Source: an uncultured Anaerolineae bacterium (GTDB lineage: Bacteria; Chloroflexota; Anaerolineae; Anaerolineales; Villigracilaceae). From it: a stretch of DNA of 64,000 nt. Of the stretch, positions 1 to 64,000 are shown one piece after another. Position numbers and translations under genes: made by a program. Every line of letters begins with the position of its first letter. Position 1 is the stretch's first letter. A model generated the notes under the pieces. That model was given only the letters and a program-made list of their open reading frames with translations. It was not told the DNA's origin and did not search any database. The stretch is taken from positions 1 through 64,000 of the forward strand of contig CAIJPN010000041.1 of the NCBI GenBank assembly GCA_903822545.1. Direction: 5' to 3'.

Positions 1-293
1 CCGATTTTCAGCAGGCCCAGCATCGGCGTCCAGGGTTTCATCGCGCGGGTCTCGACAAACTCATTGCGGTTCGTTTCGATAGACTTCACCAGCACCTGCG
101 CCGATTCTTTCCGCACGTCACAAACCTGCCCTGATACCTGTCCCGCTGTTTCGAGCGATTTGATTGCACGCTGGAGCGCTTCTTCGCCTCGCCCGGAGAG
201 AATTACCCTCGCCCCGGCTTTGACTGCCGCTTCAGCGACCGCGTACCCGAACCCGCGCGTCGAACCGGTGATGATGACCTCTTTACCCGTCAG
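1..293 (-). CDS. Short-chain dehydrogenase/reductase (SDR)-like, partial and possibly decayed
   Basis: The frame shows a classical SDR start: a beta strand followed by a TGSTRGFG nucleotide-binding motif, an Arg (SGRGEEAL) that usually selects NADP, and a CDVR segment. It runs off the left edge. Two things are odd. There is no ATG, GTG or TTG near the expected N-terminus: the frame opens directly after the TAG stop of the peroxiredoxin gene, and the best candidate is a CTG at 291-293 about 11 bases after AGGAAA. The NNAG motif expected about 20-30 residues after CDVR is not seen before the edge. It may be a remnant, a gene using a CTG start by translational coupling, or the victim of a sequence error. 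The SDR fold is well supported; intactness is not. Confidence 0.5.
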   Translation of the reverse strand, partial: MTGKEVIITGSTRGFGYAVAEAAVKAGARVILSGRGEEALQRAIKSLETAGQVSGQVCDVRKESAQVLVKSIETNRNEFVETRAMKPWTPMLGLLKI

Positions 294-299
294 AGCTGC

Positions 300-773
300 C
301 TAGGTTTCCTGATTCAGGTTGTGAAGAACATTGAGAAGTTCTGCATTGGATGGGATATCGGTAGCATCATGCCCATAATGGACAAATCGCACCGTCCTGG
401 TTTTGTCGATGGTGATTTGGGCAGGCATGCGCCCGAATTTGAAGATTTTGACTTCCTGCCCGTACAGTTTCAAAACACTGTGGGTTGGGTCGGGCAGGCC
501 GGTGAAGGGCAGGTGATGCTTCGTCCAGTAGTTGGAGAACGCTTTGGCATCTTCCGGGCCGAGCACCAGGATTTGGGTGTCTTCGGCTACAAACTTGTCA
601 TATTCGCGGCGCAACTGCGCCATGTGCTGTTGGCAGTACGGTCAGAAAAAGCCGCGATTGAAGACCAGCAGCACGTTTTTCTTGTTTTCAAAGTCGGAAA
701 GGCGTATGGTCTGGCCGTTGAAATCGGTCAGGCTGAAATTGGGGGCGGGGGTGTTGAGTTCGACGCGAGCCAT
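300..773 (-). CDS. Peroxiredoxin-like (AhpC/TSA) protein, probable selenoprotein with in-frame TGA
   Basis: Read from the ATG at 771-773 the frame gives a complete thioredoxin-fold peroxiredoxin-like protein of 157 residues, provided the TGA at 642-644 is read as an amino acid (residue 44). It lies in the motif RGFF-U-PYC, where family members have the peroxidatic Cys of a CPYC pair; the second Cys is residue 47. Sequence homologous to the family continues without a break on both sides of the TGA, which argues for selenocysteine rather than termination. A standard gene caller would start at Met51 (621-623) and lose the active site. The start is four bases from the DUF1475 stop (TAATATG), in a DegV-DUF1475-peroxiredoxin operon. 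The likely role is reduction of peroxides or other oxidants. Selenocysteine machinery is not in the window. The alternative is a nonsense mutation. Confidence 0.75.
608..644 (-). promoter_or_regulatory. Candidate bacterial SECIS element
   Basis: On the coding (minus) strand the TGA at 644-642 is followed 20 bases later by a hairpin: GGCGC (621-617), loop AGTT, GCGCC (612-608). The loop has G as its second base followed by T. The G lies about 26 bases after the TGA. This fits the usual bacterial SECIS pattern of a short stem-loop just inside the coding region with a G among the first loop bases. A weaker alternative stem (GCCA with TGGC) overlaps it. Confidence 0.55.
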
Positions 774-774
774 A

Positions 775-1104
775 TTAATAAGCCCGATTTCCCAGCCAGA
801 ACTTTTTCCAGTCGCCGCCGGAGGCTTGCAGGGCCAGGAAGGCGTACAGGCTCATGGCAAAAGCTCCCAGCGTCATAACAGCCAAAATCCAGAGTGCGGT
901 TACGGGGAGGGATTTTTCACGGTATACGATCCAGCCAGAGAAAAGCGTGAAGCCGGTATACAGGTCAACGAGGGAGACGATCCCCCAGGGCATGGCAACC
1001 AGTTTTGCGCCCTCAGCGCCGAAATCCCCAACAGCGAAGGCATATCCAATGATCCCGGCCATGATGAGCGCGCCGAGGAGTGTAATGGTTTTTGCGAGTT
1101 TCAT
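775..1104 (-). CDS. DUF1475 family membrane protein
   Basis: A 109-residue protein with about three hydrophobic segments (roughly residues 5-25, 38-62 and 70-95), resembling the DUF1475 family of small membrane proteins of unknown function. An upstream in-frame start at 1152 exists, but it lies inside the DegV gene and adds a polar tail. The ATG at 1104 begins exactly at the first hydrophobic segment and sits one base after the DegV stop (TAACATG), so translation is probably coupled. It lies between DegV and the peroxiredoxin-like selenoprotein candidate, suggesting cotranscription. No function can be assigned from sequence. Confidence 0.7.
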   Translation of the reverse strand: MKLAKTITLLGALIMAGIIGYAFAVGDFGAEGAKLVAMPWGIVSLVDLYTGFTLFSGWIVYREKSLPVTALWILAVMTLGAFAMSLYAFLALQASGGDWKKFWLGNRAY

Positions 1105-1105
1105 G

Positions 1106-1954
1106 TTATCGAATCCTTTTCTTGCGGATGGCGGCAAACCCGAGCGCGCCAACGCCCAGGTGTGCCCCCAAAACCGGGGTGATTTGCACCGGGAGCGGCT
1201 CGGCTTCCTCGGGGAAATAAGCGCGGACGGTTTCGATGAGCGTTCCAGCTTCTTCGTGGATGCCCGCGTGGAGGACTTCCAGCCGCTCGAAGGGTGCGTA
1301 CTCTTTGAGCCAGGCCATCAGCTGCGCGGTGGCCTTTTTCTGGGTGCGGACGCGCTCGACCGTCGATTTGCCCATGTGCATGTGCAGCAGCGGCTTGATT
1401 TTGAGAAACTCGCCGATGTGGGCCACGGCGCTGTTCATGCGTCCGCCGCGACGCAGGTATTCGAGCGTTTTGAGTGAGGCGAAAACGTAGGTGCGGGTCA
1501 TCAGCTCTTTGAGTTCATCCAGGATTTCCTCGAGGGCGTGACCAGCGCGAGCCATTTGTGCCGCTTTCTCAACCAGGAATCCCGTCCCGAGGCTGAGTTG
1601 GCTGGAGTCGAGCACTGTCACCGGGATGCGGGTGAACTCCTCGGCGGCTTTGCGCGCCACATTGATGGTGGCGCTCAGCGTTTCGGAGATATGAATGCTC
1701 AGGATGGCTTTGGCGCCCTCGTCGGCCAGGCGCTCGTAAATCTGGCGGAAGGTTTCGGGGCTGGGTGCGGCAGTTTTGGGGAAGGGGTTCATTGCCGGAA
1801 GGCGCTCGTAAAACATCTCGCGCGAGATATCTACGCCATCTTGCAGGGTTTCATCCCCAATGTGAATGTTAAGCGGCAGGACAGTGATTTCCAGGTTGCG
1901 GACAACCGCTTCGGGTAGGTCGCAAGTGCTGTCAGTAACAATACGTAGGGTCAT
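1106..1954 (-). CDS. DegV family fatty-acid-binding protein
   Basis: A 282-residue protein with the DegV N-terminus (IVTDSTCDLP), the following LPLNI and DGVDIS segments, a SxxPSP-type fatty-acid-binding loop (KTAAPSPETF), an SxxLSATINVA segment and a C-terminal HLGVGALGF segment. Length is normal for the family. DegV proteins bind a fatty acid; in Firmicutes the FakB members present it to FakA kinase for phosphorylation. No fakA is in this window. It is the first gene of a leftward group with DUF1475 and the peroxiredoxin-like gene. The start has only a weak purine-rich site (AAAAAGAG) before it. Confidence 0.9.
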   Translation of the reverse strand: MTLRIVTDSTCDLPEAVVRNLEITVLPLNIHIGDETLQDGVDISREMFYERLPAMNPFPKTAAPSPETFRQIYERLADEGAKAILSIHISETLSATINVARKAAEEFTRIPVTVLDSSQLSLGTGFLVEKAAQMARAGHALEEILDELKELMTRTYVFASLKTLEYLRRGGRMNSAVAHIGEFLKIKPLLHMHMGKSTVERVRTQKKATAQLMAWLKEYAPFERLEVLHAGIHEEAGTLIETVRAYFPEEAEPLPVQITPVLGAHLGVGALGFAAIRKKRIR

Positions 1955-2078
1955 TTTTTCTCTTTTTGGCTCTTCCGTTTTATCGTGTACGGATGCAGGG
2001 GTGGCATCTACAAGTTTTCGCGAAAAACAGTAGCACCAACTATATTAAGTCAAACGTTTCGCAACATTTTGGCCAAAG

Positions 2079-3116
2079 TCAGGAGACTTTAGAGTTCAGT
2101 TCGCGCACAGGGTTGGGTTGTTGCTTGAAGCGGTCGGCAATCCAGATACCCAGCGCAATCAGGCCGGCCATCAGGAAGGCCACCAGGTATTCAATCAGCG
2201 GGATGCGGATGATTTCATTAAGCTGCACCCAGCCTTTCCAGTTGTAAACCACCAGCGCAGCGGCAACATATCCCAAACCAACCAGCCAGCGGGTTAGCCT
2301 GCTCCAGCCCAGGCCATGCATCTGTGAGATCACGAACATGGCCGCAAAACCGAAAGCGAACATCGTCCAGATTTCACCGCCCTGGAAAATGGCGACTACT
2401 GTCCCGTGAAAAAGTACGGTCACTTCCTGAACCAAAGTCCACCACTTATTAACGTGGATGCGCGTCAGGAACAGGCTGCCCTGGAGCAGCAGCATGAACA
2501 TATAGAAGAAGCCCATCAGGTGCCCAATCGGGTTGGCCATCGGGTGGAACCAGAATGTGTAAACGGTAGCCCAGGCAAACAGGTAGCCGTGATATTTGCG
2601 GACGAAGGCCACCACGCGCTTTGAAAGCGGTGCAGGCTTGCCAAAGAACATCCCCCGGCGCTTGTTTTCCATGATCAAGATGGCGCACAGCATCAGGATG
2701 ACAGAACCCTGCGAACTCCAAACGGGTGTATCCTGCGCCAGGCCGTCGTACCATACCTGGGTCTGGATGAGATGCAACACGATAAAGAATGCGTTAACTC
2801 CCATCGCCCAAATGTTGACCGGGTGCAGGCCGGTACTGTATTTCTGCACGCGAGTCTGGGCGTAGTAGATCAGGCACCAGAGTGCAATCTGGTGCAGGGC
2901 GTAGAAACCCCACGAGGTCAGGCGTGTCCACAGGGTCACATCCTGCGGCGGGAGCTTCCAGTAGTACCACAGCGGGCCAGTATCGGGCAGCAGTTGTATG
3001 GCGTTAAGCCGCTCGCCTGCCAACCAGATGATGGCGGTGAAAACCAGGGAGAAGGCCAGCCCACCCCAAAGGGCGATCTGCGCAGAGCGTGGGGTGGAGA
3101 GCAAGTCTTTGTTCAT
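2079..3116 (-). CDS. Polytopic membrane protein of unknown function in the carotenoid/CarH locus
   Basis: A 345-residue protein with about nine or ten predicted membrane segments. Several His and Trp residues sit in or near them (ALHQIALW, FIVLHLIQ, WFHPMANPIGH, VLFHGTVV). I do not recognise the family. The ATG at 3116 is chosen over the start at 3149 because AGGA lies about seven bases before it and the extra residues are polar. It follows the CarH-type regulator on the same strand, about 80 bases downstream with a hairpin in between, and so is the last gene of the crtI-DUF1295-carH set. Membrane-bound pigment or lipid modification is an inference from position only. Confidence 0.6.
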   Translation of the reverse strand: MNKDLLSTPRSAQIALWGGLAFSLVFTAIIWLAGERLNAIQLLPDTGPLWYYWKLPPQDVTLWTRLTSWGFYALHQIALWCLIYYAQTRVQKYSTGLHPVNIWAMGVNAFFIVLHLIQTQVWYDGLAQDTPVWSSQGSVILMLCAILIMENKRRGMFFGKPAPLSKRVVAFVRKYHGYLFAWATVYTFWFHPMANPIGHLMGFFYMFMLLLQGSLFLTRIHVNKWWTLVQEVTVLFHGTVVAIFQGGEIWTMFAFGFAAMFVISQMHGLGWSRLTRWLVGLGYVAAALVVYNWKGWVQLNEIIRIPLIEYLVAFLMAGLIALGIWIADRFKQQPNPVRELNSKVS

Positions 3117-3158
3117 TAGGGTTCCTTTTTGTGGATAAGTGCATGGCAATTTTTAACT

Positions 3159-3187
3159 GGATGGTGCAGACAGGGTACGCACCATCC
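3159..3187 (-). terminator. Hairpin between carH-like gene and the downstream membrane protein gene
   Basis: GGATGGTGC and GCACCATCC form a 9-bp perfect stem with an 11-base loop, just after the regulator's stop. No clear T-run follows on the minus strand, so it may be an attenuating or RNA-stabilising hairpin rather than a full terminator. Confidence 0.4.
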
Positions 3188-3194
3188 CGCCCTG

Positions 3195-4529
3195 TCAGTC
3201 TTGTGACCGTTTAATCAGCCACTCAACCACTGGCTGCCCAGCTGCGCCGAGATGCTGCTCAAGGGCGCTGGCATAAGCGCGCAGGTAAAAAGATAATACT
3301 TTCAGGTCAAGCTGGTTGCCTTTAATCATGGCAGTCAGCCAGTCCAACTCGCTGTCGATGTAACTTACATCCCCGAGCTGGAGCGCGGCAATCAGATCAT
3401 TGCCCATAAACTGGTTGGCTGTCACCAGGTATGCCTGGTCGAATCCGGGCTGGGCCAGGGCTTCATTGAGCGTGGATTCAATCGACGGGCGCTTTAAAAT
3501 GAATTTTTCCAGGATTTCAGCGTAATTTGTGGGCTGGGTGGTAACCTTTGGCGCTGGTTTCGGAAACGCCAGCAGCGACTCGATCTGCCAGATGGCTGCA
3601 TCCAGGCTGTGGCCGAGAAAATGAGCCGGGATCGATTTAACAATGTTAGGCAGGGTATTGAATATCCGACCGCCAAAAGCTACATTGCCACCATGCGAAG
3701 CCAGCAGCATGGCAGTCTGTTGGAGCGTAGAAGCTGTGCTCAGCTGTTGGGATGAGAGAATCACCAGGTCGGCATGAACAGCGCGGATGGTTTCTTCGAA
3801 ACGGTTGGCGGGGACATTCGCGCCAAGGTAAATCACAATCAGGCCGCGGCGGCGCAGGAAAAGTGTCAGCATCAGCGGGGTGAAGGTATGCCACTCATCA
3901 GCAGGGCAGCCTATCAGGATGGTCTGGTTGCGTGTGGGGGCTGGGGATGCTGCGATCAGCGTATCCAGCCGCCGCATGGCCAGCGCTGAAGCAAAATGCT
4001 CCTGCTGGACACTGGCGCGGTTCTCGTACCACAGCATCCCAATCTCAGCCATGCCGTGCTGGAGAATGCCCGTGCAAACCTGCTCGATTGGGTAGAGCGA
4101 GAAAGCCTGGTTAAGCACCTTGTCGGCGGCGATTTCGTTGTAGGCCATACAGGCTTCCAGCCAGAGAGTGCGCAGCCCATCCAGGCTGGTTACGGTAACC
4201 TGCCCGGAAAGCATTTGCATTGGCTGGAGCGGTTTCACCATAGCGGGAACCGTTGTCAGCGCGGATTCGATCAGCATTTCCTGGCCCGGTGCGCAGACTT
4301 CTTTCCACATTTCCACTGCGCGGGAGATGCTCAAGCCTTCTGCCTGGCGTGCCACCAGCCATTTAAGCAAGGCCATATCAAATTCCGAGTACAACCGGTG
4401 ACCGCCCTGGGTGCGCTCAGGTGCTGGGATCCCGTAGCGACGTTCCCAGGCGCGCAAAACATCGGGTTTCAGGCCGGTTTCATGCAAGACAGCTTTCAGA
4501 TTGTAGGTGGGGTTTTTGCTGATTGGCAT
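3195..4529 (-). CDS. carH: CarH/LitR-type MerR-family repressor with B12-binding photoreceptor domain
   Basis: A 444-residue protein. Residues about 9-75 are a MerR winged helix (AVLHETGLKPDVLRAWERRYG, then GGHRLYSE). Residues about 115-200 are a four-helix bundle carrying W167-x9-E177-H178, the Wx9EH signature that caps adenosylcobalamin in CarH. Residues about 203-325 are a Rossmann-type B12-binding domain with E212-x-H214, the usual axial-histidine motif. About 110 extra helical residues follow, which are not in the best-known CarH proteins. CarH binds DNA as an AdoCbl tetramer in the dark and lets go when light breaks the Co-C bond. It lies in the crtI transcription unit, and CarH-type repeats occur in the crtI-crtB intergenic region. 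The ATG at 4529 is preceded by GGAG. Confidence 0.88.
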   Translation of the reverse strand: MPISKNPTYNLKAVLHETGLKPDVLRAWERRYGIPAPERTQGGHRLYSEFDMALLKWLVARQAEGLSISRAVEMWKEVCAPGQEMLIESALTTVPAMVKPLQPMQMLSGQVTVTSLDGLRTLWLEACMAYNEIAADKVLNQAFSLYPIEQVCTGILQHGMAEIGMLWYENRASVQQEHFASALAMRRLDTLIAASPAPTRNQTILIGCPADEWHTFTPLMLTLFLRRRGLIVIYLGANVPANRFEETIRAVHADLVILSSQQLSTASTLQQTAMLLASHGGNVAFGGRIFNTLPNIVKSIPAHFLGHSLDAAIWQIESLLAFPKPAPKVTTQPTNYAEILEKFILKRPSIESTLNEALAQPGFDQAYLVTANQFMGNDLIAALQLGDVSYIDSELDWLTAMIKGNQLDLKVLSFYLRAYASALEQHLGAAGQPVVEWLIKRSQD

Positions 4530-4623
4530 TGGTACTCCGTTTTGCCATCGTTCCCGGCTCATCCCCAGCGGGGATAGCATGTGCGTTTCTCCCAGATGGA
4601 GAGGCGTGGGGTGAGGGGATGTC

Positions 4624-5490
4624 TTATAGTTTCGGTATCAAAACCGGCGTATTTTTCTTGTAATTCTCGTAATCTGCCTGGCCGCCCCATTTTTTGTCGG
4701 CTTTTTGCTCGAGCAGGGGTACGCCGCTAACGCGGGTGAGCAGCAAGGTGACGAAGAGCGGGGAGATGAGCGCGACCCACTGCCAGCCTTGCAAGACAGG
4801 GATGGCGATAATCGCCACACCCACCCAAAGTACGATTTCTCCAAAATAGTTGGGGTGGCGTGATTTGCCCCACAGACCGGTGCGGATGAATTTGCCCTTG
4901 TTGGCCGGATCGGCGTTGAAGCGGCTTTTCTGGTTATCGGCGATGACTTCGAAGGTGAAACCGAAAATCCAGACCAGCAGGCCGATGATGGCGAAGATAT
5001 CAAGCTCTTTGCGTGCGCTGGAGGTGATGGCCACCCAGGCCGCAGCGGCGGTGAACGTAACCCACAGCGCCTGGATCGTCCAGACGTTCAGGAAACGGAT
5101 GAAGGATGGCTTCAACTCGTCGAAGCGGTCATCCTTGCCAGCCTTGTGCACGCGGCGAAACAGGAAAACCCCCAGCCGGATGGCCCAAATCAGCACCAGC
5201 GCAAACAGCAGCAGGGCGCGGGCATCAGCGCCGGGGCTGAGAAAAAGCGCCAGGGCGGTGACGGAGATGTAGGTGAGACTTCCAGTAATGTCAAAGAATT
5301 TTTCAGTCTGTTGGGCAAAGGCCGGGATGAAAGCAATCCACTGGATGATGAAGGCCAGCCCAACAGCCAGGGCAAAAACAGGCATCCCGGCAAAGGTGCT
5401 TCCATTCTGGCCGCCAGCCAGGGCAACCAGGATGCCGACAACCACCAAAATGGGAAATACGATTAAAGATTTGCGATCAGTTGGGTTCAT
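4624..5490 (-). CDS. DUF1295 (steroid 5-alpha-reductase-like) membrane protein
   Basis: A 288-residue protein with about seven hydrophobic segments. The C-terminal half carries the conserved DUF1295 features: KSRFNADPANKGKF, TGLWGKSRHPNYFGEI and a closing DYENYKKNTPVLIP. The family resembles 3-oxo-5-alpha-steroid 4-dehydrogenases and isoprenylcysteine methyltransferases and is taken to act on lipophilic substrates, but the substrate is generally unknown. It follows crtI on the same strand after a strong hairpin and precedes the CarH-type regulator. A role in modifying an isoprenoid or lipid under light stress is plausible from context only. Confidence 0.85.
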   Translation of the reverse strand: MNPTDRKSLIVFPILVVVGILVALAGGQNGSTFAGMPVFALAVGLAFIIQWIAFIPAFAQQTEKFFDITGSLTYISVTALALFLSPGADARALLLFALVLIWAIRLGVFLFRRVHKAGKDDRFDELKPSFIRFLNVWTIQALWVTFTAAAAWVAITSSARKELDIFAIIGLLVWIFGFTFEVIADNQKSRFNADPANKGKFIRTGLWGKSRHPNYFGEIVLWVGVAIIAIPVLQGWQWVALISPLFVTLLLTRVSGVPLLEQKADKKWGGQADYENYKKNTPVLIPKL

Positions 5491-5514
5491 TTGGGCTTTC
5501 TTTGGGGAATAAAA

Positions 5515-5553
5515 CCTGGCCCCTGCCCTGCCTTTGGCGGGGCAGGGGCCAGG
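5515..5553 (-). terminator. Strong hairpin and T-rich tail after crtI
   Basis: An 18-bp stem (one G-T pair) with a three-base loop, CCTGGCCCCTGCCC on one arm and its complement on the other. On the minus strand it is followed by TTTTATT. It lies in the 69-base gap between crtI and the DUF1295 gene, so it probably terminates or attenuates transcription after crtI. Confidence 0.75.
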
Positions 5554-5559
5554 TGGATT

Positions 5560-7095
5560 TCAGGCCTTCACTGGCTTGGTATTTTTGACCAAGTTTTGTA
5601 CAGGTATTGTACCATTTTCTTTCAAAATCCGCTCAGTTGTTAAGCGTGCTGAAAGGAGTACGATCGGCAAACCGGTGCCAGGATGGGTGGACGCGCCCGC
5701 AAAATACATGTTTTTGTACTTTGCATGGCGGTTTTGCGGGCGCAGGTAGCCGACCTGCCAGAAGTTATGGCTCAGGCCAAAGGCGGCGCCCTTGGCCAGG
5801 TTGTAATCTTGCTTCCAACTCAGCGGGGTGTGAATCATCTCGAACTTGATGTGTTCACGCAGGTCAGTGATGCCCATTTCCTTTTCCAGCCGGGCAAAGA
5901 CTGTTTCGCGCGCGCGGCTGACCATTTCGTCCCAATCCTGTTTGTTGGATGGGTCGAGGTGGCCAACCGGCACCAGCACGTAGAGCGTATCCTGCCCATC
6001 GGGCGAGGCCGCCGGATCGATGCGGGCTGGGGCGTGAACGTAAAAACTCGGTTCTGCGGGCAAGCTGTGATCGTTGAAAATCTGGTCAAAGGAGGCTTTG
6101 TAATCGCCAGCCAGGAAAACGTTGTGGGGCGCAACTTGCTCATAACGTTTATCTACACCCCAGTAGAACATGATCGTTGAGCAGGTGTAGAGCTTTTCGT
6201 CCAGCTTTTTGGCTTCAGTGCGATCAGGCAACAGTTGGTCATAGATGTAAGGAAGATCAGCATTACCGACAAAAATATCGGCGGAATAGGTTTTCCCGTT
6301 TTCCAGTTCGACCGATTCAACCCTGGAACCATCGACCCGTATCTGTTTTACCGGGGCATTGTAGATGAACTTCACCCCCAGCTTTTCCGCCACCCGCACC
6401 AGCGCCTGAATCCCGGCATACATCCCGCCGATTGGGAACCACACACCTTCAGCAAGTTCTGTGTACTGGAGCAGGGAATACGTGGCCGAGGCGTCATACG
6501 GGCTCAGGCCGAGATACATGTTCTGGAAGGTAAAAGCAGCCTTGAGCCTTTCATCCTTAAAATAGCGCCCTGTGTTGCGATAGTGCTTATCCAGTGCCTT
6601 CAGTTGGAAGATCAGCGGCAGGTTCGTCAGGCTGAAATATTCAAAGATGTTGAAGAAGTTGCGACCAACGAACTTTTCAACCGAAATCTTGTAGTGTTTT
6701 GCGCCCTCGGCGATGTAATTCAGGAATCCGGTAAAGGCAGTTTTTTCCACCTTTTCGAGCTGTTCCTGCATCTGGCCGATATTGGATGTCAACTGGAGTT
6801 GCAGCCCATCTTCAAAATGGACTTTATAGGTCGGGTCGATGCGCTTCAGTTCGAGATGGTCTTCCAGCTTTTCGCCCAGCGAAGCGAAGGTTTCTTCCCA
6901 GATTTCTGGCATCAGGAAAAGGGTAGGGCCAATATCAAACCGGTGACCGTCGCGGGTGAGCTGGCTGCAGCGACCACCGGGGGTGGCGTTCTTTTCAAGC
7001 ACGGTGACATCGTATCCGTTGCGGGCAAGGCGTCCGGCGGTGGCAATTCCACCAATTCCGGCACCGATGACAATGGCAGTAGGTTTGCGGGACAT
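5560..7095 (-). CDS. crtI: Phytoene desaturase CrtI
   Basis: A 511-residue FAD enzyme. It has the N-terminal dinucleotide fold GAGIGGIATAGRL near residues 12-24, followed by VLEKNATPGGRC, and the C-terminal CrtI FAD signature YFAGASTHPGTGLP near residue 470. Length matches the bacterial CrtI family, which introduces double bonds into phytoene to give neurosporene or lycopene at the membrane. The diverging neighbour is phytoene synthase, so the pair supplies the core C40 carotenoid pathway. The promoter region carries a consensus sigma-70-type promoter overlapped by CarH-type repeats. The exact number of desaturations cannot be read from the sequence. Confidence 0.93.
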   Translation of the reverse strand: MSRKPTAIVIGAGIGGIATAGRLARNGYDVTVLEKNATPGGRCSQLTRDGHRFDIGPTLFLMPEIWEETFASLGEKLEDHLELKRIDPTYKVHFEDGLQLQLTSNIGQMQEQLEKVEKTAFTGFLNYIAEGAKHYKISVEKFVGRNFFNIFEYFSLTNLPLIFQLKALDKHYRNTGRYFKDERLKAAFTFQNMYLGLSPYDASATYSLLQYTELAEGVWFPIGGMYAGIQALVRVAEKLGVKFIYNAPVKQIRVDGSRVESVELENGKTYSADIFVGNADLPYIYDQLLPDRTEAKKLDEKLYTCSTIMFYWGVDKRYEQVAPHNVFLAGDYKASFDQIFNDHSLPAEPSFYVHAPARIDPAASPDGQDTLYVLVPVGHLDPSNKQDWDEMVSRARETVFARLEKEMGITDLREHIKFEMIHTPLSWKQDYNLAKGAAFGLSHNFWQVGYLRPQNRHAKYKNMYFAGASTHPGTGLPIVLLSARLTTERILKENGTIPVQNLVKNTKPVKA

Positions 7096-7164
7096 GGGGC
7101 GAGACTCCTTAAGCTGAAGATCAAAAGTCGAAAATTAAATGGCAATTCTTGAATAACTGCTGTG

Positions 7165-7194
7165 ATTATAGCTATTGTCTATATTTTGTCAAGG
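7165..7194 (-). promoter_or_regulatory. crtI promoter overlapped by two CarH-type 11-bp repeats
   Basis: On the minus strand TTGACA (7192-7187), a 16-base spacer and TATAAT (7170-7165) form a full consensus promoter for crtI. Two adjacent 11-mers, CCTTGACAAAA (7194-7184) and TATAGACAATA (7183-7173), both fit nnTnnACAnnn, the direct-repeat pattern reported for CarH operators. They cover the -35 box and most of the spacer. Confidence 0.7.
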
Positions 7195-7208
7195 TATATT
7201 GCGTTTTT

Positions 7209-7249
7209 CTTATACAAAACCTTGACAATTCTTTATTATTCAGTAAAAT
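7209..7249 (+). promoter_or_regulatory. crtB promoter overlapped by two CarH-type 11-bp repeats
   Basis: TTGACA (7222-7227), a 16-base spacer and TAAAAT (7244-7249) form a promoter for crtB. Two adjacent 11-mers, CTTATACAAAA (7209-7219) and CCTTGACAATT (7220-7230), both fit nnTnnACAnnn. The second contains the -35 box. The arrangement resembles the divergent crtI side. Confidence 0.65.
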
Positions 7250-7313
7250 AAAGCTCAACAGTGCGGCATTTATTGAACAGCCGACTATGAAACTAGCACA
7301 CCAGGAGACGAAT

Positions 7314-8258
7314 ATGCAGGCACATTGGGAACACCGCTTAATTGCACTCGCCGGGAATACTGTTAACCCTTCCACCCGACCGATATTTTCTTACTGGGCT
7401 GGCGATGCCTCCCTGGCGAAAGCTTACGCCTTGTGTGGCAAAGTCGCTGCCCACCACAGTAAATCATTCTATATGGCCAGTGGCCTGCTCCCCGAAGAAA
7501 AACGTTCGGCTGCCCGTGCATTGTATGCCTTCTGCCGTATCGTAGATGACATTGTCGATGAAGGCTCAGTGGTTGGCCGCGATGCTGAACTGGATTACTG
7601 GCGCAGCATTGTCCAGGGTGTTCAGCATCCCCGCGCTGACGATCTGGTTGCCCAGGCCTGGGTTGATGCGCGCGCCCGCTACCATATCCCGGCGCGTTAT
7701 GCCCAGCAGCTGATCGATGGCGTGGCCCGCGACCTGCGCCAGAACCGTTACCAGAGCTTTGACGACCTGGTCACCTATTGCTACGGGGTCGCTTCCACTG
7801 TTGGGCTGATGAGCATGTATATCGTTGGTTTCAAAAGCCAGGAGGCGCTGCCGTACGCCATCAAACTCGGTGTGGCGCTACAAATGACAAACATCCTGCG
7901 CGATGTCGGCGAAGATTTCCGCAATGGCCGCATCTACCTGCCGCAAGATGAGCTGAGTGCCTACAACATCAGCGAAGCCGACCTGGCAAAGGGTGAAGTC
8001 ACTCCCAGGTGGCGTGACTTTATGAGATTCCAGATTTTCCGTGTGCGTGAATTGTATGCCGAAGCCCAAAAAGGCATTAAATTCCTCGAGCGAGATGGCC
8101 AGCTTGCCATTAGCGCATCTTCTGGTTTCTACCAGGGCATCCTGGATTCCATTGAAGCTAACGACTACGATGTTTTTAGCCGTCGCGCCAGCCTGTCGGC
8201 CTGGGAAAAGGTTCGGCGCGTGCCGGGGCTGTGGCTTTCGACCCAGTTTGGTGTGTAA
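7314..8258 (+). CDS. crtB: Phytoene synthase CrtB
   Basis: A 314-residue squalene/phytoene synthase. It has the two Asp-rich motifs that bind diphosphate through Mg: DDIVD at residues 78-82 and NILRDVGED near residue 190. Other family segments are SFYMASGLLP and RALYAFCRIVDD. It condenses two geranylgeranyl diphosphates to phytoene. The ATG at 7314 is chosen because AGGAG (7303-7307) lies six bases before it; longer in-frame starts at 7149 or 7287 reach into the promoter region. It is transcribed divergently from crtI with paired CarH-type operators between, so both genes are probably light-induced. Confidence 0.93.
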   Translation: MQAHWEHRLIALAGNTVNPSTRPIFSYWAGDASLAKAYALCGKVAAHHSKSFYMASGLLPEEKRSAARALYAFCRIVDDIVDEGSVVGRDAELDYWRSIVQGVQHPRADDLVAQAWVDARARYHIPARYAQQLIDGVARDLRQNRYQSFDDLVTYCYGVASTVGLMSMYIVGFKSQEALPYAIKLGVALQMTNILRDVGEDFRNGRIYLPQDELSAYNISEADLAKGEVTPRWRDFMRFQIFRVRELYAEAQKGIKFLERDGQLAISASSGFYQGILDSIEANDYDVFSRRASLSAWEKVRRVPGLWLSTQFGV

Positions 8259-8316
8259 AAAAACGGGAGGCAGTCAGTTCCAGGTGGCTGTTTCCTGTTT
8301 TATTCTTTGGCAATGG

Positions 8317-8345
8317 AAGGCAGCCTGGGAAGAACGGGCTGCCTT
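8317..8345 (+). terminator. Probable terminator after crtB
   Basis: AAGGCAGCC and GGCTGCCTT form a 9-bp perfect stem with an 11-base loop about 60 bases after the crtB stop, followed by CGTCGTTT. The tail is only moderately T-rich. The rest of the 278-base gap to the next gene shows a TATAAT at 8504-8509 that may be the -10 box of the MFS gene. Confidence 0.5.
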
Positions 8346-8536
8346 CGTCGTTTAATGGGTAATGACCGGCTCACACCTACCGCTGTCACTCCGGTAATTT
8401 GTCAGACAAAGCCGGGAGGATGGCCGATGTGCTCGCCAACGCTATCTTGATACAAGCCCTGGTGATGCTGTTCTCTGCGCGTGGGTAAGAGAAAACGGGG
8501 GAGTATAATTCGCGCACTTAAAACTGAGAGGTATCC

Positions 8537-9799
8537 ATGTTACGCACAATCGTCCAGGGCTTTTCCCCGTTAAAAATCCCCAATTTTCGCATGTACATTT
8601 CCGGGCAGGCTGTCTCGCTGATCGGAACCTGGCTGCAAGTCACTGCTCAGAGCTGGGTTGTTTGGGAATTGACCCATTCAGAAGCTGCCCTGGGCGTAGT
8701 GGCCATGCTTGGATCGTTACCGATCCTGATCCTTGGGCCCTGGGCAGGTGTCCTGGCTGACCGAGTCAACCGGCGCGGGCTGCTGATCTTCACCCAGGCC
8801 GGCATGATGCTGTTGGCCTTCACCCTGGCCGTGTTGGTGCAGTTCCAGGTTGTCCAACTCTGGCATGTGTATATGCTCAGTACGCTGGTTGGGGTACTCT
8901 CTGCGCTGGATTTCCCCACCCAGCAGGCTTTCCTCGGCGACCTGGCGGGTATGGGTGAAGTGCGCAAAGCGGTTAACATGAACGCCATGTTCTTCCAGGC
9001 CAGCCGTATGATCGGCCCGGCCCTGGCTGGCTGGGTGATCAGCCAGTGGGGCGCATCCACTGCCTTCTGGTTGAATGGGCTCAGCTTCCTGGCTGTCATC
9101 TCCAGCCTGGTGGCTGTACGCGCAAACCAGGTGCAGCGCCCACCCAGCGGGAACTCAGTATTGGCCGACCTGTGGGATGGGATGCGCTTCCTGCGCGGTC
9201 AGCCCCGCATTCAAGATTTGCTCATTTTGAGCATCTGCATCACCCTGCTGGCGCTATCAATGATGACGATGATGCCTGCTTTTGCATCCAAACAGCTTAA
9301 TGGCAATGCCAGCACACTCGGGTTACTCCTGGCTGCCTCGGGCGGAGGCGCCTTAACCAGTGTCGTGTTCATCATGCCGCTGGCGCAATCTCGAAAACGG
9401 GTTGGGCTGGTGATGAGCCTGGCTGTGATGTGGGCCGGCGGCTGGTTCCTGTTGCTTTCCATTGTGCATTGGCTGCCACTGGCCATGCTTTGCCTGTTTG
9501 CCCTGAGCATCAGCCTGCCGCTGGTCATTGCCATGTCGATGGGCTTGATCCAGATATTGACACCGGGCGAGATGCGCGCGCGCTTGATCAGCCTGTTCAC
9601 CATGGTCAGTTTCGGGATGCAGCCACTTTCAGCCCTGCTGATTGGTGGAAGTTCGGAGCGTTTGGGGGTAGCCACTGTCGCTGCGATCAACGGAACACTG
9701 CTGGTGCTTTCCGGGTTGGGGATGCTCTTCCTGCGCAAAGGCCTGCGCCAGTGGCAGGTGCAATCTCCAATTTCAAATGAGTCAGTGAATCATGCCTGA
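8537..9799 (+). CDS. MFS transporter (DHA3/EntS-like exporter)
   Basis: A 420-residue protein with about 12 membrane segments. The start FRMYISGQAVSLIGTWLQVTAQSWVV and the A-type loop GVLADRVNRR after the second to third segments are typical of the DHA3 group of major facilitator proteins, which includes EntS-type exporters. It probably exports a small organic compound or drug by proton exchange at the cytoplasmic membrane. GAGAGG lies before the ATG. It is followed by a MerR stub and a UvrA-like ATPase of the kind linked to drug tolerance, so the group may be a resistance locus. The substrate is unknown. Confidence 0.85.
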   Translation: MLRTIVQGFSPLKIPNFRMYISGQAVSLIGTWLQVTAQSWVVWELTHSEAALGVVAMLGSLPILILGPWAGVLADRVNRRGLLIFTQAGMMLLAFTLAVLVQFQVVQLWHVYMLSTLVGVLSALDFPTQQAFLGDLAGMGEVRKAVNMNAMFFQASRMIGPALAGWVISQWGASTAFWLNGLSFLAVISSLVAVRANQVQRPPSGNSVLADLWDGMRFLRGQPRIQDLLILSICITLLALSMMTMMPAFASKQLNGNASTLGLLLAASGGGALTSVVFIMPLAQSRKRVGLVMSLAVMWAGGWFLLLSIVHWLPLAMLCLFALSISLPLVIAMSMGLIQILTPGEMRARLISLFTMVSFGMQPLSALLIGGSSERLGVATVAAINGTLLVLSGLGMLFLRKGLRQWQVQSPISNESVNHA

Positions 9800-9875
9800 T
9801 TCCTGGCAGCGCATCGACCCCCGTTGGGTAAATCACTCCGGCATGCAAGCTTTTGCTGTCACCCTTTTGCCACCC

Positions 9876-9982
9876 ATGTCTCCCAAATTTTTCCGCACAT
9901 CTGATCTGGCCCGCGCGGTGGGGATTCACCCCAATACTGTCCGGCAGTATGTGGAAATAAACCGTCCATCCAATGGAGAATT

Positions 9983-9986
<4 letters not shown>
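9876..9986 (+). pseudogene. MerR-family HTH stub (truncated regulator)
   Basis: The frame encodes 36 residues, FFRTSDLARAVGIHPNTVRQYVE and a short unrelated tail. The first part is the N-terminal helix-turn-helix of a MerR-type regulator; the rest (winged part, coiled coil, effector domain) is missing. The stop TGA overlaps the ATG of the uvrA-like gene (ATGA), and GGAG inside the stub is that gene's ribosome binding site. It looks like the 5' end of a deleted regulator gene that now acts, if translated, as a leader ORF. A start at 9792 in the same frame is also possible. Confidence 0.6.
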
Positions 9987-12505
<2,519 letters not shown>

Positions 12506-12569
12506 AACGTACAGGCTGGTAAATAATTCCCCAACAGACACGGGATATATCGCCAGACCTGCGCCTGTG

Positions 12570-12591
12570 GAGGTGATGTTTTACACCTCCC
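12570..12591. terminator. Hairpin between convergent uvrA-like and MFS genes
   Basis: GGAGGTG and CACCTCC form a 7-bp stem with an eight-base loop containing TTTT. It lies between the two converging genes and overlaps the last codons of the MFS gene. Weak as an intrinsic terminator because no T-run follows the stem. Confidence 0.35.
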
Positions 12592-13798
12592 TGGCCTTTT
12601 CGGGCACCCCGGCAAACACCAGCGCTGCAATTGCAACCATCACCGCCCCGAACAGGAACGGCGCTGATGGGCCAAACCCGCCCCAACTGCCAATCCCCTG
12701 CCAGAGCAGCCCCGCGATCAACGATGCCGGGAAGGCCGTTAGTGCCAGGGCGGCGTTGTATAGGCCATAGGCGGTGCCGCGCATTTCCGGGCGGACGAGG
12801 TCGGCCACAAAGGCTTTGGCCACGCCTTCTGTCAGGGCGTAGTAAATGCCGTAGGTGCCGAACAACAGCCAGATTTGGGCACCGGTCTGGGCAGCGGAAA
12901 ATCCAAAGTAGACCAGCGCATATAGGCCCCAGCCAGCGAAAATCAATTTGCGACGCCCGATTTTGTCTGAAAGCGCTCCGAATGGGCCAGCCAGCAGGGT
13001 ATAGATCAGGTTGAAGGTCATCATCATGCCCAGGATTTGCAGCACGCTCAGGCCGCGTTCCTGTCCGCGCAGGATGATGAATGAATCGGATGAGTTGCCC
13101 AGCGTGAAGAGCACTGCGGCCAGCAGGAATTGTTTGAAGCGTCCATCCAGTCCGGTGAAGTTGAAAACGGGCACTTTCCCACCAGTCGGTTTGGAGACTT
13201 CCTGTGCGCCCAGCGCCAGCACCAGCACGGCCAGCAGCGCCGGGATGAATGAGATCAACACGATGAGTTGGAAGGTGGGACGCGTCAGCTGGGCAGCGCC
13301 CGTTTGGCTGAGCCAGATGACCAGGGCGGCGATGGCCAGGCCGATAAAAGCCCCAGCTGTGTCACCGGCCCGGTGCAGCCCGAAGGCCAATCCGCGTTGT
13401 TTTTCATCCACACTGCCCGCCATAAGCGCATCGCGCGGCGCGGTGCGGATGCCCTTGCCTACCCGGTCGGCAAAACGGACGCCCAGCACCCAGCCCCAGG
13501 CGCTGGCAAAAAACAAAAATGGTTTGGCGATGGTGGAAATGCCATAACCGAGTACCGTCAGCCATTTGCGTTTGCCCAGTTTGTCTGAGAGCGCGCCAGA
13601 GTAGAGTTTGAGCAGGCTGGCGGTGGTTTCAGCGATACCGTCGATCAGGCCGATGATTGCGGTGCTGACCCCCAGCACATTGGCGAGGAAAAGCGGGATC
13701 AGGTTGGCGATCATTTCGGATGAAACATCGGTCAGGAAGGATGTGGCGGTTAGTATCCATACGTTGCGGGGCAGTTGCGGGAGCCAGTTTTTTTTCAT
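12581..13798 (-). CDS. MFS transporter
   Basis: A 405-residue protein with about 12 membrane segments. The N-terminal segment FLTDVSSEMIANLIPLFL, the loop GALSDKLGKRK and the segment RFADRVGKGIRTAPRDAL are typical of a conserved MFS group of unknown substrate. A second family loop, GALSDKIGRRK, lies in the C-terminal half. The ATG at 13798 with AGGA before it is preferred to the frame's earlier start at 13933, which would overlap the upstream gene and adds non-membrane sequence. It lies downstream of the c-di-AMP receptor pair but behind a terminator, so it is probably a separate unit. Confidence 0.85.
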   Translation of the reverse strand: MKKNWLPQLPRNVWILTATSFLTDVSSEMIANLIPLFLANVLGVSTAIIGLIDGIAETTASLLKLYSGALSDKLGKRKWLTVLGYGISTIAKPFLFFASAWGWVLGVRFADRVGKGIRTAPRDALMAGSVDEKQRGLAFGLHRAGDTAGAFIGLAIAALVIWLSQTGAAQLTRPTFQLIVLISFIPALLAVLVLALGAQEVSKPTGGKVPVFNFTGLDGRFKQFLLAAVLFTLGNSSDSFIILRGQERGLSVLQILGMMMTFNLIYTLLAGPFGALSDKIGRRKLIFAGWGLYALVYFGFSAAQTGAQIWLLFGTYGIYYALTEGVAKAFVADLVRPEMRGTAYGLYNAALALTAFPASLIAGLLWQGIGSWGGFGPSAPFLFGAVMVAIAALVFAGVPEKAREV

Positions 13799-13813
13799 GG
13801 AGATCCTTTTGGC

Positions 13814-13840
13814 AAAAAAAGACGCGCCTTGCGGCGCGCC
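13814..13840 (-). terminator. Intrinsic terminator after the c-di-AMP receptor-like genes
   Basis: On the minus strand a GGCGCG/CGCGCC stem with a four-base loop is followed by seven T (13820-13814). It lies 18 bases after the stop of the 87-residue receptor-like gene. Confidence 0.75.
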
Positions 13841-13857
13841 AGTATCGGGAATTTGGC

Positions 13858-14121
13858 TTAGATTTGTTCGTAGCGCGTCACCGGGACAACAAACAGGGTT
13901 GCCCGGCTCTGCCCGGCCATCGCTTGGCCGCAATTGCTACGGATCAGATCGATGGCACCATCCACCCGCTCATCGGCCACGCCCATGATCAAGGTGGTGC
14001 TGCCGCTGCGGAAAAACCCGCCAGTGGAGGCTACGCGCGTCACGCGGTATTCGGCCGCTGTCAGGGCTGTGACGACTTTTTCCACACTTTCATCTTTGAG
14101 AATGACAATGATCATCTTCAT
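13858..14121 (-). CDS. Cyclic-di-AMP receptor-like protein (DarA/PII-like), copy 2
   Basis: An 87-residue PII-like protein with the family's STGGFFRSGSTTLIMG segment near residues 32-47, which resembles the nucleotide-binding loop of DarA (PstA, formerly DUF970). DarA is a cytoplasmic trimer that binds c-di-AMP and changes loop shape; its partners are not well known. This copy is shorter than the usual roughly 110 residues, lacking most of the long loop. It starts one base after the stop of a second, longer paralogue (TAGCATG), so the two are probably translated together. Confidence 0.8.
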   Translation of the reverse strand: MKMIIVILKDESVEKVVTALTAAEYRVTRVASTGGFFRSGSTTLIMGVADERVDGAIDLIRSNCGQAMAGQSRATLFVVPVTRYEQI

Positions 14122-14122
14122 G

Positions 14123-14455
14123 CTAAAACTCCTCGAAGCGCTCTACCGGCAGGGTGAAAATGGTGGCACCACCCACTGTCACCGGGACGGGGGTGGGCAT
14201 GGGCAGGGGGGAGCCTTCCAGCGGGATGGCGAGATATTCGACGCGCTGGCGGCAGGAAGCTTGCAGCACTTTTAGCACTTTTTCTTCCATCCCATCGGCC
14301 AGGCCGATCAATAGTGTGGCGTTGCGTCGCCCCAAAAAGCCGCCAGTGCTGGAAAAATGCGCGATCGGCGTATTGATTTTCTCCATGGCGCGCATCACCA
14401 GGTCCACATCCTGCTCCTGGACGACCGCAGTCATCAGGGTTTTGATCTCGGGCAT
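14123..14455 (-). CDS. Cyclic-di-AMP receptor-like protein (DarA/PII-like), copy 1
   Basis: A 110-residue PII-like protein with the DarA-type segment STGGFLGRRNATLLIGL near residues 35-51 and a Pro-rich loop (PLPMPTPVPV) before the last strand. Length matches the c-di-AMP receptor family. The ATG at 14455 is preceded by AGGAG; the frame's earlier start lies inside the upstream glycosidase gene. It follows the glycosidase by 20 bases and overlaps closely with a shorter paralogue. Two unlike copies side by side suggest either a hetero-oligomer or different ligand ranges; this is inference. No c-di-AMP cyclase gene is in the window. Confidence 0.82.
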   Translation of the reverse strand: MPEIKTLMTAVVQEQDVDLVMRAMEKINTPIAHFSSTGGFLGRRNATLLIGLADGMEEKVLKVLQASCRQRVEYLAIPLEGSPLPMPTPVPVTVGGATIFTLPVERFEEF

Positions 14456-14475
14456 TGCGTCTCCTTGTCGTGCAG

Positions 14476-16851
14476 CTACTCGCTGGAAACGACCGCCTCG
14501 CATGGGTCGTTGAGTGTGGCGATCTGGCCGTTGGGAAAGGTAACTTCGGTCTGGGTCATGCTGCGAGTAACCGTCAGGCCTCTATATTTTACCGTAACCG
14601 GCCATGGATACGGGTTTTCTCCGCTCAATTTTATGCGGTTTTGAGAAAAAATCTCCACACCCAGGGTTTGCAGGAACAAGCCGATCGGTGCCAGGCCGCC
14701 CAGGGCATTTCTCTGTCCAATGCCTGCTCCCGTTTCGGCGTGATAGTTGCGATAAAACGCCTGGCTGCGTTTGAGATTTTGGACAATGGCTGCCATGATG
14801 TGCGCCACCAGTCGCGCTGCTTCTTTTCGGAAGCCGTAGCGTAGCAGTCCCTCGCCGATCAGGTGATTCCAGGGCAGGTGCACGCTCAGGCAGATCGGGT
14901 CAGCCTCGCTGACGAAAACCTGCGGCAGCGCCGGGATGCCAAAAGGATGGTCAAAATGCTCGGCGCTGAGAATTGTGCGATAAACCAAGGCCTGCGCCTC
15001 GTGTTCGGTCGGTATCCCGGCCCACAGCGGCAGCAGCAGGGTATGGTCGGCAAAAGTCAGGTTAACGGTTTGGATGGTGATGCGATCCTGGCGGTTCAAC
15101 CCGTCAAATTCAAAATGACTGAGCGCGGTATACACTTTGCGGCTGGTAGCCACCGCTCCAGCAGAGCTGAAATCGAAATCGGATCGGTCGAGCGTTTCGG
15201 TCTGATCCACCCCATCCAATTGCCCCCGGATGGCAATGCGTGGACGTTTGAGCGTTTCTTCGTGACCATGAATGCGGATGTGCAGCCGCACCGGGGTCTT
15301 GAACTCTTTTTGCACATCCAACTCGGGCACAGCCTGGCGCTCGCTGATGATTTTCCCTCGCTGACTCAGGTGCGTATCCCGGTCAACATAGCGGTACGAA
15401 GCATTATCAGCATCCCAGCAGGCATCCAGCCCTTTGTGCAGGGTTTCCACCTGTTTTTTGAGCAGCACCACATCTGAGTTGCGCCCGATCATTTCGGCCA
15501 TCTGGATGAGATGGTCTGCTTCGCTGCACAGCGCCGCCGAGAGCGCCGGGCTTTGTACGGTGGTAATCTCCACACCCAGCGCCCAGGGGTGCCAGCCATC
15601 GAAGAGTGGATTTTCCTCGAAGCCGGTCTGCTGGACGTGCTGCCATTCGGGCAGGCCGTTGCGATCCTGGTCACGGGTGGGTGCAAACCACGACCAGAAA
15701 AAGCTATGCAGCGCCGGGTAAACTCGTCGAATGAATTCCTGGTTCTGGTTTTGCTCAAAAACCCGCCACGCCAGGCTGGCGAGATAGGGTGCGGCCAGGT
15801 AACGAGCGCGCTGGCCCGAAAGGCCGGGGCGCCCATCGATGAAACCATCCTGTTCCTGCACAGCCAGGAAGTTTTCGAGCAGCCCACAGGCCAGTTCGGG
15901 TGCGCCGGGGATGAGCGAACTGAGATAGTAAGCCTCCAGCGCTGATTGGCCGTTCCAGAAGTGCTGGTAATCCAGCCCGTCGCCAGAGCGCGAGTAGCCC
16001 TGGTCGGGCTGGCGCGAGACAACGCTGGATGGGTTGGGCAGTTTGTCGGTGGAACCCAGGAACAACCCGAAGGCAGCTTTCTGTGCCAGGGCCAGTGCCA
16101 CCGTCCAATCGGGGTCGCCGGTGATGATCTGAACGCTCTGGCTGGCGTTGAGCATCTCAATGCGGGCTTTTTCACCGTCAAAGGGACGCGCGGCGGTGCG
16201 GCGGGCCAGTTCAAACGATTCTTGCGTATCGCAAGTGGAAGCCAGCACCCAGGTTACCTGGCGACTCTGGCCGGGTTCGAGATCGAGCGGCAGCACCAGC
16301 GAGGGGTACGGGCCAGGCCCGGGTTGTGGGCCGCCCGTCAGGAACAGCACCGGATACAGGTTTTCCACCTGGCCTTCCAGCACAGTGACCGATTGCCGCT
16401 GGGAATCCGTCATGCTGCGGCCTTCGAGCGGAACCAGCTGGCAGACCCACTCAAAGCGCACCGGACGTGGTATCCCGGCCCGGTTGGTGGTGGTAATTCG
16501 CCCGGCAACCACATTGGAGCCGGCCACCCAGTATTCGGCGCTGATATCCAGCCCGACGAGTGGGGAGAAGCTTACTTCCACAAAATTGGGATACAGGCGG
16601 CGCACACGCGGCGGCGCGGCGAACTGGGCCGGGTCGTGGATGGTGCTGCCATTTTCGGTGAAACGAGGGAAAAGGCGCATGGCGCGCGCGCGCAGCCCGT
16701 AGGTGGTGCGCAATGCTAACGCGGGGGGCTCGCCGCCGCTCAGGTCAAGCTCCCAGATGTGGTCGTTGGTGTAGTTGGGGTGAGAAAGGCGGGCGTCTGC
16801 TGCCAGGGTCAGGTGTAGTGGGTCGCCAGTGCCGAGATTCCATTCGCGCAT
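14476..16851 (-). CDS. Glycogen-debranching/MGH1-like glycoside hydrolase
   Basis: A 791-residue protein without a signal peptide. The N-terminal ~220 residues look like a beta-rich domain; the rest looks like an (alpha/alpha)6 barrel as in amylo-alpha-1,6-glucosidases and GH63-type enzymes. Segments such as HFWNGQSALEAYYL, RDQDRNGLPEWQH, ENPLFDGW, LPWNHLIGEGLLRYG and NYHAETGAG are characteristic. It probably acts on a cytoplasmic alpha-glucan or glucoside, but the exact substrate is unclear. A clear promoter (TTGACC-17-TACAAT) puts the transcription start at or near the ATG, so the mRNA is probably leaderless. The two c-di-AMP receptor-like genes follow in the same direction. Confidence 0.75.
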   Translation of the reverse strand: MREWNLGTGDPLHLTLAADARLSHPNYTNDHIWELDLSGGEPPALALRTTYGLRARAMRLFPRFTENGSTIHDPAQFAAPPRVRRLYPNFVEVSFSPLVGLDISAEYWVAGSNVVAGRITTTNRAGIPRPVRFEWVCQLVPLEGRSMTDSQRQSVTVLEGQVENLYPVLFLTGGPQPGPGPYPSLVLPLDLEPGQSRQVTWVLASTCDTQESFELARRTAARPFDGEKARIEMLNASQSVQIITGDPDWTVALALAQKAAFGLFLGSTDKLPNPSSVVSRQPDQGYSRSGDGLDYQHFWNGQSALEAYYLSSLIPGAPELACGLLENFLAVQEQDGFIDGRPGLSGQRARYLAAPYLASLAWRVFEQNQNQEFIRRVYPALHSFFWSWFAPTRDQDRNGLPEWQHVQQTGFEENPLFDGWHPWALGVEITTVQSPALSAALCSEADHLIQMAEMIGRNSDVVLLKKQVETLHKGLDACWDADNASYRYVDRDTHLSQRGKIISERQAVPELDVQKEFKTPVRLHIRIHGHEETLKRPRIAIRGQLDGVDQTETLDRSDFDFSSAGAVATSRKVYTALSHFEFDGLNRQDRITIQTVNLTFADHTLLLPLWAGIPTEHEAQALVYRTILSAEHFDHPFGIPALPQVFVSEADPICLSVHLPWNHLIGEGLLRYGFRKEAARLVAHIMAAIVQNLKRSQAFYRNYHAETGAGIGQRNALGGLAPIGLFLQTLGVEIFSQNRIKLSGENPYPWPVTVKYRGLTVTRSMTQTEVTFPNGQIATLNDPCEAVVSSE

Positions 16852-16886
16852 GGCTGTATTGTACGGGTAGATGGGCAGAAGGTCAA
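16849..16886 (-). promoter_or_regulatory. Promoter giving a probable leaderless mRNA for the glycosidase
   Basis: On the minus strand TTGACC (16886-16881), a 17-base spacer, TACAAT (16863-16858), six bases and the ATG (16851-16849). No ribosome binding site fits between. Transcription would begin at or within a base or two of the start codon. Confidence 0.65.
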
Positions 16887-16903
16887 AGGTTTCAAGAAAT
16901 CTC

Positions 16904-17218
16904 TCAACTGCCCAACCTGGTTTTCCCCGTTACCCGGTAAACGTAGGCCAGCACCTCGGCCACCACGTAATACAACTCCGGCGGGATTTCTTCGCCCAGG
17001 TTGACGCTGGAAAGCGCCGCCGCCAGGGCTGCATCCTCGTGGATGGGAATGTTGTGCTTGCGCGCCTCGGCTAAAATCTGTTCGGCCACTTTGCGCTGTC
17101 CGCTGGCTACCACCTTTGGCGCGCCGCCTGCCAGCGGGTCATAGCGCAGGGCCGCTGCCTGCAAAGGTTTTGCGCCATCATCGCTGTTGCGCGGGACTTT
17201 GAAACGCCGGTAACCCAT
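16904..17218 (-). CDS. FlhB C-terminal-domain-like protein (YlqH/EscU family)
   Basis: A 104-residue soluble protein matching the cytoplasmic domain of the export-switch protein FlhB: ALRYDP near residue 23, PKVVASGQRKVAEQILAEARKHNIPIHED and a closing IPPELYYVVAEVLAYVYRV. The autocleavage NPTH of full FlhB is missing, as in the stand-alone FlhB-like proteins (B. subtilis YlqH), and there are no membrane segments. In flagellar export FlhB interacts with FliK to switch substrate class. Its start shares a base with the stop of the FliK-like gene (TGATG). No other export gene is in the window. Confidence 0.8.
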   Translation of the reverse strand: MGYRRFKVPRNSDDGAKPLQAAALRYDPLAGGAPKVVASGQRKVAEQILAEARKHNIPIHEDAALAAALSSVNLGEEIPPELYYVVAEVLAYVYRVTGKTRLGS

Positions 17219-18510
17219 CAGGCCTCGATATTGATGGTTCTCAGCGGAGCGCTGCCAGCGGCGGGCAGCGGCTTCAAAGGCTGCGGCGCGCCGGGGATGA
17301 TCTGTGTTTCATTCAGCGTGAAGCCCAGTTCGGCCAGCGCCGTTTCCAGCGAGGGCAGCTCCGTCTCGGCCTGGGCGCGCCAGAGCGGGTCGGCTGCGGT
17401 CACCTGCGCGCGCAGGGCTTTCCCGGCCAGCGCCAGGTCAACTTCCACCGTTTCACCGGGATGGGTGTCCACTTGCAGGATCAGGCGGATGGCGCTGGAT
17501 TCGTGGCTGATTCTTAATCGCGCGCCGGATGATTCATCGCCCTGCAGCCTGAAACCGATTTCTGACCATTTTTCGCGGCTGGGAGCGGGTTCGGGGTGGA
17601 TGTTCAGGAAGTGCTGGTGACGCAAGTCGGCCAGGAATTTTTCGACTGCGCCAGAGAGATGCGGCTGCCCGGCCTGTTCCAATTCCTGCCCCAGGCCGAT
17701 CAGCGCCAGCAGGCCGCTCTCAGGGATGGGTTTTTCCGGCTGCCTGGAATGTTGCATCAGCAGGTTTTCGGGTGAACGCCCCAGGGTTGACACTGCCGCT
17801 TTTAGTTTTTCGGCCACCTGGGCCGGATTCTCGCCCAGGTCTATCACCAGCGCTTCGAGCATTTGCAGGTTGTCGTTGATCTTTTTTAGCAGGTCTGGCG
17901 GCAGCCCTTGCCCGGCAGATTGCAGCGCGGAAATCAAATTTCCCAGCGCCTGGCCGGTTTGGGCGGCCTGTTGGGCTGCCAGCGCCAGGCTGTGCGGGGT
18001 GACGGGCAGCCCGGCGGCTTTGAGCGCCGCTGCCAGGTCGGCCTGGGCTGCGCCCCATGTGCCAGATTGCGTCAGCGCGCCAAGCAGCTCATTCAACAGG
18101 CCGGGGGTGACGGGTAGTTGATGATTCAGCGTGGCGCGAGCCAGGAGTAAATTGTTTGCGGTGAGGGGGAGGTTGTTTTGTTTGAGCAGTTGGGCAGCCA
18201 GTTCGGGCGCAGCTGATGCCGGGGGTGGGGAAGCTGCCTGGGGCAGGTCATCCCGCACAAAACGGAGTGTGATGGCGGTGTCACTCAGCCGGGTGACGAT
18301 GAATTGGGCGCTGTTGCGCGCCAGCAAGGCTTTGGCCTGGTCTGCCGAGGTCAGCTGCGCTACCACCGGGAAGCCATCGATGGAAAGGACAGCGGTGGTG
18401 GCGTTGACCGAGAGCACCTGGGCCGTAACCCGCTGGAAAGGCCGCAGGCCAAATTCCTGGTTTTCAGGAATCCTGGCGGGTGCAACGGAGATCGGCCCGG
18501 GGAGCGCCAT
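17218..18510 (-). CDS. FliK-like hook-length control protein
   Basis: A 430-residue protein, rich in Ala, Leu, Gln and Pro in the middle. The N-terminal ~85 residues look like a small beta domain. The C-terminal ~120 residues resemble the FliK C-terminal domain: WSEIGFRLQGDESSGARLRISHE, then VDLALAGKALRAQVTAADPLWRAQAE and LPSLETALAELGF. FliK measures hook length and triggers FlhB switching. The pairing with a stand-alone FlhB-like domain by a TGATG overlap matches the ylqG-ylqH arrangement in Bacillus. With no other flagellar genes here, its role may lie outside flagella. Confidence 0.72.
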   Translation of the reverse strand: MALPGPISVAPARIPENQEFGLRPFQRVTAQVLSVNATTAVLSIDGFPVVAQLTSADQAKALLARNSAQFIVTRLSDTAITLRFVRDDLPQAASPPPASAAPELAAQLLKQNNLPLTANNLLLARATLNHQLPVTPGLLNELLGALTQSGTWGAAQADLAAALKAAGLPVTPHSLALAAQQAAQTGQALGNLISALQSAGQGLPPDLLKKINDNLQMLEALVIDLGENPAQVAEKLKAAVSTLGRSPENLLMQHSRQPEKPIPESGLLALIGLGQELEQAGQPHLSGAVEKFLADLRHQHFLNIHPEPAPSREKWSEIGFRLQGDESSGARLRISHESSAIRLILQVDTHPGETVEVDLALAGKALRAQVTAADPLWRAQAETELPSLETALAELGFTLNETQIIPGAPQPLKPLPAAGSAPLRTINIEA

Positions 18511-18513
18511 GGG

Positions 18514-19284
18514 CTATTTTTTGAGCCGGAAAAGTTCGTTGGAGAGAATGCGCAGGTCGCGGATGATTTCGATTTGTCGTTGGGAGATGTATTGCAGGAT
18601 GACCATGCGCGCCAGGTCCTGGAAGTGCATTCGCGCGCCAATGCGGTAACGGTTTTGGGCTGTTTCGGGCCGCGCCGAGATGATTTTGCCCCGCGCAGTG
18701 ATGGAGATTTGCCCTTCATCACGCCCTTTGCGAATATCCACCAGCGGTTTGGGAGAATTCCGTTTGATTTTTTGCGCCACGGTGTCGGGCAGTGTGATGG
18801 TCATGGTCAATTCGCTGCCCGGCTGGAAAACCCGGCCCGAAAACAGGAAAGCATCGACAAAGAAACTGGCCCCCTCCGCCGAAATATCGGCCAGTGGCGA
18901 GTTGATGCCCACGATGGCCCCGGTGGGGTAAACCGTGGCCATCAGCGGTTCGTCTGGCTCCACCCGGATCTGGGAACGGTTGCCGATGTTGTTTTTTGCC
19001 AGTTCAAAGTTGGATAGCACTGCCTGTTCTTTGCCCAGGTTCAGGCTGATCACTTGTGAGCGGATGATGAAGGGCGACTCTTTAACCTGTAAGTAGGTTT
19101 CGCGCTGGTAATACAGGCAGGCGGCCTGCTGCTGGTTGCTGGAAACCTGGATTTCTGCCTGTCCGATCGAGCTGATGGTGGTTTCATAGGAAATGGGCAG
19201 GCCTTTATAGATGTTCAGCAGCCTGATGCCGGAACCGTTTTTGGCATTTTGTCCTAATATGTTGAAAACATCTATATCTGCCAT
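18514..19284 (-). CDS. PilZ domain protein (YcgR-like c-di-GMP receptor)
   Basis: A 256-residue protein. Residues about 15-95 look like a YcgR-N-type beta domain. The PilZ domain follows with R103-SQI-R107 (RxxxR) and D133-I-S135-AEG138 (D/NxSxxG), the residues that bind c-di-GMP. The length and order match YcgR, which slows flagellar motors when c-di-GMP is high. It lies three bases from the FliK-like gene and six from the M23 peptidase gene, so the four genes are probably one operon. What it controls in an apparently non-flagellar setting is unknown. Confidence 0.8.
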   Translation of the reverse strand: MADIDVFNILGQNAKNGSGIRLLNIYKGLPISYETTISSIGQAEIQVSSNQQQAACLYYQRETYLQVKESPFIIRSQVISLNLGKEQAVLSNFELAKNNIGNRSQIRVEPDEPLMATVYPTGAIVGINSPLADISAEGASFFVDAFLFSGRVFQPGSELTMTITLPDTVAQKIKRNSPKPLVDIRKGRDEGQISITARGKIISARPETAQNRYRIGARMHFQDLARMVILQYISQRQIEIIRDLRILSNELFRLKK

Positions 19285-19290
19285 GACGCT

Positions 19291-19932
19291 TTATCCTGTG
19301 GATGTGATTCCGAGCGTAATCTCGGTGGGATCGATCGGCACGTTGTTTTTGCGAACCTCGTAGTGGAGATGCGGGCCGGTGGAGTTGCCGGTGTTGCCTG
19401 AAAGGCCGATCACGCTCCCGGCTGTGACTGAATCCCCAACGGATACCGGGATGCTCGACAGGTGGGCGTAATATGTTTTGTAATCGCCATTCTGGATAAT
19501 AACCAGGTTGCCGTAGCCCTGGTCGTTCCAACCTGCGTAAACAACCTGCCCATCCATGGTGCTTTTGATGCCCGTCCCGACCGGGATGCCAAAATCGAGG
19601 CCGTTGTGCCCGGGGTGGAAATCTTGTGTCAGCACGCCACCCGCTGGCCGCCCGGATGGCATGAGTTGCGGCGATGCCGAGGCTGGTTCGATCTGTTGTT
19701 CTACCAGTTTTTCGAGCAGCACCAGCATCAACGGGGCCATCAGGTCGGTCATCCCCGGCATGGAGGTAGATTGGTCAGTGCCAGACAGGCTGCTGGACAT
19801 CATCATGGCGGAGAAAATCTCTTTAAACGATGTCACCAACTCGCTTGTGGATGATGCTGTGCTGGTTTTGGCTGATGACAGTGCGTTTGATGGGCTGTAA
19901 ACAGAGGAAATTGGGTTGTAATTAATAGTCAT
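19291..19932 (-). CDS. M23 family metallopeptidase (LytM-type), no signal peptide
   Basis: A 213-residue protein. The first ~95 residues are Ser/Thr-rich and helical with no signal peptide. Residues about 98-205 are an M23 domain with its zinc and catalytic residues: H109-x3-D113, H157 and H188-L-H190. M23 enzymes cut peptidoglycan cross-bridges. Lack of a signal peptide, together with FliK-, FlhB- and PilZ-type neighbours, suggests export by another route, in the way FlgJ or rod-associated hydrolases leave through the flagellar channel; this is inference. It is the first gene of the cluster. Confidence 0.82.
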   Translation of the reverse strand: MTINYNPISSVYSPSNALSSAKTSTASSTSELVTSFKEIFSAMMMSSSLSGTDQSTSMPGMTDLMAPLMLVLLEKLVEQQIEPASASPQLMPSGRPAGGVLTQDFHPGHNGLDFGIPVGTGIKSTMDGQVVYAGWNDQGYGNLVIIQNGDYKTYYAHLSSIPVSVGDSVTAGSVIGLSGNTGNSTGPHLHYEVRKNNVPIDPTEITLGITSTG

Positions 19933-20033
19933 GGCGTACTCATTCTATCGGCGATGGGTGAAAACGTCAGTAAAACGGGCATAAAATTCATGTGAGGCGG
20001 GGGTAAAGAGTGCGGTTTGATTTTCAGAGTGGC

Positions 20034-20071
20034 AAAAAAAGAGGAGTAATGAGAAAAATCTCATTACTCCT
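20034..20071 (-). terminator. Intrinsic terminator after the alpha-2-macroglobulin gene
   Basis: GAGGAGTAATGAGA and its complement form a stem of about 14 bp around a short T-rich loop. On the minus strand it is followed by seven T (20040-20034). A textbook terminator about 30 bases after the stop. Confidence 0.9.
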
Positions 20072-20098
20072 CGCATTCCTTCGACTTTGCAGGTTGGC

Positions 20099-23000
20099 TT
20101 ACTGCCCTGGTTTGATCTCGAAGGTGGAACCGGCGCTGGTGCCTTCGACATCCGGGAAGAATGTCAGCCAGGCGTGGGCCGGGAGGACGCGGTATTCACC
20201 TGCCAGGGCTGGGATGATGGTGTAAGTCAGCTGGTAGGTGCCGGAGGGCAGGTACTCCGCATTCCATTGGATGTGATCGCGGTAGATGTGCGGTTGGCTG
20301 AAGTACCACCAGCCCCAGCCATCGGCAAAGGGGTTTTCGGGGTCGTAGACTTCCACCGTGGTGGCGGGTTCGCCCTGCTGGCTGGTTTTGAGTGTGGCAT
20401 CCAGGATTTCAGCGCCCGCCGGGATGTAGTCTTCCACGTTGAAGTAGTAAGAATCGTGCGGCAGCGTTACTGTCAGGCGGACTTTGATTTTGTCGGTCGG
20501 TTTTCCGGTTACCTGCCAGGATGTGATGGGTTTGCACTCGCCGCTGGAGCAATCCAGGAATTCGCGGCTGACGGCAATACCTTTGTTGAGCGCGGGGGCG
20601 CTTTCCACCGGACGATGGACACTGAGCATGGCGCGATAGTACAGCCGCCCGGCTCCGGCTTCGCGGGTGAAGATGAGCGCATTGGGCGCGGTCAGGTACA
20701 GATTGGCAAGCGGGGTAGTACTCAGGATGGTGGTGGGGTTTTGCGTCCCTGCGGCCTGGCCTTCGGCGATTTTTGCGCCGTTCAGGCTGACGTTGAAGGC
20801 GTAATCGGAGCGGAATTCACCCCAACCGAGCATGGCAGCGGAGAGCGCCTGCGAAAGCCAGGCGGTTTCCACATCTGCGCGCCAGCCGCGCACGGTGGCG
20901 CGGTTGGCGATGAGATAACGCACGGCATCGGGCAAAAGCGCGGAGGCGGGGTCACCCTGAGCCAGGGCCGAAACCACCACGGAGGTGGTATACAGCGGGG
21001 TGCCGGGGAAGGACCAATCGCCAGAATTCGCTTCCCAGTTGACGCCGGTGGCCGAGCGGATGGCCGAATTTTGCAGGTTGTCGAGCAGGTCGGGGCGCGG
21101 TGTACCATCATATTTGAGCAGGGCCATGTAAAGCAAGGCGCGGCTGGATGGGTTGAGCTGTTCACGCAGGTCGTACAGGTCATCGAGGATCACGCGCGCG
21201 CGGCCCGATGCGCCGGTGGTGACAGATTGTCCAGAAACAATTTTCAAGGAGGTGAACGAGGCGTAGGCCAGGTAGGTCAGGTGGTTGAGATCGCTGTTGC
21301 CAGCGACGATCATCTGTGGGCCAAGGAAATTTTCCTGGGCGCGAGTGATCACATCGGGCACGGCGAATACCTGGGCCTGGTAGGCCTGTGAGAGCGCCAG
21401 CATTACCTGGGCGGTGGTAAATGGGTCGCTTTTCACTTCATAGTAACCGGTGGGGCGGAACCAGGTCCAGCCGCCATCGGGATTTTGGGCGTTGGCGAGC
21501 CTGCGCGCCCAGTTTTGAACCGACTGTTGGCGCGCTGCGATGACATCTGATGAGACCCCGGCCTGTTTGAGCGCGGGGATCAGGTTCAGGTTGGTGATGA
21601 TGTACGAGGCGATTTGCTCGTTGCTGGCGTTCTGGTCGGGTTCTTCAAAGTTTTCTACCGCCTGGAACAGGTATGCGCCCAAAGATGGGGCAATTTCCAC
21701 ATCGAGCTGACCGCCGAGTGGGTTGAAGCTGCGGGGCAGGCTCACCAGTTCAAGACGGGAGCCTGCGCCGGGTAGAACTCCGGCGGTGGCAAAGGTCTGG
21801 GGCGCGGCATAGTTCAAAATCGGGATGTCGCCATCGGCTGGGGTGGAAGCATCTCCCAAATCCCCGGCTTTGACCGAGAAAATCAGTTGGGCGGCATCGC
21901 CATCTTGCACTTTGCCCCACCACTGCACGCGGGCGCTGCCGTTGGCCGGGATGCTTACCTGCTGGCTGGCGCTGGCGGCATCATCGAGGTTGAAGCCGGT
22001 GGGCGCCAGGCTGACGGTGGCGTTGAGATCACTGGCGGTGTTGTTGTTGACCAATGCCGAGAGCAGGGTGTGGTCGCCCGCCACGAAGAAGCGCGGTGTA
22101 ACCGGGCGGATGAGCAGGTCTTTGCTGGTAATGATCTGGATGGTGGCCTGCCCGACGCGCGTGTCTTTGGTGAGGCCGCGCGTGTCGATTTGCCAGGTGG
22201 TCAGGCTATCGGGCAGGTTAAAGGTGACCTGGGCTTTGCCCTGCGCGTCAGTTTCGATGTCGGCTTTCCAGAAGGCGGTATCGGGGAAGTTTTCGCGCAC
22301 GGTGGTGATATCGCCGCCGCCCCCACCGCCCATGCCGCCTGGGAATTGAACGAAGCGATGCCCGTAAACAGCGTTTGTCAGGCCGGTGCGCACGCCCAGC
22401 GGCTGGATTTTGTAATAGAACGGCACAATCTCTTCGTAGTTTGGGTCAGCCAGGGCCAGTACGGCCAGATCAACCACGCCCAGTGAGAATTGCGCCTGGA
22501 CGGGCTGCCCGGTGCTGTCGGTGACGCGCAGGTCAAGCGTTAGCGGGTCGCCGGGTTTGGCTTTTTGCGGCGTGGCGGTGAGTTCCACGTTGAGTTTGAG
22601 TGCGCCGGGATCAACTTTCAGGTTTTTGTAGCCCATGCGGAAGCCCGCGTTCGGCCCAAGCATGGTGACGGATGCGTAAATGTTGGGCGCATCGGCTTCA
22701 TTCAGCGCCACGGTGATTTCGCCGCCGCCCGCGGGGATGGTGAGCACTTTTTCGCTCAGGATTTTGCCGCGTTCGGTGGTCACCAGCGCCGGGGCCGGGC
22801 TGTTGAACGGGTTGGGGACGAATATGGAGGCGGTTTCGCCGGGTTTGTACTCTTCCTTGTCTGCGGTCAGTTCCAGCCGTCCCAGCGGGATCTGCGGCCA
22901 GATGGCCTGCTGGCCGCCACCCACCCAGATGAACTGCTGGGTGTGCGCGCCATCGCCGGTCATATCGAGCATGTACGTCCCGGCTTCGGATGGCGTGAAA

Positions 23001-25981
23001 CTCACATCCACTTTGCCATCGGCGCCGGTGGTGATGGTTTTGGTTTCAAGCGTTTCGGGGATGGGGATCAGGTGTGAGCGATAGAATTCTCCGCCGGAAT
23101 CCTGCCAGGTGACTTTTTGGAATTTGGCCTGGAGCGTTTTACCGGCTGTGGGGGTTTTGTCCCAGGCTGCGGTTTCGATATTAAACCCAAGGGCTGCCCC
23201 GGCCCGGCCAACCCATTGTGCCTGGCGGATGCCGATATAGTAGGATGCCGGGTGCAGGGTGGCTTCGCCCCGCGCGCTGGTGGGGAATCCGCTCGATTCT
23301 TTGACGGAACCTTGTAGAACCAGGGTGGAGTATTTTTCCACACGAATGTCTTTGAGTTCAACTTCCAGGGTGCCATCGCTGTTGGTGATGCCGGAGCCAC
23401 TGGCAACCAGGGTGCCGAAGCTGCCGTTGAAGCGTGGGTCGTAGTAAACCCAATCGGGGTTGAACAGGCCGGTTTCGTAGCCGGGCAGATCGAAATAGCC
23501 CGGGTTGGCGTACAGTGACCAGTCTACAGGCAGGTTGGGGGCGGCTGCGCCAAAGAAATATTCAGCGTGGATGATGCCTTTTAACGGTTGGCCGCTCAGG
23601 CTCTCGCCAGGGGTTATTTCCACCGAAAGATTAATTTCCGGTTTACGATAATCCGCCACTTCGAAGTAGAGCGAACTGCCATCGCCTTCTTTGCCGTCTT
23701 TGGACGAGACTTCCAAACTGTAGCCGCCCGGAACGGCGGTGGCTGGCAGGGTGAAGCTGCCATCAAATGTTCCATAGGGCGAAACCGGGATTTCCATGTC
23801 GTTGGAACTGCCGTTCATGTCGATCAGCCGGACTTTGACGGTGTTGACGTTGATGATGCTGTAGCGCCCGTTGAAAGCTTCGCGCACCACGCCGCGATAG
23901 TGGATGGTGTTGCCAGGGCGGTAGATGGGCCGGTCGAGATAGATGTAATAGCTATTGTAGGGCGTGCTGGTGCCTGAACTGATGCCCATGTCGTAAGGCT
24001 GGATGCCCTCGGCCCAGGCGGTGGAGCCCATGCCGAAAAATTCCTCGCCGGGCTGGCCCATGAGGGCGATTTTGGTGTTGTAATAGCCTTCGGTCAGGGC
24101 GTAGGAGGCTTTCCACAGGCCGGTCGAGTCGGTCACGCCGCTGGCGAGCACGTTTCCGTTGTTGTCGCGCAGGCTGATGGGCTTCCCGGCCAGGGGCTGG
24201 TTGTTGCGCACATCCACTGCCCAGACCAGCGCTTCGGTGCTGTTGGCTTTGACGGTGAGGTTGACATTGCTGGCAAGCATGAACTGGGCCGAGTTGTAGT
24301 AATTGTAGGTTTCAGTTTGTGGGGAATGGATACCGATATAGTACAGCCCGGTAGCCAGCGGCTGGCCGGATGGCGACAGGTTGATCGACATCTGGCGGAT
24401 TTTGCTGCTGTAATCCACATTTATGGCCCAGAGCTGCTGCCCCACGGGAACAAAATTTTGCATATAGTTGTAACCATCGCTGCCGGTCATGCGGAAATAG
24501 TCGTCCAGCGAGACCGGGGTGTTGGTTAGGCTGATCTGGCTCAATCCGGCCTGTTGGATTTCTACGAGCGGTTCTTCGGGACGGACGAAGATGACCTGGA
24601 ACATGGGGACGATTAATTGCGCCCGCGCCGGGCCGGTCTGGACGGGGAAGGTCAGGTCGGAGCCGAGTTTTTGCCCCCATTTGTCGGCAAAATCACCCGA
24701 TATTTTGACGGTGTAAAGTGAATCGGCTTCGAAGGAGCCGTAAATGTTAATGCTATTATCGCTGGTGTAAAAGTCAAAGTTGCCGGTTGCGGGTGTAACT
24801 CTGATGAGTTTTGCCAGTTCTGCGGCAGTGTAAGCCTGGGGTGGGGCGGTAAAAACTACCTGTACCGGTTCGTATTCTGATTTGTAGGCCCCGGCGGCAG
24901 GGTTGGTGTAGTATATGCCAAAGTTCGGGTAGGTGGAGTAGCTGGCCTGTAAAGCGATATCCAGCGGCGCACCGCCGCGTGATTGGGCCGCGGTGCTGAT
25001 TTCCAGGTTAAAGATGGATTGGCGCGGCAGCATTCCAGCGGGTTTGAAGACCAGGCTGGAGTTGGCGGTGTTCCAGGTGAAAGTTCCAGCTACCGGACCG
25101 CTGGGGCCGTTCAACCGGAAGTTTTGCTGGACGCTCTCTGGGTTCATCGGCTGGTTAAAGTCGATTTTGAATTCGGGGGTCAGGTCGAGTGCCAGGTTGG
25201 GGTCGGGTGTGTAGGTGACGATGCGCGGCAGGCTGGTGCGGAAGCGCCAGGATGTCTGGTTTTGCAGGTCGAGCGCAACCCCTGCGGCGCTGACAAGCTG
25301 CGGGTTGATGGTGGCGGCGTAATCGCTGCCGCCTGCCAGGGGTGGCTCGGGGTAGAAGATGTAGGTGCTGGTGTTGATCCATTCGCCCCGGCCTTGCGCG
25401 GCGGGTTCGAGTGTGAACGCGGCTGGCAGTTTGGCGGCATCGGCCCCCAGCGGTACCACCGGCTGATTAAACGAGACGGAAACCGCCCCGGCGGGAGAAA
25501 TATCGGTGCCGCCATCGGCCGGGATGGTTTGGGTGAAGCGGAAGGGGCCGTAGGTGGTAAAGGCGAAGGTCTGGGCTTCTGATAACGGCAGGCCGTTGGC
25601 GGCTTTGGCTCCTGGCGCGAGGGTGAACTTCAGGGTGGTGTTCGGCCCTATCGATTGGGCCGGGGTGAAGGTCAGGATGGTGTCATCCATCCAGTTCCAC
25701 AGGCCCTGCATGGCCGGATCAACCGTCAGCGCGGATGCGACTGAAACGCGTTCCATGGCCTGGTTGAAGTAGATGAAGATGGTCTGTTGGCTGGAAATCT
25801 GGCTGCCCGCTGGGGGGATGGTTTCGGCGATGGCAGGCGGCATGGGCATGGGCGTCGGGGTGGCGGTGGGCGGCGGCGCGAATGGTGATGCCAGGTTGGG
25901 GGTGGTCAGCCCGCAGGCCAGGCTGGCAAGGATTAACAGGCTGATGATGACAATTGTGTTCGAGCGGTAGTTGGTTTTCAT
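20099..25981 (-). CDS. Alpha-2-macroglobulin family lipoprotein, thioester Cys absent
   Basis: A 1960-residue lipoprotein: signal peptide with lipobox LASLAC (C23), a Thr/Pro linker, several Ig-like domains up to about residue 450 (repeated FNQP-type strands), macroglobulin domains including a carboxypeptidase-regulatory-like segment, then the A2M domain (around residue 1190: FPDTAFWKADIETDAQGK, SLTTWQIDTRG) and an alpha/alpha-toroid. The place of the reactive thioester (CxEQ) reads ASNEQ near residue 1453, so Cys is replaced by Ser and covalent trapping is unlikely. Bacterial A2M proteins are thought to guard the envelope against proteases; thioester-less forms also exist (YfaS type). GGAGGAG precedes the ATG. 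It stands alone, with a terminator behind it. Confidence 0.88.
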   Translation of the reverse strand: MKTNYRSNTIVIISLLILASLACGLTTPNLASPFAPPPTATPTPMPMPPAIAETIPPAGSQISSQQTIFIYFNQAMERVSVASALTVDPAMQGLWNWMDDTILTFTPAQSIGPNTTLKFTLAPGAKAANGLPLSEAQTFAFTTYGPFRFTQTIPADGGTDISPAGAVSVSFNQPVVPLGADAAKLPAAFTLEPAAQGRGEWINTSTYIFYPEPPLAGGSDYAATINPQLVSAAGVALDLQNQTSWRFRTSLPRIVTYTPDPNLALDLTPEFKIDFNQPMNPESVQQNFRLNGPSGPVAGTFTWNTANSSLVFKPAGMLPRQSIFNLEISTAAQSRGGAPLDIALQASYSTYPNFGIYYTNPAAGAYKSEYEPVQVVFTAPPQAYTAAELAKLIRVTPATGNFDFYTSDNSINIYGSFEADSLYTVKISGDFADKWGQKLGSDLTFPVQTGPARAQLIVPMFQVIFVRPEEPLVEIQQAGLSQISLTNTPVSLDDYFRMTGSDGYNYMQNFVPVGQQLWAINVDYSSKIRQMSINLSPSGQPLATGLYYIGIHSPQTETYNYYNSAQFMLASNVNLTVKANSTEALVWAVDVRNNQPLAGKPISLRDNNGNVLASGVTDSTGLWKASYALTEGYYNTKIALMGQPGEEFFGMGSTAWAEGIQPYDMGISSGTSTPYNSYYIYLDRPIYRPGNTIHYRGVVREAFNGRYSIINVNTVKVRLIDMNGSSNDMEIPVSPYGTFDGSFTLPATAVPGGYSLEVSSKDGKEGDGSSLYFEVADYRKPEINLSVEITPGESLSGQPLKGIIHAEYFFGAAAPNLPVDWSLYANPGYFDLPGYETGLFNPDWVYYDPRFNGSFGTLVASGSGITNSDGTLEVELKDIRVEKYSTLVLQGSVKESSGFPTSARGEATLHPASYYIGIRQAQWVGRAGAALGFNIETAAWDKTPTAGKTLQAKFQKVTWQDSGGEFYRSHLIPIPETLETKTITTGADGKVDVSFTPSEAGTYMLDMTGDGAHTQQFIWVGGGQQAIWPQIPLGRLELTADKEEYKPGETASIFVPNPFNSPAPALVTTERGKILSEKVLTIPAGGGEITVALNEADAPNIYASVTMLGPNAGFRMGYKNLKVDPGALKLNVELTATPQKAKPGDPLTLDLRVTDSTGQPVQAQFSLGVVDLAVLALADPNYEEIVPFYYKIQPLGVRTGLTNAVYGHRFVQFPGGMGGGGGGDITTVRENFPDTAFWKADIETDAQGKAQVTFNLPDSLTTWQIDTRGLTKDTRVGQATIQIITSKDLLIRPVTPRFFVAGDHTLLSALVNNNTASDLNATVSLAPTGFNLDDAASASQQVSIPANGSARVQWWGKVQDGDAAQLIFSVKAGDLGDASTPADGDIPILNYAAPQTFATAGVLPGAGSRLELVSLPRSFNPLGGQLDVEIAPSLGAYLFQAVENFEEPDQNASNEQIASYIITNLNLIPALKQAGVSSDVIAARQQSVQNWARRLANAQNPDGGWTWFRPTGYYEVKSDPFTTAQVMLALSQAYQAQVFAVPDVITRAQENFLGPQMIVAGNSDLNHLTYLAYASFTSLKIVSGQSVTTGASGRARVILDDLYDLREQLNPSSRALLYMALLKYDGTPRPDLLDNLQNSAIRSATGVNWEANSGDWSFPGTPLYTTSVVVSALAQGDPASALLPDAVRYLIANRATVRGWRADVETAWLSQALSAAMLGWGEFRSDYAFNVSLNGAKIAEGQAAGTQNPTTILSTTPLANLYLTAPNALIFTREAGAGRLYYRAMLSVHRPVESAPALNKGIAVSREFLDCSSGECKPITSWQVTGKPTDKIKVRLTVTLPHDSYYFNVEDYIPAGAEILDATLKTSQQGEPATTVEVYDPENPFADGWGWWYFSQPHIYRDHIQWNAEYLPSGTYQLTYTIIPALAGEYRVLPAHAWLTFFPDVEGTSAGSTFEIKPGQ

Positions 25982-26085
25982 GGCGCTCCTCCGTGGTCTT
26001 AATGATTATAGCGTATCGACGCCTGTAAATTTAACTGATACGGACGATGATTTGTTCCCCTGGCGGGGTGGCGCGGGGAAGTAAA

Positions 26086-26111
26086 AACCCCTCACCGAAT
26101 GGCGAGGGGTT
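26086..26111 (-). terminator. Intrinsic terminator after the oligopeptide ABC operon
   Basis: AACCCCTC and GAGGGGTT form the stem. On the minus strand the right arm runs into TTTTT. It lies 20 bases after the stop of the DppC-like permease gene. Confidence 0.8.
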
Positions 26112-26130
26112 GAAAATGAAAAAGGTTGTT

Positions 26131-27069
26131 TTATGCGCCATGATTGGCCAGGCGCGGGTCGAGGGCATCGCGCAGGCCGTCGCCGATCAGGTTGAAGGAG
26201 AGTACCGTCAGCATGATGGCGATGCCGGGGAAGAAAACCAGGTGCGGGGCGTTGAAGACGCTGTTGCGTTCTTCGCCAAGCATCAGGCCCCATTCGGGGG
26301 TGGGGAATTCTGCGCCCAGGCCGAGGAAGCTGAGGGCGGCGGCGCTCAGGATGGCGGAGGCAATCCCAAGTGTGCCCTGGACGATGAGCGGGGTGAGGGC
26401 GTTGGGCAGGATGCGGGTCAGTAAAATCCGTAATTCGGATGCGCCGAGGGAGCGTGAGGCGGAGATAAAATCCAGCTCTTTGACAGAGAGTACGCTGGCG
26501 CGCACTACGCGGGCAAAAATGGGAATTTCGATGATGGCGATTGCCAGCAAGGCGTTAATTAGACCTGGGCCGAGTACCGCCACGATGGCGATTGCCAGCA
26601 GCAGGCTGGGGAAGGCCATGAGAACATCCAGCGAGCGCATGATCAGGTCATCCAGCCAGCCACCGATAAACCCGGCGATGGCTCCCAGGAAACAGCCGAT
26701 GATGATGGCGAAGCTGACGGTGGAGATGCCAATGATCAGTGACAGGCGCGCGCCAAAGATAATGCGCGAGAACAGGTCGCGGCTGTTGCCATCGATGCCC
26801 ATCAGGTGTTCTTGTTGTTCCGCGGGGCATCCCAGGAGGTGGATGCAGGCGACATCGCGGCGCTTGACGTTTTTTAACGGCACGATTGGATCAAATGGGG
26901 CGATTTGTTCGGCGAAAATGGCACAAATGATCAAAATTCCTAGCAGCGCCATGCCCAATTGGGCCGAGCGGTGCTGGAAGAGACGCCGGACGGTCATGAT
27001 GTAGGGGTTATCGCGCTGCTGGATGGATTCGGCAGATAAGACGGGGACGGATGCGGGTTGTTGGGTCAT
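26131..27069 (-). CDS. Oligopeptide/dipeptide ABC transporter permease (DppC-like)
   Basis: A 312-residue inner-membrane protein with about six membrane segments, an N-terminal OppC-type segment (NPYIMTVRRLFQHRSAQLGMALLGI) and the permease EAA region (ASRSLGASELRILLTRILPNALTPLIVQ). An insertion carrying two Cys (ACIHLLGCPAEQQEHLMG) precedes the conserved DGNSRDLFSRIIFGARLSL segment. It works with the DppB-like permease, whose stop is one base away, and the substrate-binding lipoprotein upstream. No ATPase subunits (DppD, DppF) are in the operon, so they must come from elsewhere. Confidence 0.92.
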   Translation of the reverse strand: MTQQPASVPVLSAESIQQRDNPYIMTVRRLFQHRSAQLGMALLGILIICAIFAEQIAPFDPIVPLKNVKRRDVACIHLLGCPAEQQEHLMGIDGNSRDLFSRIIFGARLSLIIGISTVSFAIIIGCFLGAIAGFIGGWLDDLIMRSLDVLMAFPSLLLAIAIVAVLGPGLINALLAIAIIEIPIFARVVRASVLSVKELDFISASRSLGASELRILLTRILPNALTPLIVQGTLGIASAILSAAALSFLGLGAEFPTPEWGLMLGEERNSVFNAPHLVFFPGIAIMLTVLSFNLIGDGLRDALDPRLANHGA

Positions 27070-27070
27070 T

Positions 27071-28147
27071 TTATTTCACCCTTACGCGCGGGTCGAGGTA
27101 GGCATAAGACGCATCTACGATGAGATTTGTGAAGACGAAAATCAGGGCAATCACCACTGAGAAACCCTGGACGACCGGGTAGTCGCGGCCGAGAATGGCA
27201 TCAACCATGCGCGAGCCGACCCCGGGCAGGGAGAAGATGGTTTCGGTTAGCACGGCGCCGGAGAGCAGGCCGCCAGTCTGGATGCCGATGATGGTGACGA
27301 TGGGAATGAGCGCATTCCGCAGGGCGTGACGCTGGATGACTAGCGAATATTTCAGGCCTTTGGCGCGGGCGGTGCGGATGAAGTCCTGTCCGAGCACGTC
27401 TAGCAGCGCCGAGCGTGTCATGCGGGCGATGACGGCCAGGGAGATGGTGCCAACTGCGGTTGCGGGAAGTAGCAGGTGTTTAATGGCGTCGAGGGTCAGG
27501 GCATAATTGCCGGTCAGGAGTCCGTTCAAGATGGCGGAATAAGAGAGCAGGGAGAGCACAAAAGCTTTCAGCCCGGTTGGGTTTTCGATCCCCCAGGTTT
27601 TTGCCAGTGGCACAAGCGACATTCCAGCAGAGAGCCTGCCGCTGGGTGGCAGTTGGAAGGGGGTGTCTTTGAGCACCAGGGCAAAAATATATGCCAGCAG
27701 CAATCCCAGCCAGAAGACTGGCATGCTGACGCCGATGTTTGCGCCGAGCATGGTCAGTGTGTCAATGAAGCTGTTACGGTTGAGCGCTGAAACCACTCCC
27801 AGCACGACCCCAAAGACGGATGCAAACATCATGGCGAAGAAGGTCAATTCCATTGTCATGGGCAGGCGTTCTGCGATGATGGTGGTGATGGGGCGGCGGT
27901 CTTTGAGCGAGTTGCCGAAATCTCCCTGGGAGATGTTCATGACGTAACGGATGAATTGTTCTGGCAGGCTTTTATCCAGCCCGAAGCGCGCTTTGAATTC
28001 GTTGCAGGTGCTTTCGGTGGCGTGCTCTCCCAGCATGACGTAGCACGGATCACCGGGAACCAGGCGCGTAATGGTAAATGTTACTAGCAGGATGCCCAGC
28101 AAGACAGGCAAGACGAGGAATAACCTGCGGACAAGGAATTGTGCCAT
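27071..28147 (-). CDS. Oligopeptide/dipeptide ABC transporter permease (DppB-like)
   Basis: A 358-residue inner-membrane protein. The N-terminus FLVRRLFLVLPVLLGILLVTF, the segment RLVPGDPC and the EAA region (DFIRTARAKGLKYSLVIQRHALRNALIPIVT) are typical of DppB/OppB. A short loop (KARFGLDKSLPEQFIRY) lies after the first membrane segment. The ATG at 28147 is preceded by AGGAGT and is preferred to the earlier start at 28195. It follows the substrate-binding gene by about 80 bases and precedes the DppC-like gene by one. Together they import peptides or similar solutes. Confidence 0.92.
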   Translation of the reverse strand: MAQFLVRRLFLVLPVLLGILLVTFTITRLVPGDPCYVMLGEHATESTCNEFKARFGLDKSLPEQFIRYVMNISQGDFGNSLKDRRPITTIIAERLPMTMELTFFAMMFASVFGVVLGVVSALNRNSFIDTLTMLGANIGVSMPVFWLGLLLAYIFALVLKDTPFQLPPSGRLSAGMSLVPLAKTWGIENPTGLKAFVLSLLSYSAILNGLLTGNYALTLDAIKHLLLPATAVGTISLAVIARMTRSALLDVLGQDFIRTARAKGLKYSLVIQRHALRNALIPIVTIIGIQTGGLLSGAVLTETIFSLPGVGSRMVDAILGRDYPVVQGFSVVIALIFVFTNLIVDASYAYLDPRVRVK

Positions 28148-28226
28148 GCAAGACTCCTGATAAACAAGAATGGAGCATGGTGAACCATGCTCCATCCCAT
28201 TTTAACCGATTAACTGGCTTCTTGAC

Positions 28227-29909
28227 TTACTCAGCAGGTTGGTTGATAACCTTGGGCCCAAGCAGGTCTTTGAAGTATTGGAAAGCGCCGGTGTTGCCCT
28301 TGCGCAGCGGGTTTTTGTAGTCCATGCCGATGCTGAAGGAGGCAACTACGTCGTTGGCATCCAGGGCGGCGCCGTTGGAGAAGACAACGCCCTTCTTCAA
28401 GACACAGGTCCATTCGGTGGCGTCGGCGTTGCCGGTGCAGCTTTCGGCAAGGTCAGGTTCCGCGATGGATGTGGTGGTGAAGGTGTAGAGCTTGCTGAAG
28501 ATCAGGTTGCAAGCGCGGAAGGAGTTGCCATCGGTTTCGTCTGCGCACATCAACGAGACGGGTTCGCCATCTTGCGAGAAGATAACGGTGCCATCGGGGG
28601 TCTTCATTTGCGGGAAGTTTTCGTTGTATGGGCCGATCTCGACGTTTTCAACCGTGGCCAGGTAGGCCTGGTTGACGGTGCCGTGGGCGATGACGATGGT
28701 CGGGACGTGCTGGGCATAAAGCTTGTTGACTTCGTCGTACATCTTCTGGCGTTCAACCGGGTCACCAGATTTGCCAGCTTTGCTGATCAATTCTGTCATG
28801 TCTGAGAAGGGCGCGCCAAAGGACTTGCTGGTGCCCATCAGGAAGACATCGTACCAGTTGGTGGCATCGGGGTAGTCTTCGCTCCAGCCCAGGAAGAACA
28901 GTTCTTTCTTGCCTTCGCGGGTGGCGGGGAGGTAGGTGGCCCATTCTTCCATTTCGAGCTTCACTTTGATGCCGGCTTCAGCCAGTTGTGCCTGGACAGC
29001 CTGGGCAATCTTGGTGGGCTGGGGGAAGTAGGGGCGAGTGCGTTCGGCATACGAAAGGGTGTATTCTTTTTCGAAATCGAAGCCTTCGGCCTTCAGCATC
29101 TCAACGCCCTTGGCGACATCATAGGTGGTGTCGACGAAGCCGTCGGTGTAACCAGGTTTGACACCAGGGGGGACGAACTGGGTCGCGGCTACAGAGCCGG
29201 GGGCATAGAAGTCGTCAACAATTTGCTGCTTGTTGATGAGCATGGCAAAAGCCTGACGCACCTTTTCATTGTCAAAGGGCGGGATGGCATTGTTGATGCC
29301 CAGGTACAGGAAGTTGTTGATCTTGCGCGGGGCCAGTTTGAGGTTGGCATCAGCCGCAATGGTCGCCAGGTCATCAGATGTGACTTCGGCGATACCGCTG
29401 ACGTTGCCAGCCTGCAGGTCGAGCAAACGGGCGGCAGCTTCTTTGTTCCACTTCAAGATGAAGGTGGTGTTGGCGGGTTTGGTGCCAAAGTAGTTGGGGT
29501 TGGCTTCAAAGGTGATGTGATCGCCGCGCACCCATTCTTTGACAATATAGGGCCCAGTGCCAACGGGGTTTTCGTTGAGCTTGGCCGCATCGCCGCCGAT
29601 TTCCTTCAGGTAACCTTCATCATAGATGTCGAAGGCTTCCACCGAGCCGACTTTCGCAATGAAAGCAGGTTCAGGGGCGCAGAAGGTAAATTTGACGGTG
29701 AGTTCATCTACAGCCTCGATGGACTTGATGTTGCCGCCGTAGTTGCAATCGGGAGCCTCAAGTTTCGCGGGCGCGAATGCGGGCACCGCAGTCGGGGCCT
29801 CGGTGGGGGGGGCTGCTGGGGCTTCGGTCGCGGCGGGGGCAGAACCACAGGCCGTCAGCACGATGCTAGCCAGCATAACCAGGGACAACAAAACAGACAA
29901 ACGTTTCAT
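28227..29909 (-). CDS. Peptide ABC transporter substrate-binding lipoprotein, circularly permuted
   Basis: A 560-residue lipoprotein (lipobox LTAC, C21) with a Pro/Thr linker and an SBP_bac_5 fold in unusual order. In ordinary DppA-type proteins the N-terminal lobe holds the PxSLDP region, then LAESW and LKKGVxFxxGxxxxAxDVVxS. Here those elements (EPVSLMCADETDGNSFRAC, DLAESC, LKKGVVFSNGAALDANDVVAS) form the C-terminus, residues about 438-560. The mature protein instead begins with IKSIEAVDELTVKFTF and NPVGTGPYIVKEWVRGDH, normally mid-protein. So the ends have been moved and the old termini joined near residue 435. Several Cys occur in both parts. AGGAGGAG precedes the ATG. It is the first gene of the permease operon. 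Confidence 0.88.
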   Translation of the reverse strand: MKRLSVLLSLVMLASIVLTACGSAPAATEAPAAPPTEAPTAVPAFAPAKLEAPDCNYGGNIKSIEAVDELTVKFTFCAPEPAFIAKVGSVEAFDIYDEGYLKEIGGDAAKLNENPVGTGPYIVKEWVRGDHITFEANPNYFGTKPANTTFILKWNKEAAARLLDLQAGNVSGIAEVTSDDLATIAADANLKLAPRKINNFLYLGINNAIPPFDNEKVRQAFAMLINKQQIVDDFYAPGSVAATQFVPPGVKPGYTDGFVDTTYDVAKGVEMLKAEGFDFEKEYTLSYAERTRPYFPQPTKIAQAVQAQLAEAGIKVKLEMEEWATYLPATREGKKELFFLGWSEDYPDATNWYDVFLMGTSKSFGAPFSDMTELISKAGKSGDPVERQKMYDEVNKLYAQHVPTIVIAHGTVNQAYLATVENVEIGPYNENFPQMKTPDGTVIFSQDGEPVSLMCADETDGNSFRACNLIFSKLYTFTTTSIAEPDLAESCTGNADATEWTCVLKKGVVFSNGAALDANDVVASFSIGMDYKNPLRKGNTGAFQYFKDLLGPKVINQPAE

Positions 29910-30026
29910 TTACTACTCCTCCTTTTTAGGGGTTGGGGGGTAAGAATGTGCCATTCGGGCACATACGAACGCTGGTCGGCGAACCAGCTAATAAATTATA
30001 CAGCAAAAAAGACCCAAAAGACCGTA

Positions 30027-31139
30027 TCAGTGGAATGCCACTGGCAGCCCGATGCCATTCAGACCCACTTTGTGCGGTTTATCCGTCCAGACACCAGCCA
30101 CCGTACCGGCACAGCGCGGACATTTCCCATCGGCGGTGATGCGGTACTCGTAAACCACGTAACCGGTGCGCTTCACCAGCAGTTGCTGGCAGGCCGGGCA
30201 GCGCGTATCTTCATATTCCTCTACCCGGCCAGGGATGTTCCCAGCGTACACAAAACGCAGCCCGGCCTCGCGCCCAATATCGGCGGCGCGCATCAGCGTT
30301 CTGGCGGGCGTATTATCGGGTTCGGTCATCTTATAGTCTTTGTGAAAAGCCGTCACGTGCCAGGGAATATCGCGTGAAACACCCGCCAGGAAGCGCGCCA
30401 TATCCCACAGTTCATCGTTGCTGTCATTGAAACCGGGTACGATCAGGCTCACCACCTCCACCCACAGCCCCAGGGCGCGCGCCTTCGAGATGGTATCCAG
30501 CACATTTTGCAGCACCCCGCCCAGGCGGCGGTAATTCTTCTCCTGCATCGTCTTCAAATCCACCTTGTACGCATCCAGGTGCGGGCGCAGGTACTCCAGC
30601 GCTTCCGGCGTGGCATTGCCGTTTGAGACAAAAGCGCATTTCAGCCCGGCGGCTTTCCCTTTTTGAAAAATGTGGACAGCCCACTCGCTGGTAATCAAAG
30701 GCTCATTGTAGGAAGAGACCAAAACCTCCGACTTTGTACGCCTCGCTAGCTGCATCACTTCCTCAGCACTCACCCGGCGGATAAGGTTCCCGGCCACATC
30801 TGAGGCCGGATCGCGTAACGCCTGTGAAGTTAACCAGTTCTGGCAGTAATCGCAGTGGAAATCGCAGCCCAGCATCCCAAACGTCAGCGCGGTAGACCCC
30901 GGCAGCAGGTGTGAAAACGGCTTTTTCTCAATCGGGTCGGCTTGTAGCGCGGCCACATAGCCCCAGGGGATGCGCAGCTCACCAGACTGGTTAAAGCGCA
31001 CCTGACAGATGCCGCGTTTCCCCTCGCGGATCAGGCAGCGATGCGCACAGGCCAGACAGCGCAGCGAGCCATCTTCCAGCTTCGTAACCAATTCCCCCGA
31101 ATTCGTGAGCGAATCAAGCAGTGTGGAGAAATTGCTCAT
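30027..31139 (-). CDS. amrS: AmmeMemoRadiSam-system radical SAM enzyme AmrS
   Basis: A 370-residue radical SAM protein. The 4Fe-4S site is C92-x3-C96-x2-C99 in CDFHCDYC, preceded by a Cys-containing N-terminal region (CLACAHRC, GICQVR) and followed by a C-terminal CPACQQ / CPRC pair typical of AmrS. Family segments such as ALTFGMLGCDFHCDYCQNW and VSSYNEPLI are clear. AmrS is named for fusion or clustering with AMMECR1 and Memo proteins; the reaction is unknown, although it resembles pyruvate-formate-lyase-activating enzymes. No AMMECR1 or Memo gene is in the window. AAGGAG precedes the ATG. Confidence 0.9.
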   Translation of the reverse strand: MSNFSTLLDSLTNSGELVTKLEDGSLRCLACAHRCLIREGKRGICQVRFNQSGELRIPWGYVAALQADPIEKKPFSHLLPGSTALTFGMLGCDFHCDYCQNWLTSQALRDPASDVAGNLIRRVSAEEVMQLARRTKSEVLVSSYNEPLITSEWAVHIFQKGKAAGLKCAFVSNGNATPEALEYLRPHLDAYKVDLKTMQEKNYRRLGGVLQNVLDTISKARALGLWVEVVSLIVPGFNDSNDELWDMARFLAGVSRDIPWHVTAFHKDYKMTEPDNTPARTLMRAADIGREAGLRFVYAGNIPGRVEEYEDTRCPACQQLLVKRTGYVVYEYRITADGKCPRCAGTVAGVWTDKPHKVGLNGIGLPVAFH

Positions 31140-31230
31140 GTTTCACTCCTTGTGGCGCAAATTGACCATGTGTGCCGCATCTGGTGACACGCGAATTAGC
31201 AATTCGCGCCACTTACAACATAACCTCTTA

Positions 31231-31245
31231 TATAATACAACAATG
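31231..31245 (+). promoter_or_regulatory. Probable leaderless start of mobA
   Basis: TATAAT (31231-31236) is followed by six bases and the ATG (31243-31245), with no ribosome binding site between. A -10 box so placed would start transcription at the start codon. The -35 region is not clearly recognisable. Confidence 0.55.
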
Positions 31246-31836
31246 TTAACCGTTTGCATCCAGGCAGGTGGAAATTCTGCGCGCATGGGGCAGGATAAAG
31301 CCCTGCTGCCGTTCCTCGGCCAGCCGCTCATCCAGCGCATCGTCGCGCGCCTGGCGCCCATCGCCGATGAAGTCATCATCACCACCAACCATCCCGAAAA
31401 CTACGCTTTTCTCAACCTGCCGCTCTTCCCCGACCTGATCCCCGAACGCGGCGCGCTGGGCGGGCTGTACACCGCCATTTCGGCGGCAAAATGCCCGTTG
31501 GTGGCCGTCGTGGCCTGCGATATGCCCTTCGCCAGCCCGCAACTGCTCAGTTTCCAGCGCGACCTGCTCGAAAAAGAATCCGTCGATGTAGTCATCCCCC
31601 GGCTGGATGGCGGTCTGGAGCCGCTGCACACACTCTACCGGCGCGACGTGTGCCTGCCGGCCATCAAAACCGCTATCGATGCCAACCTGTGGAAAGTCAT
31701 TTCCTGGTTCCCCCACGTCAAAGTCTGCGAAATCAGCCCTGAAGAAATCGCCCCGCACGATCCGGGCGGACTGGCCTTTGCCAACGTCAACACCCCCGAA
31801 GAATTTCGTGCAGCAGAAAAAAAAGCCGGAGGCTGA
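31243..31836 (+). CDS. mobA: Molybdenum cofactor guanylyltransferase MobA
   Basis: A 197-residue nucleotidyltransferase with the MobA signature QAGGNSARMGQDKALLPF at residues 6-23, followed by VIITTNHPENY, GALGGLYTAI and ACDMPF. It joins GMP to molybdopterin to make the guanine dinucleotide cofactor of many molybdoenzymes. The start at 31243 is chosen because the GTP-binding strand begins there and a -10 box lies just before it; the frame is open upstream to 31009 but that part overlaps amrS and has no homology. It diverges from amrS and ends in a terminator shared with the convergent epimerase gene. No other molybdopterin gene is in the window. Confidence 0.9.
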   Translation: MLTVCIQAGGNSARMGQDKALLPFLGQPLIQRIVARLAPIADEVIITTNHPENYAFLNLPLFPDLIPERGALGGLYTAISAAKCPLVAVVACDMPFASPQLLSFQRDLLEKESVDVVIPRLDGGLEPLHTLYRRDVCLPAIKTAIDANLWKVISWFPHVKVCEISPEEIAPHDPGGLAFANVNTPEEFRAAEKKAGG

Positions 31837-31853
31837 GTACCTCCGGTTTTTTT
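31826..31853. terminator. Bidirectional terminator between mobA and the epimerase gene
   Basis: CCGGAGG and CCTCCGG form a 7-bp stem with a seven-base loop, followed by seven T on the plus strand and preceded by a run of A. It overlaps the last codons of mobA and serves both converging genes. Confidence 0.85.
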
Positions 31854-31856
31854 GTA

Positions 31857-32849
31857 TCACTTATCCAGCAACTTCAAGGCCGCTTGCTCCCGTTCGTCAG
31901 TCAGACCGGCGCGCCAGGCGTGGTCAGATGGGCGGGTGGCGGCCCAATCCAGCGTATCGCGCACGGTTTCAGCCAGCGGGCGGAATTTTAAACCGGCATG
32001 GATGGCCTTGGAGACATCCACTTTGGAGAATCCGGCATCGGCGGGTGAATCGGGAACCCAGACCGGCATATCACTCCACGGGGCAATTTTTTGCTGTTCC
32101 AGGAATTCCACCGATGCCCAGCGAAAATTCGCATCGCTGCCGCTGACCTGTTTGCAGGTTTCGAGCATAGCTCCCAGCGTCAGTTCATACTCCGGGCCGG
32201 TAGCGTTATAGTAGCCGGATGCTTTTTGCTCGATCAGTTGGATGGTGAACGCTGCCAGATCGCGCCCATCGATAATCTGCACTGGCACGGATGGTTTTTC
32301 CGGCGCGAGCACATCCCCGCCGCCAGCGACGCGAAAAGGCCAGTAAGTGAATCGGTCGGTCGAGTCGTGCGGGCCAACGATCAGGCCGGGGCGGATGATC
32401 AGCGCCCGGCTGGGGGAAAATTCCGCTTCGACGGCTTTTTCGCACAACACTTTGAGCGGGCCATACGTCTCGCCCGTGATCTCTTCCACTGTTTCATCGG
32501 GCATGGTTGCCAGCGGAGAGTCTTCGGTGATGCCAACCTGCGAGAAATCGGCATAGGCCGAGATGCTGGAGATAAACACATACGAATCGGCCAACTCTCT
32601 GAGTTTTTGCGCTGAAAGCCGGACGATGCGCGGCAGGTAGCCGCAAGTATCGATAACGGCCTCAAAGCGCCGGGGCGAGATGGCGGCAAGATCAAATTCC
32701 CGGTCGCCGGTGATTGTCTCCAGCGCGGGGTAAAGCGCCGGGTTCGACTTTCCACGATTAAATAGGGTGACTGTATGGCCGCGAGAAAGGGCTGCGTCCA
32801 CAAGATGACGACCGAGAAAACGGGTGCCGCCGAGGATGAGGATGTTCAC
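31857..32849 (-). CDS. NAD-dependent epimerase/dehydratase-like (extended SDR)
   Basis: A 330-residue extended-SDR protein with the N-terminal NAD(P) motif GGTRFLGRHL, then TLFNRGKSN. The position of the usual YxxxK is occupied by YGPLKVLCEK near residues 128-137. It resembles the group of putative reductases related to chloroplast CSP41, in which the catalytic pattern is only partly kept. Substrate and reaction are unknown; a nucleotide-sugar or RNA-linked role cannot be told apart from sequence. It is downstream of the four-helix-bundle gene on the same strand and converges on mobA. Confidence 0.78.
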   Translation of the reverse strand: MNILILGGTRFLGRHLVDAALSRGHTVTLFNRGKSNPALYPALETITGDREFDLAAISPRRFEAVIDTCGYLPRIVRLSAQKLRELADSYVFISSISAYADFSQVGITEDSPLATMPDETVEEITGETYGPLKVLCEKAVEAEFSPSRALIIRPGLIVGPHDSTDRFTYWPFRVAGGGDVLAPEKPSVPVQIIDGRDLAAFTIQLIEQKASGYYNATGPEYELTLGAMLETCKQVSGSDANFRWASVEFLEQQKIAPWSDMPVWVPDSPADAGFSKVDVSKAIHAGLKFRPLAETVRDTLDWAATRPSDHAWRAGLTDEREQAALKLLDK

Positions 32850-32876
32850 GAATCGCTCCTGGTGAAAATGAAATAT

Positions 32877-33388
32877 GAAAGAGGAAAGAAGTCAGGCTGA
32901 GGGAATTTCTACTTTGATATCAAATGATGGGGTGATTTTGTACTCAGCCTGTTCTTCGCGGATGGCGTTTTTGCGCTGGTGGGGAATCATGGGCGTTAAC
33001 ATGCCAACCAGGTGCGTTGTTAGTTCTATGCGGTGTTTGATGACGCTTTCTGGCAAAACGTGGCGGCTTTTGTAGTACCAGTCGCGGCTTTCACGGGCGG
33101 AACCCAGGGGAATCTCAATAAAGCGGGCGCGGTCGAGGCCTTTGCTGCGCGAATAACCTTCGGTGAGATTGGCACTGATTGAATTCAGGGAGCGGTAAAG
33201 CTGGTCGGCAACACTCCACATCAGCGGGTTTTTGGAGATAGTCAGAATATCCTGCCAGCCAATATCGCCAGCAAACAACGCCAGCCGGTAAACTTCCAAT
33301 TTCCAGATGGGGTCACGGACAAATTCAGGCGGAACGGTCTCCAGCCATTCTGAATATTTCACGGCAGCCACTCCTTCTTTCCTCTTTC
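32877..33388 (-). repeat. Perfect 15-bp inverted repeat bracketing the four-helix-bundle gene
   Basis: GAAAGAGGAAAGAAG at 32877-32891 and its exact complement at 33374-33388 flank the four-helix-bundle gene, touching its stop codon on one side and its ribosome binding site on the other. In the minus-strand RNA the arms could pair and loop out the whole gene. This resembles the terminal stems of 23S rRNA intervening sequences, which often carry this protein family. A related palindrome lies 0.8 kb away at 34170-34210. Confidence 0.7.
32892..33362 (-). CDS. Four-helix-bundle protein (S23/IVS-encoded family)
   Basis: A protein of 156 residues with the family's signature segments: VADQLYRSLNSISANLTEGYSR and RFIEIPLGSARESRDWYYKSRH. 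Homologues are encoded in intervening sequences of 23S rRNA genes, as accessory proteins of diversity-generating retroelements (Avd type), and as orphans near other genes; they form pentameric helical bundles that can bind nucleic acid. The GTG at 33362 is preferred because AAGGAG lies 7-9 bases before it, formed partly by the inverted-repeat arm; a GTG at 33371 overlaps that site. The C-terminal ~25 residues (EYKITPSFDIKVEIPSA) are outside the usual domain. Confidence 0.82.
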   Translation of the reverse strand: MKYSEWLETVPPEFVRDPIWKLEVYRLALFAGDIGWQDILTISKNPLMWSVADQLYRSLNSISANLTEGYSRSKGLDRARFIEIPLGSARESRDWYYKSRHVLPESVIKHRIELTTHLVGMLTPMIPHQRKNAIREEQAEYKITPSFDIKVEIPSA

Positions 33389-33391
33389 TTC

Positions 33392-35017
<1,626 letters not shown>

Positions 35018-35069
35018 GGGGCTCCTTTTGCGAGTTAAACAGGCCAGTGTCAAATTTAGTGTAGCATAT

Positions 35070-35969
35070 CTACAGGCTGTGGACGCTGGCCCCCTGCCGG
35101 GATATTTTCAACCTGAAGATCCTGGCCGATAAACCGGCGGATTCAAACGCCCGCTGCATTTCCGCCCCGATTCTGGCATCCTGCTTCGATGCAAATGCCA
35201 CCAGGCTGGGGCCCGCCCCTGAAAGCGCTACCGCCGACGCGCCCGCTTCCCTGGCGGCATCCATGGCGGCTTGCGCCCCAGGGACGAGCGGCAGGCGATA
35301 GGGTTGGTGTAGCTTATCAGACATAACCTCACCCAACAGCGTCAGGTCGCCGCTTTTTAGGGCTTCCACCACCAGCACCGCCCGGCTGATGTTGTAAATC
35401 GCATCTCCGCGCGCCACCTGTGCTGGCAGCACCGCTCGCGCCTGTTTGGTCGGGAAATCAAAATCGGGCAGAACTACCGTCGCCGAAAGCGCTTTCACCG
35501 GCAGTTTGCGCGAAAAAACCATCTCCCCATTCATGGTGGATGCCACCAGCCCGCCCAGCAGCGCCGGGGCCACATTATCGGGGTGGCCCTCGTTGGATGT
35601 TGCGATTTTCAAGATTTCGTCGTTGGAAAAAAGCTGCCCCAGCAGCGCATTGGCCCCCATCAGCCCGGTCAGCATGGCCGCCGAGCTGGAACCCAATCCA
35701 GAGCCGAGCGGGATTCGGTTCAGGCAGGCAATCTCCAGGGCAGGAAAAGGCCTCCCGGCCAGGTCAAAAACCTGTTTGGCGGCATCCACAATCGGGTTGG
35801 ATTCATCCTGTGGCAATTTCCCGGCCCCCTCGCCTTTTATTGTTATTGAGAATCGTTCCGCAACTGAAAAATCAGCCTCGTTCCACAGTGTCAGCGCCAG
35901 CCCAAGCGCATCGAACCCCGGCCCCAGGTTGGCCGTCGTCGCCGGGACTTTTACATGGGTTTTCGTCAT
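35070..35969 (-). CDS. thrB: Homoserine kinase ThrB
   Basis: A 299-residue GHMP kinase. It has the N-terminal [19 protein letters not shown], the ATP-binding [17 protein letters not shown] near residues 86-102, and the C-terminal [12 protein letters not shown] glycine-rich segment. It phosphorylates homoserine, the step that commits it to threonine, competing with MetA encoded about 3.3 kb away. The ATG at 35969 sits exactly before the [12 protein letters not shown] strand and has a weak GGATGG; a second ATG at 35987 has none. It is upstream of the carboxyltransferase gene with a 52-base gap and may be cotranscribed. Confidence 0.93.
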
Positions 35970-36095
35970 TGCGTCACCATCCATCAAACAAGGGTAGCAA
36001 ATCTTACCAAAAAACCGGTCTGGCGGGGACTATGATTTGGGTATCAGCTCCCCGCCGCCTGGGTGGTTAATTTTACGGTTGACCAGTTTCGTAGA

Positions 36096-36131
36096 TTAGA
36101 TTATTATCTAACAGATTAGATAATAATCTAA
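36096..36131. promoter_or_regulatory. 16-bp perfect inverted repeat, probable operator for the MFS gene
   Basis: TTAGATTATTATCTAA (36096-36111), four bases, and its exact complement (36116-36131). Each arm is itself nearly palindromic. The AT-rich block lies 27 bases before the MFS start in the thrB-MFS divergent region and stands out from the surrounding sequence. A TetR-, MarR- or PadR-type repressor would be a usual reader, but no such gene is nearby. Confidence 0.6.
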
Positions 36132-36157
36132 ATCCATGTCCCCTGTGAAGGTCAATT

Positions 36158-37408
36158 ATGCCAAATGTGATTGCAACCTATGTGCGCCGGGTGGGTGCGT
36201 TCAGTTACAATGCGCGTCTGTACCTGGTCAGCGCAGTGCTGACGGGTGCAGCGATGGGTGTTTATCGCCTGTTGTTCAATTTTTATGTGCTCAGCCTGGG
36301 ATTTGATGCCAGCCTGCTGGGCCAACTGCTGACCGTGACGAATACTACTGCCCTGTTGACTGCTGTTCCGATGGGCTACCTGGCCGACCGGCTGGGGCGC
36401 AAACTCTCGCTTTTGCTGGGGCTGGGGGCGGTGAGCCTGTCGATCTTGATTATTGTGTGGGCCCCTTCGGTGGGAATGTTTTATGCCATGAATGTGTTGA
36501 TTGGGGCTGCGCAAAGCCTGTCTGCGGTAACCATGTCACCGTTTTTGCTGGAAAATTCAGGTGAGGAGGAGCGCACCTACCTGTTCAGTCTTAGTTCGGG
36601 GCTGCAGATGGCGGCGGCGTTTGTGGGCAACTCGATCGGTGGTTACCTGCCCACGTGGGTTGCATCCAGCCGGGGAGCGGAACCTACCAGCAGTTTTGCT
36701 TATGCCGGGGCGCTGGGGATTATTGGGCTGGCTTCGCTGCTGGGGTTGTTTCCGTTATTTTTCTTAAAGTCCACCGCAAGTGTGAACCGTACGTTTTTCG
36801 ATCCGTTTTCTTATGCTAAAAAGCATCCAGTGTTGCTTGGGCAGCTGGTGGGGCCAATGCTGGTGACATCCATCGGCGCGGGCCTGTTCATGCCATTTAT
36901 GAACGTTTTCTTCCGGGTGGTGCATCACCAACCTGATCCGGTGATTGGGAATGTGCTGGCCTGGGGTGCGCTGGCAATGGGGATCGGGCTGATTATTGCA
37001 CCACCGCTGGCTGACCGGTTTGGCAAGGTGCGGCTGGTGGTTGTGACACAGGGCATTTCCATTCCCTTTCTGATGCTGTTAGGCTTTGCACCTTATTTTT
37101 GGATGGCGGCGCTGGCGCATTATGTGCGTCTTTCGCTCATGAACATGAGCGGGCCAGTCTATCAGACGTTTGTGATGGAGCATGTGGAACCAGATGCGCG
37201 CTCAACGGTGGCAAGCCTGGTGAATATGTCTAATAATTTTGGCTGGGCCTTTAGCCCGAGCATCAGCGGATTTTTGCAAGTAAATTACGGGTTTGGGCCG
37301 GTGTATGCAACTGTGATTGCGTTGTATGTGTTGGCGGTGTTCATGTATTGGAAGTTTTTCTGGGCTGCCCGGCCGCTGCCATCGTACGTGACAGGCATCG
37401 CTGATTGA
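36158..37408 (+). CDS. MFS transporter
   Basis: A 416-residue protein with about 12 membrane segments. The N-terminal half has SLGFDASLLGQLLTVTNTTALLTAVPMGYLADRLGRK, the A-type MFS loop being GYLADRLGRK; the second half has the matching PLADRFGKVR loop. It resembles MFS proteins of unknown substrate common in Chloroflexota. GAAGG lies about six bases before the ATG. The perfect inverted repeat upstream suggests that a dedicated repressor controls it, as for many drug exporters. It ends in a terminator before the methionine riboswitch. Confidence 0.85.
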   Translation: MPNVIATYVRRVGAFSYNARLYLVSAVLTGAAMGVYRLLFNFYVLSLGFDASLLGQLLTVTNTTALLTAVPMGYLADRLGRKLSLLLGLGAVSLSILIIVWAPSVGMFYAMNVLIGAAQSLSAVTMSPFLLENSGEEERTYLFSLSSGLQMAAAFVGNSIGGYLPTWVASSRGAEPTSSFAYAGALGIIGLASLLGLFPLFFLKSTASVNRTFFDPFSYAKKHPVLLGQLVGPMLVTSIGAGLFMPFMNVFFRVVHHQPDPVIGNVLAWGALAMGIGLIIAPPLADRFGKVRLVVVTQGISIPFLMLLGFAPYFWMAALAHYVRLSLMNMSGPVYQTFVMEHVEPDARSTVASLVNMSNNFGWAFSPSISGFLQVNYGFGPVYATVIALYVLAVFMYWKFFWAARPLPSYVTGIAD

Positions 37409-37440
37409 ATGGATCATGTACCAGCAGCCATCAACCCCGC

Positions 37441-37473
37441 AACTCCGGCCCTGGGCCGGGCCGGGAGTTTTTT
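37441..37473 (+). terminator. Terminator after the MFS gene
   Basis: ACTCCGGCCC and GGGCCGGGAGT pair with one bulged base and a short loop, followed by six T. About 30 bases after the MFS stop. Confidence 0.85.
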
Positions 37474-37575
37474 CGACCATAAATTGTCCGCACCTGCCGA
37501 GGCCAGGTGTGGGTAAATACTCACGGCAAATGGTGGTTTTGTGTGAATGTCTCCTAATTTTGTCCAAATTCCCCC

Positions 37576-37605
37576 TTGACATGCACCCTGCCCCGGTGAT
37601 ATAAA
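37576..37605 (+). promoter_or_regulatory. Promoter of the riboswitch-metY-metA unit
   Basis: TTGACA (37576-37581), an 18-base spacer and TATAAA (37600-37605). The start would lie about 40 bases before the SAM riboswitch. Confidence 0.7.
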
Positions 37606-37652
37606 CGGCGAAATTCGCTGCTGGAGCAGCGAAAACAATTGAATACAGCAAT

Positions 37653-37757
37653 TGCTCTTATCCAGAGAGGCGGAGGGACCGGCCCTGCGAAGCCTCGACA
37701 ACCTGACCCCTGAGTCAAGGTGCCAATTCCGGCAGTAACTTCTGGAAGATGAGAGGC
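37653..37757 (+). ncRNA. SAM-I (S-box) riboswitch
   Basis: The S-box consensus is clear: CTTATCCAGAGAGGCGGAGG, GGACCGGCCCTGCGAAGCC, CGACAACC, AAGGTGCCAATTCC, and the closing GAAGATGAGAG that pairs with the first segment to make P1. It lies in the 513-base gap before metY and is followed by a terminator hairpin, so high S-adenosylmethionine should stop transcription of metY and metA. Confidence 0.93.
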
Positions 37758-37780
37758 GAATTTTGTGTACGTATATCTTA

Positions 37781-37815
37781 AGCCCTTTCATTTTCCGCAA
37801 TGAAAGGGCTTTTTG
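37781..37815 (+). terminator. Riboswitch-controlled terminator
   Basis: AGCCCTTTCATT and AATGAAAGGGCT form a 12-bp perfect stem with a six-base loop, followed by TTTT. It is the expression platform of the SAM riboswitch 25 bases upstream. The remaining 100 bases to metY hold nothing obvious but its ribosome binding site. Confidence 0.88.
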
Positions 37816-37921
37816 CTGTCAAACCACAGACGATGCACGATAGACCGATGCGCACGGTCAACGGTCTGCCGTCCACGGTCAAAATCTTATTTGTTTATTC
37901 ATTGAGAAGGAGACTAACCCC

Positions 37922-39211
37922 ATGACCGCATCCACCCGCAAATTTGGCTTTGCCACCCGTCAGCTTCACTCCGGCTACTCGCCCGATCCTACCACCGGCA
38001 GCCGCGCTGTGCCGCTGTACCAGACCACCAGCTACCAGTTCAAGAGCACCGAACACGCCGCCAACCTGTTCGCGCTCAAGGAACTGGGCAACATCTACAC
38101 CCGCCTGATGAACCCCACCACCGATGTTTTGGAACAGCGCATCGCCGACCTGGAAGGCGGCGTGGGCGCGCTGGCGACCAGTTCCGGGCATGCGGCCCAG
38201 TTCCAGGCTATTTTCACGCTCTGCGGCGCGGGCGACCACATTGTTTCGTCCAGCCGTTTGTATGGCGGGACCTACAACCAGTTCGCTTACTCTTTTCCCA
38301 AGCTGGGAATCGAGGTGACCTTCGTCGACCCGCGCGATCCCAAAAACTTCGAGTCCGCCATCCGCCCGAACACCAAGATCATCTACGGCGAAAGCCTCGG
38401 CAACCCCGATATTGCCGTTTTCCCCTTTGAAGAAGTGGCCGAAATCGCCAAAAAGTACAACGTCGTGCTGATGATCGATAACACCTTTGCCACGCCCTAT
38501 CTTTTCCGCCCGTTTGAGTGGGGCGCGAACGTTGTCACCCACAGCACCACCAAGCTGATCGGCGGGCACGGCACCAGCATCGGCGGGATTATTGTCGATG
38601 GCGGGAACTTCGACTGGACGAGCGGGCGCTTCCCCAACTTCACCGAGCCCGATCCTTCCTACCACGGCCTGGTCTACTCCACGCTGACGGGGGTTGGCCT
38701 GCCGCCCTTCATCATCAAGGCCCGTGTGCAGGTGCTGCGCGACTTTGGCGCCTGCCAGTCGCCCTTCAACGCCTGGCAGACCATCCAGGGCCTCGAGACG
38801 CTCTCCATCCGCGTTGAGCGCCACTCGCAGAACGCCCAGGCGGCGGCCGAGTATCTCGAAAAGCACCCGAAAGTCTCCTGGGTCAAGTACCCCGGCCTGA
38901 AGAGCCATCCCGACTACCAGCGCGCGCAGCGCTACCTGCCCAAGGGAGCGGGAGCCGTGCTTGGGTTTGGCGTCAAAGGCGGGGCCGAGGCTGGCAAGAA
39001 ATTCATCGAGAGCCTGCAACTCTTCAGCCACCTGGCCAACGTCGGGGATGCGCGTTCCCTCGCCATCCACCCCGCCACCACCACCCACAGCCAGCTTAAT
39101 GATGAACAGCTCGTCTCGGCTGGTGTCAGCCCCGATTTCATCCGCCTGAGCATCGGGCTGGAAGACATCGATGACATTTTGTGGGATCTTGACCAGGCCC
39201 TGAACGCGTAG
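37922..39211 (+). CDS. metY: O-acetylhomoserine sulfhydrylase MetY
   Basis: A 429-residue PLP enzyme of the Cys/Met metabolism family. It has [31 protein letters not shown], the SSGHAAQ segment, [14 protein letters not shown] and the PLP lysine K211 in [11 protein letters not shown]. Length and the insertion before VYSTLTG are typical of O-acetylhomoserine aminocarboxypropyltransferases, which make homocysteine directly from O-acetylhomoserine and sulfide. GAGAAGGAGA lies about 11 bases before the ATG. It is controlled by the SAM riboswitch and followed by metA, whose product is its substrate. Confidence 0.95.
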
Positions 39212-39217
39212 TTGCCC

Positions 39218-39248
39218 TGTAGGGGCGAGCCGTCGGCTCGCCCCTACA
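39218..39248. repeat. GC-rich palindrome between metY and metA
   Basis: TGTAGGGGCGAGCC, three bases, and its exact complement: a 14-bp stem filling most of the 49-base gap. It shares the GTAGGGGCGA core with the 93-nt elements at 54034 and 60081 and the short copy at 51371. It has no T-run, so is not a simple terminator. Confidence 0.75.
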
Positions 39249-39260
39249 ATTGGAGGAACC

Positions 39261-40202
39261 ATGCCCGTCCGTATCCCCGCCACCCTGCCCGCCCGCGCCA
39301 TCCTGGAAGGCGAAAACGTTTTCGTCATGGGCGAAGAACGCGCCGAACACCAGGATATTCGCCCGCTCAAAGTCGCCATCCTGAACCTGATGCCGACCAA
39401 AATCGCCACCGAGACGCAGATCCTGCGCCTGCTGGGCAATTCCGCGATCCAGGTGGATGTGACCCTGCTGCACACCGCCACCCACGAGGCCAAAAACACC
39501 GACGCCGAGCACCTGCTCAACCACTACGCCACCTTTGACGATGTGCGCAGCGAAAAATTCGACGGCCTGATCATCACCGGCGCGCCGGTGGAGCAAATGC
39601 CCTTCGAGCAGGTGGATTATTGGGAGGAACTGACCCGCATCATGGATTGGGCTGACACCAACGTGGAATCGACCTTCAACATCTGCTGGGGGGCGCAGGC
39701 CGCCCTGTATCATCGCTACCGTATCCCCAAATATGACCTGCCCCGCAAAATGTTCGGCGTCTTTGAGCACCGAAATTTAGCCCCCACCGAAAAGCTGATG
39801 CGCGGCTTCGACGACATCTTCCTGGCCCCGCACTCACGCCACACCGAAATCCGCCGCGCCGATATTGAGAAGATCCCTGACCTGCAAATCCTGGCCGAAT
39901 CAGACGAGGCGGGCGTCTACATCGTCGGCTCGAAGGATGGCCGCCAGCTCTTCATCACCGGCCACTCGGAATACGACCCCTTCACCCTCAAAGGCGAGTA
40001 CGACCGCGATGTGAACAAAGGCCTGCCCATCCACGTCCCGGCCAACTACTACCCCAATAACGACCCGACCCAAACGCCCAATGTGCGCTGGCGCGGGCAC
40101 GCCAATTTGCTGTATGTCAACTGGCTGAACTACTATGTTTACCAGGTCACGCCGTATGACCCCAAGGAAATCCCCACCGGCGGCACGCGCAGCGATTTTT
40201 AA
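39261..40202 (+). CDS. metA: Homoserine O-acetyltransferase MetA
   Basis: A 313-residue MetA-family enzyme. The catalytic Cys is C142 in FNICWGAQA; the His and Glu of the triad are in GHSEYD. Residue 111 is Glu in [15 protein letters not shown]. In this family Glu111 marks acetyl-CoA users and Gly111 succinyl-CoA users, so the product should be O-acetylhomoserine, which fits the MetY upstream. GGAGG lies before the ATG. Both genes are probably cotranscribed under the SAM riboswitch, despite the palindrome between them. Confidence 0.94.
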
Positions 40203-40209
40203 GATACTC

Positions 40210-40243
40210 TTCCAGCCCTTCTCTCAAAGGAGAAGGGCTGGAA
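40210..40243. terminator. Hairpin between convergent metA and the propeller protein gene
   Basis: TTCCAGCCCTTCTC and GAGAAGGGCTGGAA, a 14-bp perfect stem with a six-base loop. No long T-run follows on either strand, but the position between converging stops suggests a bidirectional terminator. Confidence 0.6.
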
Positions 40244-40261
40244 TGTTTCATGGCTGCGTTC

Positions 40262-42913
40262 TTACGGCAGCCACACCGGCGAACTTTCATAGAAACCCGA
40301 ATTGGTTAACCGTATGGGCCTGGCATCGGGGGTAAACACATCCAACTGGTAAATGTCATTGTTGCCGGGCGCGTCGATGTCACCAGAAAAGATGATCGAG
40401 CGGCTATCCGGCGTCCAGGCGATATCATTCCACCACAACATGCGCAGTGATTCTCCCACCTGGCGAATTTCGCTGCCATCGGCGCGGGCCAGGTACAGGT
40501 CAACGCTGCCCTGCCCGAAGCAATCCACAGTGAAGAGCACCCACTCGCCATCCGGTGACCAGCTTGCGCCGATATTGTTCGGGCCAGAATCCAGCGTGGC
40601 ACAGTAGCCCGGCGTGGCACTCGAGATCATTTTCCTGGCGCGCTGCCACTGCCAGCTTTTTTCATCGCGGGTGATCACCAGATCCCCATACCACGACACA
40701 ATCGGCAGATCAGCTGTCAGCGCAATCCGCACTTCACTGGTAGCGGCATCCAATTCATAGATCCACCAGCGGTCGGTTTTGCCCAGCGGGTAAGAGCCGT
40801 CATTACTCGAGTGGGAGAGCTGCACCGCGCGACTATCGAAAGTCCAGCGCAGCCCGTTGAAGTTCCACAAATCCGCTGCCCCACTCATGGCGCTCAGCGG
40901 CGCGCTGGCCAGCAGGCTGCCATCCAGCCCAATCACGCGCAAATCATTGTTGGTCAAAAAAGCCAGCTTTTTCCCATCCGGCGACCAGGCGGCCATGCCA
41001 GCGTAATCCGACAGCCACGAGAGCGTGCCATCCCGCGCGAGCAGGTACAGCCCCCAGGCATCCTGGTAACCTGCCAGCGCAACCTTACTGCCATCTGGTG
41101 AAACTCGCAGGTTGCTGACCTCGCTAAGGCCAGGCAATGCCAGCCGGCGCTGATCGCTGCCATCGGGGTTCATCGTAAAGATAGCGCTGGTGCTGCCTTC
41201 CCGGCGGGCAAAAACAATCAGCCCGTTGGGGGAAGATGGGAACAGATTCTGCCCCTCGGGGGCGGATTCGGCTGTGGGGGCCGGGTTCACGCTGACAGCT
41301 TCGGCAAACGGAACCGGCTGGGCCTGGGCCTGTGTCGCCGTTAAACGAACCGGGGAGGTGGCTGGATCATTCGCCGCCACAAGCACATCCAGCGCGAAAG
41401 TGCCCGAGGGGCTGCTTGCCGCAGGGGATGAAAACAACTCATAGAGCAGGATACGCCCATCGGCAGAGGGTCGCGGAAAATCCACCCGCCCCTCGATGGC
41501 TTTCTCGTTCAATAACTGGATGCGCGACCCATCCGCATTGAGCAGGTATTGCCAGCTTTTATTATCTGTGCCGCAATACACATTGGCGACCATGAATTTT
41601 TCCCCGGCGATGTCAAAATAGCTCATCGGCCAGACTTGCAGGGTTTTGACATCGGGCTGCAGGCATTTTTCCTGCACATTGGGCCACGAATTGATTTTGG
41701 TGGTCTTGCCATCCTTTACCTGCCACCAGTTCCAGTGGTCGATCCCGGCGTTGGTGGTGGACATAAAGCCAACCTCACTGTTCAAGTAGATAACCCGGTC
41801 AGGTTCGCGCAGCCAGGCGTTGACGTAATACGGGCCGGGGGCGACTTTTTTCGGTTCGCTGCCATCCAGTGCACTCTGGTAAAGGTGAGTGACCAGCGGC
41901 AGGCAATCGCCAGAACAAGCGGATGCGCTATAGAAAACGGATTGGCTGTCAGCGGCCCAGCCTTCGAAGGAGAAAGAATAGGGGGCCGCCGCCGGCGGCA
42001 GTGGCTGGCGGCCGGTTCCATCTGCGTTGATGACGGTGACCTGGGGTTTGTTTTCCGTCCAGCCGGTGATGTAGGCCACTTTTAGGCCATCCGGCGACCA
42101 GTAATACGATTCGGGGGTGATATCGCTGGCCTGGGTAAGCTGTACGGCATTGTTGCCATCTGCATTGACCGTGAACAAGTCCCATTTCCCGGCGCGGTCG
42201 TTTATGAAGAGAATGCGCGTGCCATCCGGCGACCAGAGCGGGGAGATATCGTTGGCCGGGTCGTTGGTGAGACGGATGACAGTGCTGCCGTCGAAATCCA
42301 TGGTGTAGATTTCGCGGTTGCCATCGCGCTCGCTCTCGAAGGCGATTTTGCGTCCATCCGGTGACCAGACCGGGTTGGAGTCAAAAGCCGGGTGGTTGGT
42401 AATGTTGACGGACTGGCCGCCATCGCTGCGGGTCAGGTAAATCTCCGAGTTGCCGCTTTCGGTCGATGCGTAGGCCAGCAGCCGGTCGGCGGGGGCAATG
42501 CTTTGGGCAGTGGGGGTGATTTCGGGCGCGGCGGTGGATGTTTCGGCGGGGATTGCGCTGGGGCTGGCAGTTTCCCCGGTGCGTTTGAGATGGGGAATGA
42601 GAACGACAAACAGCGTAACAAGGGCGGCCAGGGCGGCAAAGCCGAGCAGGCCAGTGCGCAGGGTCAGTTTCATTTGGTTTCTCCGGTATGCTGCTCGGAG
42701 AGTAGGATAGGCTGTGGGCGGGGTAGGCGCGGAATCCCATTCAGCGTGGAGGCGGCTGCGGAGGGTGGCATCAAAAGCCGACAGGGCGGTCTGTTCCGCG
42801 CGGCAGGAGTCGCAGCTGGCGAGATGTTCATCAAGCTGGGTCCGCTCTGCGGGGCTGAGAATCCCGTCAATTTCCTTGAAGAGATAGCTTTTGGCTTTTT
42901 GGTGGTCAATCAT
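40262..42913 (-). CDS. Anti-sigma factor (zf-HC2) fused to TolB-like beta-propeller
   Basis: An 883-residue single-pass membrane protein. Residues 1-45 are a zf-HC2 anti-sigma zinc domain (H30-x3-C34-x2-C37). A membrane segment lies at about 85-108, then a Thr/Pro linker, and from about 150 to the end many WD40/TolB-type repeats with the WSPDG(T/R)xI(A/L)F pattern, enough for about two propellers. The start at 42913 overlaps the stop of the ECF sigma gene by eight bases. The frame extends to 43063 but that part is a shadow of the sigma gene. The extracytoplasmic propeller probably senses a ligand or protein and controls release of the sigma factor. Confidence 0.82.
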   Translation of the reverse strand: MIDHQKAKSYLFKEIDGILSPAERTQLDEHLASCDSCRAEQTALSAFDATLRSRLHAEWDSAPTPPTAYPTLRAAYRRNQMKLTLRTGLLGFAALAALVTLFVVLIPHLKRTGETASPSAIPAETSTAAPEITPTAQSIAPADRLLAYASTESGNSEIYLTRSDGGQSVNITNHPAFDSNPVWSPDGRKIAFESERDGNREIYTMDFDGSTVIRLTNDPANDISPLWSPDGTRILFINDRAGKWDLFTVNADGNNAVQLTQASDITPESYYWSPDGLKVAYITGWTENKPQVTVINADGTGRQPLPPAAAPYSFSFEGWAADSQSVFYSASACSGDCLPLVTHLYQSALDGSEPKKVAPGPYYVNAWLREPDRVIYLNSEVGFMSTTNAGIDHWNWWQVKDGKTTKINSWPNVQEKCLQPDVKTLQVWPMSYFDIAGEKFMVANVYCGTDNKSWQYLLNADGSRIQLLNEKAIEGRVDFPRPSADGRILLYELFSSPAASSPSGTFALDVLVAANDPATSPVRLTATQAQAQPVPFAEAVSVNPAPTAESAPEGQNLFPSSPNGLIVFARREGSTSAIFTMNPDGSDQRRLALPGLSEVSNLRVSPDGSKVALAGYQDAWGLYLLARDGTLSWLSDYAGMAAWSPDGKKLAFLTNNDLRVIGLDGSLLASAPLSAMSGAADLWNFNGLRWTFDSRAVQLSHSSNDGSYPLGKTDRWWIYELDAATSEVRIALTADLPIVSWYGDLVITRDEKSWQWQRARKMISSATPGYCATLDSGPNNIGASWSPDGEWVLFTVDCFGQGSVDLYLARADGSEIRQVGESLRMLWWNDIAWTPDSRSIIFSGDIDAPGNNDIYQLDVFTPDARPIRLTNSGFYESSPVWLP

Positions 42914-43457
42914 GTTGGCCTCCCAGTGTTCCAGCCAGGCGCGCGCGGGCGGTGTTGAGCCGCGAGTGGACGGTTCCGGCGGGGATTTGGAGCATTTGGG
43001 CGATTTCGGGGACGGTGTAGTCGTGGTAGTAGCGCAGGATGAGCGGGATGCGGTGTTTTTCATCGAGCGCGGCGAGGGCTTTGCGCAGGGCGCTGTCTTT
43101 TTCAGCCTGGATGGCGGTTTGCTCGGGGCCGGGCGCTTCGGGGCGCGTGAAGGTGAGCGCTTGCAGGATGATTTGCAAACGCTGGCGGCTTTTGCGGCGC
43201 TGGAGTTTTGTGCGGCAAAGGTTGATGGCGATGGATGCCAACCAGGTGTGAAACGATGATTGCCCCCGGAAGCTATCGAGCGCGCGCAGGGCCGCCAGGA
43301 AGGTTTCCTGGGCGGCGTCGCGGGCTTCTTCGGGGTCGTCGAGGATGGTCAGGGCCAGCCGGTAGATTTTGGGCTGGTGGGTGTTGACCATTTGCTCGAT
43401 TGCCAGGTCGTCCCCGGCCCGGCAGCGGTTGAGTAGAAGTTCGTTCATGAGCAGCAT
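42906..43457 (-). CDS. ECF-type RNA polymerase sigma factor
   Basis: A 183-residue sigma-70 family protein with region 2 (HQPKIYRLALTILDDPEEARDAAQETFLAAL, GQSSFHTWLASIAINLCR) and region 4 (HRIPLILRYYHDYTVPEIAQMLQIPAGTVHSRLNTARARL). No regions 1 or 3, as expected for ECF factors. It directs polymerase to a small regulon until held by the anti-sigma encoded immediately downstream with an ATGATTGA overlap. The start may be 43457 or the Met three codons later (43448); neither has a clear ribosome binding site. Confidence 0.92.
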   Translation of the reverse strand: MLLMNELLLNRCRAGDDLAIEQMVNTHQPKIYRLALTILDDPEEARDAAQETFLAALRALDSFRGQSSFHTWLASIAINLCRTKLQRRKSRQRLQIILQALTFTRPEAPGPEQTAIQAEKDSALRKALAALDEKHRIPLILRYYHDYTVPEIAQMLQIPAGTVHSRLNTARARLAGTLGGQHD

Positions 43458-43874
43458 CTATTGTATTAGACAATCATGGGTGCGGAATCCTTCATTTGCT
43501 AATTTGATGATTTGCACTTTGTGGTGCGGGATTGTTGCCCCGCTTAGTTTAAGCCGGTAAAAAAATGCCTGCATTTGCTCAACGAAATCCACCTGGAAAG
43601 TTTTTGGCAAAGGGATTGGTTTCTGTTATGGGAAAATCCTGGGCTGGCGAGTCTTACCCGGTCAATTCACCGGTAAAAAAGTGGCACCAGGGCAGTTTGG
43701 GCTTGCTTGCCCCGGGCTTTTGGTGTTTGGACTTCAAAAAGCCCGGGTTATACCCATCGCTGGGGAGGATATCTCATGCACTGTTGTTTGGCAGGCAGGA
43801 AATTTTACAATGGTGATATACTTTTTCTGAAAGATTAAATCATTTTACTGATTTTTATTGATAAGGTTGGTTAT
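43458..43874 (+). other. 417-base gene-free region with repeats and hairpins
   Basis: No convincing ORF. It holds two copies of CCGGTAAAAAA (43554 and 43670, 116 bases apart), a small CCGGT/ACCGG hairpin at the second copy, and a perfect 11-bp stem CCCGGGCTTTT (43711-43721) with AAAAGCCCGGG (43737-43747). A TATACT near 43817-43822 may be a -10 box for the next gene. The density of paired segments suggests a structured leader RNA, but no known riboswitch class was recognised. Confidence 0.4.
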
Positions 43875-45050
43875 ATGATTGAAATCGAAATTTCCTTGAT
43901 GGGTACCGAAGCTGAAGCCCAAAGGATTAAACCCTGGCTGGATGAGTTCGAGCGACAGCAGCGCGTGCGCGTCCGCCTGGTTGCGTTTGATTGGGTTGGC
44001 GGTTGGGCCAAAATTGTCAATATGGCCCTGTATGGTCGTGGACCGGACGTTTCGGAAGTGGGATCTACCTGGACGGCCAGCCTGGCTTCCATGAATGCGT
44101 TGACCCCCTATTCCCCGGTCGCGATCAGTTCCATCGGGGATAGGCAGGCTTTTTTGGATGCATCCTGGGAAAGTTGTGTGATTCCTGGGGATGCCAGGGT
44201 TTGGGCAATTCCCTGGCTTGCAGATGTGCATGTGCTGTATTACCGGCGCGATGTGCTGGAAAAAGCCAACATCCAGGCCGATTTTGGTTCACATGCGGGT
44301 GTGGAATCCATCCTGACGACTTTGCAGCAAGCCGGATACCAGCATCCCTTATCGCTGATTGTTTCGCCTGAACCGAACATGATCCATGCCGCGGCTTCCT
44401 GGGTGTGGCGAGAAGGTGGGCATTTCATTCAGAGCAATGATCAGAAGGTTTCTTTTGACCAGGAACAGGCGCTGCGTGGGTTTGTAAATTATTTTGGACT
44501 GCGGCGTTTTATGGCAGTTGGTTATGCTGAAAACCAGAACTCATGGAATAAATTCCTGAATTCAGAACGCCTGGTTGCTACAGCCACCCCGGCTCACTAT
44601 ATGCAGGCCAGGGAAAACAACCCGGATATGGTAAAAAACTGGGGGGCTGCTTCGGTAGTTGGCGCATCGTTTATGGGCGGCACCAACCTGGCGGTTTGGA
44701 AGCATTCACGCCAGTCAGGGGCCGCGCTCGACCTGGTGAAGTTCTTGACCGAAAAGGCGAGCGGTTTCCCGGCTTCCCCGCATGCCTTCCGCATGCCTTG
44801 CCGCCTGTCAGCGTTGAACCAGTTGCAGGAAAGCGATGATGAGATCATCAAAAATATTGTTGATGCGGTAAAGACCGGGCACAGCTACAAGATCAATCCG
44901 CTCTGGAGCCTGGTGGAAAAAGGCCTGATCGCTGAGCTGTCCACCCTTTGGCGGTCGCTGCTCGATGATCCGCAACGGGTTGTGGAAAAAACCGTTCGCG
45001 ATTCGCTTTTGTCGCTGGCGCGGCGTTTGAATATCTCCTTTACCGGGTAA
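43875..45050 (+). CDS. Solute-binding-protein-like protein without signal peptide
   Basis: A 391-residue protein with the family-1 (sugar-type) extracellular solute-binding fold: a start IEIEISLMGTEAEAQRIKPWLDEFE, GPDVSEVGSTWTASLA, AIPWLADVHVLYYRRDVLEKA, WVWREGG and a C-terminal helical part ending TVRDSLLSLARRL. It begins directly at the first strand, with neither signal peptide nor lipobox and no upstream coding extension, so it should be cytoplasmic. No permease or ATPase gene is near. It may have become an intracellular ligand sensor or part of a multi-protein signalling complex; this is inference. AAGG lies before the ATG. Confidence 0.75.
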   Translation: MIEIEISLMGTEAEAQRIKPWLDEFERQQRVRVRLVAFDWVGGWAKIVNMALYGRGPDVSEVGSTWTASLASMNALTPYSPVAISSIGDRQAFLDASWESCVIPGDARVWAIPWLADVHVLYYRRDVLEKANIQADFGSHAGVESILTTLQQAGYQHPLSLIVSPEPNMIHAAASWVWREGGHFIQSNDQKVSFDQEQALRGFVNYFGLRRFMAVGYAENQNSWNKFLNSERLVATATPAHYMQARENNPDMVKNWGAASVVGASFMGGTNLAVWKHSRQSGAALDLVKFLTEKASGFPASPHAFRMPCRLSALNQLQESDDEIIKNIVDAVKTGHSYKINPLWSLVEKGLIAELSTLWRSLLDDPQRVVEKTVRDSLLSLARRLNISFTG

Positions 45051-45070
45051 TTCCCCCGCCCGGGATTAAA

Positions 45071-45110
45071 ACAAACCTGCCCTGGCCAATGCCAGGGCAG
45101 GTTTGTTTTG
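45071..45110. terminator. Strong bidirectional terminator
   Basis: A perfect stem of about 17 bp (AACAAACCTGCCCTGGC and its complement) with a four-base loop and TTTT after it, between the converging binding-protein and PepF genes. Confidence 0.85.
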
Positions 45111-45151
45111 GATACAGCCCTTTCTTGCCGGGCTGGAGGATGGCTGCTGGG

Positions 45152-46915
45152 TTACGCCAGTTTTTCCAGCTCGTCCACCAGGCCATTGAGCACATCAAAA
45201 CCGCCCTGCCAGAAGGCGGCAGAGTGCATGTTGATGCCGGCTTTGGTCAGGATGTTTTCGGGCGATTCGGAACCGCCCGCGGCCAGGATTTGCAGGTAGC
45301 GTGGTTTGAAGCTCTCCCCTTCAGCTTTGAACTGTTTGTAAAGCGAGAGAACCAGCAATTGTCCAAAGGCGTAGGCGTAAACGTAGAAGGGGGTGTGGTA
45401 AATGTGCGGGATGGTGACCCATTCCCATTTAAATTCCTCGTTCAACTCGATGGAGTCGCCAAATTGGGTTTTGAGATTTTCGAGATAAGCGGCAGCCAGT
45501 TCATCGACCGAGGCGTTCTCTTGCACCATTTGGTGAGCCTGTTTTTCGAACAGGGCAAAGAAACTCTGGCGCATGATGGTGGCGTAGTTATCATCCACCT
45601 GGCGGAAGAGCATATCGCGGCGCACATCCGGGTCGGTTTCGTGGGCCAGCAACTGATCGACGAGCATCATCTCACCAAAGGTGGAGGCCGTCTCTGCCAG
45701 CGGCAGGGATGAGCTTTGTGTGAACAGGCTGTGATGTTCGGCCAGCATGGAGTGGATGGCGTGACCCAGTTCATGTGCCAGGGTGGCGACTTCGCGGGCG
45801 TTGCCGGTGTAGTTGACCTGCACCCAGGGTGTCAGGTCGGGGCCAAGCGTGGAGCAGAATGCGCCGCTGGTTTTGCCTTTGCGGATTTCACCATCCAGGT
45901 GGTTTTCATCAAAAACACGCCGGGCCAGGTTCCCCACCTTTGGGTCGAACTGGTCGAACGATTCGAGCACCATGCGGGCGGCCTCGGCAAAATCATATTG
46001 TTTGCTCGATTTTGTGACCGGGGCGTAGAGGTCAAACCGGCGCAGTTTTTCCGCACCCAGCAGGCGGGCTTTAATCTTGAAGAAACGCTGGAAAATCGGG
46101 GCATTCTGGCGGGCCACGTCCAGCAGGGTATCGACTACATCGTTGGGAATATCGTTTGCCAGGTTGCGGGCCGAAAGCGGTGTGGTGTGCTTGCGCAGGT
46201 TGATATTCTCATTGTGCCAGTCGCGAACAACGGTCTGGTACATTTGCCCGAGGATTGGGCCATCATTGGCATAGACGCGGTAAAACTCCTGGTAAGCGCG
46301 GGCGCGCAAATCAGGGTCGGGGCTGTAAGCGTTGCTTAATAACTGGCCGCGTGTCATCTCTTTGGTTTCGCCGTTCACTTCCAGCTTGAAAACATAGCGG
46401 TTGGTGATGGAGTCGTAAAGCTGGCGCAGGGCATCTACGCCGCTGACATTTTTGATGTTGATGACTTTTTCTTCGGGTTCAGAAAGCGTGTGCGGTTTGT
46501 AATGGCGCATTTCTTCGAGGTAGTAGCGGTAATCGCCAGAAGCGTCTATTAACCGCGCTGCGTTGGCATCATCCAGCGCTTTCCACCACAGGCTGAAGAA
46601 CAGGATGCGGTTCTGGAGTTCAGCAAAAAACTGCTGGACACGCCCCATTAACGCCAGGGCTGCCTGATCTTGGGTGTTGGCGGCAAATGACAGGCTGGCA
46701 AACCCGTAAATGCGATAGCCTGCCCGCATGATCTTCTCTGATTCTCGCACGGTCACGAGGAATTTTTCAGCGGGCATGTCAGCGGTCAGTTCGCTGCGGA
46801 ATTCTTCAAATTCAGAGACCTGTCCTTCGAGATGTTTGAAAGACAGATTCAGTTCGGGGCTGTCGATGGCGGGGAACAAATCCGACAGGCTCCAGGAAGT
46901 AAGGGAATAAGTCAT
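45152..46915 (-). CDS. pepF: Oligoendopeptidase F (M3 family)
   Basis: A 587-residue M3 metallopeptidase. The zinc site is HELGH in TLAHELGHAIHS near residue 380, with the third ligand Glu about 25 residues on in ETASTFGEMM. The N-terminal helical half and the C-terminal FYVYAYAFGQLLVLSLY segment match the PepF/M3B group (TIGR-type oligoendopeptidase). It cleaves short peptides in the cytoplasm. It starts 180 bases from the lipoprotein gene; a 13-bp inverted repeat lies in its leader just upstream of the ribosome binding site (AAGGAG). Confidence 0.92.
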   Translation of the reverse strand: MTYSLTSWSLSDLFPAIDSPELNLSFKHLEGQVSEFEEFRSELTADMPAEKFLVTVRESEKIMRAGYRIYGFASLSFAANTQDQAALALMGRVQQFFAELQNRILFFSLWWKALDDANAARLIDASGDYRYYLEEMRHYKPHTLSEPEEKVINIKNVSGVDALRQLYDSITNRYVFKLEVNGETKEMTRGQLLSNAYSPDPDLRARAYQEFYRVYANDGPILGQMYQTVVRDWHNENINLRKHTTPLSARNLANDIPNDVVDTLLDVARQNAPIFQRFFKIKARLLGAEKLRRFDLYAPVTKSSKQYDFAEAARMVLESFDQFDPKVGNLARRVFDENHLDGEIRKGKTSGAFCSTLGPDLTPWVQVNYTGNAREVATLAHELGHAIHSMLAEHHSLFTQSSSLPLAETASTFGEMMLVDQLLAHETDPDVRRDMLFRQVDDNYATIMRQSFFALFEKQAHQMVQENASVDELAAAYLENLKTQFGDSIELNEEFKWEWVTIPHIYHTPFYVYAYAFGQLLVLSLYKQFKAEGESFKPRYLQILAAGGSESPENILTKAGINMHSAAFWQGGFDVLNGLVDELEKLA

Positions 46916-46935
46916 TGGAAAGGCTCCTTAACAAC

Positions 46936-46968
46936 AAAATACACTCTAACAAACGTAGAGTGTATTTT
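46936..46968 (-). promoter_or_regulatory. 13-bp inverted repeat in the pepF leader
   Basis: AAAATACACTCTA and its exact complement with a seven-base loop, about 20 bases before the pepF start. On the minus strand TTTTGTTGTT follows, so it could be an attenuator or an operator. Confidence 0.45.
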
Positions 46969-47058
46969 AACCGTTATTTTTTGCCACGGGAGAATGGTTT
47001 CGTCCCTTTCCCGTTAGGGTTTTCTAATGTAACCGGGGCTCCCTTCCCATTTCTTTTT

Positions 47059-47087
47059 GAGAAACCCCGCGGATGGCTGCGGGGGTT
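47059..47087. terminator. Hairpin after the lipoprotein gene
   Basis: GAAACCCCGC and GCGGGGGTTTC pair around an eight-base loop just downstream of the lipoprotein stop. No T-run follows, so the terminator call is weak. Confidence 0.4.
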
Positions 47088-47097
47088 TCGGGGTTCC

Positions 47098-48075
47098 CTA
47101 TTTATCGAGCAGGTTAAAATGGTTTGTGAGCGTGTTAACGATGTAATTCTCCCAGAGCATCTGCATATCATCGTGATTGTAATCATGGCTGGAGAAGGTC
47201 TGGATGATGACGCGGCCTTCAAGACAACTCGTCAGCAGCCCGTAGCGTGATTTTTCTTTCAAGAATCCGCCTGCCAGCAGGGTGGCGTCGCCGCTGCCTG
47301 TCAGGCGGACGTAATCGCCGCCCTTATCGTACCAGTGGGCGTTGTAATTGGTCAGTGAAAACCCACCGTTTGGGGTGGAGAAAACCGGATTGGCGCTATC
47401 CAGCAGGTAAATCGGCTCGACAAATTTACGGGTGGACTGGTACTCAATGCCACACTTCGCTGTCAGTGATTGAATCCGTCCGTTGGCGATATTCGACAGG
47501 TACCACATTTCCACGATCAGGGCGGTTTTGTCGTTGGTCACTTTGGGGGTGATCACATCCCAAAATTCGCCCTGCACTACCGAACGACTCTCAGCCGCCA
47601 CAATGATCAAATCCCACGGCGTGCTGGAATTCAACTGCGACATAAAATCACCGGCAGCATCGCCCACATGGATGTATTTCAGCCCCATCAAATCCAATGT
47701 ACCTTTGACCCACTCGGCCAGCATCTGGTTGCCAATATCCTCGTACACCAGGATTTTGGCCTTTTTGATGCGCTCAGACATATCCGGCGCAGCGGTTGGC
47801 TGGGGTTCGGTTGGCAGCGGAGCGGTTGTAGGCGGGATATCAGTCGGTGCAGGAGCTGCAGTGGGTGGCACATCGGTGGGGGGCGGGGCAGTTGTAGGTT
47901 GCTGTAGCGCGGCCTGGGTCAGTTGCAGCGACATCTGGGTCGCCTGGATTTCCAGCACAGCCTTGGTGGCATCGAAAGATGGGGCGGCTGGGGTTGGCGC
48001 GGCGGCGGGCATGGCACAGGCCAGCGCTGCAAACGCCAGCGCCAAAAAAGCCAGCAAAATGGTTATGTTTTTCAT
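47098..48075 (-). CDS. Lipoprotein of unknown function
   Basis: A 325-residue lipoprotein: signal peptide with lipobox ALAC (C20), a Pro/Thr/Ala linker of about 60 residues, then a globular domain from about residue 100. The domain starts KKAKILVYEDIGNQMLAEWVKGTLDLMG and contains DLIIVAAESRS and FSSHDYNHDDMQMLWENYI. It has an alpha/beta look, like class-I glutamine-amidotransferase-type or DUF4350-like folds that lack catalysis, but I do not recognise the family with confidence. It is followed by a hairpin and preceded by the YchF terminator, so it is monocistronic. Confidence 0.65.
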   Translation of the reverse strand: MKNITILLAFLALAFAALACAMPAAAPTPAAPSFDATKAVLEIQATQMSLQLTQAALQQPTTAPPPTDVPPTAAPAPTDIPPTTAPLPTEPQPTAAPDMSERIKKAKILVYEDIGNQMLAEWVKGTLDLMGLKYIHVGDAAGDFMSQLNSSTPWDLIIVAAESRSVVQGEFWDVITPKVTNDKTALIVEMWYLSNIANGRIQSLTAKCGIEYQSTRKFVEPIYLLDSANPVFSTPNGGFSLTNYNAHWYDKGGDYVRLTGSGDATLLAGGFLKEKSRYGLLTSCLEGRVIIQTFSSHDYNHDDMQMLWENYIVNTLTNHFNLLDK

Positions 48076-48180
48076 GAGAGGCTCCTTTGTTAGTTATTAT
48101 TGCACAAACCATTTCTGCAGAGTTAAAAAACTTTTGATATTTGCCGTTTTCAGCGAATGCCTATTGGGGCAGCCCATTAC

Positions 48181-48219
48181 GCCACAAAAAAACGGGCCTG
48201 ACGGCCCGTTTTTTTGTGG
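48181..48219 (-). terminator. Intrinsic terminator after ychF
   Basis: CCACAAAAAAACGGGCC and its exact complement with a four-base loop. Seven T follow the GC core on both strands. It begins two bases after the ychF stop. Confidence 0.9.
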
Positions 48220-48220
48220 T

Positions 48221-49273
48221 TTAGATGCTTGAGCGGATGTGGACAATATCCCCATCCTTGACGATATATTCTTTGCCTTCCAGCCGGAATTTGCCTTTGG
48301 ATTTGCACTCGGCCATGCTGCCCAACCCGATCAGGTCATCATACGCCACCACTTCCGCCCTGACAAAGCCTCGCGCCAAATCAGTGTGGATCTCGCTGGC
48401 AGATTCCACCGCGGTCGCGTGCCTGCGCGTTGTCCAGGCCCGCACTTCATCCTCGCCAACGGTGAAAAACGACTGTAAACCCAGCAAGTCATACGACAGG
48501 CGGATCATGCGATTCAGCGCCGGTTCATCGATGCCGTATTCGGCCATGAACATTTCGGCGTCTTCGCTGCTCATTTGGGCGATTTCCATTTCCAGCTTGC
48601 CCGGCATCGCCACCGAGGGATGATCCAGTTTGATCTCGGGGGCTTTTTGCCCCTCGCCAAGGTTGAAAACGGTCAAAATCCGTTTGCGGGTGAGCAGCCC
48701 GTAGCTGGAGAGTTCTTTCTGGTCATCCGTCGAATATTCCAGGTCGCGCAGGGCTTTGCCATCGTTCAGGGCTTCCAGCAGGCGGTTAAACAGGGTGGTC
48801 TGGCGCTCGTTGAGGGCTTTATCGGTGCCGCCTTTTTTGCGCTCATCCACCAGCCGTTCTAACTTGCGTTCGACGGCGATCTGATCGTTGAGCAGCAGCT
48901 CCGAGAGCATGGCATCCACATCGCGGGCCGGGTCGACCGAGCCGGAGGGGTGCGGCACGTTGTCATCTTCAAAGGCGCGCACGACATGGATGTAGGCATC
49001 CATTTGCGCCAGGTGGTTGAGCAGGTTGCCTGAAAGGCCTTTTTGTGTGCCTTCCAGCCCGGCGATGTCAGCGTAAGTCACTTTGGCGTAGATGGTTTTA
49101 CGCGGGTTGAACATGCCCGAGAGCTTGTCCACGCGCGGGTCGGGGACATCCACCACGCCGGTGTGGACTTCGATCCGCCCGGCGGATGCGGTGGTGGGGG
49201 TATTGCTGCGTGTGAGCGCATTGAACAGGGTGGTTTTGCCAGATTGCGGGAGGCCGATAATGCCGAGTTTCAT
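48221..49273 (-). CDS. ychF: Redox-regulated ATPase/GTPase YchF
   Basis: A 350-residue Obg-family P-loop protein. Walker A is GLPQSGKTT at residues 7-15, followed by DVPDPRVDKLS, DIAGLEGTQKG, and a C-terminal TGS domain (VRAWTTRRHATAVESASEIHTDLARGFVRAEVVAYDDL). YchF binds ATP in preference to GTP and associates with ribosomes; it is linked to translation and oxidative-stress control. Length is slightly below the usual 363. It diverges from tRNA-Leu, 51 bases away. Confidence 0.93.
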   Translation of the reverse strand: MKLGIIGLPQSGKTTLFNALTRSNTPTTASAGRIEVHTGVVDVPDPRVDKLSGMFNPRKTIYAKVTYADIAGLEGTQKGLSGNLLNHLAQMDAYIHVVRAFEDDNVPHPSGSVDPARDVDAMLSELLLNDQIAVERKLERLVDERKKGGTDKALNERQTTLFNRLLEALNDGKALRDLEYSTDDQKELSSYGLLTRKRILTVFNLGEGQKAPEIKLDHPSVAMPGKLEMEIAQMSSEDAEMFMAEYGIDEPALNRMIRLSYDLLGLQSFFTVGEDEVRAWTTRRHATAVESASEIHTDLARGFVRAEVVAYDDLIGLGSMAECKSKGKFRLEGKEYIVKDGDIVHIRSSI

Positions 49274-49324
49274 CTTGACCTTATTTGTGGGAGTGGTATA
49301 CTTTGGGCGCTATACAAAAGAGTT

Positions 49325-49409
<85 letters not shown>

Positions 49410-49426
49410 GCATTATACTCGAAGCA

Positions 49427-49449
49427 AAACGCCCAAAATGGGCGTTTTG
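49427..49449 (+). terminator. Terminator after tRNA-Leu
   Basis: AAAACGCCCA, three bases, TGGGCGTTTT: a 10-bp stem ending in T, 18 bases after the tRNA. Confidence 0.8.
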
Positions 49450-49561
49450 TGTTTAATCCAACACTGACCCTCACCCTCCGCCGCCGGGGGATGGGACTTT
49501 GGAAGCCCTCTGCCCTGACGGGCACACGTCCCGGCGGGAGAGGGGTTGGGGTGAGAGAGAA

Positions 49562-49882
49562 TTACATCCCCAGCACCAGCTTGAGCCCCCAGAAGATGGC
49601 CATCCCGGCCAGGATGGACCAGACGACGCTGCGGGTGCGGTAGGCCACCAGGGTGGCGGCGACCCCGGCCAGCAGGCGCGGATTTGCCAGGGAGAGAAAA
49701 AGCTGGTTGTTTTTCATCGCCAGTTCGGGGGCGATGATGGCGCTCAGGACGGCGATTGGCACAAAGCGCAGCGCGCGCAAGAAAGCCTCGGGTAGCTGGA
49801 TGCGTTCCAGTAAAACGATAAAGGATAGACGAATGCTGAAGGTCAGTATCCCGATGAGGAGCATGATCAGCCAGATTTCCAT
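49562..49882 (-). CDS. azlD: AzlD family branched-chain amino acid exporter subunit
   Basis: A 106-residue protein with about four membrane segments. The start WLIMLLIGILTFSIRLSFI and FLRALRFVPIAVLSAIIAPEL are typical of AzlD. With AzlC it forms an exporter of branched-chain amino acids or related compounds. Its ATG is one base after the azlC stop. It ends near a region of plain-looking sequence before the tRNA terminator. Confidence 0.9.
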   Translation of the reverse strand: MEIWLIMLLIGILTFSIRLSFIVLLERIQLPEAFLRALRFVPIAVLSAIIAPELAMKNNQLFLSLANPRLLAGVAATLVAYRTRSVVWSILAGMAIFWGLKLVLGM

Positions 49883-49883
49883 G

Positions 49884-50567
49884 TTATTTGCGCTCCATCC
49901 ACAGGCCCACGCTGATGGCGACCAGCGCAGAGGCGATCAGGCCTAGTTTGTAAGGCATTCCAAAGAAGATCAGTGCGGCCAGGCTGGCTACGGCGGCAGT
50001 GACGATGCCCGCCCGGTCTTTGAGCGCCGGGACAACCAGCGCGATGAAGGTCAGTGGCAGGGTGAAATCGAGCCCCCAGGATTCGGGCACTTGCGCGCCC
50101 AGGAAGATGCCCACGGCGGTGCTGATCTGCCAGCTTGTCCACAGTGCCAGCCCGGCCCCGAAGAAGTACCAGTGGGTGAAGGCTTTTGCGCCCTCGTTCT
50201 GGTAGCGGGTGATGGTGACGGCGTAGGCTTCATCGGTGAGCAGGTAGGAGAGTAAGGCTTTCCATCCGGCGTTGAGTTTGCGGGTGTAGGGAGCCAGCGA
50301 GGCGGAGTAGAGCGCGTGCCGCAGGTTGACCACAAACCCGGTGATGATGATTACCAGCGCCGGGGTGCCGGTTTTGATGAGCTGTGCGGTCATAAATTGC
50401 GCCGATCCGGCGAAGATGATCGCTGACATGGCTTGCGCCTGGAGTGAATCCAGGCCGGCACTGAGCGCCAGGATGCCGTAGATCATCCCAAATGGAATGA
50501 CGCCCAGCAGGATCGGCAACTCGTCGCGCACGCCAGAGAAGAATTGTTGCGATGCAGTTTTTTCCAT
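49884..50567 (-). CDS. azlC: AzlC family branched-chain amino acid exporter
   Basis: A 227-residue membrane protein of the AzlC family: GVRDELPILLGVIPFGMIYGILALSAGL, SAIIFAGSAQFMTAQL and NLRHALYSASLAPY are diagnostic. It forms the larger subunit of the AzlCD (BrnFE-type) exporter with the gene immediately downstream. About six membrane segments. No AzlB/Lrp-type regulator is next to it, unlike in Bacillus. The start at 50567 has a weak AAGG. Confidence 0.92.
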   Translation of the reverse strand: MEKTASQQFFSGVRDELPILLGVIPFGMIYGILALSAGLDSLQAQAMSAIIFAGSAQFMTAQLIKTGTPALVIIITGFVVNLRHALYSASLAPYTRKLNAGWKALLSYLLTDEAYAVTITRYQNEGAKAFTHWYFFGAGLALWTSWQISTAVGIFLGAQVPESWGLDFTLPLTFIALVVPALKDRAGIVTAAVASLAALIFFGMPYKLGLIASALVAISVGLWMERK

Positions 50568-50662
50568 GATGAAAGCCTTTTTGCGGGAAATTTGGCCGAT
50601 TATAGCCCCACCGTGCTATATTTGGCTGTCTGGTGTTCTACTTTCATAAATTCAGGAGCCTT

Positions 50663-51364
50663 ATGAACCCCTTTCTCGCCACCGTTTTGACTCTCGCCGC
50701 CGCTGTCGGCTGGCTGCGCATTATGGATTTTGCCGCGCACCAGGGCTGGATCGAGAGCCGTCTGAGCCGCAAAATCATCCACATTGGCACTGGCCCGATC
50801 TTTGTGTTGTGCTGGCTGCTCTTCCCCGGCGAATGGTATGACCGCTACCTGGCTGCGCTTGTGCCGGCCATGATCACTGTCCAGTTCGCATTGATCGGGT
50901 TGGGAATCATCAAAGATGAAGCCTCGGTCAAGGCCATGTCGCGCACCGGTGACCCCAGGGATATCCTGCGCGGACCGCTGTATTACGGCATCATGTTCGT
51001 GGTGCTGACCATCGCCTTTTGGAAGGATAACCCCATCGGCATGACTGCGCTGATGATGATGTGTGGCGGCGACGGCGTGGCGGATGTCATCGGGCGCCGT
51101 ATCCAGTCGCCCAAGCTGGCCTGGAGCCGCGAAAAAAGCGTGGCCGGGATGCTAAGTGTCTTTTTGGGCGGGGTTTTGCTCTCGCTTTTCATCCTGGGCG
51201 TTTATGCGGCCCTGTCGGTTTTCCCCGGCCCATTTCCAGGCTACTTCCTGCCTGTTTTTGTAATCGGCTTGGTCAGCATGGCAGTCGAATCCCTGCCGCA
51301 TAAGGATATTGACAACGTCACGATGACGCTGGCGGCGGTGCTGGTCGGCTGGCTGATGTTCTAA
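50663..51364 (+). CDS. Phytol/dolichol kinase-like CTP-transferase family protein
   Basis: A 233-residue membrane protein with about six or seven segments. Family features are SRKIIHIGTGPIF near residue 34, GDPRDILRGPLYYGIMF, GGDGVADVIGRRI and WSREKSVAGMLSVFLGG. These match the VTE5/SEC59/DGK1 group, CTP-dependent kinases of phytol, dolichol or diacylglycerol. In an organism making carotenoids a role in isoprenoid-alcohol recycling is plausible, but the substrate cannot be told. The ATG at 50663 follows AGGAG by five bases; the frame extends upstream without homology. Confidence 0.78.
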   Translation: MNPFLATVLTLAAAVGWLRIMDFAAHQGWIESRLSRKIIHIGTGPIFVLCWLLFPGEWYDRYLAALVPAMITVQFALIGLGIIKDEASVKAMSRTGDPRDILRGPLYYGIMFVVLTIAFWKDNPIGMTALMMMCGGDGVADVIGRRIQSPKLAWSREKSVAGMLSVFLGGVLLSLFILGVYAALSVFPGPFPGYFLPVFVIGLVSMAVESLPHKDIDNVTMTLAAVLVGWLMF

Positions 51365-51370
51365 AAAACA

Positions 51371-51397
51371 AGGGCGACCCGGCGGATCGCCCCTACA
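51371..51397. repeat. Short imperfect GC-rich palindrome (GGGCGA family)
   Basis: AGGGCGA and TCGCCCCT flank nine bases. It is related in core sequence to the palindrome between metY and metA and to the ends of the 93-nt elements. Confidence 0.5.
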
Positions 51398-51409
51398 GAT
51401 TTTCACACC

Positions 51410-51430
51410 AAAAACGGTAGAGCCGTTTTT
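51410..51430. terminator. Bidirectional terminator between converging genes
   Basis: AAAAACGG, five bases, CCGTTTTT: an 8-bp stem with T-rich tails on both strands, between the kinase-like gene and the M42 peptidase gene. Confidence 0.75.
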
Positions 51431-52478
51431 ATTTTTCCAGCAAATACGCCACAATCCAGTTGGAAGTTGCTTCCAGCGCATCGGTGTGCGTGCGCTCGTA
51501 ATTGTGCGAAGCGTCCACACCGGGGCCAATCAGCGCCACAGCCACATCGCCGCCCGCCCGCCAGAAGGCTTCGCCATCCGAGCCATAGTTGGGGTAAATA
51601 TCAATTTTATGGGGGATGTGATGGGATTCTGCCAACGCCCGCAGCTTGTTACTCAACCCGTGGTGATATGGCCCCCCGGAATCTTTCACGCACAGCGTCG
51701 CGTGGAATTCATCTGACTCCTGACCATCGCCCACCGCCGCCATATCAACAGTCACCAGCTCATGCACATCTGCCGGGATGCCCGCCGACGCGCCATGACC
51801 AACCTCCTCATAGTTGCTGATGTGCAGGTAAGTGGTCTGTGCCGGTTTCAAACCCGCCTCGCTGATGGCTTTTACCGCTGCAACGATATTGGCCACGCAG
51901 GCTTTGTCATCCAGGAAACGTGAGCGTACAAAACCTTCGGTCACTTCGGTGCGCGTGTCAAAAACCACAAAATCGCCAACGCTGATGCCCAGGGCGCGGG
52001 TTTCATCGGCAGATGTGGTGCGCGCATCCAGCCGGACTTCCATGCTGTCTTCATCGCGTTTGGTGTCGTGTGCCGCGGCCCCGTAAACGTGCCCCGAAGC
52101 CTTATGAACCAGGTACGACCCGCGAATTTTGCGGCCCCTGGCTGTCAGCACCCAGACACCTTCGGTTTCCACGCCACCCAGCACCAGCCCGCCGATGCGC
52201 GTCAGCTTGAGCCGCCCATCAGATTTGATCTCTTTTACCATCGCGCCAAGCGTATCAGTGTGAGCCGTCAGCGCGCGCGGGGCATCGTCATGTTCACCTT
52301 GCCAGCGCGCCACCAGCGCGCCTTTGCGCGTTCGCGAAAGCGTCAGGCCAGGATATTTTGCCAGTTCCTGTTCCACAAAAGCGATCCCGGGTTCGGCGTG
52401 GCCGGTTGGGGAGGGTGTATTCAGCAGGTTGACCAGGAAATCGATCATGTAAGGGGTATTGAGCTTGGGTAAGGTCAT
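51429..52478 (-). CDS. M42 family metallopeptidase
   Basis: A 349-residue protein of the M42 glutamyl-aminopeptidase/cellulase (FrvX-like) group. Metal and catalytic features are AHTDTLGAM near residue 71, FLDDKACVANIVAAV, SNYEEVGHGAS with the catalytic Glu pair, VTVDMAAVG, and a C-terminal SHNYERTH. It is a di-metal aminopeptidase, usually a large cytoplasmic assembly. The ATG at 52478 is preceded by GGAG at nine bases; the alternative TTG at 52493 overlaps that site. The neighbour upstream is a hotdog thioesterase. Confidence 0.85.
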   Translation of the reverse strand: MTLPKLNTPYMIDFLVNLLNTPSPTGHAEPGIAFVEQELAKYPGLTLSRTRKGALVARWQGEHDDAPRALTAHTDTLGAMVKEIKSDGRLKLTRIGGLVLGGVETEGVWVLTARGRKIRGSYLVHKASGHVYGAAAHDTKRDEDSMEVRLDARTTSADETRALGISVGDFVVFDTRTEVTEGFVRSRFLDDKACVANIVAAVKAISEAGLKPAQTTYLHISNYEEVGHGASAGIPADVHELVTVDMAAVGDGQESDEFHATLCVKDSGGPYHHGLSNKLRALAESHHIPHKIDIYPNYGSDGEAFWRAGGDVAVALIGPGVDASHNYERTHTDALEATSNWIVAYLLEK

Positions 52479-52505
52479 CAGAAGAGTCTCCAAAAAACGA
52501 ATAAA

Positions 52506-52928
52506 TTATCCCAGCTTCTCAAACTGGATGATTTTCTCGCGCCAATCGGGCGGCACTGGGATGGTGGCGCTGGTGCGGTAATCGTAAGTCACCAGCACGC
52601 TGGAACCGGTTGCCAGTTCTGCGCCGCTGGCCGCGTCTATAATGGAATATTCCGAAGTCATGCTTTTGTTGCCCAATCGGCTGATGCGCATTCGCACCCG
52701 CACATCCTGCCCAAACAGGATTGGCGCGAGGAAGGTGACATGCGCATCAGCCATGATGATGCCAACTTCCAGGAAGGATTGCTGCGGGTTGAAAAGCCCC
52801 AGGTGGATCAGGTATTCGATGCGGGTTTGCTCAAAAAAGGTCAGGAAACGGGCATTGTTGACGTGTCCTTGCGGGTCCAGGTCGCCATAACGGACTTCGA
52901 TTGGATGGGAAAAGTAATATTCGGTCAT
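52506..52928 (-). CDS. Acyl-CoA thioesterase (4HBT/YbgC-like hotdog fold)
   Basis: A 140-residue hotdog-fold protein. The active-site segment RYGDLDPQGHVNNARFLTFFEQTRIEYL near residues 13-40 has the conserved Asp and His of 4-hydroxybenzoyl-CoA thioesterase/YbgC types. It hydrolyses acyl-CoA thioesters in the cytoplasm; the chain preference is unknown. It is 27 bases upstream of the M42 gene and probably cotranscribed. It diverges from the MBL-fold gene across a 120-base gap. Confidence 0.88.
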   Translation of the reverse strand: MTEYYFSHPIEVRYGDLDPQGHVNNARFLTFFEQTRIEYLIHLGLFNPQQSFLEVGIIMADAHVTFLAPILFGQDVRVRMRISRLGNKSMTSEYSIIDAASGAELATGSSVLVTYDYRTSATIPVPPDWREKIIQFEKLG

Positions 52929-53017
52929 GTGTTGATTATACTAACTCCGAGGCTTTTTGAAATTGCCAAAAGCCCGGATGCGCTGAAAGCTCCCAGGCAC
53001 TTCCAATTCACAACGGG

Positions 53018-53023
53018 TATAAT
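53018..53023 (+). promoter_or_regulatory. -10 box for the MBL-fold gene
   Basis: TATAAT 25 bases before the ATG at 53049, with GGAGG between. The -35 region is not clear. Confidence 0.45.
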
Positions 53024-53048
53024 TGAAGCGGAGGCATCAACATCACTC

Positions 53049-53696
53049 ATGGAAATTACCTGGTACGGACATTCTTGTTTTCGTTTTATGGAACGCGGCA
53101 TGGCCTCAGTGGTCACTGACCCGTATGACAGCGAAGTTGTAGGTTACGAAGCCCTCAAATTACGCGCCGATATTGTCACTGTCAGCCACGACATGCCCGG
53201 GCACAGCTTTACCAGTGCGGTAAAAGGCACCTCGCACCAGATCACCGGCCCAGGCGAGTTCGAGATTGGCGGCGTTTTTATCACCGGCGTGCAGACCGAT
53301 TTCAACGGCAAAAAGAACGTTGAAAAACCGCGCAACACCCTGTATGTTTTCGATTATGATGGCCTGACCGTGGCGCATCTCGGCGATTTGCGCGCTGTCC
53401 CCACCCAGGCCGAAATCGAGGCCCTTGGCACCGTTAACGTGGCTATTGTGCCGGTTGGCGGCGGGCAGGCGCTGAATGCTGCCAAAGCTGCCGAAGTCAT
53501 CAGCCTGCTGGAACCGAACATCGTCATCCCAATGCACTTTGCCAACCCGGCCTGCAAAATCCAGCTCGACCCGCTTTCCAAGTTCATCAAGGAAATGGGC
53601 CTGGCCGCACCAGAAGAGCAACCACTGCTCAAAGTAACCCGCTCTTCCCTGCCGGACGAAACGAAAGTTATTGTCTTACAGGTGAGTGGATCGTAG
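53049..53696 (+). CDS. MBL-fold metal-dependent hydrolase (UlaG-like)
   Basis: A 215-residue metallo-beta-lactamase-fold protein: the start MEITWYGHSCFRF, TDPYDSEVVGY, VSHDMPGHS, GPGEFEIGGVFITGV, LGDLRAVPT and VIPMHFANPAC are in family order. The central motif is VSHDMPGH, not the classical HxHxDH, as in the UlaG-like MBL_2 group, so the metal site is probably incomplete or altered. The reaction is unknown. The ATG at 53049 is chosen because the conserved strand begins there and GGAGG lies upstream. The 100-residue gene downstream starts ten bases after its stop. Confidence 0.82.
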   Translation: MEITWYGHSCFRFMERGMASVVTDPYDSEVVGYEALKLRADIVTVSHDMPGHSFTSAVKGTSHQITGPGEFEIGGVFITGVQTDFNGKKNVEKPRNTLYVFDYDGLTVAHLGDLRAVPTQAEIEALGTVNVAIVPVGGGQALNAAKAAEVISLLEPNIVIPMHFANPACKIQLDPLSKFIKEMGLAAPEEQPLLKVTRSSLPDETKVIVLQVSGS

Positions 53697-53706
53697 GAGT
53701 TCTCTC

Positions 53707-54009
53707 ATGCCCATCAAATTGCTCATGACCTGGGACATCGTCCCCGAACGCGAACAGGAATACTTTGAATTCGTTATTGGAGAATTCCTGCCTGGCATCC
53801 AGCGCCTCGGGTTGGAACCAACGGAAGCCTGGGCCACCATCTATGGCGAATACCCCCAGATCCAGGTCGCCTTTATCACCGCCGACTTGCCTAACGCCCA
53901 GCGCATCATCGGCTCACAAGATTGGGTTTCGCTGCGCGACAAACTCTTCGGCTTCATCAAAAATTTCTCGTTCAAAATGATCCCGGCCAAAGGTGGGTTC
54001 CAGTTCTAA
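53707..54009 (+). CDS. Small conserved hypothetical protein, ferredoxin-like alpha/beta appearance
   Basis: A 100-residue soluble protein with alternating strands and helices (KLLMTWDIVPEREQEYFEFV, EAWATIYGEYPQIQVAFI, SLRDKLFGFIKNFSFKMI). The pattern suggests a dimeric alpha/beta-barrel fold as in ABM or NIPSNAP-type proteins, but no family motif is recognised. The ATG at 53707 follows AGGAG by seven bases. It is ten bases from the MBL-fold gene and probably shares its mRNA. A 93-nt dispersed repeat lies after it. Confidence 0.7.
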   Translation: MPIKLLMTWDIVPEREQEYFEFVIGEFLPGIQRLGLEPTEAWATIYGEYPQIQVAFITADLPNAQRIIGSQDWVSLRDKLFGFIKNFSFKMIPAKGGFQF

Positions 54010-54033
54010 CCACGGTTCGTTTGGAGTCTGGCC

Positions 54034-54126
54034 GGGGCGACCCTTCCAGTCCTAACAAACCGCATTCCTGCCAGGAAGACCAGCACCAATCAACGCTTTC
54101 TCACGCAGGGCGGGGCACCCCTACCC
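54034..54126. repeat. 93-nt dispersed repeat, copy A
   Basis: It begins GGGGCGACCCTTC and ends GGGCACCCCTACCC, the ends being partly inverted. It matches copy B (60081-60173) end to end at the same length with scattered differences. It fills much of the 195-base gap before mutY. Confidence 0.75.
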
Positions 54127-54204
54127 ATACAAATCCGCAAGCAAGCTTGCGAACTCCAAAAATACTCTTGCCCGGACGAAACCCGTCCGGGCGGCGCGAT
54201 TAAA

Positions 54205-55263
54205 ATGACCGAATTCTCATCCCGCATCCTGGCCTGGTACCACCAAAACGCCCGCAGCCTGCCCTGGCGCATCCCGCCGGGGCAGGCTCTCCGGCATCCC
54301 GACCCTTACGCCGTGTGGGTTTCTGAGATTATGCTCCAGCAGACGCGTGTCGAAACTGTCATCCCCTACTTCCAGCGTTGGATGGAGCAATTCCCCACCG
54401 TCCAGGCCCTGGCCGCGGCCCCCGAACAGACCGTACTCAATGCCTGGGAAGGCCTGGGCTACTACAGCCGCGCACGCAACCTGCACAAATCCGCAAAAAT
54501 TATCCTGGGCCAGCACAACGGCAGGCTGCCAGATACGCTCGCAGCCCTGCGCAGCCTGCCCGGCATCGGGCGCTATACCGCCGCTGCCATCGCATCCATC
54601 GCCTTTGGGCAAGATGTCGCCACGCTGGATGGCAACCTGCGGCGCGTTTTCTCGCGCGTCTTCAACATCTCCCAGCCTGCCGACAGCCCCACCGGAGAAG
54701 AAAGCCTGTGGGCGCTGGCCGCCGGGCACGTTCCGCCGGGCCAGGCTGGCGATTACAACCAGGCGCTCATGGATCTGGGCGCGAGCATCTGCCTCCCCAA
54801 AAAACCGCCCTGCCTGCTCTGCCCGCTGGCCGAAATCTGCCAGGCGCGCGCGCTGGGCCTCCAGGAACAGCGCCCGGTGCTGAAACCAAAAGCCGCAGTG
54901 CCGCACAAACTCAAACTCGCGGCAGTAATTATTCGGGAAAATCTCGTCCTTTTAGCACAGCGCCCCGCCACTGGCCTGCTCGCCAACCTGTGGGAATTCC
55001 CCGCCGCATTTGCAGATGAAGATTCCGCCCTGGCGCTGGCTGCCGTTATCGAAACAGAATACGGGCTGAAAATCAACCCGTCAAAAACCAGCCTGGGGAC
55101 CTTCCAGCATGCCTACACCCACTTTAAGTTGACAGAAACCGCCTACCCGTCTGACCTGCTCGAAAACCCTGCCGCCCCCAACCTGCACTGGGTACCGCTC
55201 ACCGCCCTGGATGATTACCCCATGGGCAAAGTAGATCGGCTGATCGCCCGCAAACTGACTTAA
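54205..55263 (+). CDS. mutY: A/G-specific adenine glycosylase MutY
   Basis: A 352-residue HhH-GPD glycosylase. Early segments are WYHQNARSLPWR and SEIMLQQTRVETVIPYF (catalytic Glu). The helix-hairpin-helix is LPGIGRYTAAAI, the catalytic Asp is in TLDGNLRRV, and the 4Fe-4S cluster Cys are in CLPKKPPCLLCPLAEIC. The C-terminal ~120 residues are a Nudix-like domain that recognises 8-oxoG. MutY removes A paired with 8-oxoG. MutM, the partner enzyme, is encoded 0.8 kb away on the other strand. No ribosome binding site is obvious before the ATG. Confidence 0.95.
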   Translation: MTEFSSRILAWYHQNARSLPWRIPPGQALRHPDPYAVWVSEIMLQQTRVETVIPYFQRWMEQFPTVQALAAAPEQTVLNAWEGLGYYSRARNLHKSAKIILGQHNGRLPDTLAALRSLPGIGRYTAAAIASIAFGQDVATLDGNLRRVFSRVFNISQPADSPTGEESLWALAAGHVPPGQAGDYNQALMDLGASICLPKKPPCLLCPLAEICQARALGLQEQRPVLKPKAAVPHKLKLAAVIIRENLVLLAQRPATGLLANLWEFPAAFADEDSALALAAVIETEYGLKINPSKTSLGTFQHAYTHFKLTETAYPSDLLENPAAPNLHWVPLTALDDYPMGKVDRLIARKLT

Positions 55264-55305
55264 AAGCGAAGTGGCGGCAGGTTGCCTGCCGCCACTTCGC
55301 TTTTA
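55262..55305. terminator. Strong bidirectional terminator after mutY
   Basis: AAAAGCGAAGTGGCGGCAGG and its exact complement with a short loop, a perfect stem of about 20 bp ending in TTTT on both strands. It overlaps both converging stops. Confidence 0.9.
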
Positions 55306-56061
55306 ACCGTGTTTATTCCACTCCGCAATCGTCTCGCGGATAAAGGCCTGGATGCCCGCATCTGGCACATTGTCTACCCCGTCGAACTTGTTCAGGCCGA
55401 TAATCACCATCACAGAGCCGTAGGGGCCATCTTCCAGGCTGATGCCCATGGCCGCGTAGGGCGAACCGACCAGCTTTTTCTGCATATAGTCGTTAATGCG
55501 TCGAATGATGCTCATGCCGCTGGTATCCACTTGCTTGGGTAAGACTGAGTTTTCCAGGAAGGTGCGCGCGCCGCGCATTACATCCAGTTTGGGTTCTGCT
55601 TCTATCGGCAGCACCGCTGGCCGGGATGGGAGAACAGCCGGGGTAACGGGAAGCGATGCGGGGGGCGTGATCACCGGCGCGGGTGCAGGCGCAGGGGCGG
55701 CGACTACCGGCGCGGCGGGAGGGGCAGATTTAGCGTCAATCCACGGGCGAATGGCTACAATGATGCTGACCAGGCGGGTGCGCTGTGCGGTTGTTATGCT
55801 GGCCGGGTCGATTTTCTCCCCTTCCAGTTCTACGCTGTAGGTTTGCCCATCGCTCGTGTTGACGCGGAGCAAGGATGGCGGGGCAACGGCTGCCGGGCGC
55901 TGCGCCAGGCGGGCCTTGAGCACTTCGATTTCTTCGGTAAGTGTTTTTATTTTCTTTTCAGATTGCCCGCCGCGGATGTTGTCCGTCAGGATGGTATCCA
56001 GTTTGCCGATGATGACACCCAGAATGAGTGCCACAATGATGAGGCCAATTGTGCTTCCCAT
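55303..56061 (-). CDS. Membrane-anchored hypothetical protein with coiled coil and Pro/Ala linker
   Basis: A 252-residue protein: one N-terminal membrane segment (residues 4-20), a short coiled coil (about 33-55), a small domain (LLRVNTSDGQTYSVELEGEKIDP), a Pro/Ala/Val linker at about 112-150, and a C-terminal domain (ARTFLENSV, SIIRRINDYMQKKLVGSPYAAMGISL, VMVIIGLNKFDGVDNVPD). No family is recognised. It is the last gene of the prs-mutM-orf group, seven bases after mutM. The C-terminal part seems conserved-looking and soluble; its side of the membrane is uncertain. Confidence 0.65.
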   Translation of the reverse strand: MGSTIGLIIVALILGVIIGKLDTILTDNIRGGQSEKKIKTLTEEIEVLKARLAQRPAAVAPPSLLRVNTSDGQTYSVELEGEKIDPASITTAQRTRLVSIIVAIRPWIDAKSAPPAAPVVAAPAPAPAPVITPPASLPVTPAVLPSRPAVLPIEAEPKLDVMRGARTFLENSVLPKQVDTSGMSIIRRINDYMQKKLVGSPYAAMGISLEDGPYGSVMVIIGLNKFDGVDNVPDAGIQAFIRETIAEWNKHG

Positions 56062-56067
56062 AGCGAT

Positions 56068-56871
56068 TTACCTGTATTTTTGACAATTTGGGCAAAAATG
56101 CGTGCCCCGCTGTCCAACAATTGTGCGCTGGATGGGTGTTCCGCATGCGGGGCAGGGCTGGCCGGTGCGGTCATAGGCGCGGAAGTGGTTTTGGAAGCCG
56201 CCTCCGCGATAAACCCAGTCGATACTGGCGCCATTGTGGTCGATGCCAGTCTGTAAAACAACCCGAATGGCATCGAAGAGTCGCAGGGTTTCTTCTTTTG
56301 TAATTGTACCCGAAAGACGCAAGGGATGAATTCGGGAAAGGTGAAGTGATTCGTCGGTGTAGATGTTGCCCAACCCTGCCAGGAAACCCTGGTCAAGCAG
56401 CAGTGGTTTGATCTGGCGGTTTTTCTCCCGCAATTTTTGGAACAGTACATCGGGGGTGAAGGCTGGGTCGAAAGGTTCCGGGCCGAGATGGCCGATAACA
56501 TCTTCGGGGTGTGTTGTCAGCCAGGCGCGGCCAAATTTGCGGGTGTCGTTAAAAGCCAGCTGGCGGTTGTCTGAGAGAAACAGCAGCAGCCGGTCATGCT
56601 TTTGGGGGTCGGTATCTGCCGGTTTGGTGGTCAGGTCGCCGCTCATGCGCAAGTGGATGAATAGATGGTATGTAAACAATACCACATGCAGGTATTTTGC
56701 TCGACGCCTGACATCCAAAATTTCTTGCCCGGTGATCATTTCGGGGAATTGCTGGGCAGAGGGCGTCTCGATGGTGCGCGGCCAGAGCACTTGCGCCGAA
56801 ATAATTGTACGCCCGACCAACTGCGGGCGCAAATTACGGGCGATGGTTTCCACTTCTGGTAATTCTGGCAT
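56068..56871 (-). CDS. mutM: Formamidopyrimidine-DNA glycosylase MutM (Fpg)
   Basis: A 267-residue Fpg/Nei-family enzyme. It begins with PELPEVE, whose N-terminal Pro is the catalytic nucleophile. The helix-two-turn-helix region is GLGNIYTDESL, and the C-terminal zinc finger is CPACG ... CPNC. It excises 8-oxoguanine and cuts the abasic site. It lies three bases after prs and close to mutY, which completes the GO repair pair. Confidence 0.95.
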   Translation of the reverse strand: MPELPEVETIARNLRPQLVGRTIISAQVLWPRTIETPSAQQFPEMITGQEILDVRRRAKYLHVVLFTYHLFIHLRMSGDLTTKPADTDPQKHDRLLLFLSDNRQLAFNDTRKFGRAWLTTHPEDVIGHLGPEPFDPAFTPDVLFQKLREKNRQIKPLLLDQGFLAGLGNIYTDESLHLSRIHPLRLSGTITKEETLRLFDAIRVVLQTGIDHNGASIDWVYRGGGFQNHFRAYDRTGQPCPACGTPIQRTIVGQRGTHFCPNCQKYR

Positions 56872-56874
56872 AAG

Positions 56875-57858
56875 CTATTCGTTAAACATTTCGCCAACGC
56901 TGCGGCCTTCGTGGGCGCGCAGCATTACTTCAGCCAGCAGGGGCGAAACAGAGAGCACCGTCAGTTTGTCTTTCAGGAAAACCATTTTTTCGGGCGTAAT
57001 CGGCACCGAATCTGTGGTGATAATGCCCTTGATGGGCAGGCTGCCGATACGTTCAGCTCCGTTTTTAGACAAAATCGGGTGAACACATACGATGTATACA
57101 TCCAGCGCGCCATTTTCTTTCACCAGGTTGACAGCCTGGGCGATGGAGCCGCCTGTGTCGATTTCATCATCCACCAGGATGACATCGCGGCCTTTCACAT
57201 CGCCGATAACCGTCAGGGCCTGGGCTTTGGCATCGTTCGCCACCCGGCGCTTTTCGATAAAGGCGATGGGCGCATCGATCCCGGCGGCAATGTTGCGGCC
57301 CTTTTTGGCGAAGCCCAGGTCAACCGTTACTACCACCGGGTCTTTCATCGTCGGGCGGATCCGGTTCAGGTGGTCGCTGATAATGTGGAAGGCGGTCAGT
57401 ACATCCCCCGGCACCGAGAAAAAACCCTGGATCTGCCCGGCGTGTGGGTCGAGCAGGATGTAGCGGTCGGCGCCGGCCACTTCGATCATTTCTGCCACCA
57501 GCCGGGCCGAGATGGGCACACGCGGCTGGTCTTTTTTATCCGAGCGGCCATACGCCATATATGGGATCACCGCTGTAATGCGCGCCGCTGAATCCAACCG
57601 CAATGTCTGAATCAGGATCAACAGTTCCATCAGGTTACGATGTACTGGTGAAGATGTGGTCTGGATAACATAGACATCCTGTCCGCGCACACTGGAATGC
57701 AGCTTAACGAACAGGTTCTCGTTTGGGAATTCGATGACATCGCGCCCGCAAAGTGGCTGGTGCAGGTATTCGGCTACCTTTTGGGCCAAATCCGGCGATC
57801 CGGTTCCGGCATACAGTTTAATCCCGCCGTAAACCTTCATTTCACGATTGTGTGACAT
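56875..57858 (-). CDS. prs: Ribose-phosphate pyrophosphokinase
   Basis: A 327-residue PRPP synthetase. It has the ATP loop RSDKKDQPRVPISARLVAEM, the HAGQIQGFF segment, and the ribose-5-phosphate loop VLVDDEIDTGGSI. It makes PRPP for purine, pyrimidine, His and Trp synthesis. The start at 57858 has AGAGG five bases before it; the frame extends to 57879 without a site. The sequence differs from the classical bacterial Prs in several places (SSPVHRNLMELLILI) and belongs to a variant group. It is followed by mutM. Confidence 0.9.
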   Translation of the reverse strand: MSHNREMKVYGGIKLYAGTGSPDLAQKVAEYLHQPLCGRDVIEFPNENLFVKLHSSVRGQDVYVIQTTSSPVHRNLMELLILIQTLRLDSAARITAVIPYMAYGRSDKKDQPRVPISARLVAEMIEVAGADRYILLDPHAGQIQGFFSVPGDVLTAFHIISDHLNRIRPTMKDPVVVTVDLGFAKKGRNIAAGIDAPIAFIEKRRVANDAKAQALTVIGDVKGRDVILVDDEIDTGGSIAQAVNLVKENGALDVYIVCVHPILSKNGAERIGSLPIKGIITTDSVPITPEKMVFLKDKLTVLSVSPLLAEVMLRAHEGRSVGEMFNE

Positions 57859-57927
57859 AAAACCTCTGAATAAAAACAATTAACGTTAACAACGGTTCTG
57901 GCTGGCGCATGCCAGCCAGCTGTCATT

Positions 57928-58467
57928 TTATACTTTAGATTGCCATTCGCTGGCCAGCATGCCCATAAGGAGCATATCCTCATAATGACCATGCTTGAAA
58001 TTAGCCTGGCGCAGGCGGCCTTCATGCACAAATCCGCATTTTTCGTAAGTACGGATGGCGCGCGGGTTACTCTCATGAACATGCAGGAAAATCCGGTTCA
58101 GGTTGAGCGTTTCAAAACCATGCTTGCAGAGCAGGCGCACTGCCGTGCTGCCATGCCCACGATTCCAGATCGTCTTCTCGCCCAGCATAATTCCCAATTC
58201 GGCGCAGCGCACCCGCCAGTCGATATCAAAAAAGGCACAGTTGCCGATCAAACGCCAATCCTTGCTCTCGCGAATTTCAATCGAAAGCGGCTTTTCGGCT
58301 TTTTCGCGCTTCGCCAGGTTCTCAAACCACGCCTGCTCATCAGACAGAGACATCGGCAGGTAAATCGCCAGGCCGTCGTTCACATCCGGGTCATTAATCC
58401 AGCGATAAAAAGACTCAATATCCCCGCGCTCCACTGCGCGCAGGCGCATATTCTCAGTGTAAATCAT
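57928..58467 (-). CDS. GNAT family N-acetyltransferase (RimJ/RimL-like)
   Basis: A 179-residue acetyltransferase with the RimJ/RimL/SpeG-type order: MRLRAVERGDIESFYRWIND, IGNCAFFDIDWRVRCAELGIMLGEK, GHGSTAVRLLCKHGFETLNLNRIFLHVHESN and RTYEKCGFVHEGRLRQ. The acetyl-CoA loop is GHGSTAV. Its substrate may be a protein N-terminus or polyamine. Its ATG overlaps the meaB stop (ATGA), so the two are coupled. Confidence 0.9.
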   Translation of the reverse strand: MIYTENMRLRAVERGDIESFYRWINDPDVNDGLAIYLPMSLSDEQAWFENLAKREKAEKPLSIEIRESKDWRLIGNCAFFDIDWRVRCAELGIMLGEKTIWNRGHGSTAVRLLCKHGFETLNLNRIFLHVHESNPRAIRTYEKCGFVHEGRLRQANFKHGHYEDMLLMGMLASEWQSKV

Positions 58468-59462
58468 TTTCCAACTCCATTGAGCAGCAAATTGACCGCT
58501 TCGCGGGGAGAAAGCTGCCGTTTTTGGATGGAATCAACCGTTTCATCCAATCTTTTCTCCGTTAAACCCGCCCTGAAGCGTGCCACCAGTTCATTTTGCA
58601 CCAACGCGTCGAATTCAGCTTCCAGCCGGGCGCGTTCCCGTTTCTGCCAGTTGCCACTCTGCCGCAGGTATTCCCCGTGGCTTTGAATTGATCCCAAAAG
58701 CTCTGGCAGCCCCTTCCCCTCGGTGGCTACCGTCCGCTGGATGATTGGCATCCACATCCCGGCCATTTCCTCGGCGGAGGCCTGCACCGCCATATACGTG
58801 CCATGATGCTGGAAAATCTTCTGCACCGGGTGCGCCAGTTCCAGCATCGTCTTAAGGGCGCGCTCGGTGCTTTCCACGCCTGGCCTGTCAGCCTTATTAA
58901 TAACCAGAATGTCAGCGATCTCCAAAATCCCGGCCTTAATCGCCTGGATTTCATCTCCCAGGCCGGGGGCTTCCACTACCAGCGTGGTGTGCGCCAGCCG
59001 GGCAATATCCACCTCGCTCTGGCCTGCGCCCACTGTTTCGATCAGCACAATCTCAAACCCGGCGGCATCGAAAACCTGCACCACACCTGCCGTTGCCGTG
59101 GCCAACCCACCCAACGATCCCCGCGAAGCCATCGAGCGGATGAAAACGCCCTTATCGCCCGAAAGATCGCGCATCCGCACCCGGTCGCCCAGCACTGCCC
59201 CGCCCGTGAACGGGCTGGATGGGTCTACCGCCACAATCGCCACTTTTTTGTCCAGTTTGCGAAAGTGGATCGCAATCTGATTCACTAGCGACGATTTGCC
59301 GGTTCCCGGCGCGCCAGTGATGCCAATCAGGTGTGCCCGGCCGGTGTGCGGGAACAACTCATCCAGCGCGGCCAGCCCCTCCGGGGTTTCGTTTTCCACA
59401 CGAGTCAACAGGCGCGCCAGCGAAAGCCGGTCACCTGCGAGAACAGCATCAGCGAGGGTCAT
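58464..59462 (-). CDS. meaB: Methylmalonyl-CoA mutase-associated GTPase MeaB
   Basis: A 332-residue G3E-type GTPase. Walker A is GAPGTGKSSL near residue 51, followed by VAIVAVDPSSPFTGGAVLGDRVRM, FIRSMASRGSLGGLA, VGAGQSEVDIA and the guanine motif NKADRPG. MeaB guards adenosylcobalamin loading and protects methylmalonyl-CoA mutase. The gene upstream encodes the mutase's B12-binding subunit, so they work together in propionyl-CoA/succinyl-CoA metabolism. Confidence 0.95.
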   Translation of the reverse strand: MTLADAVLAGDRLSLARLLTRVENETPEGLAALDELFPHTGRAHLIGITGAPGTGKSSLVNQIAIHFRKLDKKVAIVAVDPSSPFTGGAVLGDRVRMRDLSGDKGVFIRSMASRGSLGGLATATAGVVQVFDAAGFEIVLIETVGAGQSEVDIARLAHTTLVVEAPGLGDEIQAIKAGILEIADILVINKADRPGVESTERALKTMLELAHPVQKIFQHHGTYMAVQASAEEMAGMWMPIIQRTVATEGKGLPELLGSIQSHGEYLRQSGNWQKRERARLEAEFDALVQNELVARFRAGLTEKRLDETVDSIQKRQLSPREAVNLLLNGVGK

Positions 59463-59483
59463 TTTGGGTTACTCTGGGAATTT

Positions 59484-59520
59484 AACAGGCACTACGTAAG
59501 CTATCTGCGTAGTGCCTGTT
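59484..59520 (-). other. 13-bp hairpin between mutase small subunit and meaB genes
   Basis: AACAGGCACTACG, 11 bases, and its exact complement fill the 60-base gap between the two genes. No T-run follows, so it is likely an mRNA processing or stabilising hairpin. Confidence 0.5.
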
Positions 59521-59522
59521 GG

Positions 59523-59921
59523 TTATGCCGGTACGGCGCTGCGGATGTCGGCGACGATTTGTTCGGTGGAAGCCCCCGGCCCGTAGACACCGGCGACCCC
59601 CATTTCTTTCAGCGCAGGAATGTCTTCATCTGGGATAATACCGCCCAGGAAGACAAGCACATGCTCCTGCCCGTTGCCCTTGAGCAATTCCAAGATGCGC
59701 GGGGCCAGCGCCATATGCGCCCCAGACAGGATGGAAAGACCAACCACATCCACATCCTCTTGCAGGGCCGCTTCAGCGATCATTTCAGGGGTTTGGCGCA
59801 GGCCAGTATAAATCACTTCCATACCAGCATCGCGCAGGGCGCGCGCAACCACCTTCGCGCCCCGGTCGTGACCATCCAGGCCAGGTTTGGCAACAAGCAC
59901 ACGGATTTTGCGTTCAGCCAT
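59523..59921 (-). CDS. Methylmalonyl-CoA mutase B12-binding small subunit
   Basis: A 132-residue stand-alone B12-binding domain. The DGHDRG motif at residues 16-21 supplies the axial His (H18), with the following GLSILSGAH and GGIIPDED segments of the methylmalonyl-CoA mutase C-terminal domain. In archaea and many bacteria this is a separate subunit that joins a catalytic TIM-barrel subunit, not encoded in the window. It precedes meaB. GGAGG lies before the ATG. Confidence 0.93.
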
Positions 59922-60080
59922 GGGTTCCTCCAGGAAAAACTTTATCTCGCTCGATTATATAATACTCGCGGCTGAAAACTGCGCTTTCTGGCTTAAGAAA
60001 AAATGGGAAACTCTCAACCCCCTTCCCGGACTTTCCCGTTTTGTTTTTTTGCTCTACCGTTTTTGGTGTAAAAATCTGTA

Positions 60081-60173
60081 GGGGCGACCCTTCAAAGCAT
60101 ACACAGGCGCATTTTTGCAGGGAATTCAGGCACAAAGCCACGATTTTTCGCACGGGGCGGGTCGCCCCTACCC
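60081..60173. repeat. 93-nt dispersed repeat, copy B
   Basis: It begins GGGGCGACCCTTC and ends GGGTCGCCCCTACCC; preceded by GTA, its ends form a near-perfect inverted repeat. It is the same length as copy A at 54034 and alignable over its whole length. Confidence 0.75.
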
Positions 60174-60261
60174 GTTCCCCATTAAGAAAGGAAGAGCCAT
60201 TTTTTTAATGGGGAACGGGGATTATCTCCGTTTCATTACAATTACCATTCAGCGCTTGCGC

Positions 60262-60290
60262 TTGACCTGACCAACTCGGGGGGATACAAT
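60262..60290 (+). promoter_or_regulatory. Promoter of the DUF6754/zinc-ribbon operon
   Basis: TTGACC (60262-60267), a 17-base spacer and TACAAT (60285-60290). A second -10-like box, TATACT (60319-60324), lies five bases before the ATG at 60330 and could give a leaderless mRNA. Confidence 0.6.
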
Positions 60291-60329
60291 AATGTGACGC
60301 TTGTTCTATACTTTATGCTATACTAAAAT

Positions 60330-60578
60330 ATGGACTCAATGCGCGTATTCTGGTCTGAATGGGCTGAAACGTTGCGTCGCCGGGGCCTGGATGGATTTGC
60401 AGCCTGGTTTCTTGAGGCTGCTGGCCCACTTAACATACTCGGAGCGCAATTGCTGTACATCGGGAAACCGATGCTCGGTTCCAATTGGGATGAGCGTATA
60501 CAGGCTGCCGCGCGCCTGCTGGAAGATGACGAAGAATCGCAGGCATTCATCGAATACCTGAAAGGACAAACGCCGTGA
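60330..60578 (+). CDS. Small conserved hypothetical protein
   Basis: An 82-residue, helix-rich soluble protein (SEWAETLRRRGLDGFAAWFLEAAGPL, IQAAARLLEDDEESQAFIEYL). No family is recognised. It is supported as a gene by its promoter, by the ATGA-type overlap with the next gene, and by being first of four coupled genes. The segment LNILGAQLLYIGKPMLG might touch a membrane or partner. No ribosome binding site is seen, in keeping with a leaderless start. Confidence 0.65.
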   Translation: MDSMRVFWSEWAETLRRRGLDGFAAWFLEAAGPLNILGAQLLYIGKPMLGSNWDERIQAAARLLEDDEESQAFIEYLKGQTP

Positions 60579-61321
60579 ATTTAACGAGTCTCGCCGGACT
60601 GGGCATTGTACTGGTATCTGCCATTCTCCTGGCGGTATTTGCCTTCCTGTACCGTCGCTCCCCGTTTGTCTTTCGTAAGATCCCCGCCTTTAGCCGCCTC
60701 CGCCAGGCCATCAACTTTGTGGTGGAAGATGGCACACGCCTGCACATTTCGCTGGGACGTGGCAGCCTGGTTACGCCTTTTGGAGCGGCTGCGCTCTCCG
60801 GGTTGAGTTTGTTGCGCAAAATCGGGGAAACCACCTCGCTCAGTGACCGTCCCACCATCGCTACCAGCGGTGACGGGTTGGTTTCACTCGCCGCACAGGA
60901 CACCCTGCGCGCCTCGCTTGAAGCAGTCGCCCCCAACCAACCATTCAACATTCTCAACAGCCGTTTCACCGGCCCAACCCCCTTCTCCTACGCCGCCGGG
61001 ACAATGCCCGCCATCCGCGATGAAGGGGTCGCTACCAATGTGCTGATCGGCAACTTCGGCGTTGAAGCTGCCTTGCTGGTGGATGCTGCCGAGCGGCAGG
61101 GTGCGCTCATCATCGCCGCCAGTGACAACCTCCCAGCCCAGGCTGTGCTGTACGCAGCCACCAAAGAGCCTGTGCTCGGCGAAGAACTCTACGCTGCCGG
61201 GGCATACCTCCAGGCTGGAGCATTCCACGCCGCCAGCCTGCGTGTTCAAGACATCCTGCGCTGGGGCATCATCGCTATCATCGTTGTCGGCGCACTCCTC
61301 AAACTGGTGGGAATTTTATGA
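60575..61321 (+). CDS. DUF6754-type membrane protein
   Basis: A 248-residue protein with one membrane segment at each end (residues about 7-26 and 228-246) and a soluble middle. The middle has FVVEDGTRLHISLGRGSLVTPFGAAALSGLSLL, TSGDGLVSLAAQDTLRAS and GNFGVEAALLVDAAERQGA. The order resembles DUF6754 proteins found in Chloroflexota, of unknown function. It overlaps both neighbours by four bases, so the operon is tightly coupled. Confidence 0.7.
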   Translation: MNLTSLAGLGIVLVSAILLAVFAFLYRRSPFVFRKIPAFSRLRQAINFVVEDGTRLHISLGRGSLVTPFGAAALSGLSLLRKIGETTSLSDRPTIATSGDGLVSLAAQDTLRASLEAVAPNQPFNILNSRFTGPTPFSYAAGTMPAIRDEGVATNVLIGNFGVEAALLVDAAERQGALIIAASDNLPAQAVLYAATKEPVLGEELYAAGAYLQAGAFHAASLRVQDILRWGIIAIIVVGALLKLVGIL

Positions 61322-61929
61322 AATTAAAAGGCCTGTTCTCCACCGCCATTGCCGTTATCTCCGGGATGATCGTCCTGGTGGGGCTTTTTGCGCCCATCGC
61401 GCTGCTTCCTGTTATTTCATCGTTGTTCCTGCAATGGGCCAGTATCCTGGCGGGCATCGCCATCCTGATTGGCATTTTTAGTATGTTTGGCACACACCTG
61501 TCAAAAATTCGCCAGCGCTCCAAAAACTCCACCTACAGTTTTGCGCTGCTACTTTTCTTCCTGCTCACCTTTTTTGCCTCGGCCTTGCCCCAAAATACTT
61601 TGTTGGAAGGTATCCTGCTCAACAATATCATGATCCCTGTCGAAGTCAGCCTGATGGCGTTGCTGTCAGTCTCCCTCGTCTACGCCTCCGCCCGGCTGCT
61701 CACCCATCGCACCGATTTGAAATCCATCATCTTCATCGTTACCGCGCTGGTCACCCTCATTGGATTAACACCCTGGCCGGTTATCGGTACCCTGCCCATC
61801 GTCAGTGGGCTTGTCCAGATGCTGGCAGCAGGCGGCGCGCGCGGCATGTTGATCGGCATCGCCCTTGGCACACTCCTGACCGGGATGCGAGTCATCTTTG
61901 GGGCCGATCGCCCCTATGGGGGTAAATAA
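61318..61929 (+). CDS. Polytopic membrane protein of unknown function
   Basis: A 203-residue protein with about six membrane segments and short loops; one loop is positively charged (HLSKIRQRSKN). No family motif is recognised. It starts inside the end of the DUF6754 gene (ATGA overlap) and its stop overlaps the start of the zinc-ribbon gene (TAATG), so all are translated together. A complex of the two membrane proteins with the zinc-ribbon protein is a reasonable guess. Confidence 0.68.
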   Translation: MKLKGLFSTAIAVISGMIVLVGLFAPIALLPVISSLFLQWASILAGIAILIGIFSMFGTHLSKIRQRSKNSTYSFALLLFFLLTFFASALPQNTLLEGILLNNIMIPVEVSLMALLSVSLVYASARLLTHRTDLKSIIFIVTALVTLIGLTPWPVIGTLPIVSGLVQMLAAGGARGMLIGIALGTLLTGMRVIFGADRPYGGK

Positions 61930-64000
61930 TGGCTGAGATTACCTGCCCCCTGTGTGGAAGGGCCAACCCCGCCAAAAGCGAGTCCTGCTCCAGTTGCGGC
62001 ACGCCACTTAAACAGAGCACCACTCCGCTAGACCCGATCAAACCGGGCGAGCTTCCCACCAAAAAATCCACATCTGACCTCGAATCAACCCTGCCCGGCT
62101 GGCTGCGTGATGCGCGCCAGGCCGCATCTGATGACACCCACCAAAACGCACCGGGCGATGATTTTACCTTCAATTTTGGTGCCACTGAACCTGAAAAACC
62201 TGCCGAAAGCAGCATGCCCGACTTTCTCAAAAAAGCCATGGCGGCCGATAATTCCCCCGCTGCCCCGGTAGACTTCCTGGCCGGGCTGGCTCAAACCTCT
62301 TCCGACGACGATGAAGAAGTACCCGATTGGCTTTCCAGCCTGCGCGGTTCCACGCCGCCGGAACCTCCCGCCGCTGCTGCACCACCACCACCCGCCCCAC
62401 CCGCCCCGCCGCCAACTGCCACTTCGTCAGACTGGCTGGCCGGCTTCAAAGATGATCCTGAGCCAGCCGCCCCGCTTCCGGCTGAACAAAACATGGATTG
62501 GGGCTTCGGCTCCAGCCAGGCCTTCGATTTCAACAACCTGGATACAGAACCCGAACCGCCCGCCACTGGCACATCACCCGACTGGCTCTCATCCTTTGGA
62601 GGCAGCCAACCTTCCACCCAGGACAATAGCGGTTTTGATTCAGCCCCAGCTGCATCAGACAGCCCAGATTGGCTCAAATCCCTGGCATCCTCCAGCCCGG
62701 AATCAGCCGCCCCTCAGCCTGCTTCGCCGCTTCCTCCTGCTGCTGGCCCCGCTGCCAGTGATACGCCAGACTGGCTTTCCAGTTTTTCTGCCCCTGAGCC
62801 CCCCGTAAAAAACCAGGACACGCCTTCATCCGACTGGCTGTCCGATTTCAGTCAACCTGCCGCCCCCGCCAGTGATGCACCAGATTGGCTTTCCGGCCTT
62901 TCCACGCCGGAAGCACCCGCCGGGCAACAGCAACCGCCCGCCGCCGAAAGCGCCGCTGCATCAGACTGGCTCGCGGAATTCAGCTCACCAGCTGCATCCA
63001 CCCCTGCGCCCGCCGCCGAGACGCCAGATTGGCTTTCTGGCCTTTCCACGCCGGAGACACCCGCCGGGCAACAGCAACCGCCCGCCGCCGAAAGCGCCGC
63101 AACCCCAGACTGGCTCGCGGAATTCAGCTCACCGGCTGCATCCACTCCTGCATCTGCCGCCGAGACGCCAGATTGGCTTTCTGGCCTGTCCACGCCGGAG
63201 ACACCCGCCGGGCAACAGCAACCGCCCGCCGCCGAAAGCGCCGCAACCCCAGACTGGCTCGCGGAATTCAGCTCACCAACTGCATCCACCCCTGCGCCCG
63301 CCACCGAGACGCCGGATTGGCTTTCTGGCCTTTCCACGCCGGAGACACCCGCCGGGCAACAGCAACCGCCCGCCGCCGAAAGCGCCGCAACCCCAGACTG
63401 GCTCGCGGAATTCAGCTCACCGGCTGCATCCACCCCTGCGCCTGCCACAGAAACACCCGCCGCAGAAAGCACAGATTGGCTCTCGGGGTTTGGCCAGGCT
63501 GAGTCTGCTGCCCCGGCAGAAGGAATGCCAGATTGGTTGGCCGGTTTGCAAGGAACACCCGCAGCGCAGCCGGCGGTTGGTAGTGAAACAACCCTGTCGT
63601 TTGGCCTTCCGGCTCCTGGAGAAACGCCGCCCAGTCCGTTAGCATCTATGCCAGATGCCGGGGCGGATGATTTCAATACGATGCCCGATTGGTTGTCTGA
63701 ATCTTTGGGCGAGAAACCTGCCACGCCTGAAGAAAAACCCGCAGCCAAGACGCCAAAGGCTTTCCAGACAGGTTCGTTGGGTGAGATCAGTCTGCCGGCG
63801 GGTTCTTCTGAGGATATGCCCGATTGGTTGGCCGGACTGGGCGCGGTATCCACCCCTGGTGGAATGCCCGCCGCGGATTCTGGAACAAGCCAGGCTGCTG
63901 ATGCAGACTGGTTGGCGGGGTTCAATGCCAGCCAGGATCAACCTGTCGAAACGCCGGGCAGCAGCCAGGGCGGAATGCCCGCGGGTGGATTGGCCCAGGC
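61929..64000 (+). CDS. Zinc-ribbon protein with DWL repeats, incomplete at the right edge
   Basis: An open frame of at least 690 residues that runs off the window. Residues 6-23 are a zinc ribbon (C6-P-L-C9 ... C20-S-S-C23). The rest is a long Pro/Ala/Ser/Glu-rich, probably disordered chain carrying about 20 copies of a short motif, (S/T/M)(P/S)DWL(S/A)xF or -L. Four copies of a 48-residue unit (144 bases) with two DWL motifs each lie at about residues 316-508. The motif could be a repeated short linear binding site for a partner, such as the membrane proteins encoded upstream. The start shares a base with the preceding stop (TAATG). I know of no characterised protein of this type. Confidence 0.85.
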   Translation, partial: MAEITCPLCGRANPAKSESCSSCGTPLKQSTTPLDPIKPGELPTKKSTSDLESTLPGWLRDARQAASDDTHQNAPGDDFTFNFGATEPEKPAESSMPDFLKKAMAADNSPAAPVDFLAGLAQTSSDDDEEVPDWLSSLRGSTPPEPPAAAAPPPPAPPAPPPTATSSDWLAGFKDDPEPAAPLPAEQNMDWGFGSSQAFDFNNLDTEPEPPATGTSPDWLSSFGGSQPSTQDNSGFDSAPAASDSPDWLKSLASSSPESAAPQPASPLPPAAGPAASDTPDWLSSFSAPEPPVKNQDTPSSDWLSDFSQPAAPASDAPDWLSGLSTPEAPAGQQQPPAAESAAASDWLAEFSSPAASTPAPAAETPDWLSGLSTPETPAGQQQPPAAESAATPDWLAEFSSPAASTPASAAETPDWLSGLSTPETPAGQQQPPAAESAATPDWLAEFSSPTASTPAPATETPDWLSGLSTPETPAGQQQPPAAESAATPDWLAEFSSPAASTPAPATETPAAESTDWLSGFGQAESAAPAEGMPDWLAGLQGTPAAQPAVGSETTLSFGLPAPGETPPSPLASMPDAGADDFNTMPDWLSESLGEKPATPEEKPAAKTPKAFQTGSLGEISLPAGSSEDMPDWLAGLGAVSTPGGMPAADSGTSQAADADWLAGFNASQDQPVETPGSSQGGMPAGGLAQ
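62875..63451 (+). repeat. 144-bp tandem coding repeats, about four copies
   Basis: GACTGGCTCGCGGAATTCAG recurs at 62964, 63108, 63252 and 63396, and GATTGGCTTT at 62883, 63027 and later units, all at an exact 144-base spacing. The units are nearly identical in DNA, so they arose by recent duplication and may vary in number between strains. Confidence 0.9.

Follow-up and report, generated by a model that had tools for sequence, protein, structure and literature searches.

A predicted UxxC selenoprotein with a peroxiredoxin fold, encoded near CarH-like and carotenoid genes in an Anaerolineales genome

On the minus strand of the first 64,000 nucleotides of contig CAIJPN010000041.1 (the whole stretch analyzed here, referred to as the window), a reading frame from 773 to 300 contains a single internal TGA at 644-642, which raises the question of whether this codon ends a short gene or encodes selenocysteine (Sec), and what the protein would do in the latter case. 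The translation, MARVEL...NRGFF-U44-PYC...NQET*, carries the active-site motif RGFF-U44-PY-C47, and a match to the Pfam AhpC-TSA domain (PF00578; 83 bits, cut-off 26) spans residues 8-130 of the product, here called PrxU. Homology thus extends to both sides of the TGA, as the original prediction had proposed for a frame otherwise open. It had also expected standard annotation to yield a 107-residue fragment, and the open reading frame list indeed gives only the fragment 300-623 in this frame. As its active-site selenocysteine is coded by a stop codon, PrxU is missed by ordinary gene calling, and gene callers that take TGA as a stop will report a PrxU fragment without the active site. The locus contains the following features.

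1-299, minus strand: SDR (short-chain dehydrogenase), truncated at the window start and lacking an in-frame ATG, GTG or TTG after the Prx stop
300-773, minus strand: gene for PrxU, a predicted Prx-like UxxC selenoprotein of 157 residues, from ATG to TAG
607-622, minus strand: bacterial SECIS-like hairpin UGGCGC-AGUU-GCGCCG, loop at +26 to +29 after the TGA
633-635, minus strand: TGC codon, Cys47, second residue of UxxC, invariant in a 43-row alignment
642-644, minus strand: TGA codon, predicted selenocysteine 44, aligned with TGA in 68 subfamily-A loci (counting that of the window) and with a Cys codon in three more
775-1104, minus strand: DUF1475 protein, 1 nt upstream of PrxU
1106-1954, minus strand: DegV family protein (family match)
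2079-3149, minus strand: protein that looks membrane-like by eye, matching no Pfam or NCBIfam model, with a 124-nt gap to DegV
3195-4580, minus strand: MerR and B12-binding regulator, CarH/LitR-like, with a Wx9EH motif (WYENRASVQQEH)
4624-5490, minus strand: DUF1295 protein (domain match)
5490-5559, minus strand: long GC-rich inverted repeat followed by TTTTATT, terminator-like, between crtI and DUF1295 (by eye)
5560-7095, minus strand: CrtI, phytoene desaturase family (NCBIfam TIGR02734, 496 bits, cut-off 238)
7149-8258, plus strand: CrtB-like protein of the phytoene/squalene synthase family, reaching no NCBIfam cut-off, divergent to crtI, true start probably later
7165-7196, minus strand: crtI promoter TTGACA-16-TATAAT (7192-7165) with an overlapping tandem CarH-type direct repeat TACCTTGACAA AATATAGACAA (7196-7175)

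The machinery for selenocysteine insertion, on which the original prediction depended, is present in the source genome assembly (5.5 Mb, 237 contigs). Profile searches recovered selA at 530 bits (cut-off 268), selB at 322 bits for its best piece (cut-off 242) and selD at 351 bits (cut-off 125), and tRNA-Sec scored 73.3 bits against Rfam (gathering score 47) and was assigned the anticodon TCA by ARAGORN. The UPYC motif and the PF00578 domain agree with the proposed class of Prx-like UxxC selenoproteins. The selD gene (L018, G000:C17:135378-136310) has an in-frame TGA of its own, read by eye in the context CAG-U-ASK.

PrxU has many relatives. Matches at E 1e-15 or better were found in 106 of 251 genomes of the same order, 44 of 400 genomes drawn from across the phylum, not all of them members of this order, had a match at E 1e-25 or better, and the relatives among named genomes are five Anaerolineae or Chloroflexi MAGs, Brevefilum fermentans being one of the five. 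We fetched 115 loci (30 + 5 + 80), a part of all matches, and counted 113 after leaving out L051, which does not differ from L022 in the part compared, and L110, an ordinary Bcp-like protein with Thr at the site. Subfamily A, to which the window belongs, comprises 68 Sec loci including the window's own and three Cys loci; subfamily B (RGFxUPxCRAQLAR type) comprises 28 Sec loci; and subfamily C (RExxUMQC type) comprises five Sec and nine Cys loci. An alignment of Cys homologues around residue 44 had been suggested as a check, and the three subfamily-A Cys forms (L096-L098) do have Cys at this site, reading CPFC. The fetched loci of subfamilies A and B comprise 96 Sec and three Cys forms, a proportion obtained with a Sec query and so not an unbiased census. 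The source genome contains a second Prx-like Sec gene (L056, G000:C71:19814-20260), a member of subfamily B with its own TGA. UxxU forms were considered and set aside: two TGA codons were reported in G007, G093 and G142, and the two loci examined (L026, L029) have one, at Sec44, within the aligned protein.

The gene and the trait occur together across the order. Of the 251 genomes, 97 have a TGA-bearing match of subfamily-A or -B type, and a selA match is present in 96 of these versus 105 of the remaining 154; the lone exception among the 97, G151, is 88% complete. The 97 genomes are the 106 minus nine, namely those with stop-free matches only among the matches listed (G008, G051, G102, G146 and the Cys genomes G016 and G030), G001, which has a Cys form and a subfamily-C Sec gene, G244, which belongs with subfamily C, and G213, whose locus lies outside the fetched set; for genomes outside the fetched loci, the in-frame TGA is taken as reported by the genome search.

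Downstream of the TGA, the window contains a hairpin of -9.3 kcal/mol whose loop begins 26 nt past this codon, where the usual range for a bacterial SECIS is about 16-37 nt. It has the G in the apical loop by which a bacterial SECIS downstream of a UGA is recognized, a loop G whose conservation is shown in a figure legend of PMC1088965. Taken singly, the window sequence provides weak evidence for such an element: the stability of the 61-nt region is no greater than that of its dinucleotide shuffles (z = 0.30), and 3.7% of 2000 synonymous-codon shuffles contain a hairpin that is as stable and has a G at the loop start.

Across the relatives, the conservation of this hairpin goes far beyond chance. 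Bases +26 to +29 are AGTT in all 68 subfamily-A Sec loci, bearing out the SECIS-type hairpin about 26 bases after the TGA that had been predicted from the window, and standard pairs form at the five inner positions of the stem in 68, 65, 67, 68 and 68 of these loci (336/340 cells), with compensatory stem changes in L032 and L114. The Leu codon at +10, which supplies the UU of the loop, is TTG in 68/68 subfamily-A Sec genes versus 205 of the 999 Leu codons elsewhere in the same genes. Subfamily B has a hairpin of the form GCGCGC-AGUUG-GCGCGC, the loop of which starts at +17, nine bases closer to the TGA, and 165 of 168 of its pair cells are standard. The loop start is AGTT in 22 of the 28 subfamily-B loci, the remaining six having CGTTG (three), AGCTG (one) or ATCTC (two, L056 and L083); the second Prx-like Sec gene of the source genome is thus one of two with a putative SECIS lacking the AGUU loop. 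The Sec members of subfamily C retain pairing through different bases, as seen in L108 versus L109.

Shuffling of synonymous codons gives a similar picture. Mean hairpin strength, native versus shuffled, is -8.99 versus -1.21 kcal/mol in subfamily-A Sec forms, -9.79 versus -1.85 in B and -8.34 versus -2.17 in C, and the Cys forms give -2.60 versus -2.45 in A and -2.74 versus -0.74 in C. Single sequences reach 0.05 or less in this test in 51/68 subfamily-A, 26/28 subfamily-B and 3/5 subfamily-C Sec loci, and in 0/3 subfamily-A and 3/9 subfamily-C Cys loci; as a counterpoint, folding somewhat stronger than in synonymous shuffles is seen in the subfamily-C Cys members too. The Fisher values of the hairpin and codon comparisons are indicative only, as they treat related and hence non-independent sequences as independent. 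A chance hairpin, on which the window alone would not have been decisive, is rejected in view of the comparative data.

The Cys forms provide what amounts to a natural experiment. Codon +10 in subfamily C is TTG in 5/5 Sec members (L106, L108, L109, L112, L113) and 0/9 Cys members (L099-L105, L107, L111), so that over subfamilies A and C it is TTG in 73/73 Sec and 0/12 Cys members, the latter having 11 other Leu codons and one Met. In the tree of the 113 proteins, whose bootstrap is not fully settled, the three subfamily-A Cys forms make up one clade on a long branch inside the Sec clade, where they join L073, a Sec form from the same genome family (f2). At E 1e-60, selA goes unmatched in G016 and G030, two of the three genomes concerned; in G001, the third, selA matches reach 5.1e-68 at best, and this genome also encodes the subfamily-C Sec gene L106. 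We infer that the subfamily-A Cys forms arose by reversion from Sec to Cys with loss of the trait, and the apparent reversion in genomes without a selA match, together with the switch away from the TTG codon, sets Sec and Cys versions of one protein side by side.

These comparisons bear directly on what the TGA means. If it were a real stop, a sequencing error or the mark of a pseudogene, the 107-aa fragment or nothing at all would be made, and it is true that the listed open reading frame ends there and that the window's hairpin alone is not outstanding. But 68 subfamily-A, 28 subfamily-B and 5 subfamily-C loci share the TGA at this alignment position, with protein conserved on both sides and a conserved hairpin behind it, and we give this explanation practically no credence. 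It is likewise very improbable that suppression or an altered code has UGA decoded as Cys, Trp or Ser, as the genome has a tRNA-Sec with anticodon TCA along with selA, selB and selD, the TTG codon and AGUU loop found in all subfamily-A and -C Sec members are missing from the Cys homologues, and selA is without a match at the above threshold in two of the three subfamily-A Cys genomes. PrxU is very probably a genuine selenoprotein, judged from these genomic comparisons; SelB would bind the AGUU hairpin, with its loop 26 nt downstream, and bring Sec-tRNA to UGA 44.

A comparison of PrxU with structurally related redox proteins indicates how Sec44 may act. The AlphaFold2 model (pLDDT 91.9) has a predicted Prx fold, with Bcp1, AhpE and ResA as Foldseek neighbors (TM 0.86-0.87 for 3drn and 1xvw, 0.72-0.78 for ResA). 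In the phmmer alignment to AhpE (5c04, FHPLAFTGIC, F37H mutant), Arg40, Sec44 and Cys47 take the places of the PxxxTxxC Pro, Thr and Cys, and the alignment to Bcp1 (3drn) puts them in the same positions, the deposited chain having Ser at the last position. With Arg40 for Pro and Sec44 for Thr, PrxU lacks the PxxxTxxC/U motif and thus by motif is not a peroxiredoxin. In the alignment to ResA, Sec44 and Cys47 fall on the two Cys of CxxC. The original prediction had located the TGA at the peroxidatic Cys, and this part must be revised: Sec44 aligns with the Thr of PxxxTxxC or the first Cys of the ResA CxxC, and it is Cys47 that aligns with the peroxidatic Cys. Pro117 does not discriminate between the two families, as it faces Pro in both ResA and Bcp1 in a low-confidence part of the alignment, and Gln119 faces the Arg of the Bcp1 LPARIT stretch in the low-confidence alignment tail. 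From motif and fold, PrxU would be a thiol:disulfide oxidoreductase or a thiol-dependent hydroperoxide reductase, in which the Sec44 selenolate is the likely attacking group, on a disulfide or a peroxide, and Cys47 would resolve the resulting selenenylsulfide or selenenic acid, with re-reduction presumably by a thioredoxin-like partner.

The gene neighborhood adds a possible physiological setting. A DegV-DUF1475-Prx operon had been proposed, and these three genes do adjoin, but the run is longer than that, with the SDR gene following and the membrane-like protein, the CarH/LitR-like regulator, DUF1295 and crtI lying upstream. DegV-DUF1475-PrxU-SDR forms a tight unit downstream of the CarH-like gene and the carotenoid genes. 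The SDR frame of the window lacks an ATG, GTG or TTG ahead of its nucleotide-binding motif and follows the Prx TAG in phase. Because of this phase, a fusion of SDR and PrxU by TAG read-through was considered; it was rejected, as the SDR gene is in another frame with an ATG overlapping the Prx end in L052, L022, L054, L053 and L055, and lies further downstream in L049. The window SDR may start at a CTG at 293-291, or there may be a local assembly error. In L054, a DUF3159 protein, a Rieske [2Fe-2S] protein and a DUF4345 protein are encoded between DUF1475 and PrxU (1560-3004); this Rieske protein could be a redox partner of PrxU, and none was found in the 40 subfamily-A regions examined.

The 3195-4580 protein contains MerR DNA-binding and B12-binding domains and the Wx9EH motif, which marks CarH (PMC8156234). 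Of its ExHx2G...GG B12 motif, EWH and GG are present and Thr replaces Gly, a Gly also missing in 11 of 12 relatives, and we call the protein CarH-like only, as its score against the NCBIfam CarH model NF052513 falls short of the cut-off (131.5 versus 400 bits). Synteny was surveyed around 40 subfamily-A genes and 20 control subfamily-B genes, in flanks of up to 8 kb to either side, some of them cut by contig ends. Within this distance, a CarH-like gene is present in 12/40 subfamily-A versus 0/20 subfamily-B loci (Fisher 0.005), or in 9/40 versus 0/20 at 37.8% identity or more (Fisher 0.023), and the same comparison gives 9 versus 0 for crtI, 8 versus 0 for DegV and 11 versus 0 for DUF4345. A long CarH (38% identity or more), in one long copy each, was detected in 24 of 41 genomes and lies within 8 kb of PrxU in 10 of the 24, or in 9 of 23 after subtraction of the window, which raised the question. 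The genomes with a long CarH near PrxU come from three families (f1, f13, f14) and differ in gene order: L139 and L154 have crtI, carH and small genes leading into prxU in the same direction, separated by alignment gaps of at most about 110 nt; L143 has carH and prxU side by side and divergent; and in L146, carH is divergent from a gene without a Pfam match, which we take to be TspO-like, that precedes prxU.

CarH is reported to bind tandem 11-bp repeats of the form nAnnTnnACAn (PMC8156234). The 64-kb window contains one perfect tandem pair, over the -35 of the crtI promoter at 7196-7175 (minus strand), and a triple repeat matching 13/15 at 5617 (minus strand) lies inside the crtI frame and was taken as chance. 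A perfect pair is present in 6/9 loci with a long CarH, 5/31 other subfamily-A loci (among them L150, L160 and L167, with a shorter CarH-like gene) and 0/20 subfamily-B loci. Immediately before prxU, a perfect pair or a triple of at least 13/15 occurs within 300 nt in 6 of 68 subfamily-A Sec loci (L028, L035, L045, L125, L126 and L128, the last at 15/15) versus 0/28 in subfamily B and 0/17 in the others, with a shuffle expectation of 0.1 or less; this test is partly post hoc in that the L126 and L128 repeats had been seen beforehand, with thresholds set earlier. At 300-1500 nt upstream, repeats occur in 4/66 subfamily-A versus 0/28 subfamily-B loci, and one of these four, the triple of L036, looks like chance and was not accepted as a CarH operator. 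The two repeat analyses partly cover the same loci (L143 is L028, L156 is L128 and L167 is L126). In L045, L125 and L128, which are L174, L157 and L156 of the synteny sample, CarH-type repeats lie no more than 140 nt ahead of the prxU start, and the flanks of up to 8 kb contain no CarH-like gene.

In the window itself, no CarH-type repeat was found before the DegV-PrxU unit. The repeat at crtI lies about 6.4 kb upstream of PrxU, separated from it by the terminator-like inverted repeat after crtI, which falls outside the inverted-repeat search with its loop limit of 8, and by the 124-nt gap before DegV. The link of the window gene to light consequently draws on synteny and on the relatives. The 14-mer TTGACWWAATATAG occurs exactly twice in the window, at 2040-2053 (minus strand) upstream of DegV-PrxU and at 7179-7192 (minus strand) in the crtI promoter. 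As proof of co-regulation this was rejected, since the pattern was built from the very sites that give two matches against 0.04 expected, and it is kept as a lead; the site at 2053 lacks the ACA of the CarH repeat and is outside the 12 best window sites by a promoter matrix derived from the relatives.

Two alternatives to our reading of PrxU function deserve weight. PrxU could act as a true peroxiredoxin in which Cys47 attacks the peroxide and Sec44 resolves, given that its fold is nearest to those of Bcp1 and AhpE (TM about 0.87) and that Cys47 lines up with the AhpE peroxidatic Cys. In thioredoxin-type UxxC proteins, however, the nucleophile is the first residue, and the substitutions of the PxxxTxxC motif, along with Gln119 opposite the LPARIT Arg in the low-confidence tail, make this rather unlikely. 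A stronger contender, though still one we would bet against, is that the CarH and carotenoid link reflects drift of gene neighbors and that PrxU is a general housekeeping redoxin outside light control: 28 of the 40 subfamily-A loci have no CarH-like gene in the fetched flanks of up to 8 kb, some of which are cut by contig ends, the window operator is far from PrxU, and a CarH-type repeat occurs within 1.5 kb upstream in only 10/68 loci, one of them (L036) probably by chance. Drift fits poorly with a long CarH within 8 kb of PrxU in 10 of 24 genomes, the window's included, in several gene orders and three families, and with repeats directly before PrxU in subfamily A versus none before its 28 paralogues. 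In some relatives, prxU adjoins a B12 light sensor or the predicted binding site of that sensor, which suggests a role in defense against light-driven oxidative stress.

Taken as a whole, the data are best explained, with considerable confidence, by PrxU being a Prx-fold, thioredoxin-type UxxC selenoprotein that would most probably function in the repair of light-driven oxidative damage, for instance of peroxides arising from singlet-oxygen attack. We lean slightly toward the further proposal that a B12-based light sensor controls this selenoprotein, so that the Sec form would be a regular member of the CarH regulon in Anaerolineales, made with the carotenoids in the light and reducing products of photo-oxidation. 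In relatives with operators, the CarH-like repressor would let prxU be expressed in the light; such control is an inference from gene context, and its case is weakest in the window itself. Anaerolineales are mostly regarded as dark-living anaerobes, and the proposal, if true, ties their selenium use to light defense. It also offers a candidate physiological role for the Prx-like UxxC family, photo-oxidative defense under a CarH-like regulator. Extracts of a 2006 survey give three selenoproteins in three families for the phylum, Chloroflexi (PMC1794560), to which PrxU and its relatives would add a large, well-supported Sec subfamily.

In conclusion, PrxU fits a protein type that is already known, the predicted family "Prx-like thiol:disulfide oxidoreductase, UxxC", which appears with PF00578 and UxxC/UxxU in Table 1 of PMC13188914, as Prx-like in PMC1088965 and as Prx-like 1 in PMC2398784. 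Like this family, it has an AhpC-TSA domain, UxxC where Sec-peroxiredoxins have TxxU, and a SECIS-like hairpin downstream; unlike the family as presented in extracts of these three papers, the PrxU group belongs to Chloroflexota, is predominantly of the Sec form among the fetched loci and in some members occurs in a CarH and carotenoid context. The best NCBIfam match is the SelL-related redox protein NF040769 (residues 9-105), which would not name PrxU, as the score of 76.1 bits is under the curated cut-off of 120, and unlike SelL-related proteins PrxU has UxxC rather than UxxU. It shares a predicted fold with the AhpE and Bcp/PrxQ peroxiredoxins but is without their PxxxTxxC, and it resembles the ResA-type thiol-disulfide oxidoreductases in fold and in the aligned place of CxxC. 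ResA is membrane-anchored and extracytoplasmic, and, unlike ResA, PrxU has no signal sequence apparent by eye. Within open-licence PubMed Central papers, we found neither the Sec-dominated subfamily nor a selenoprotein in a cluster of this kind, and extracts of PMC9402790, a paper also on "selenoprotein", name LitR/CarH only as a cobalt protein; the CarH and carotenoid context therefore appears to be the new part. As in the CarH/LitR B12 photoreceptor regulons of carotenoid genes described in extracts of PMC8156234, the window has a MerR-B12 protein with Wx9EH and tandem nAnnTnnACAn repeats over the crtI promoter, and it differs from them in a regulator whose ExHx2G lacks the Gly, as in most of its relatives, and in the selenoprotein that its cluster would encode.
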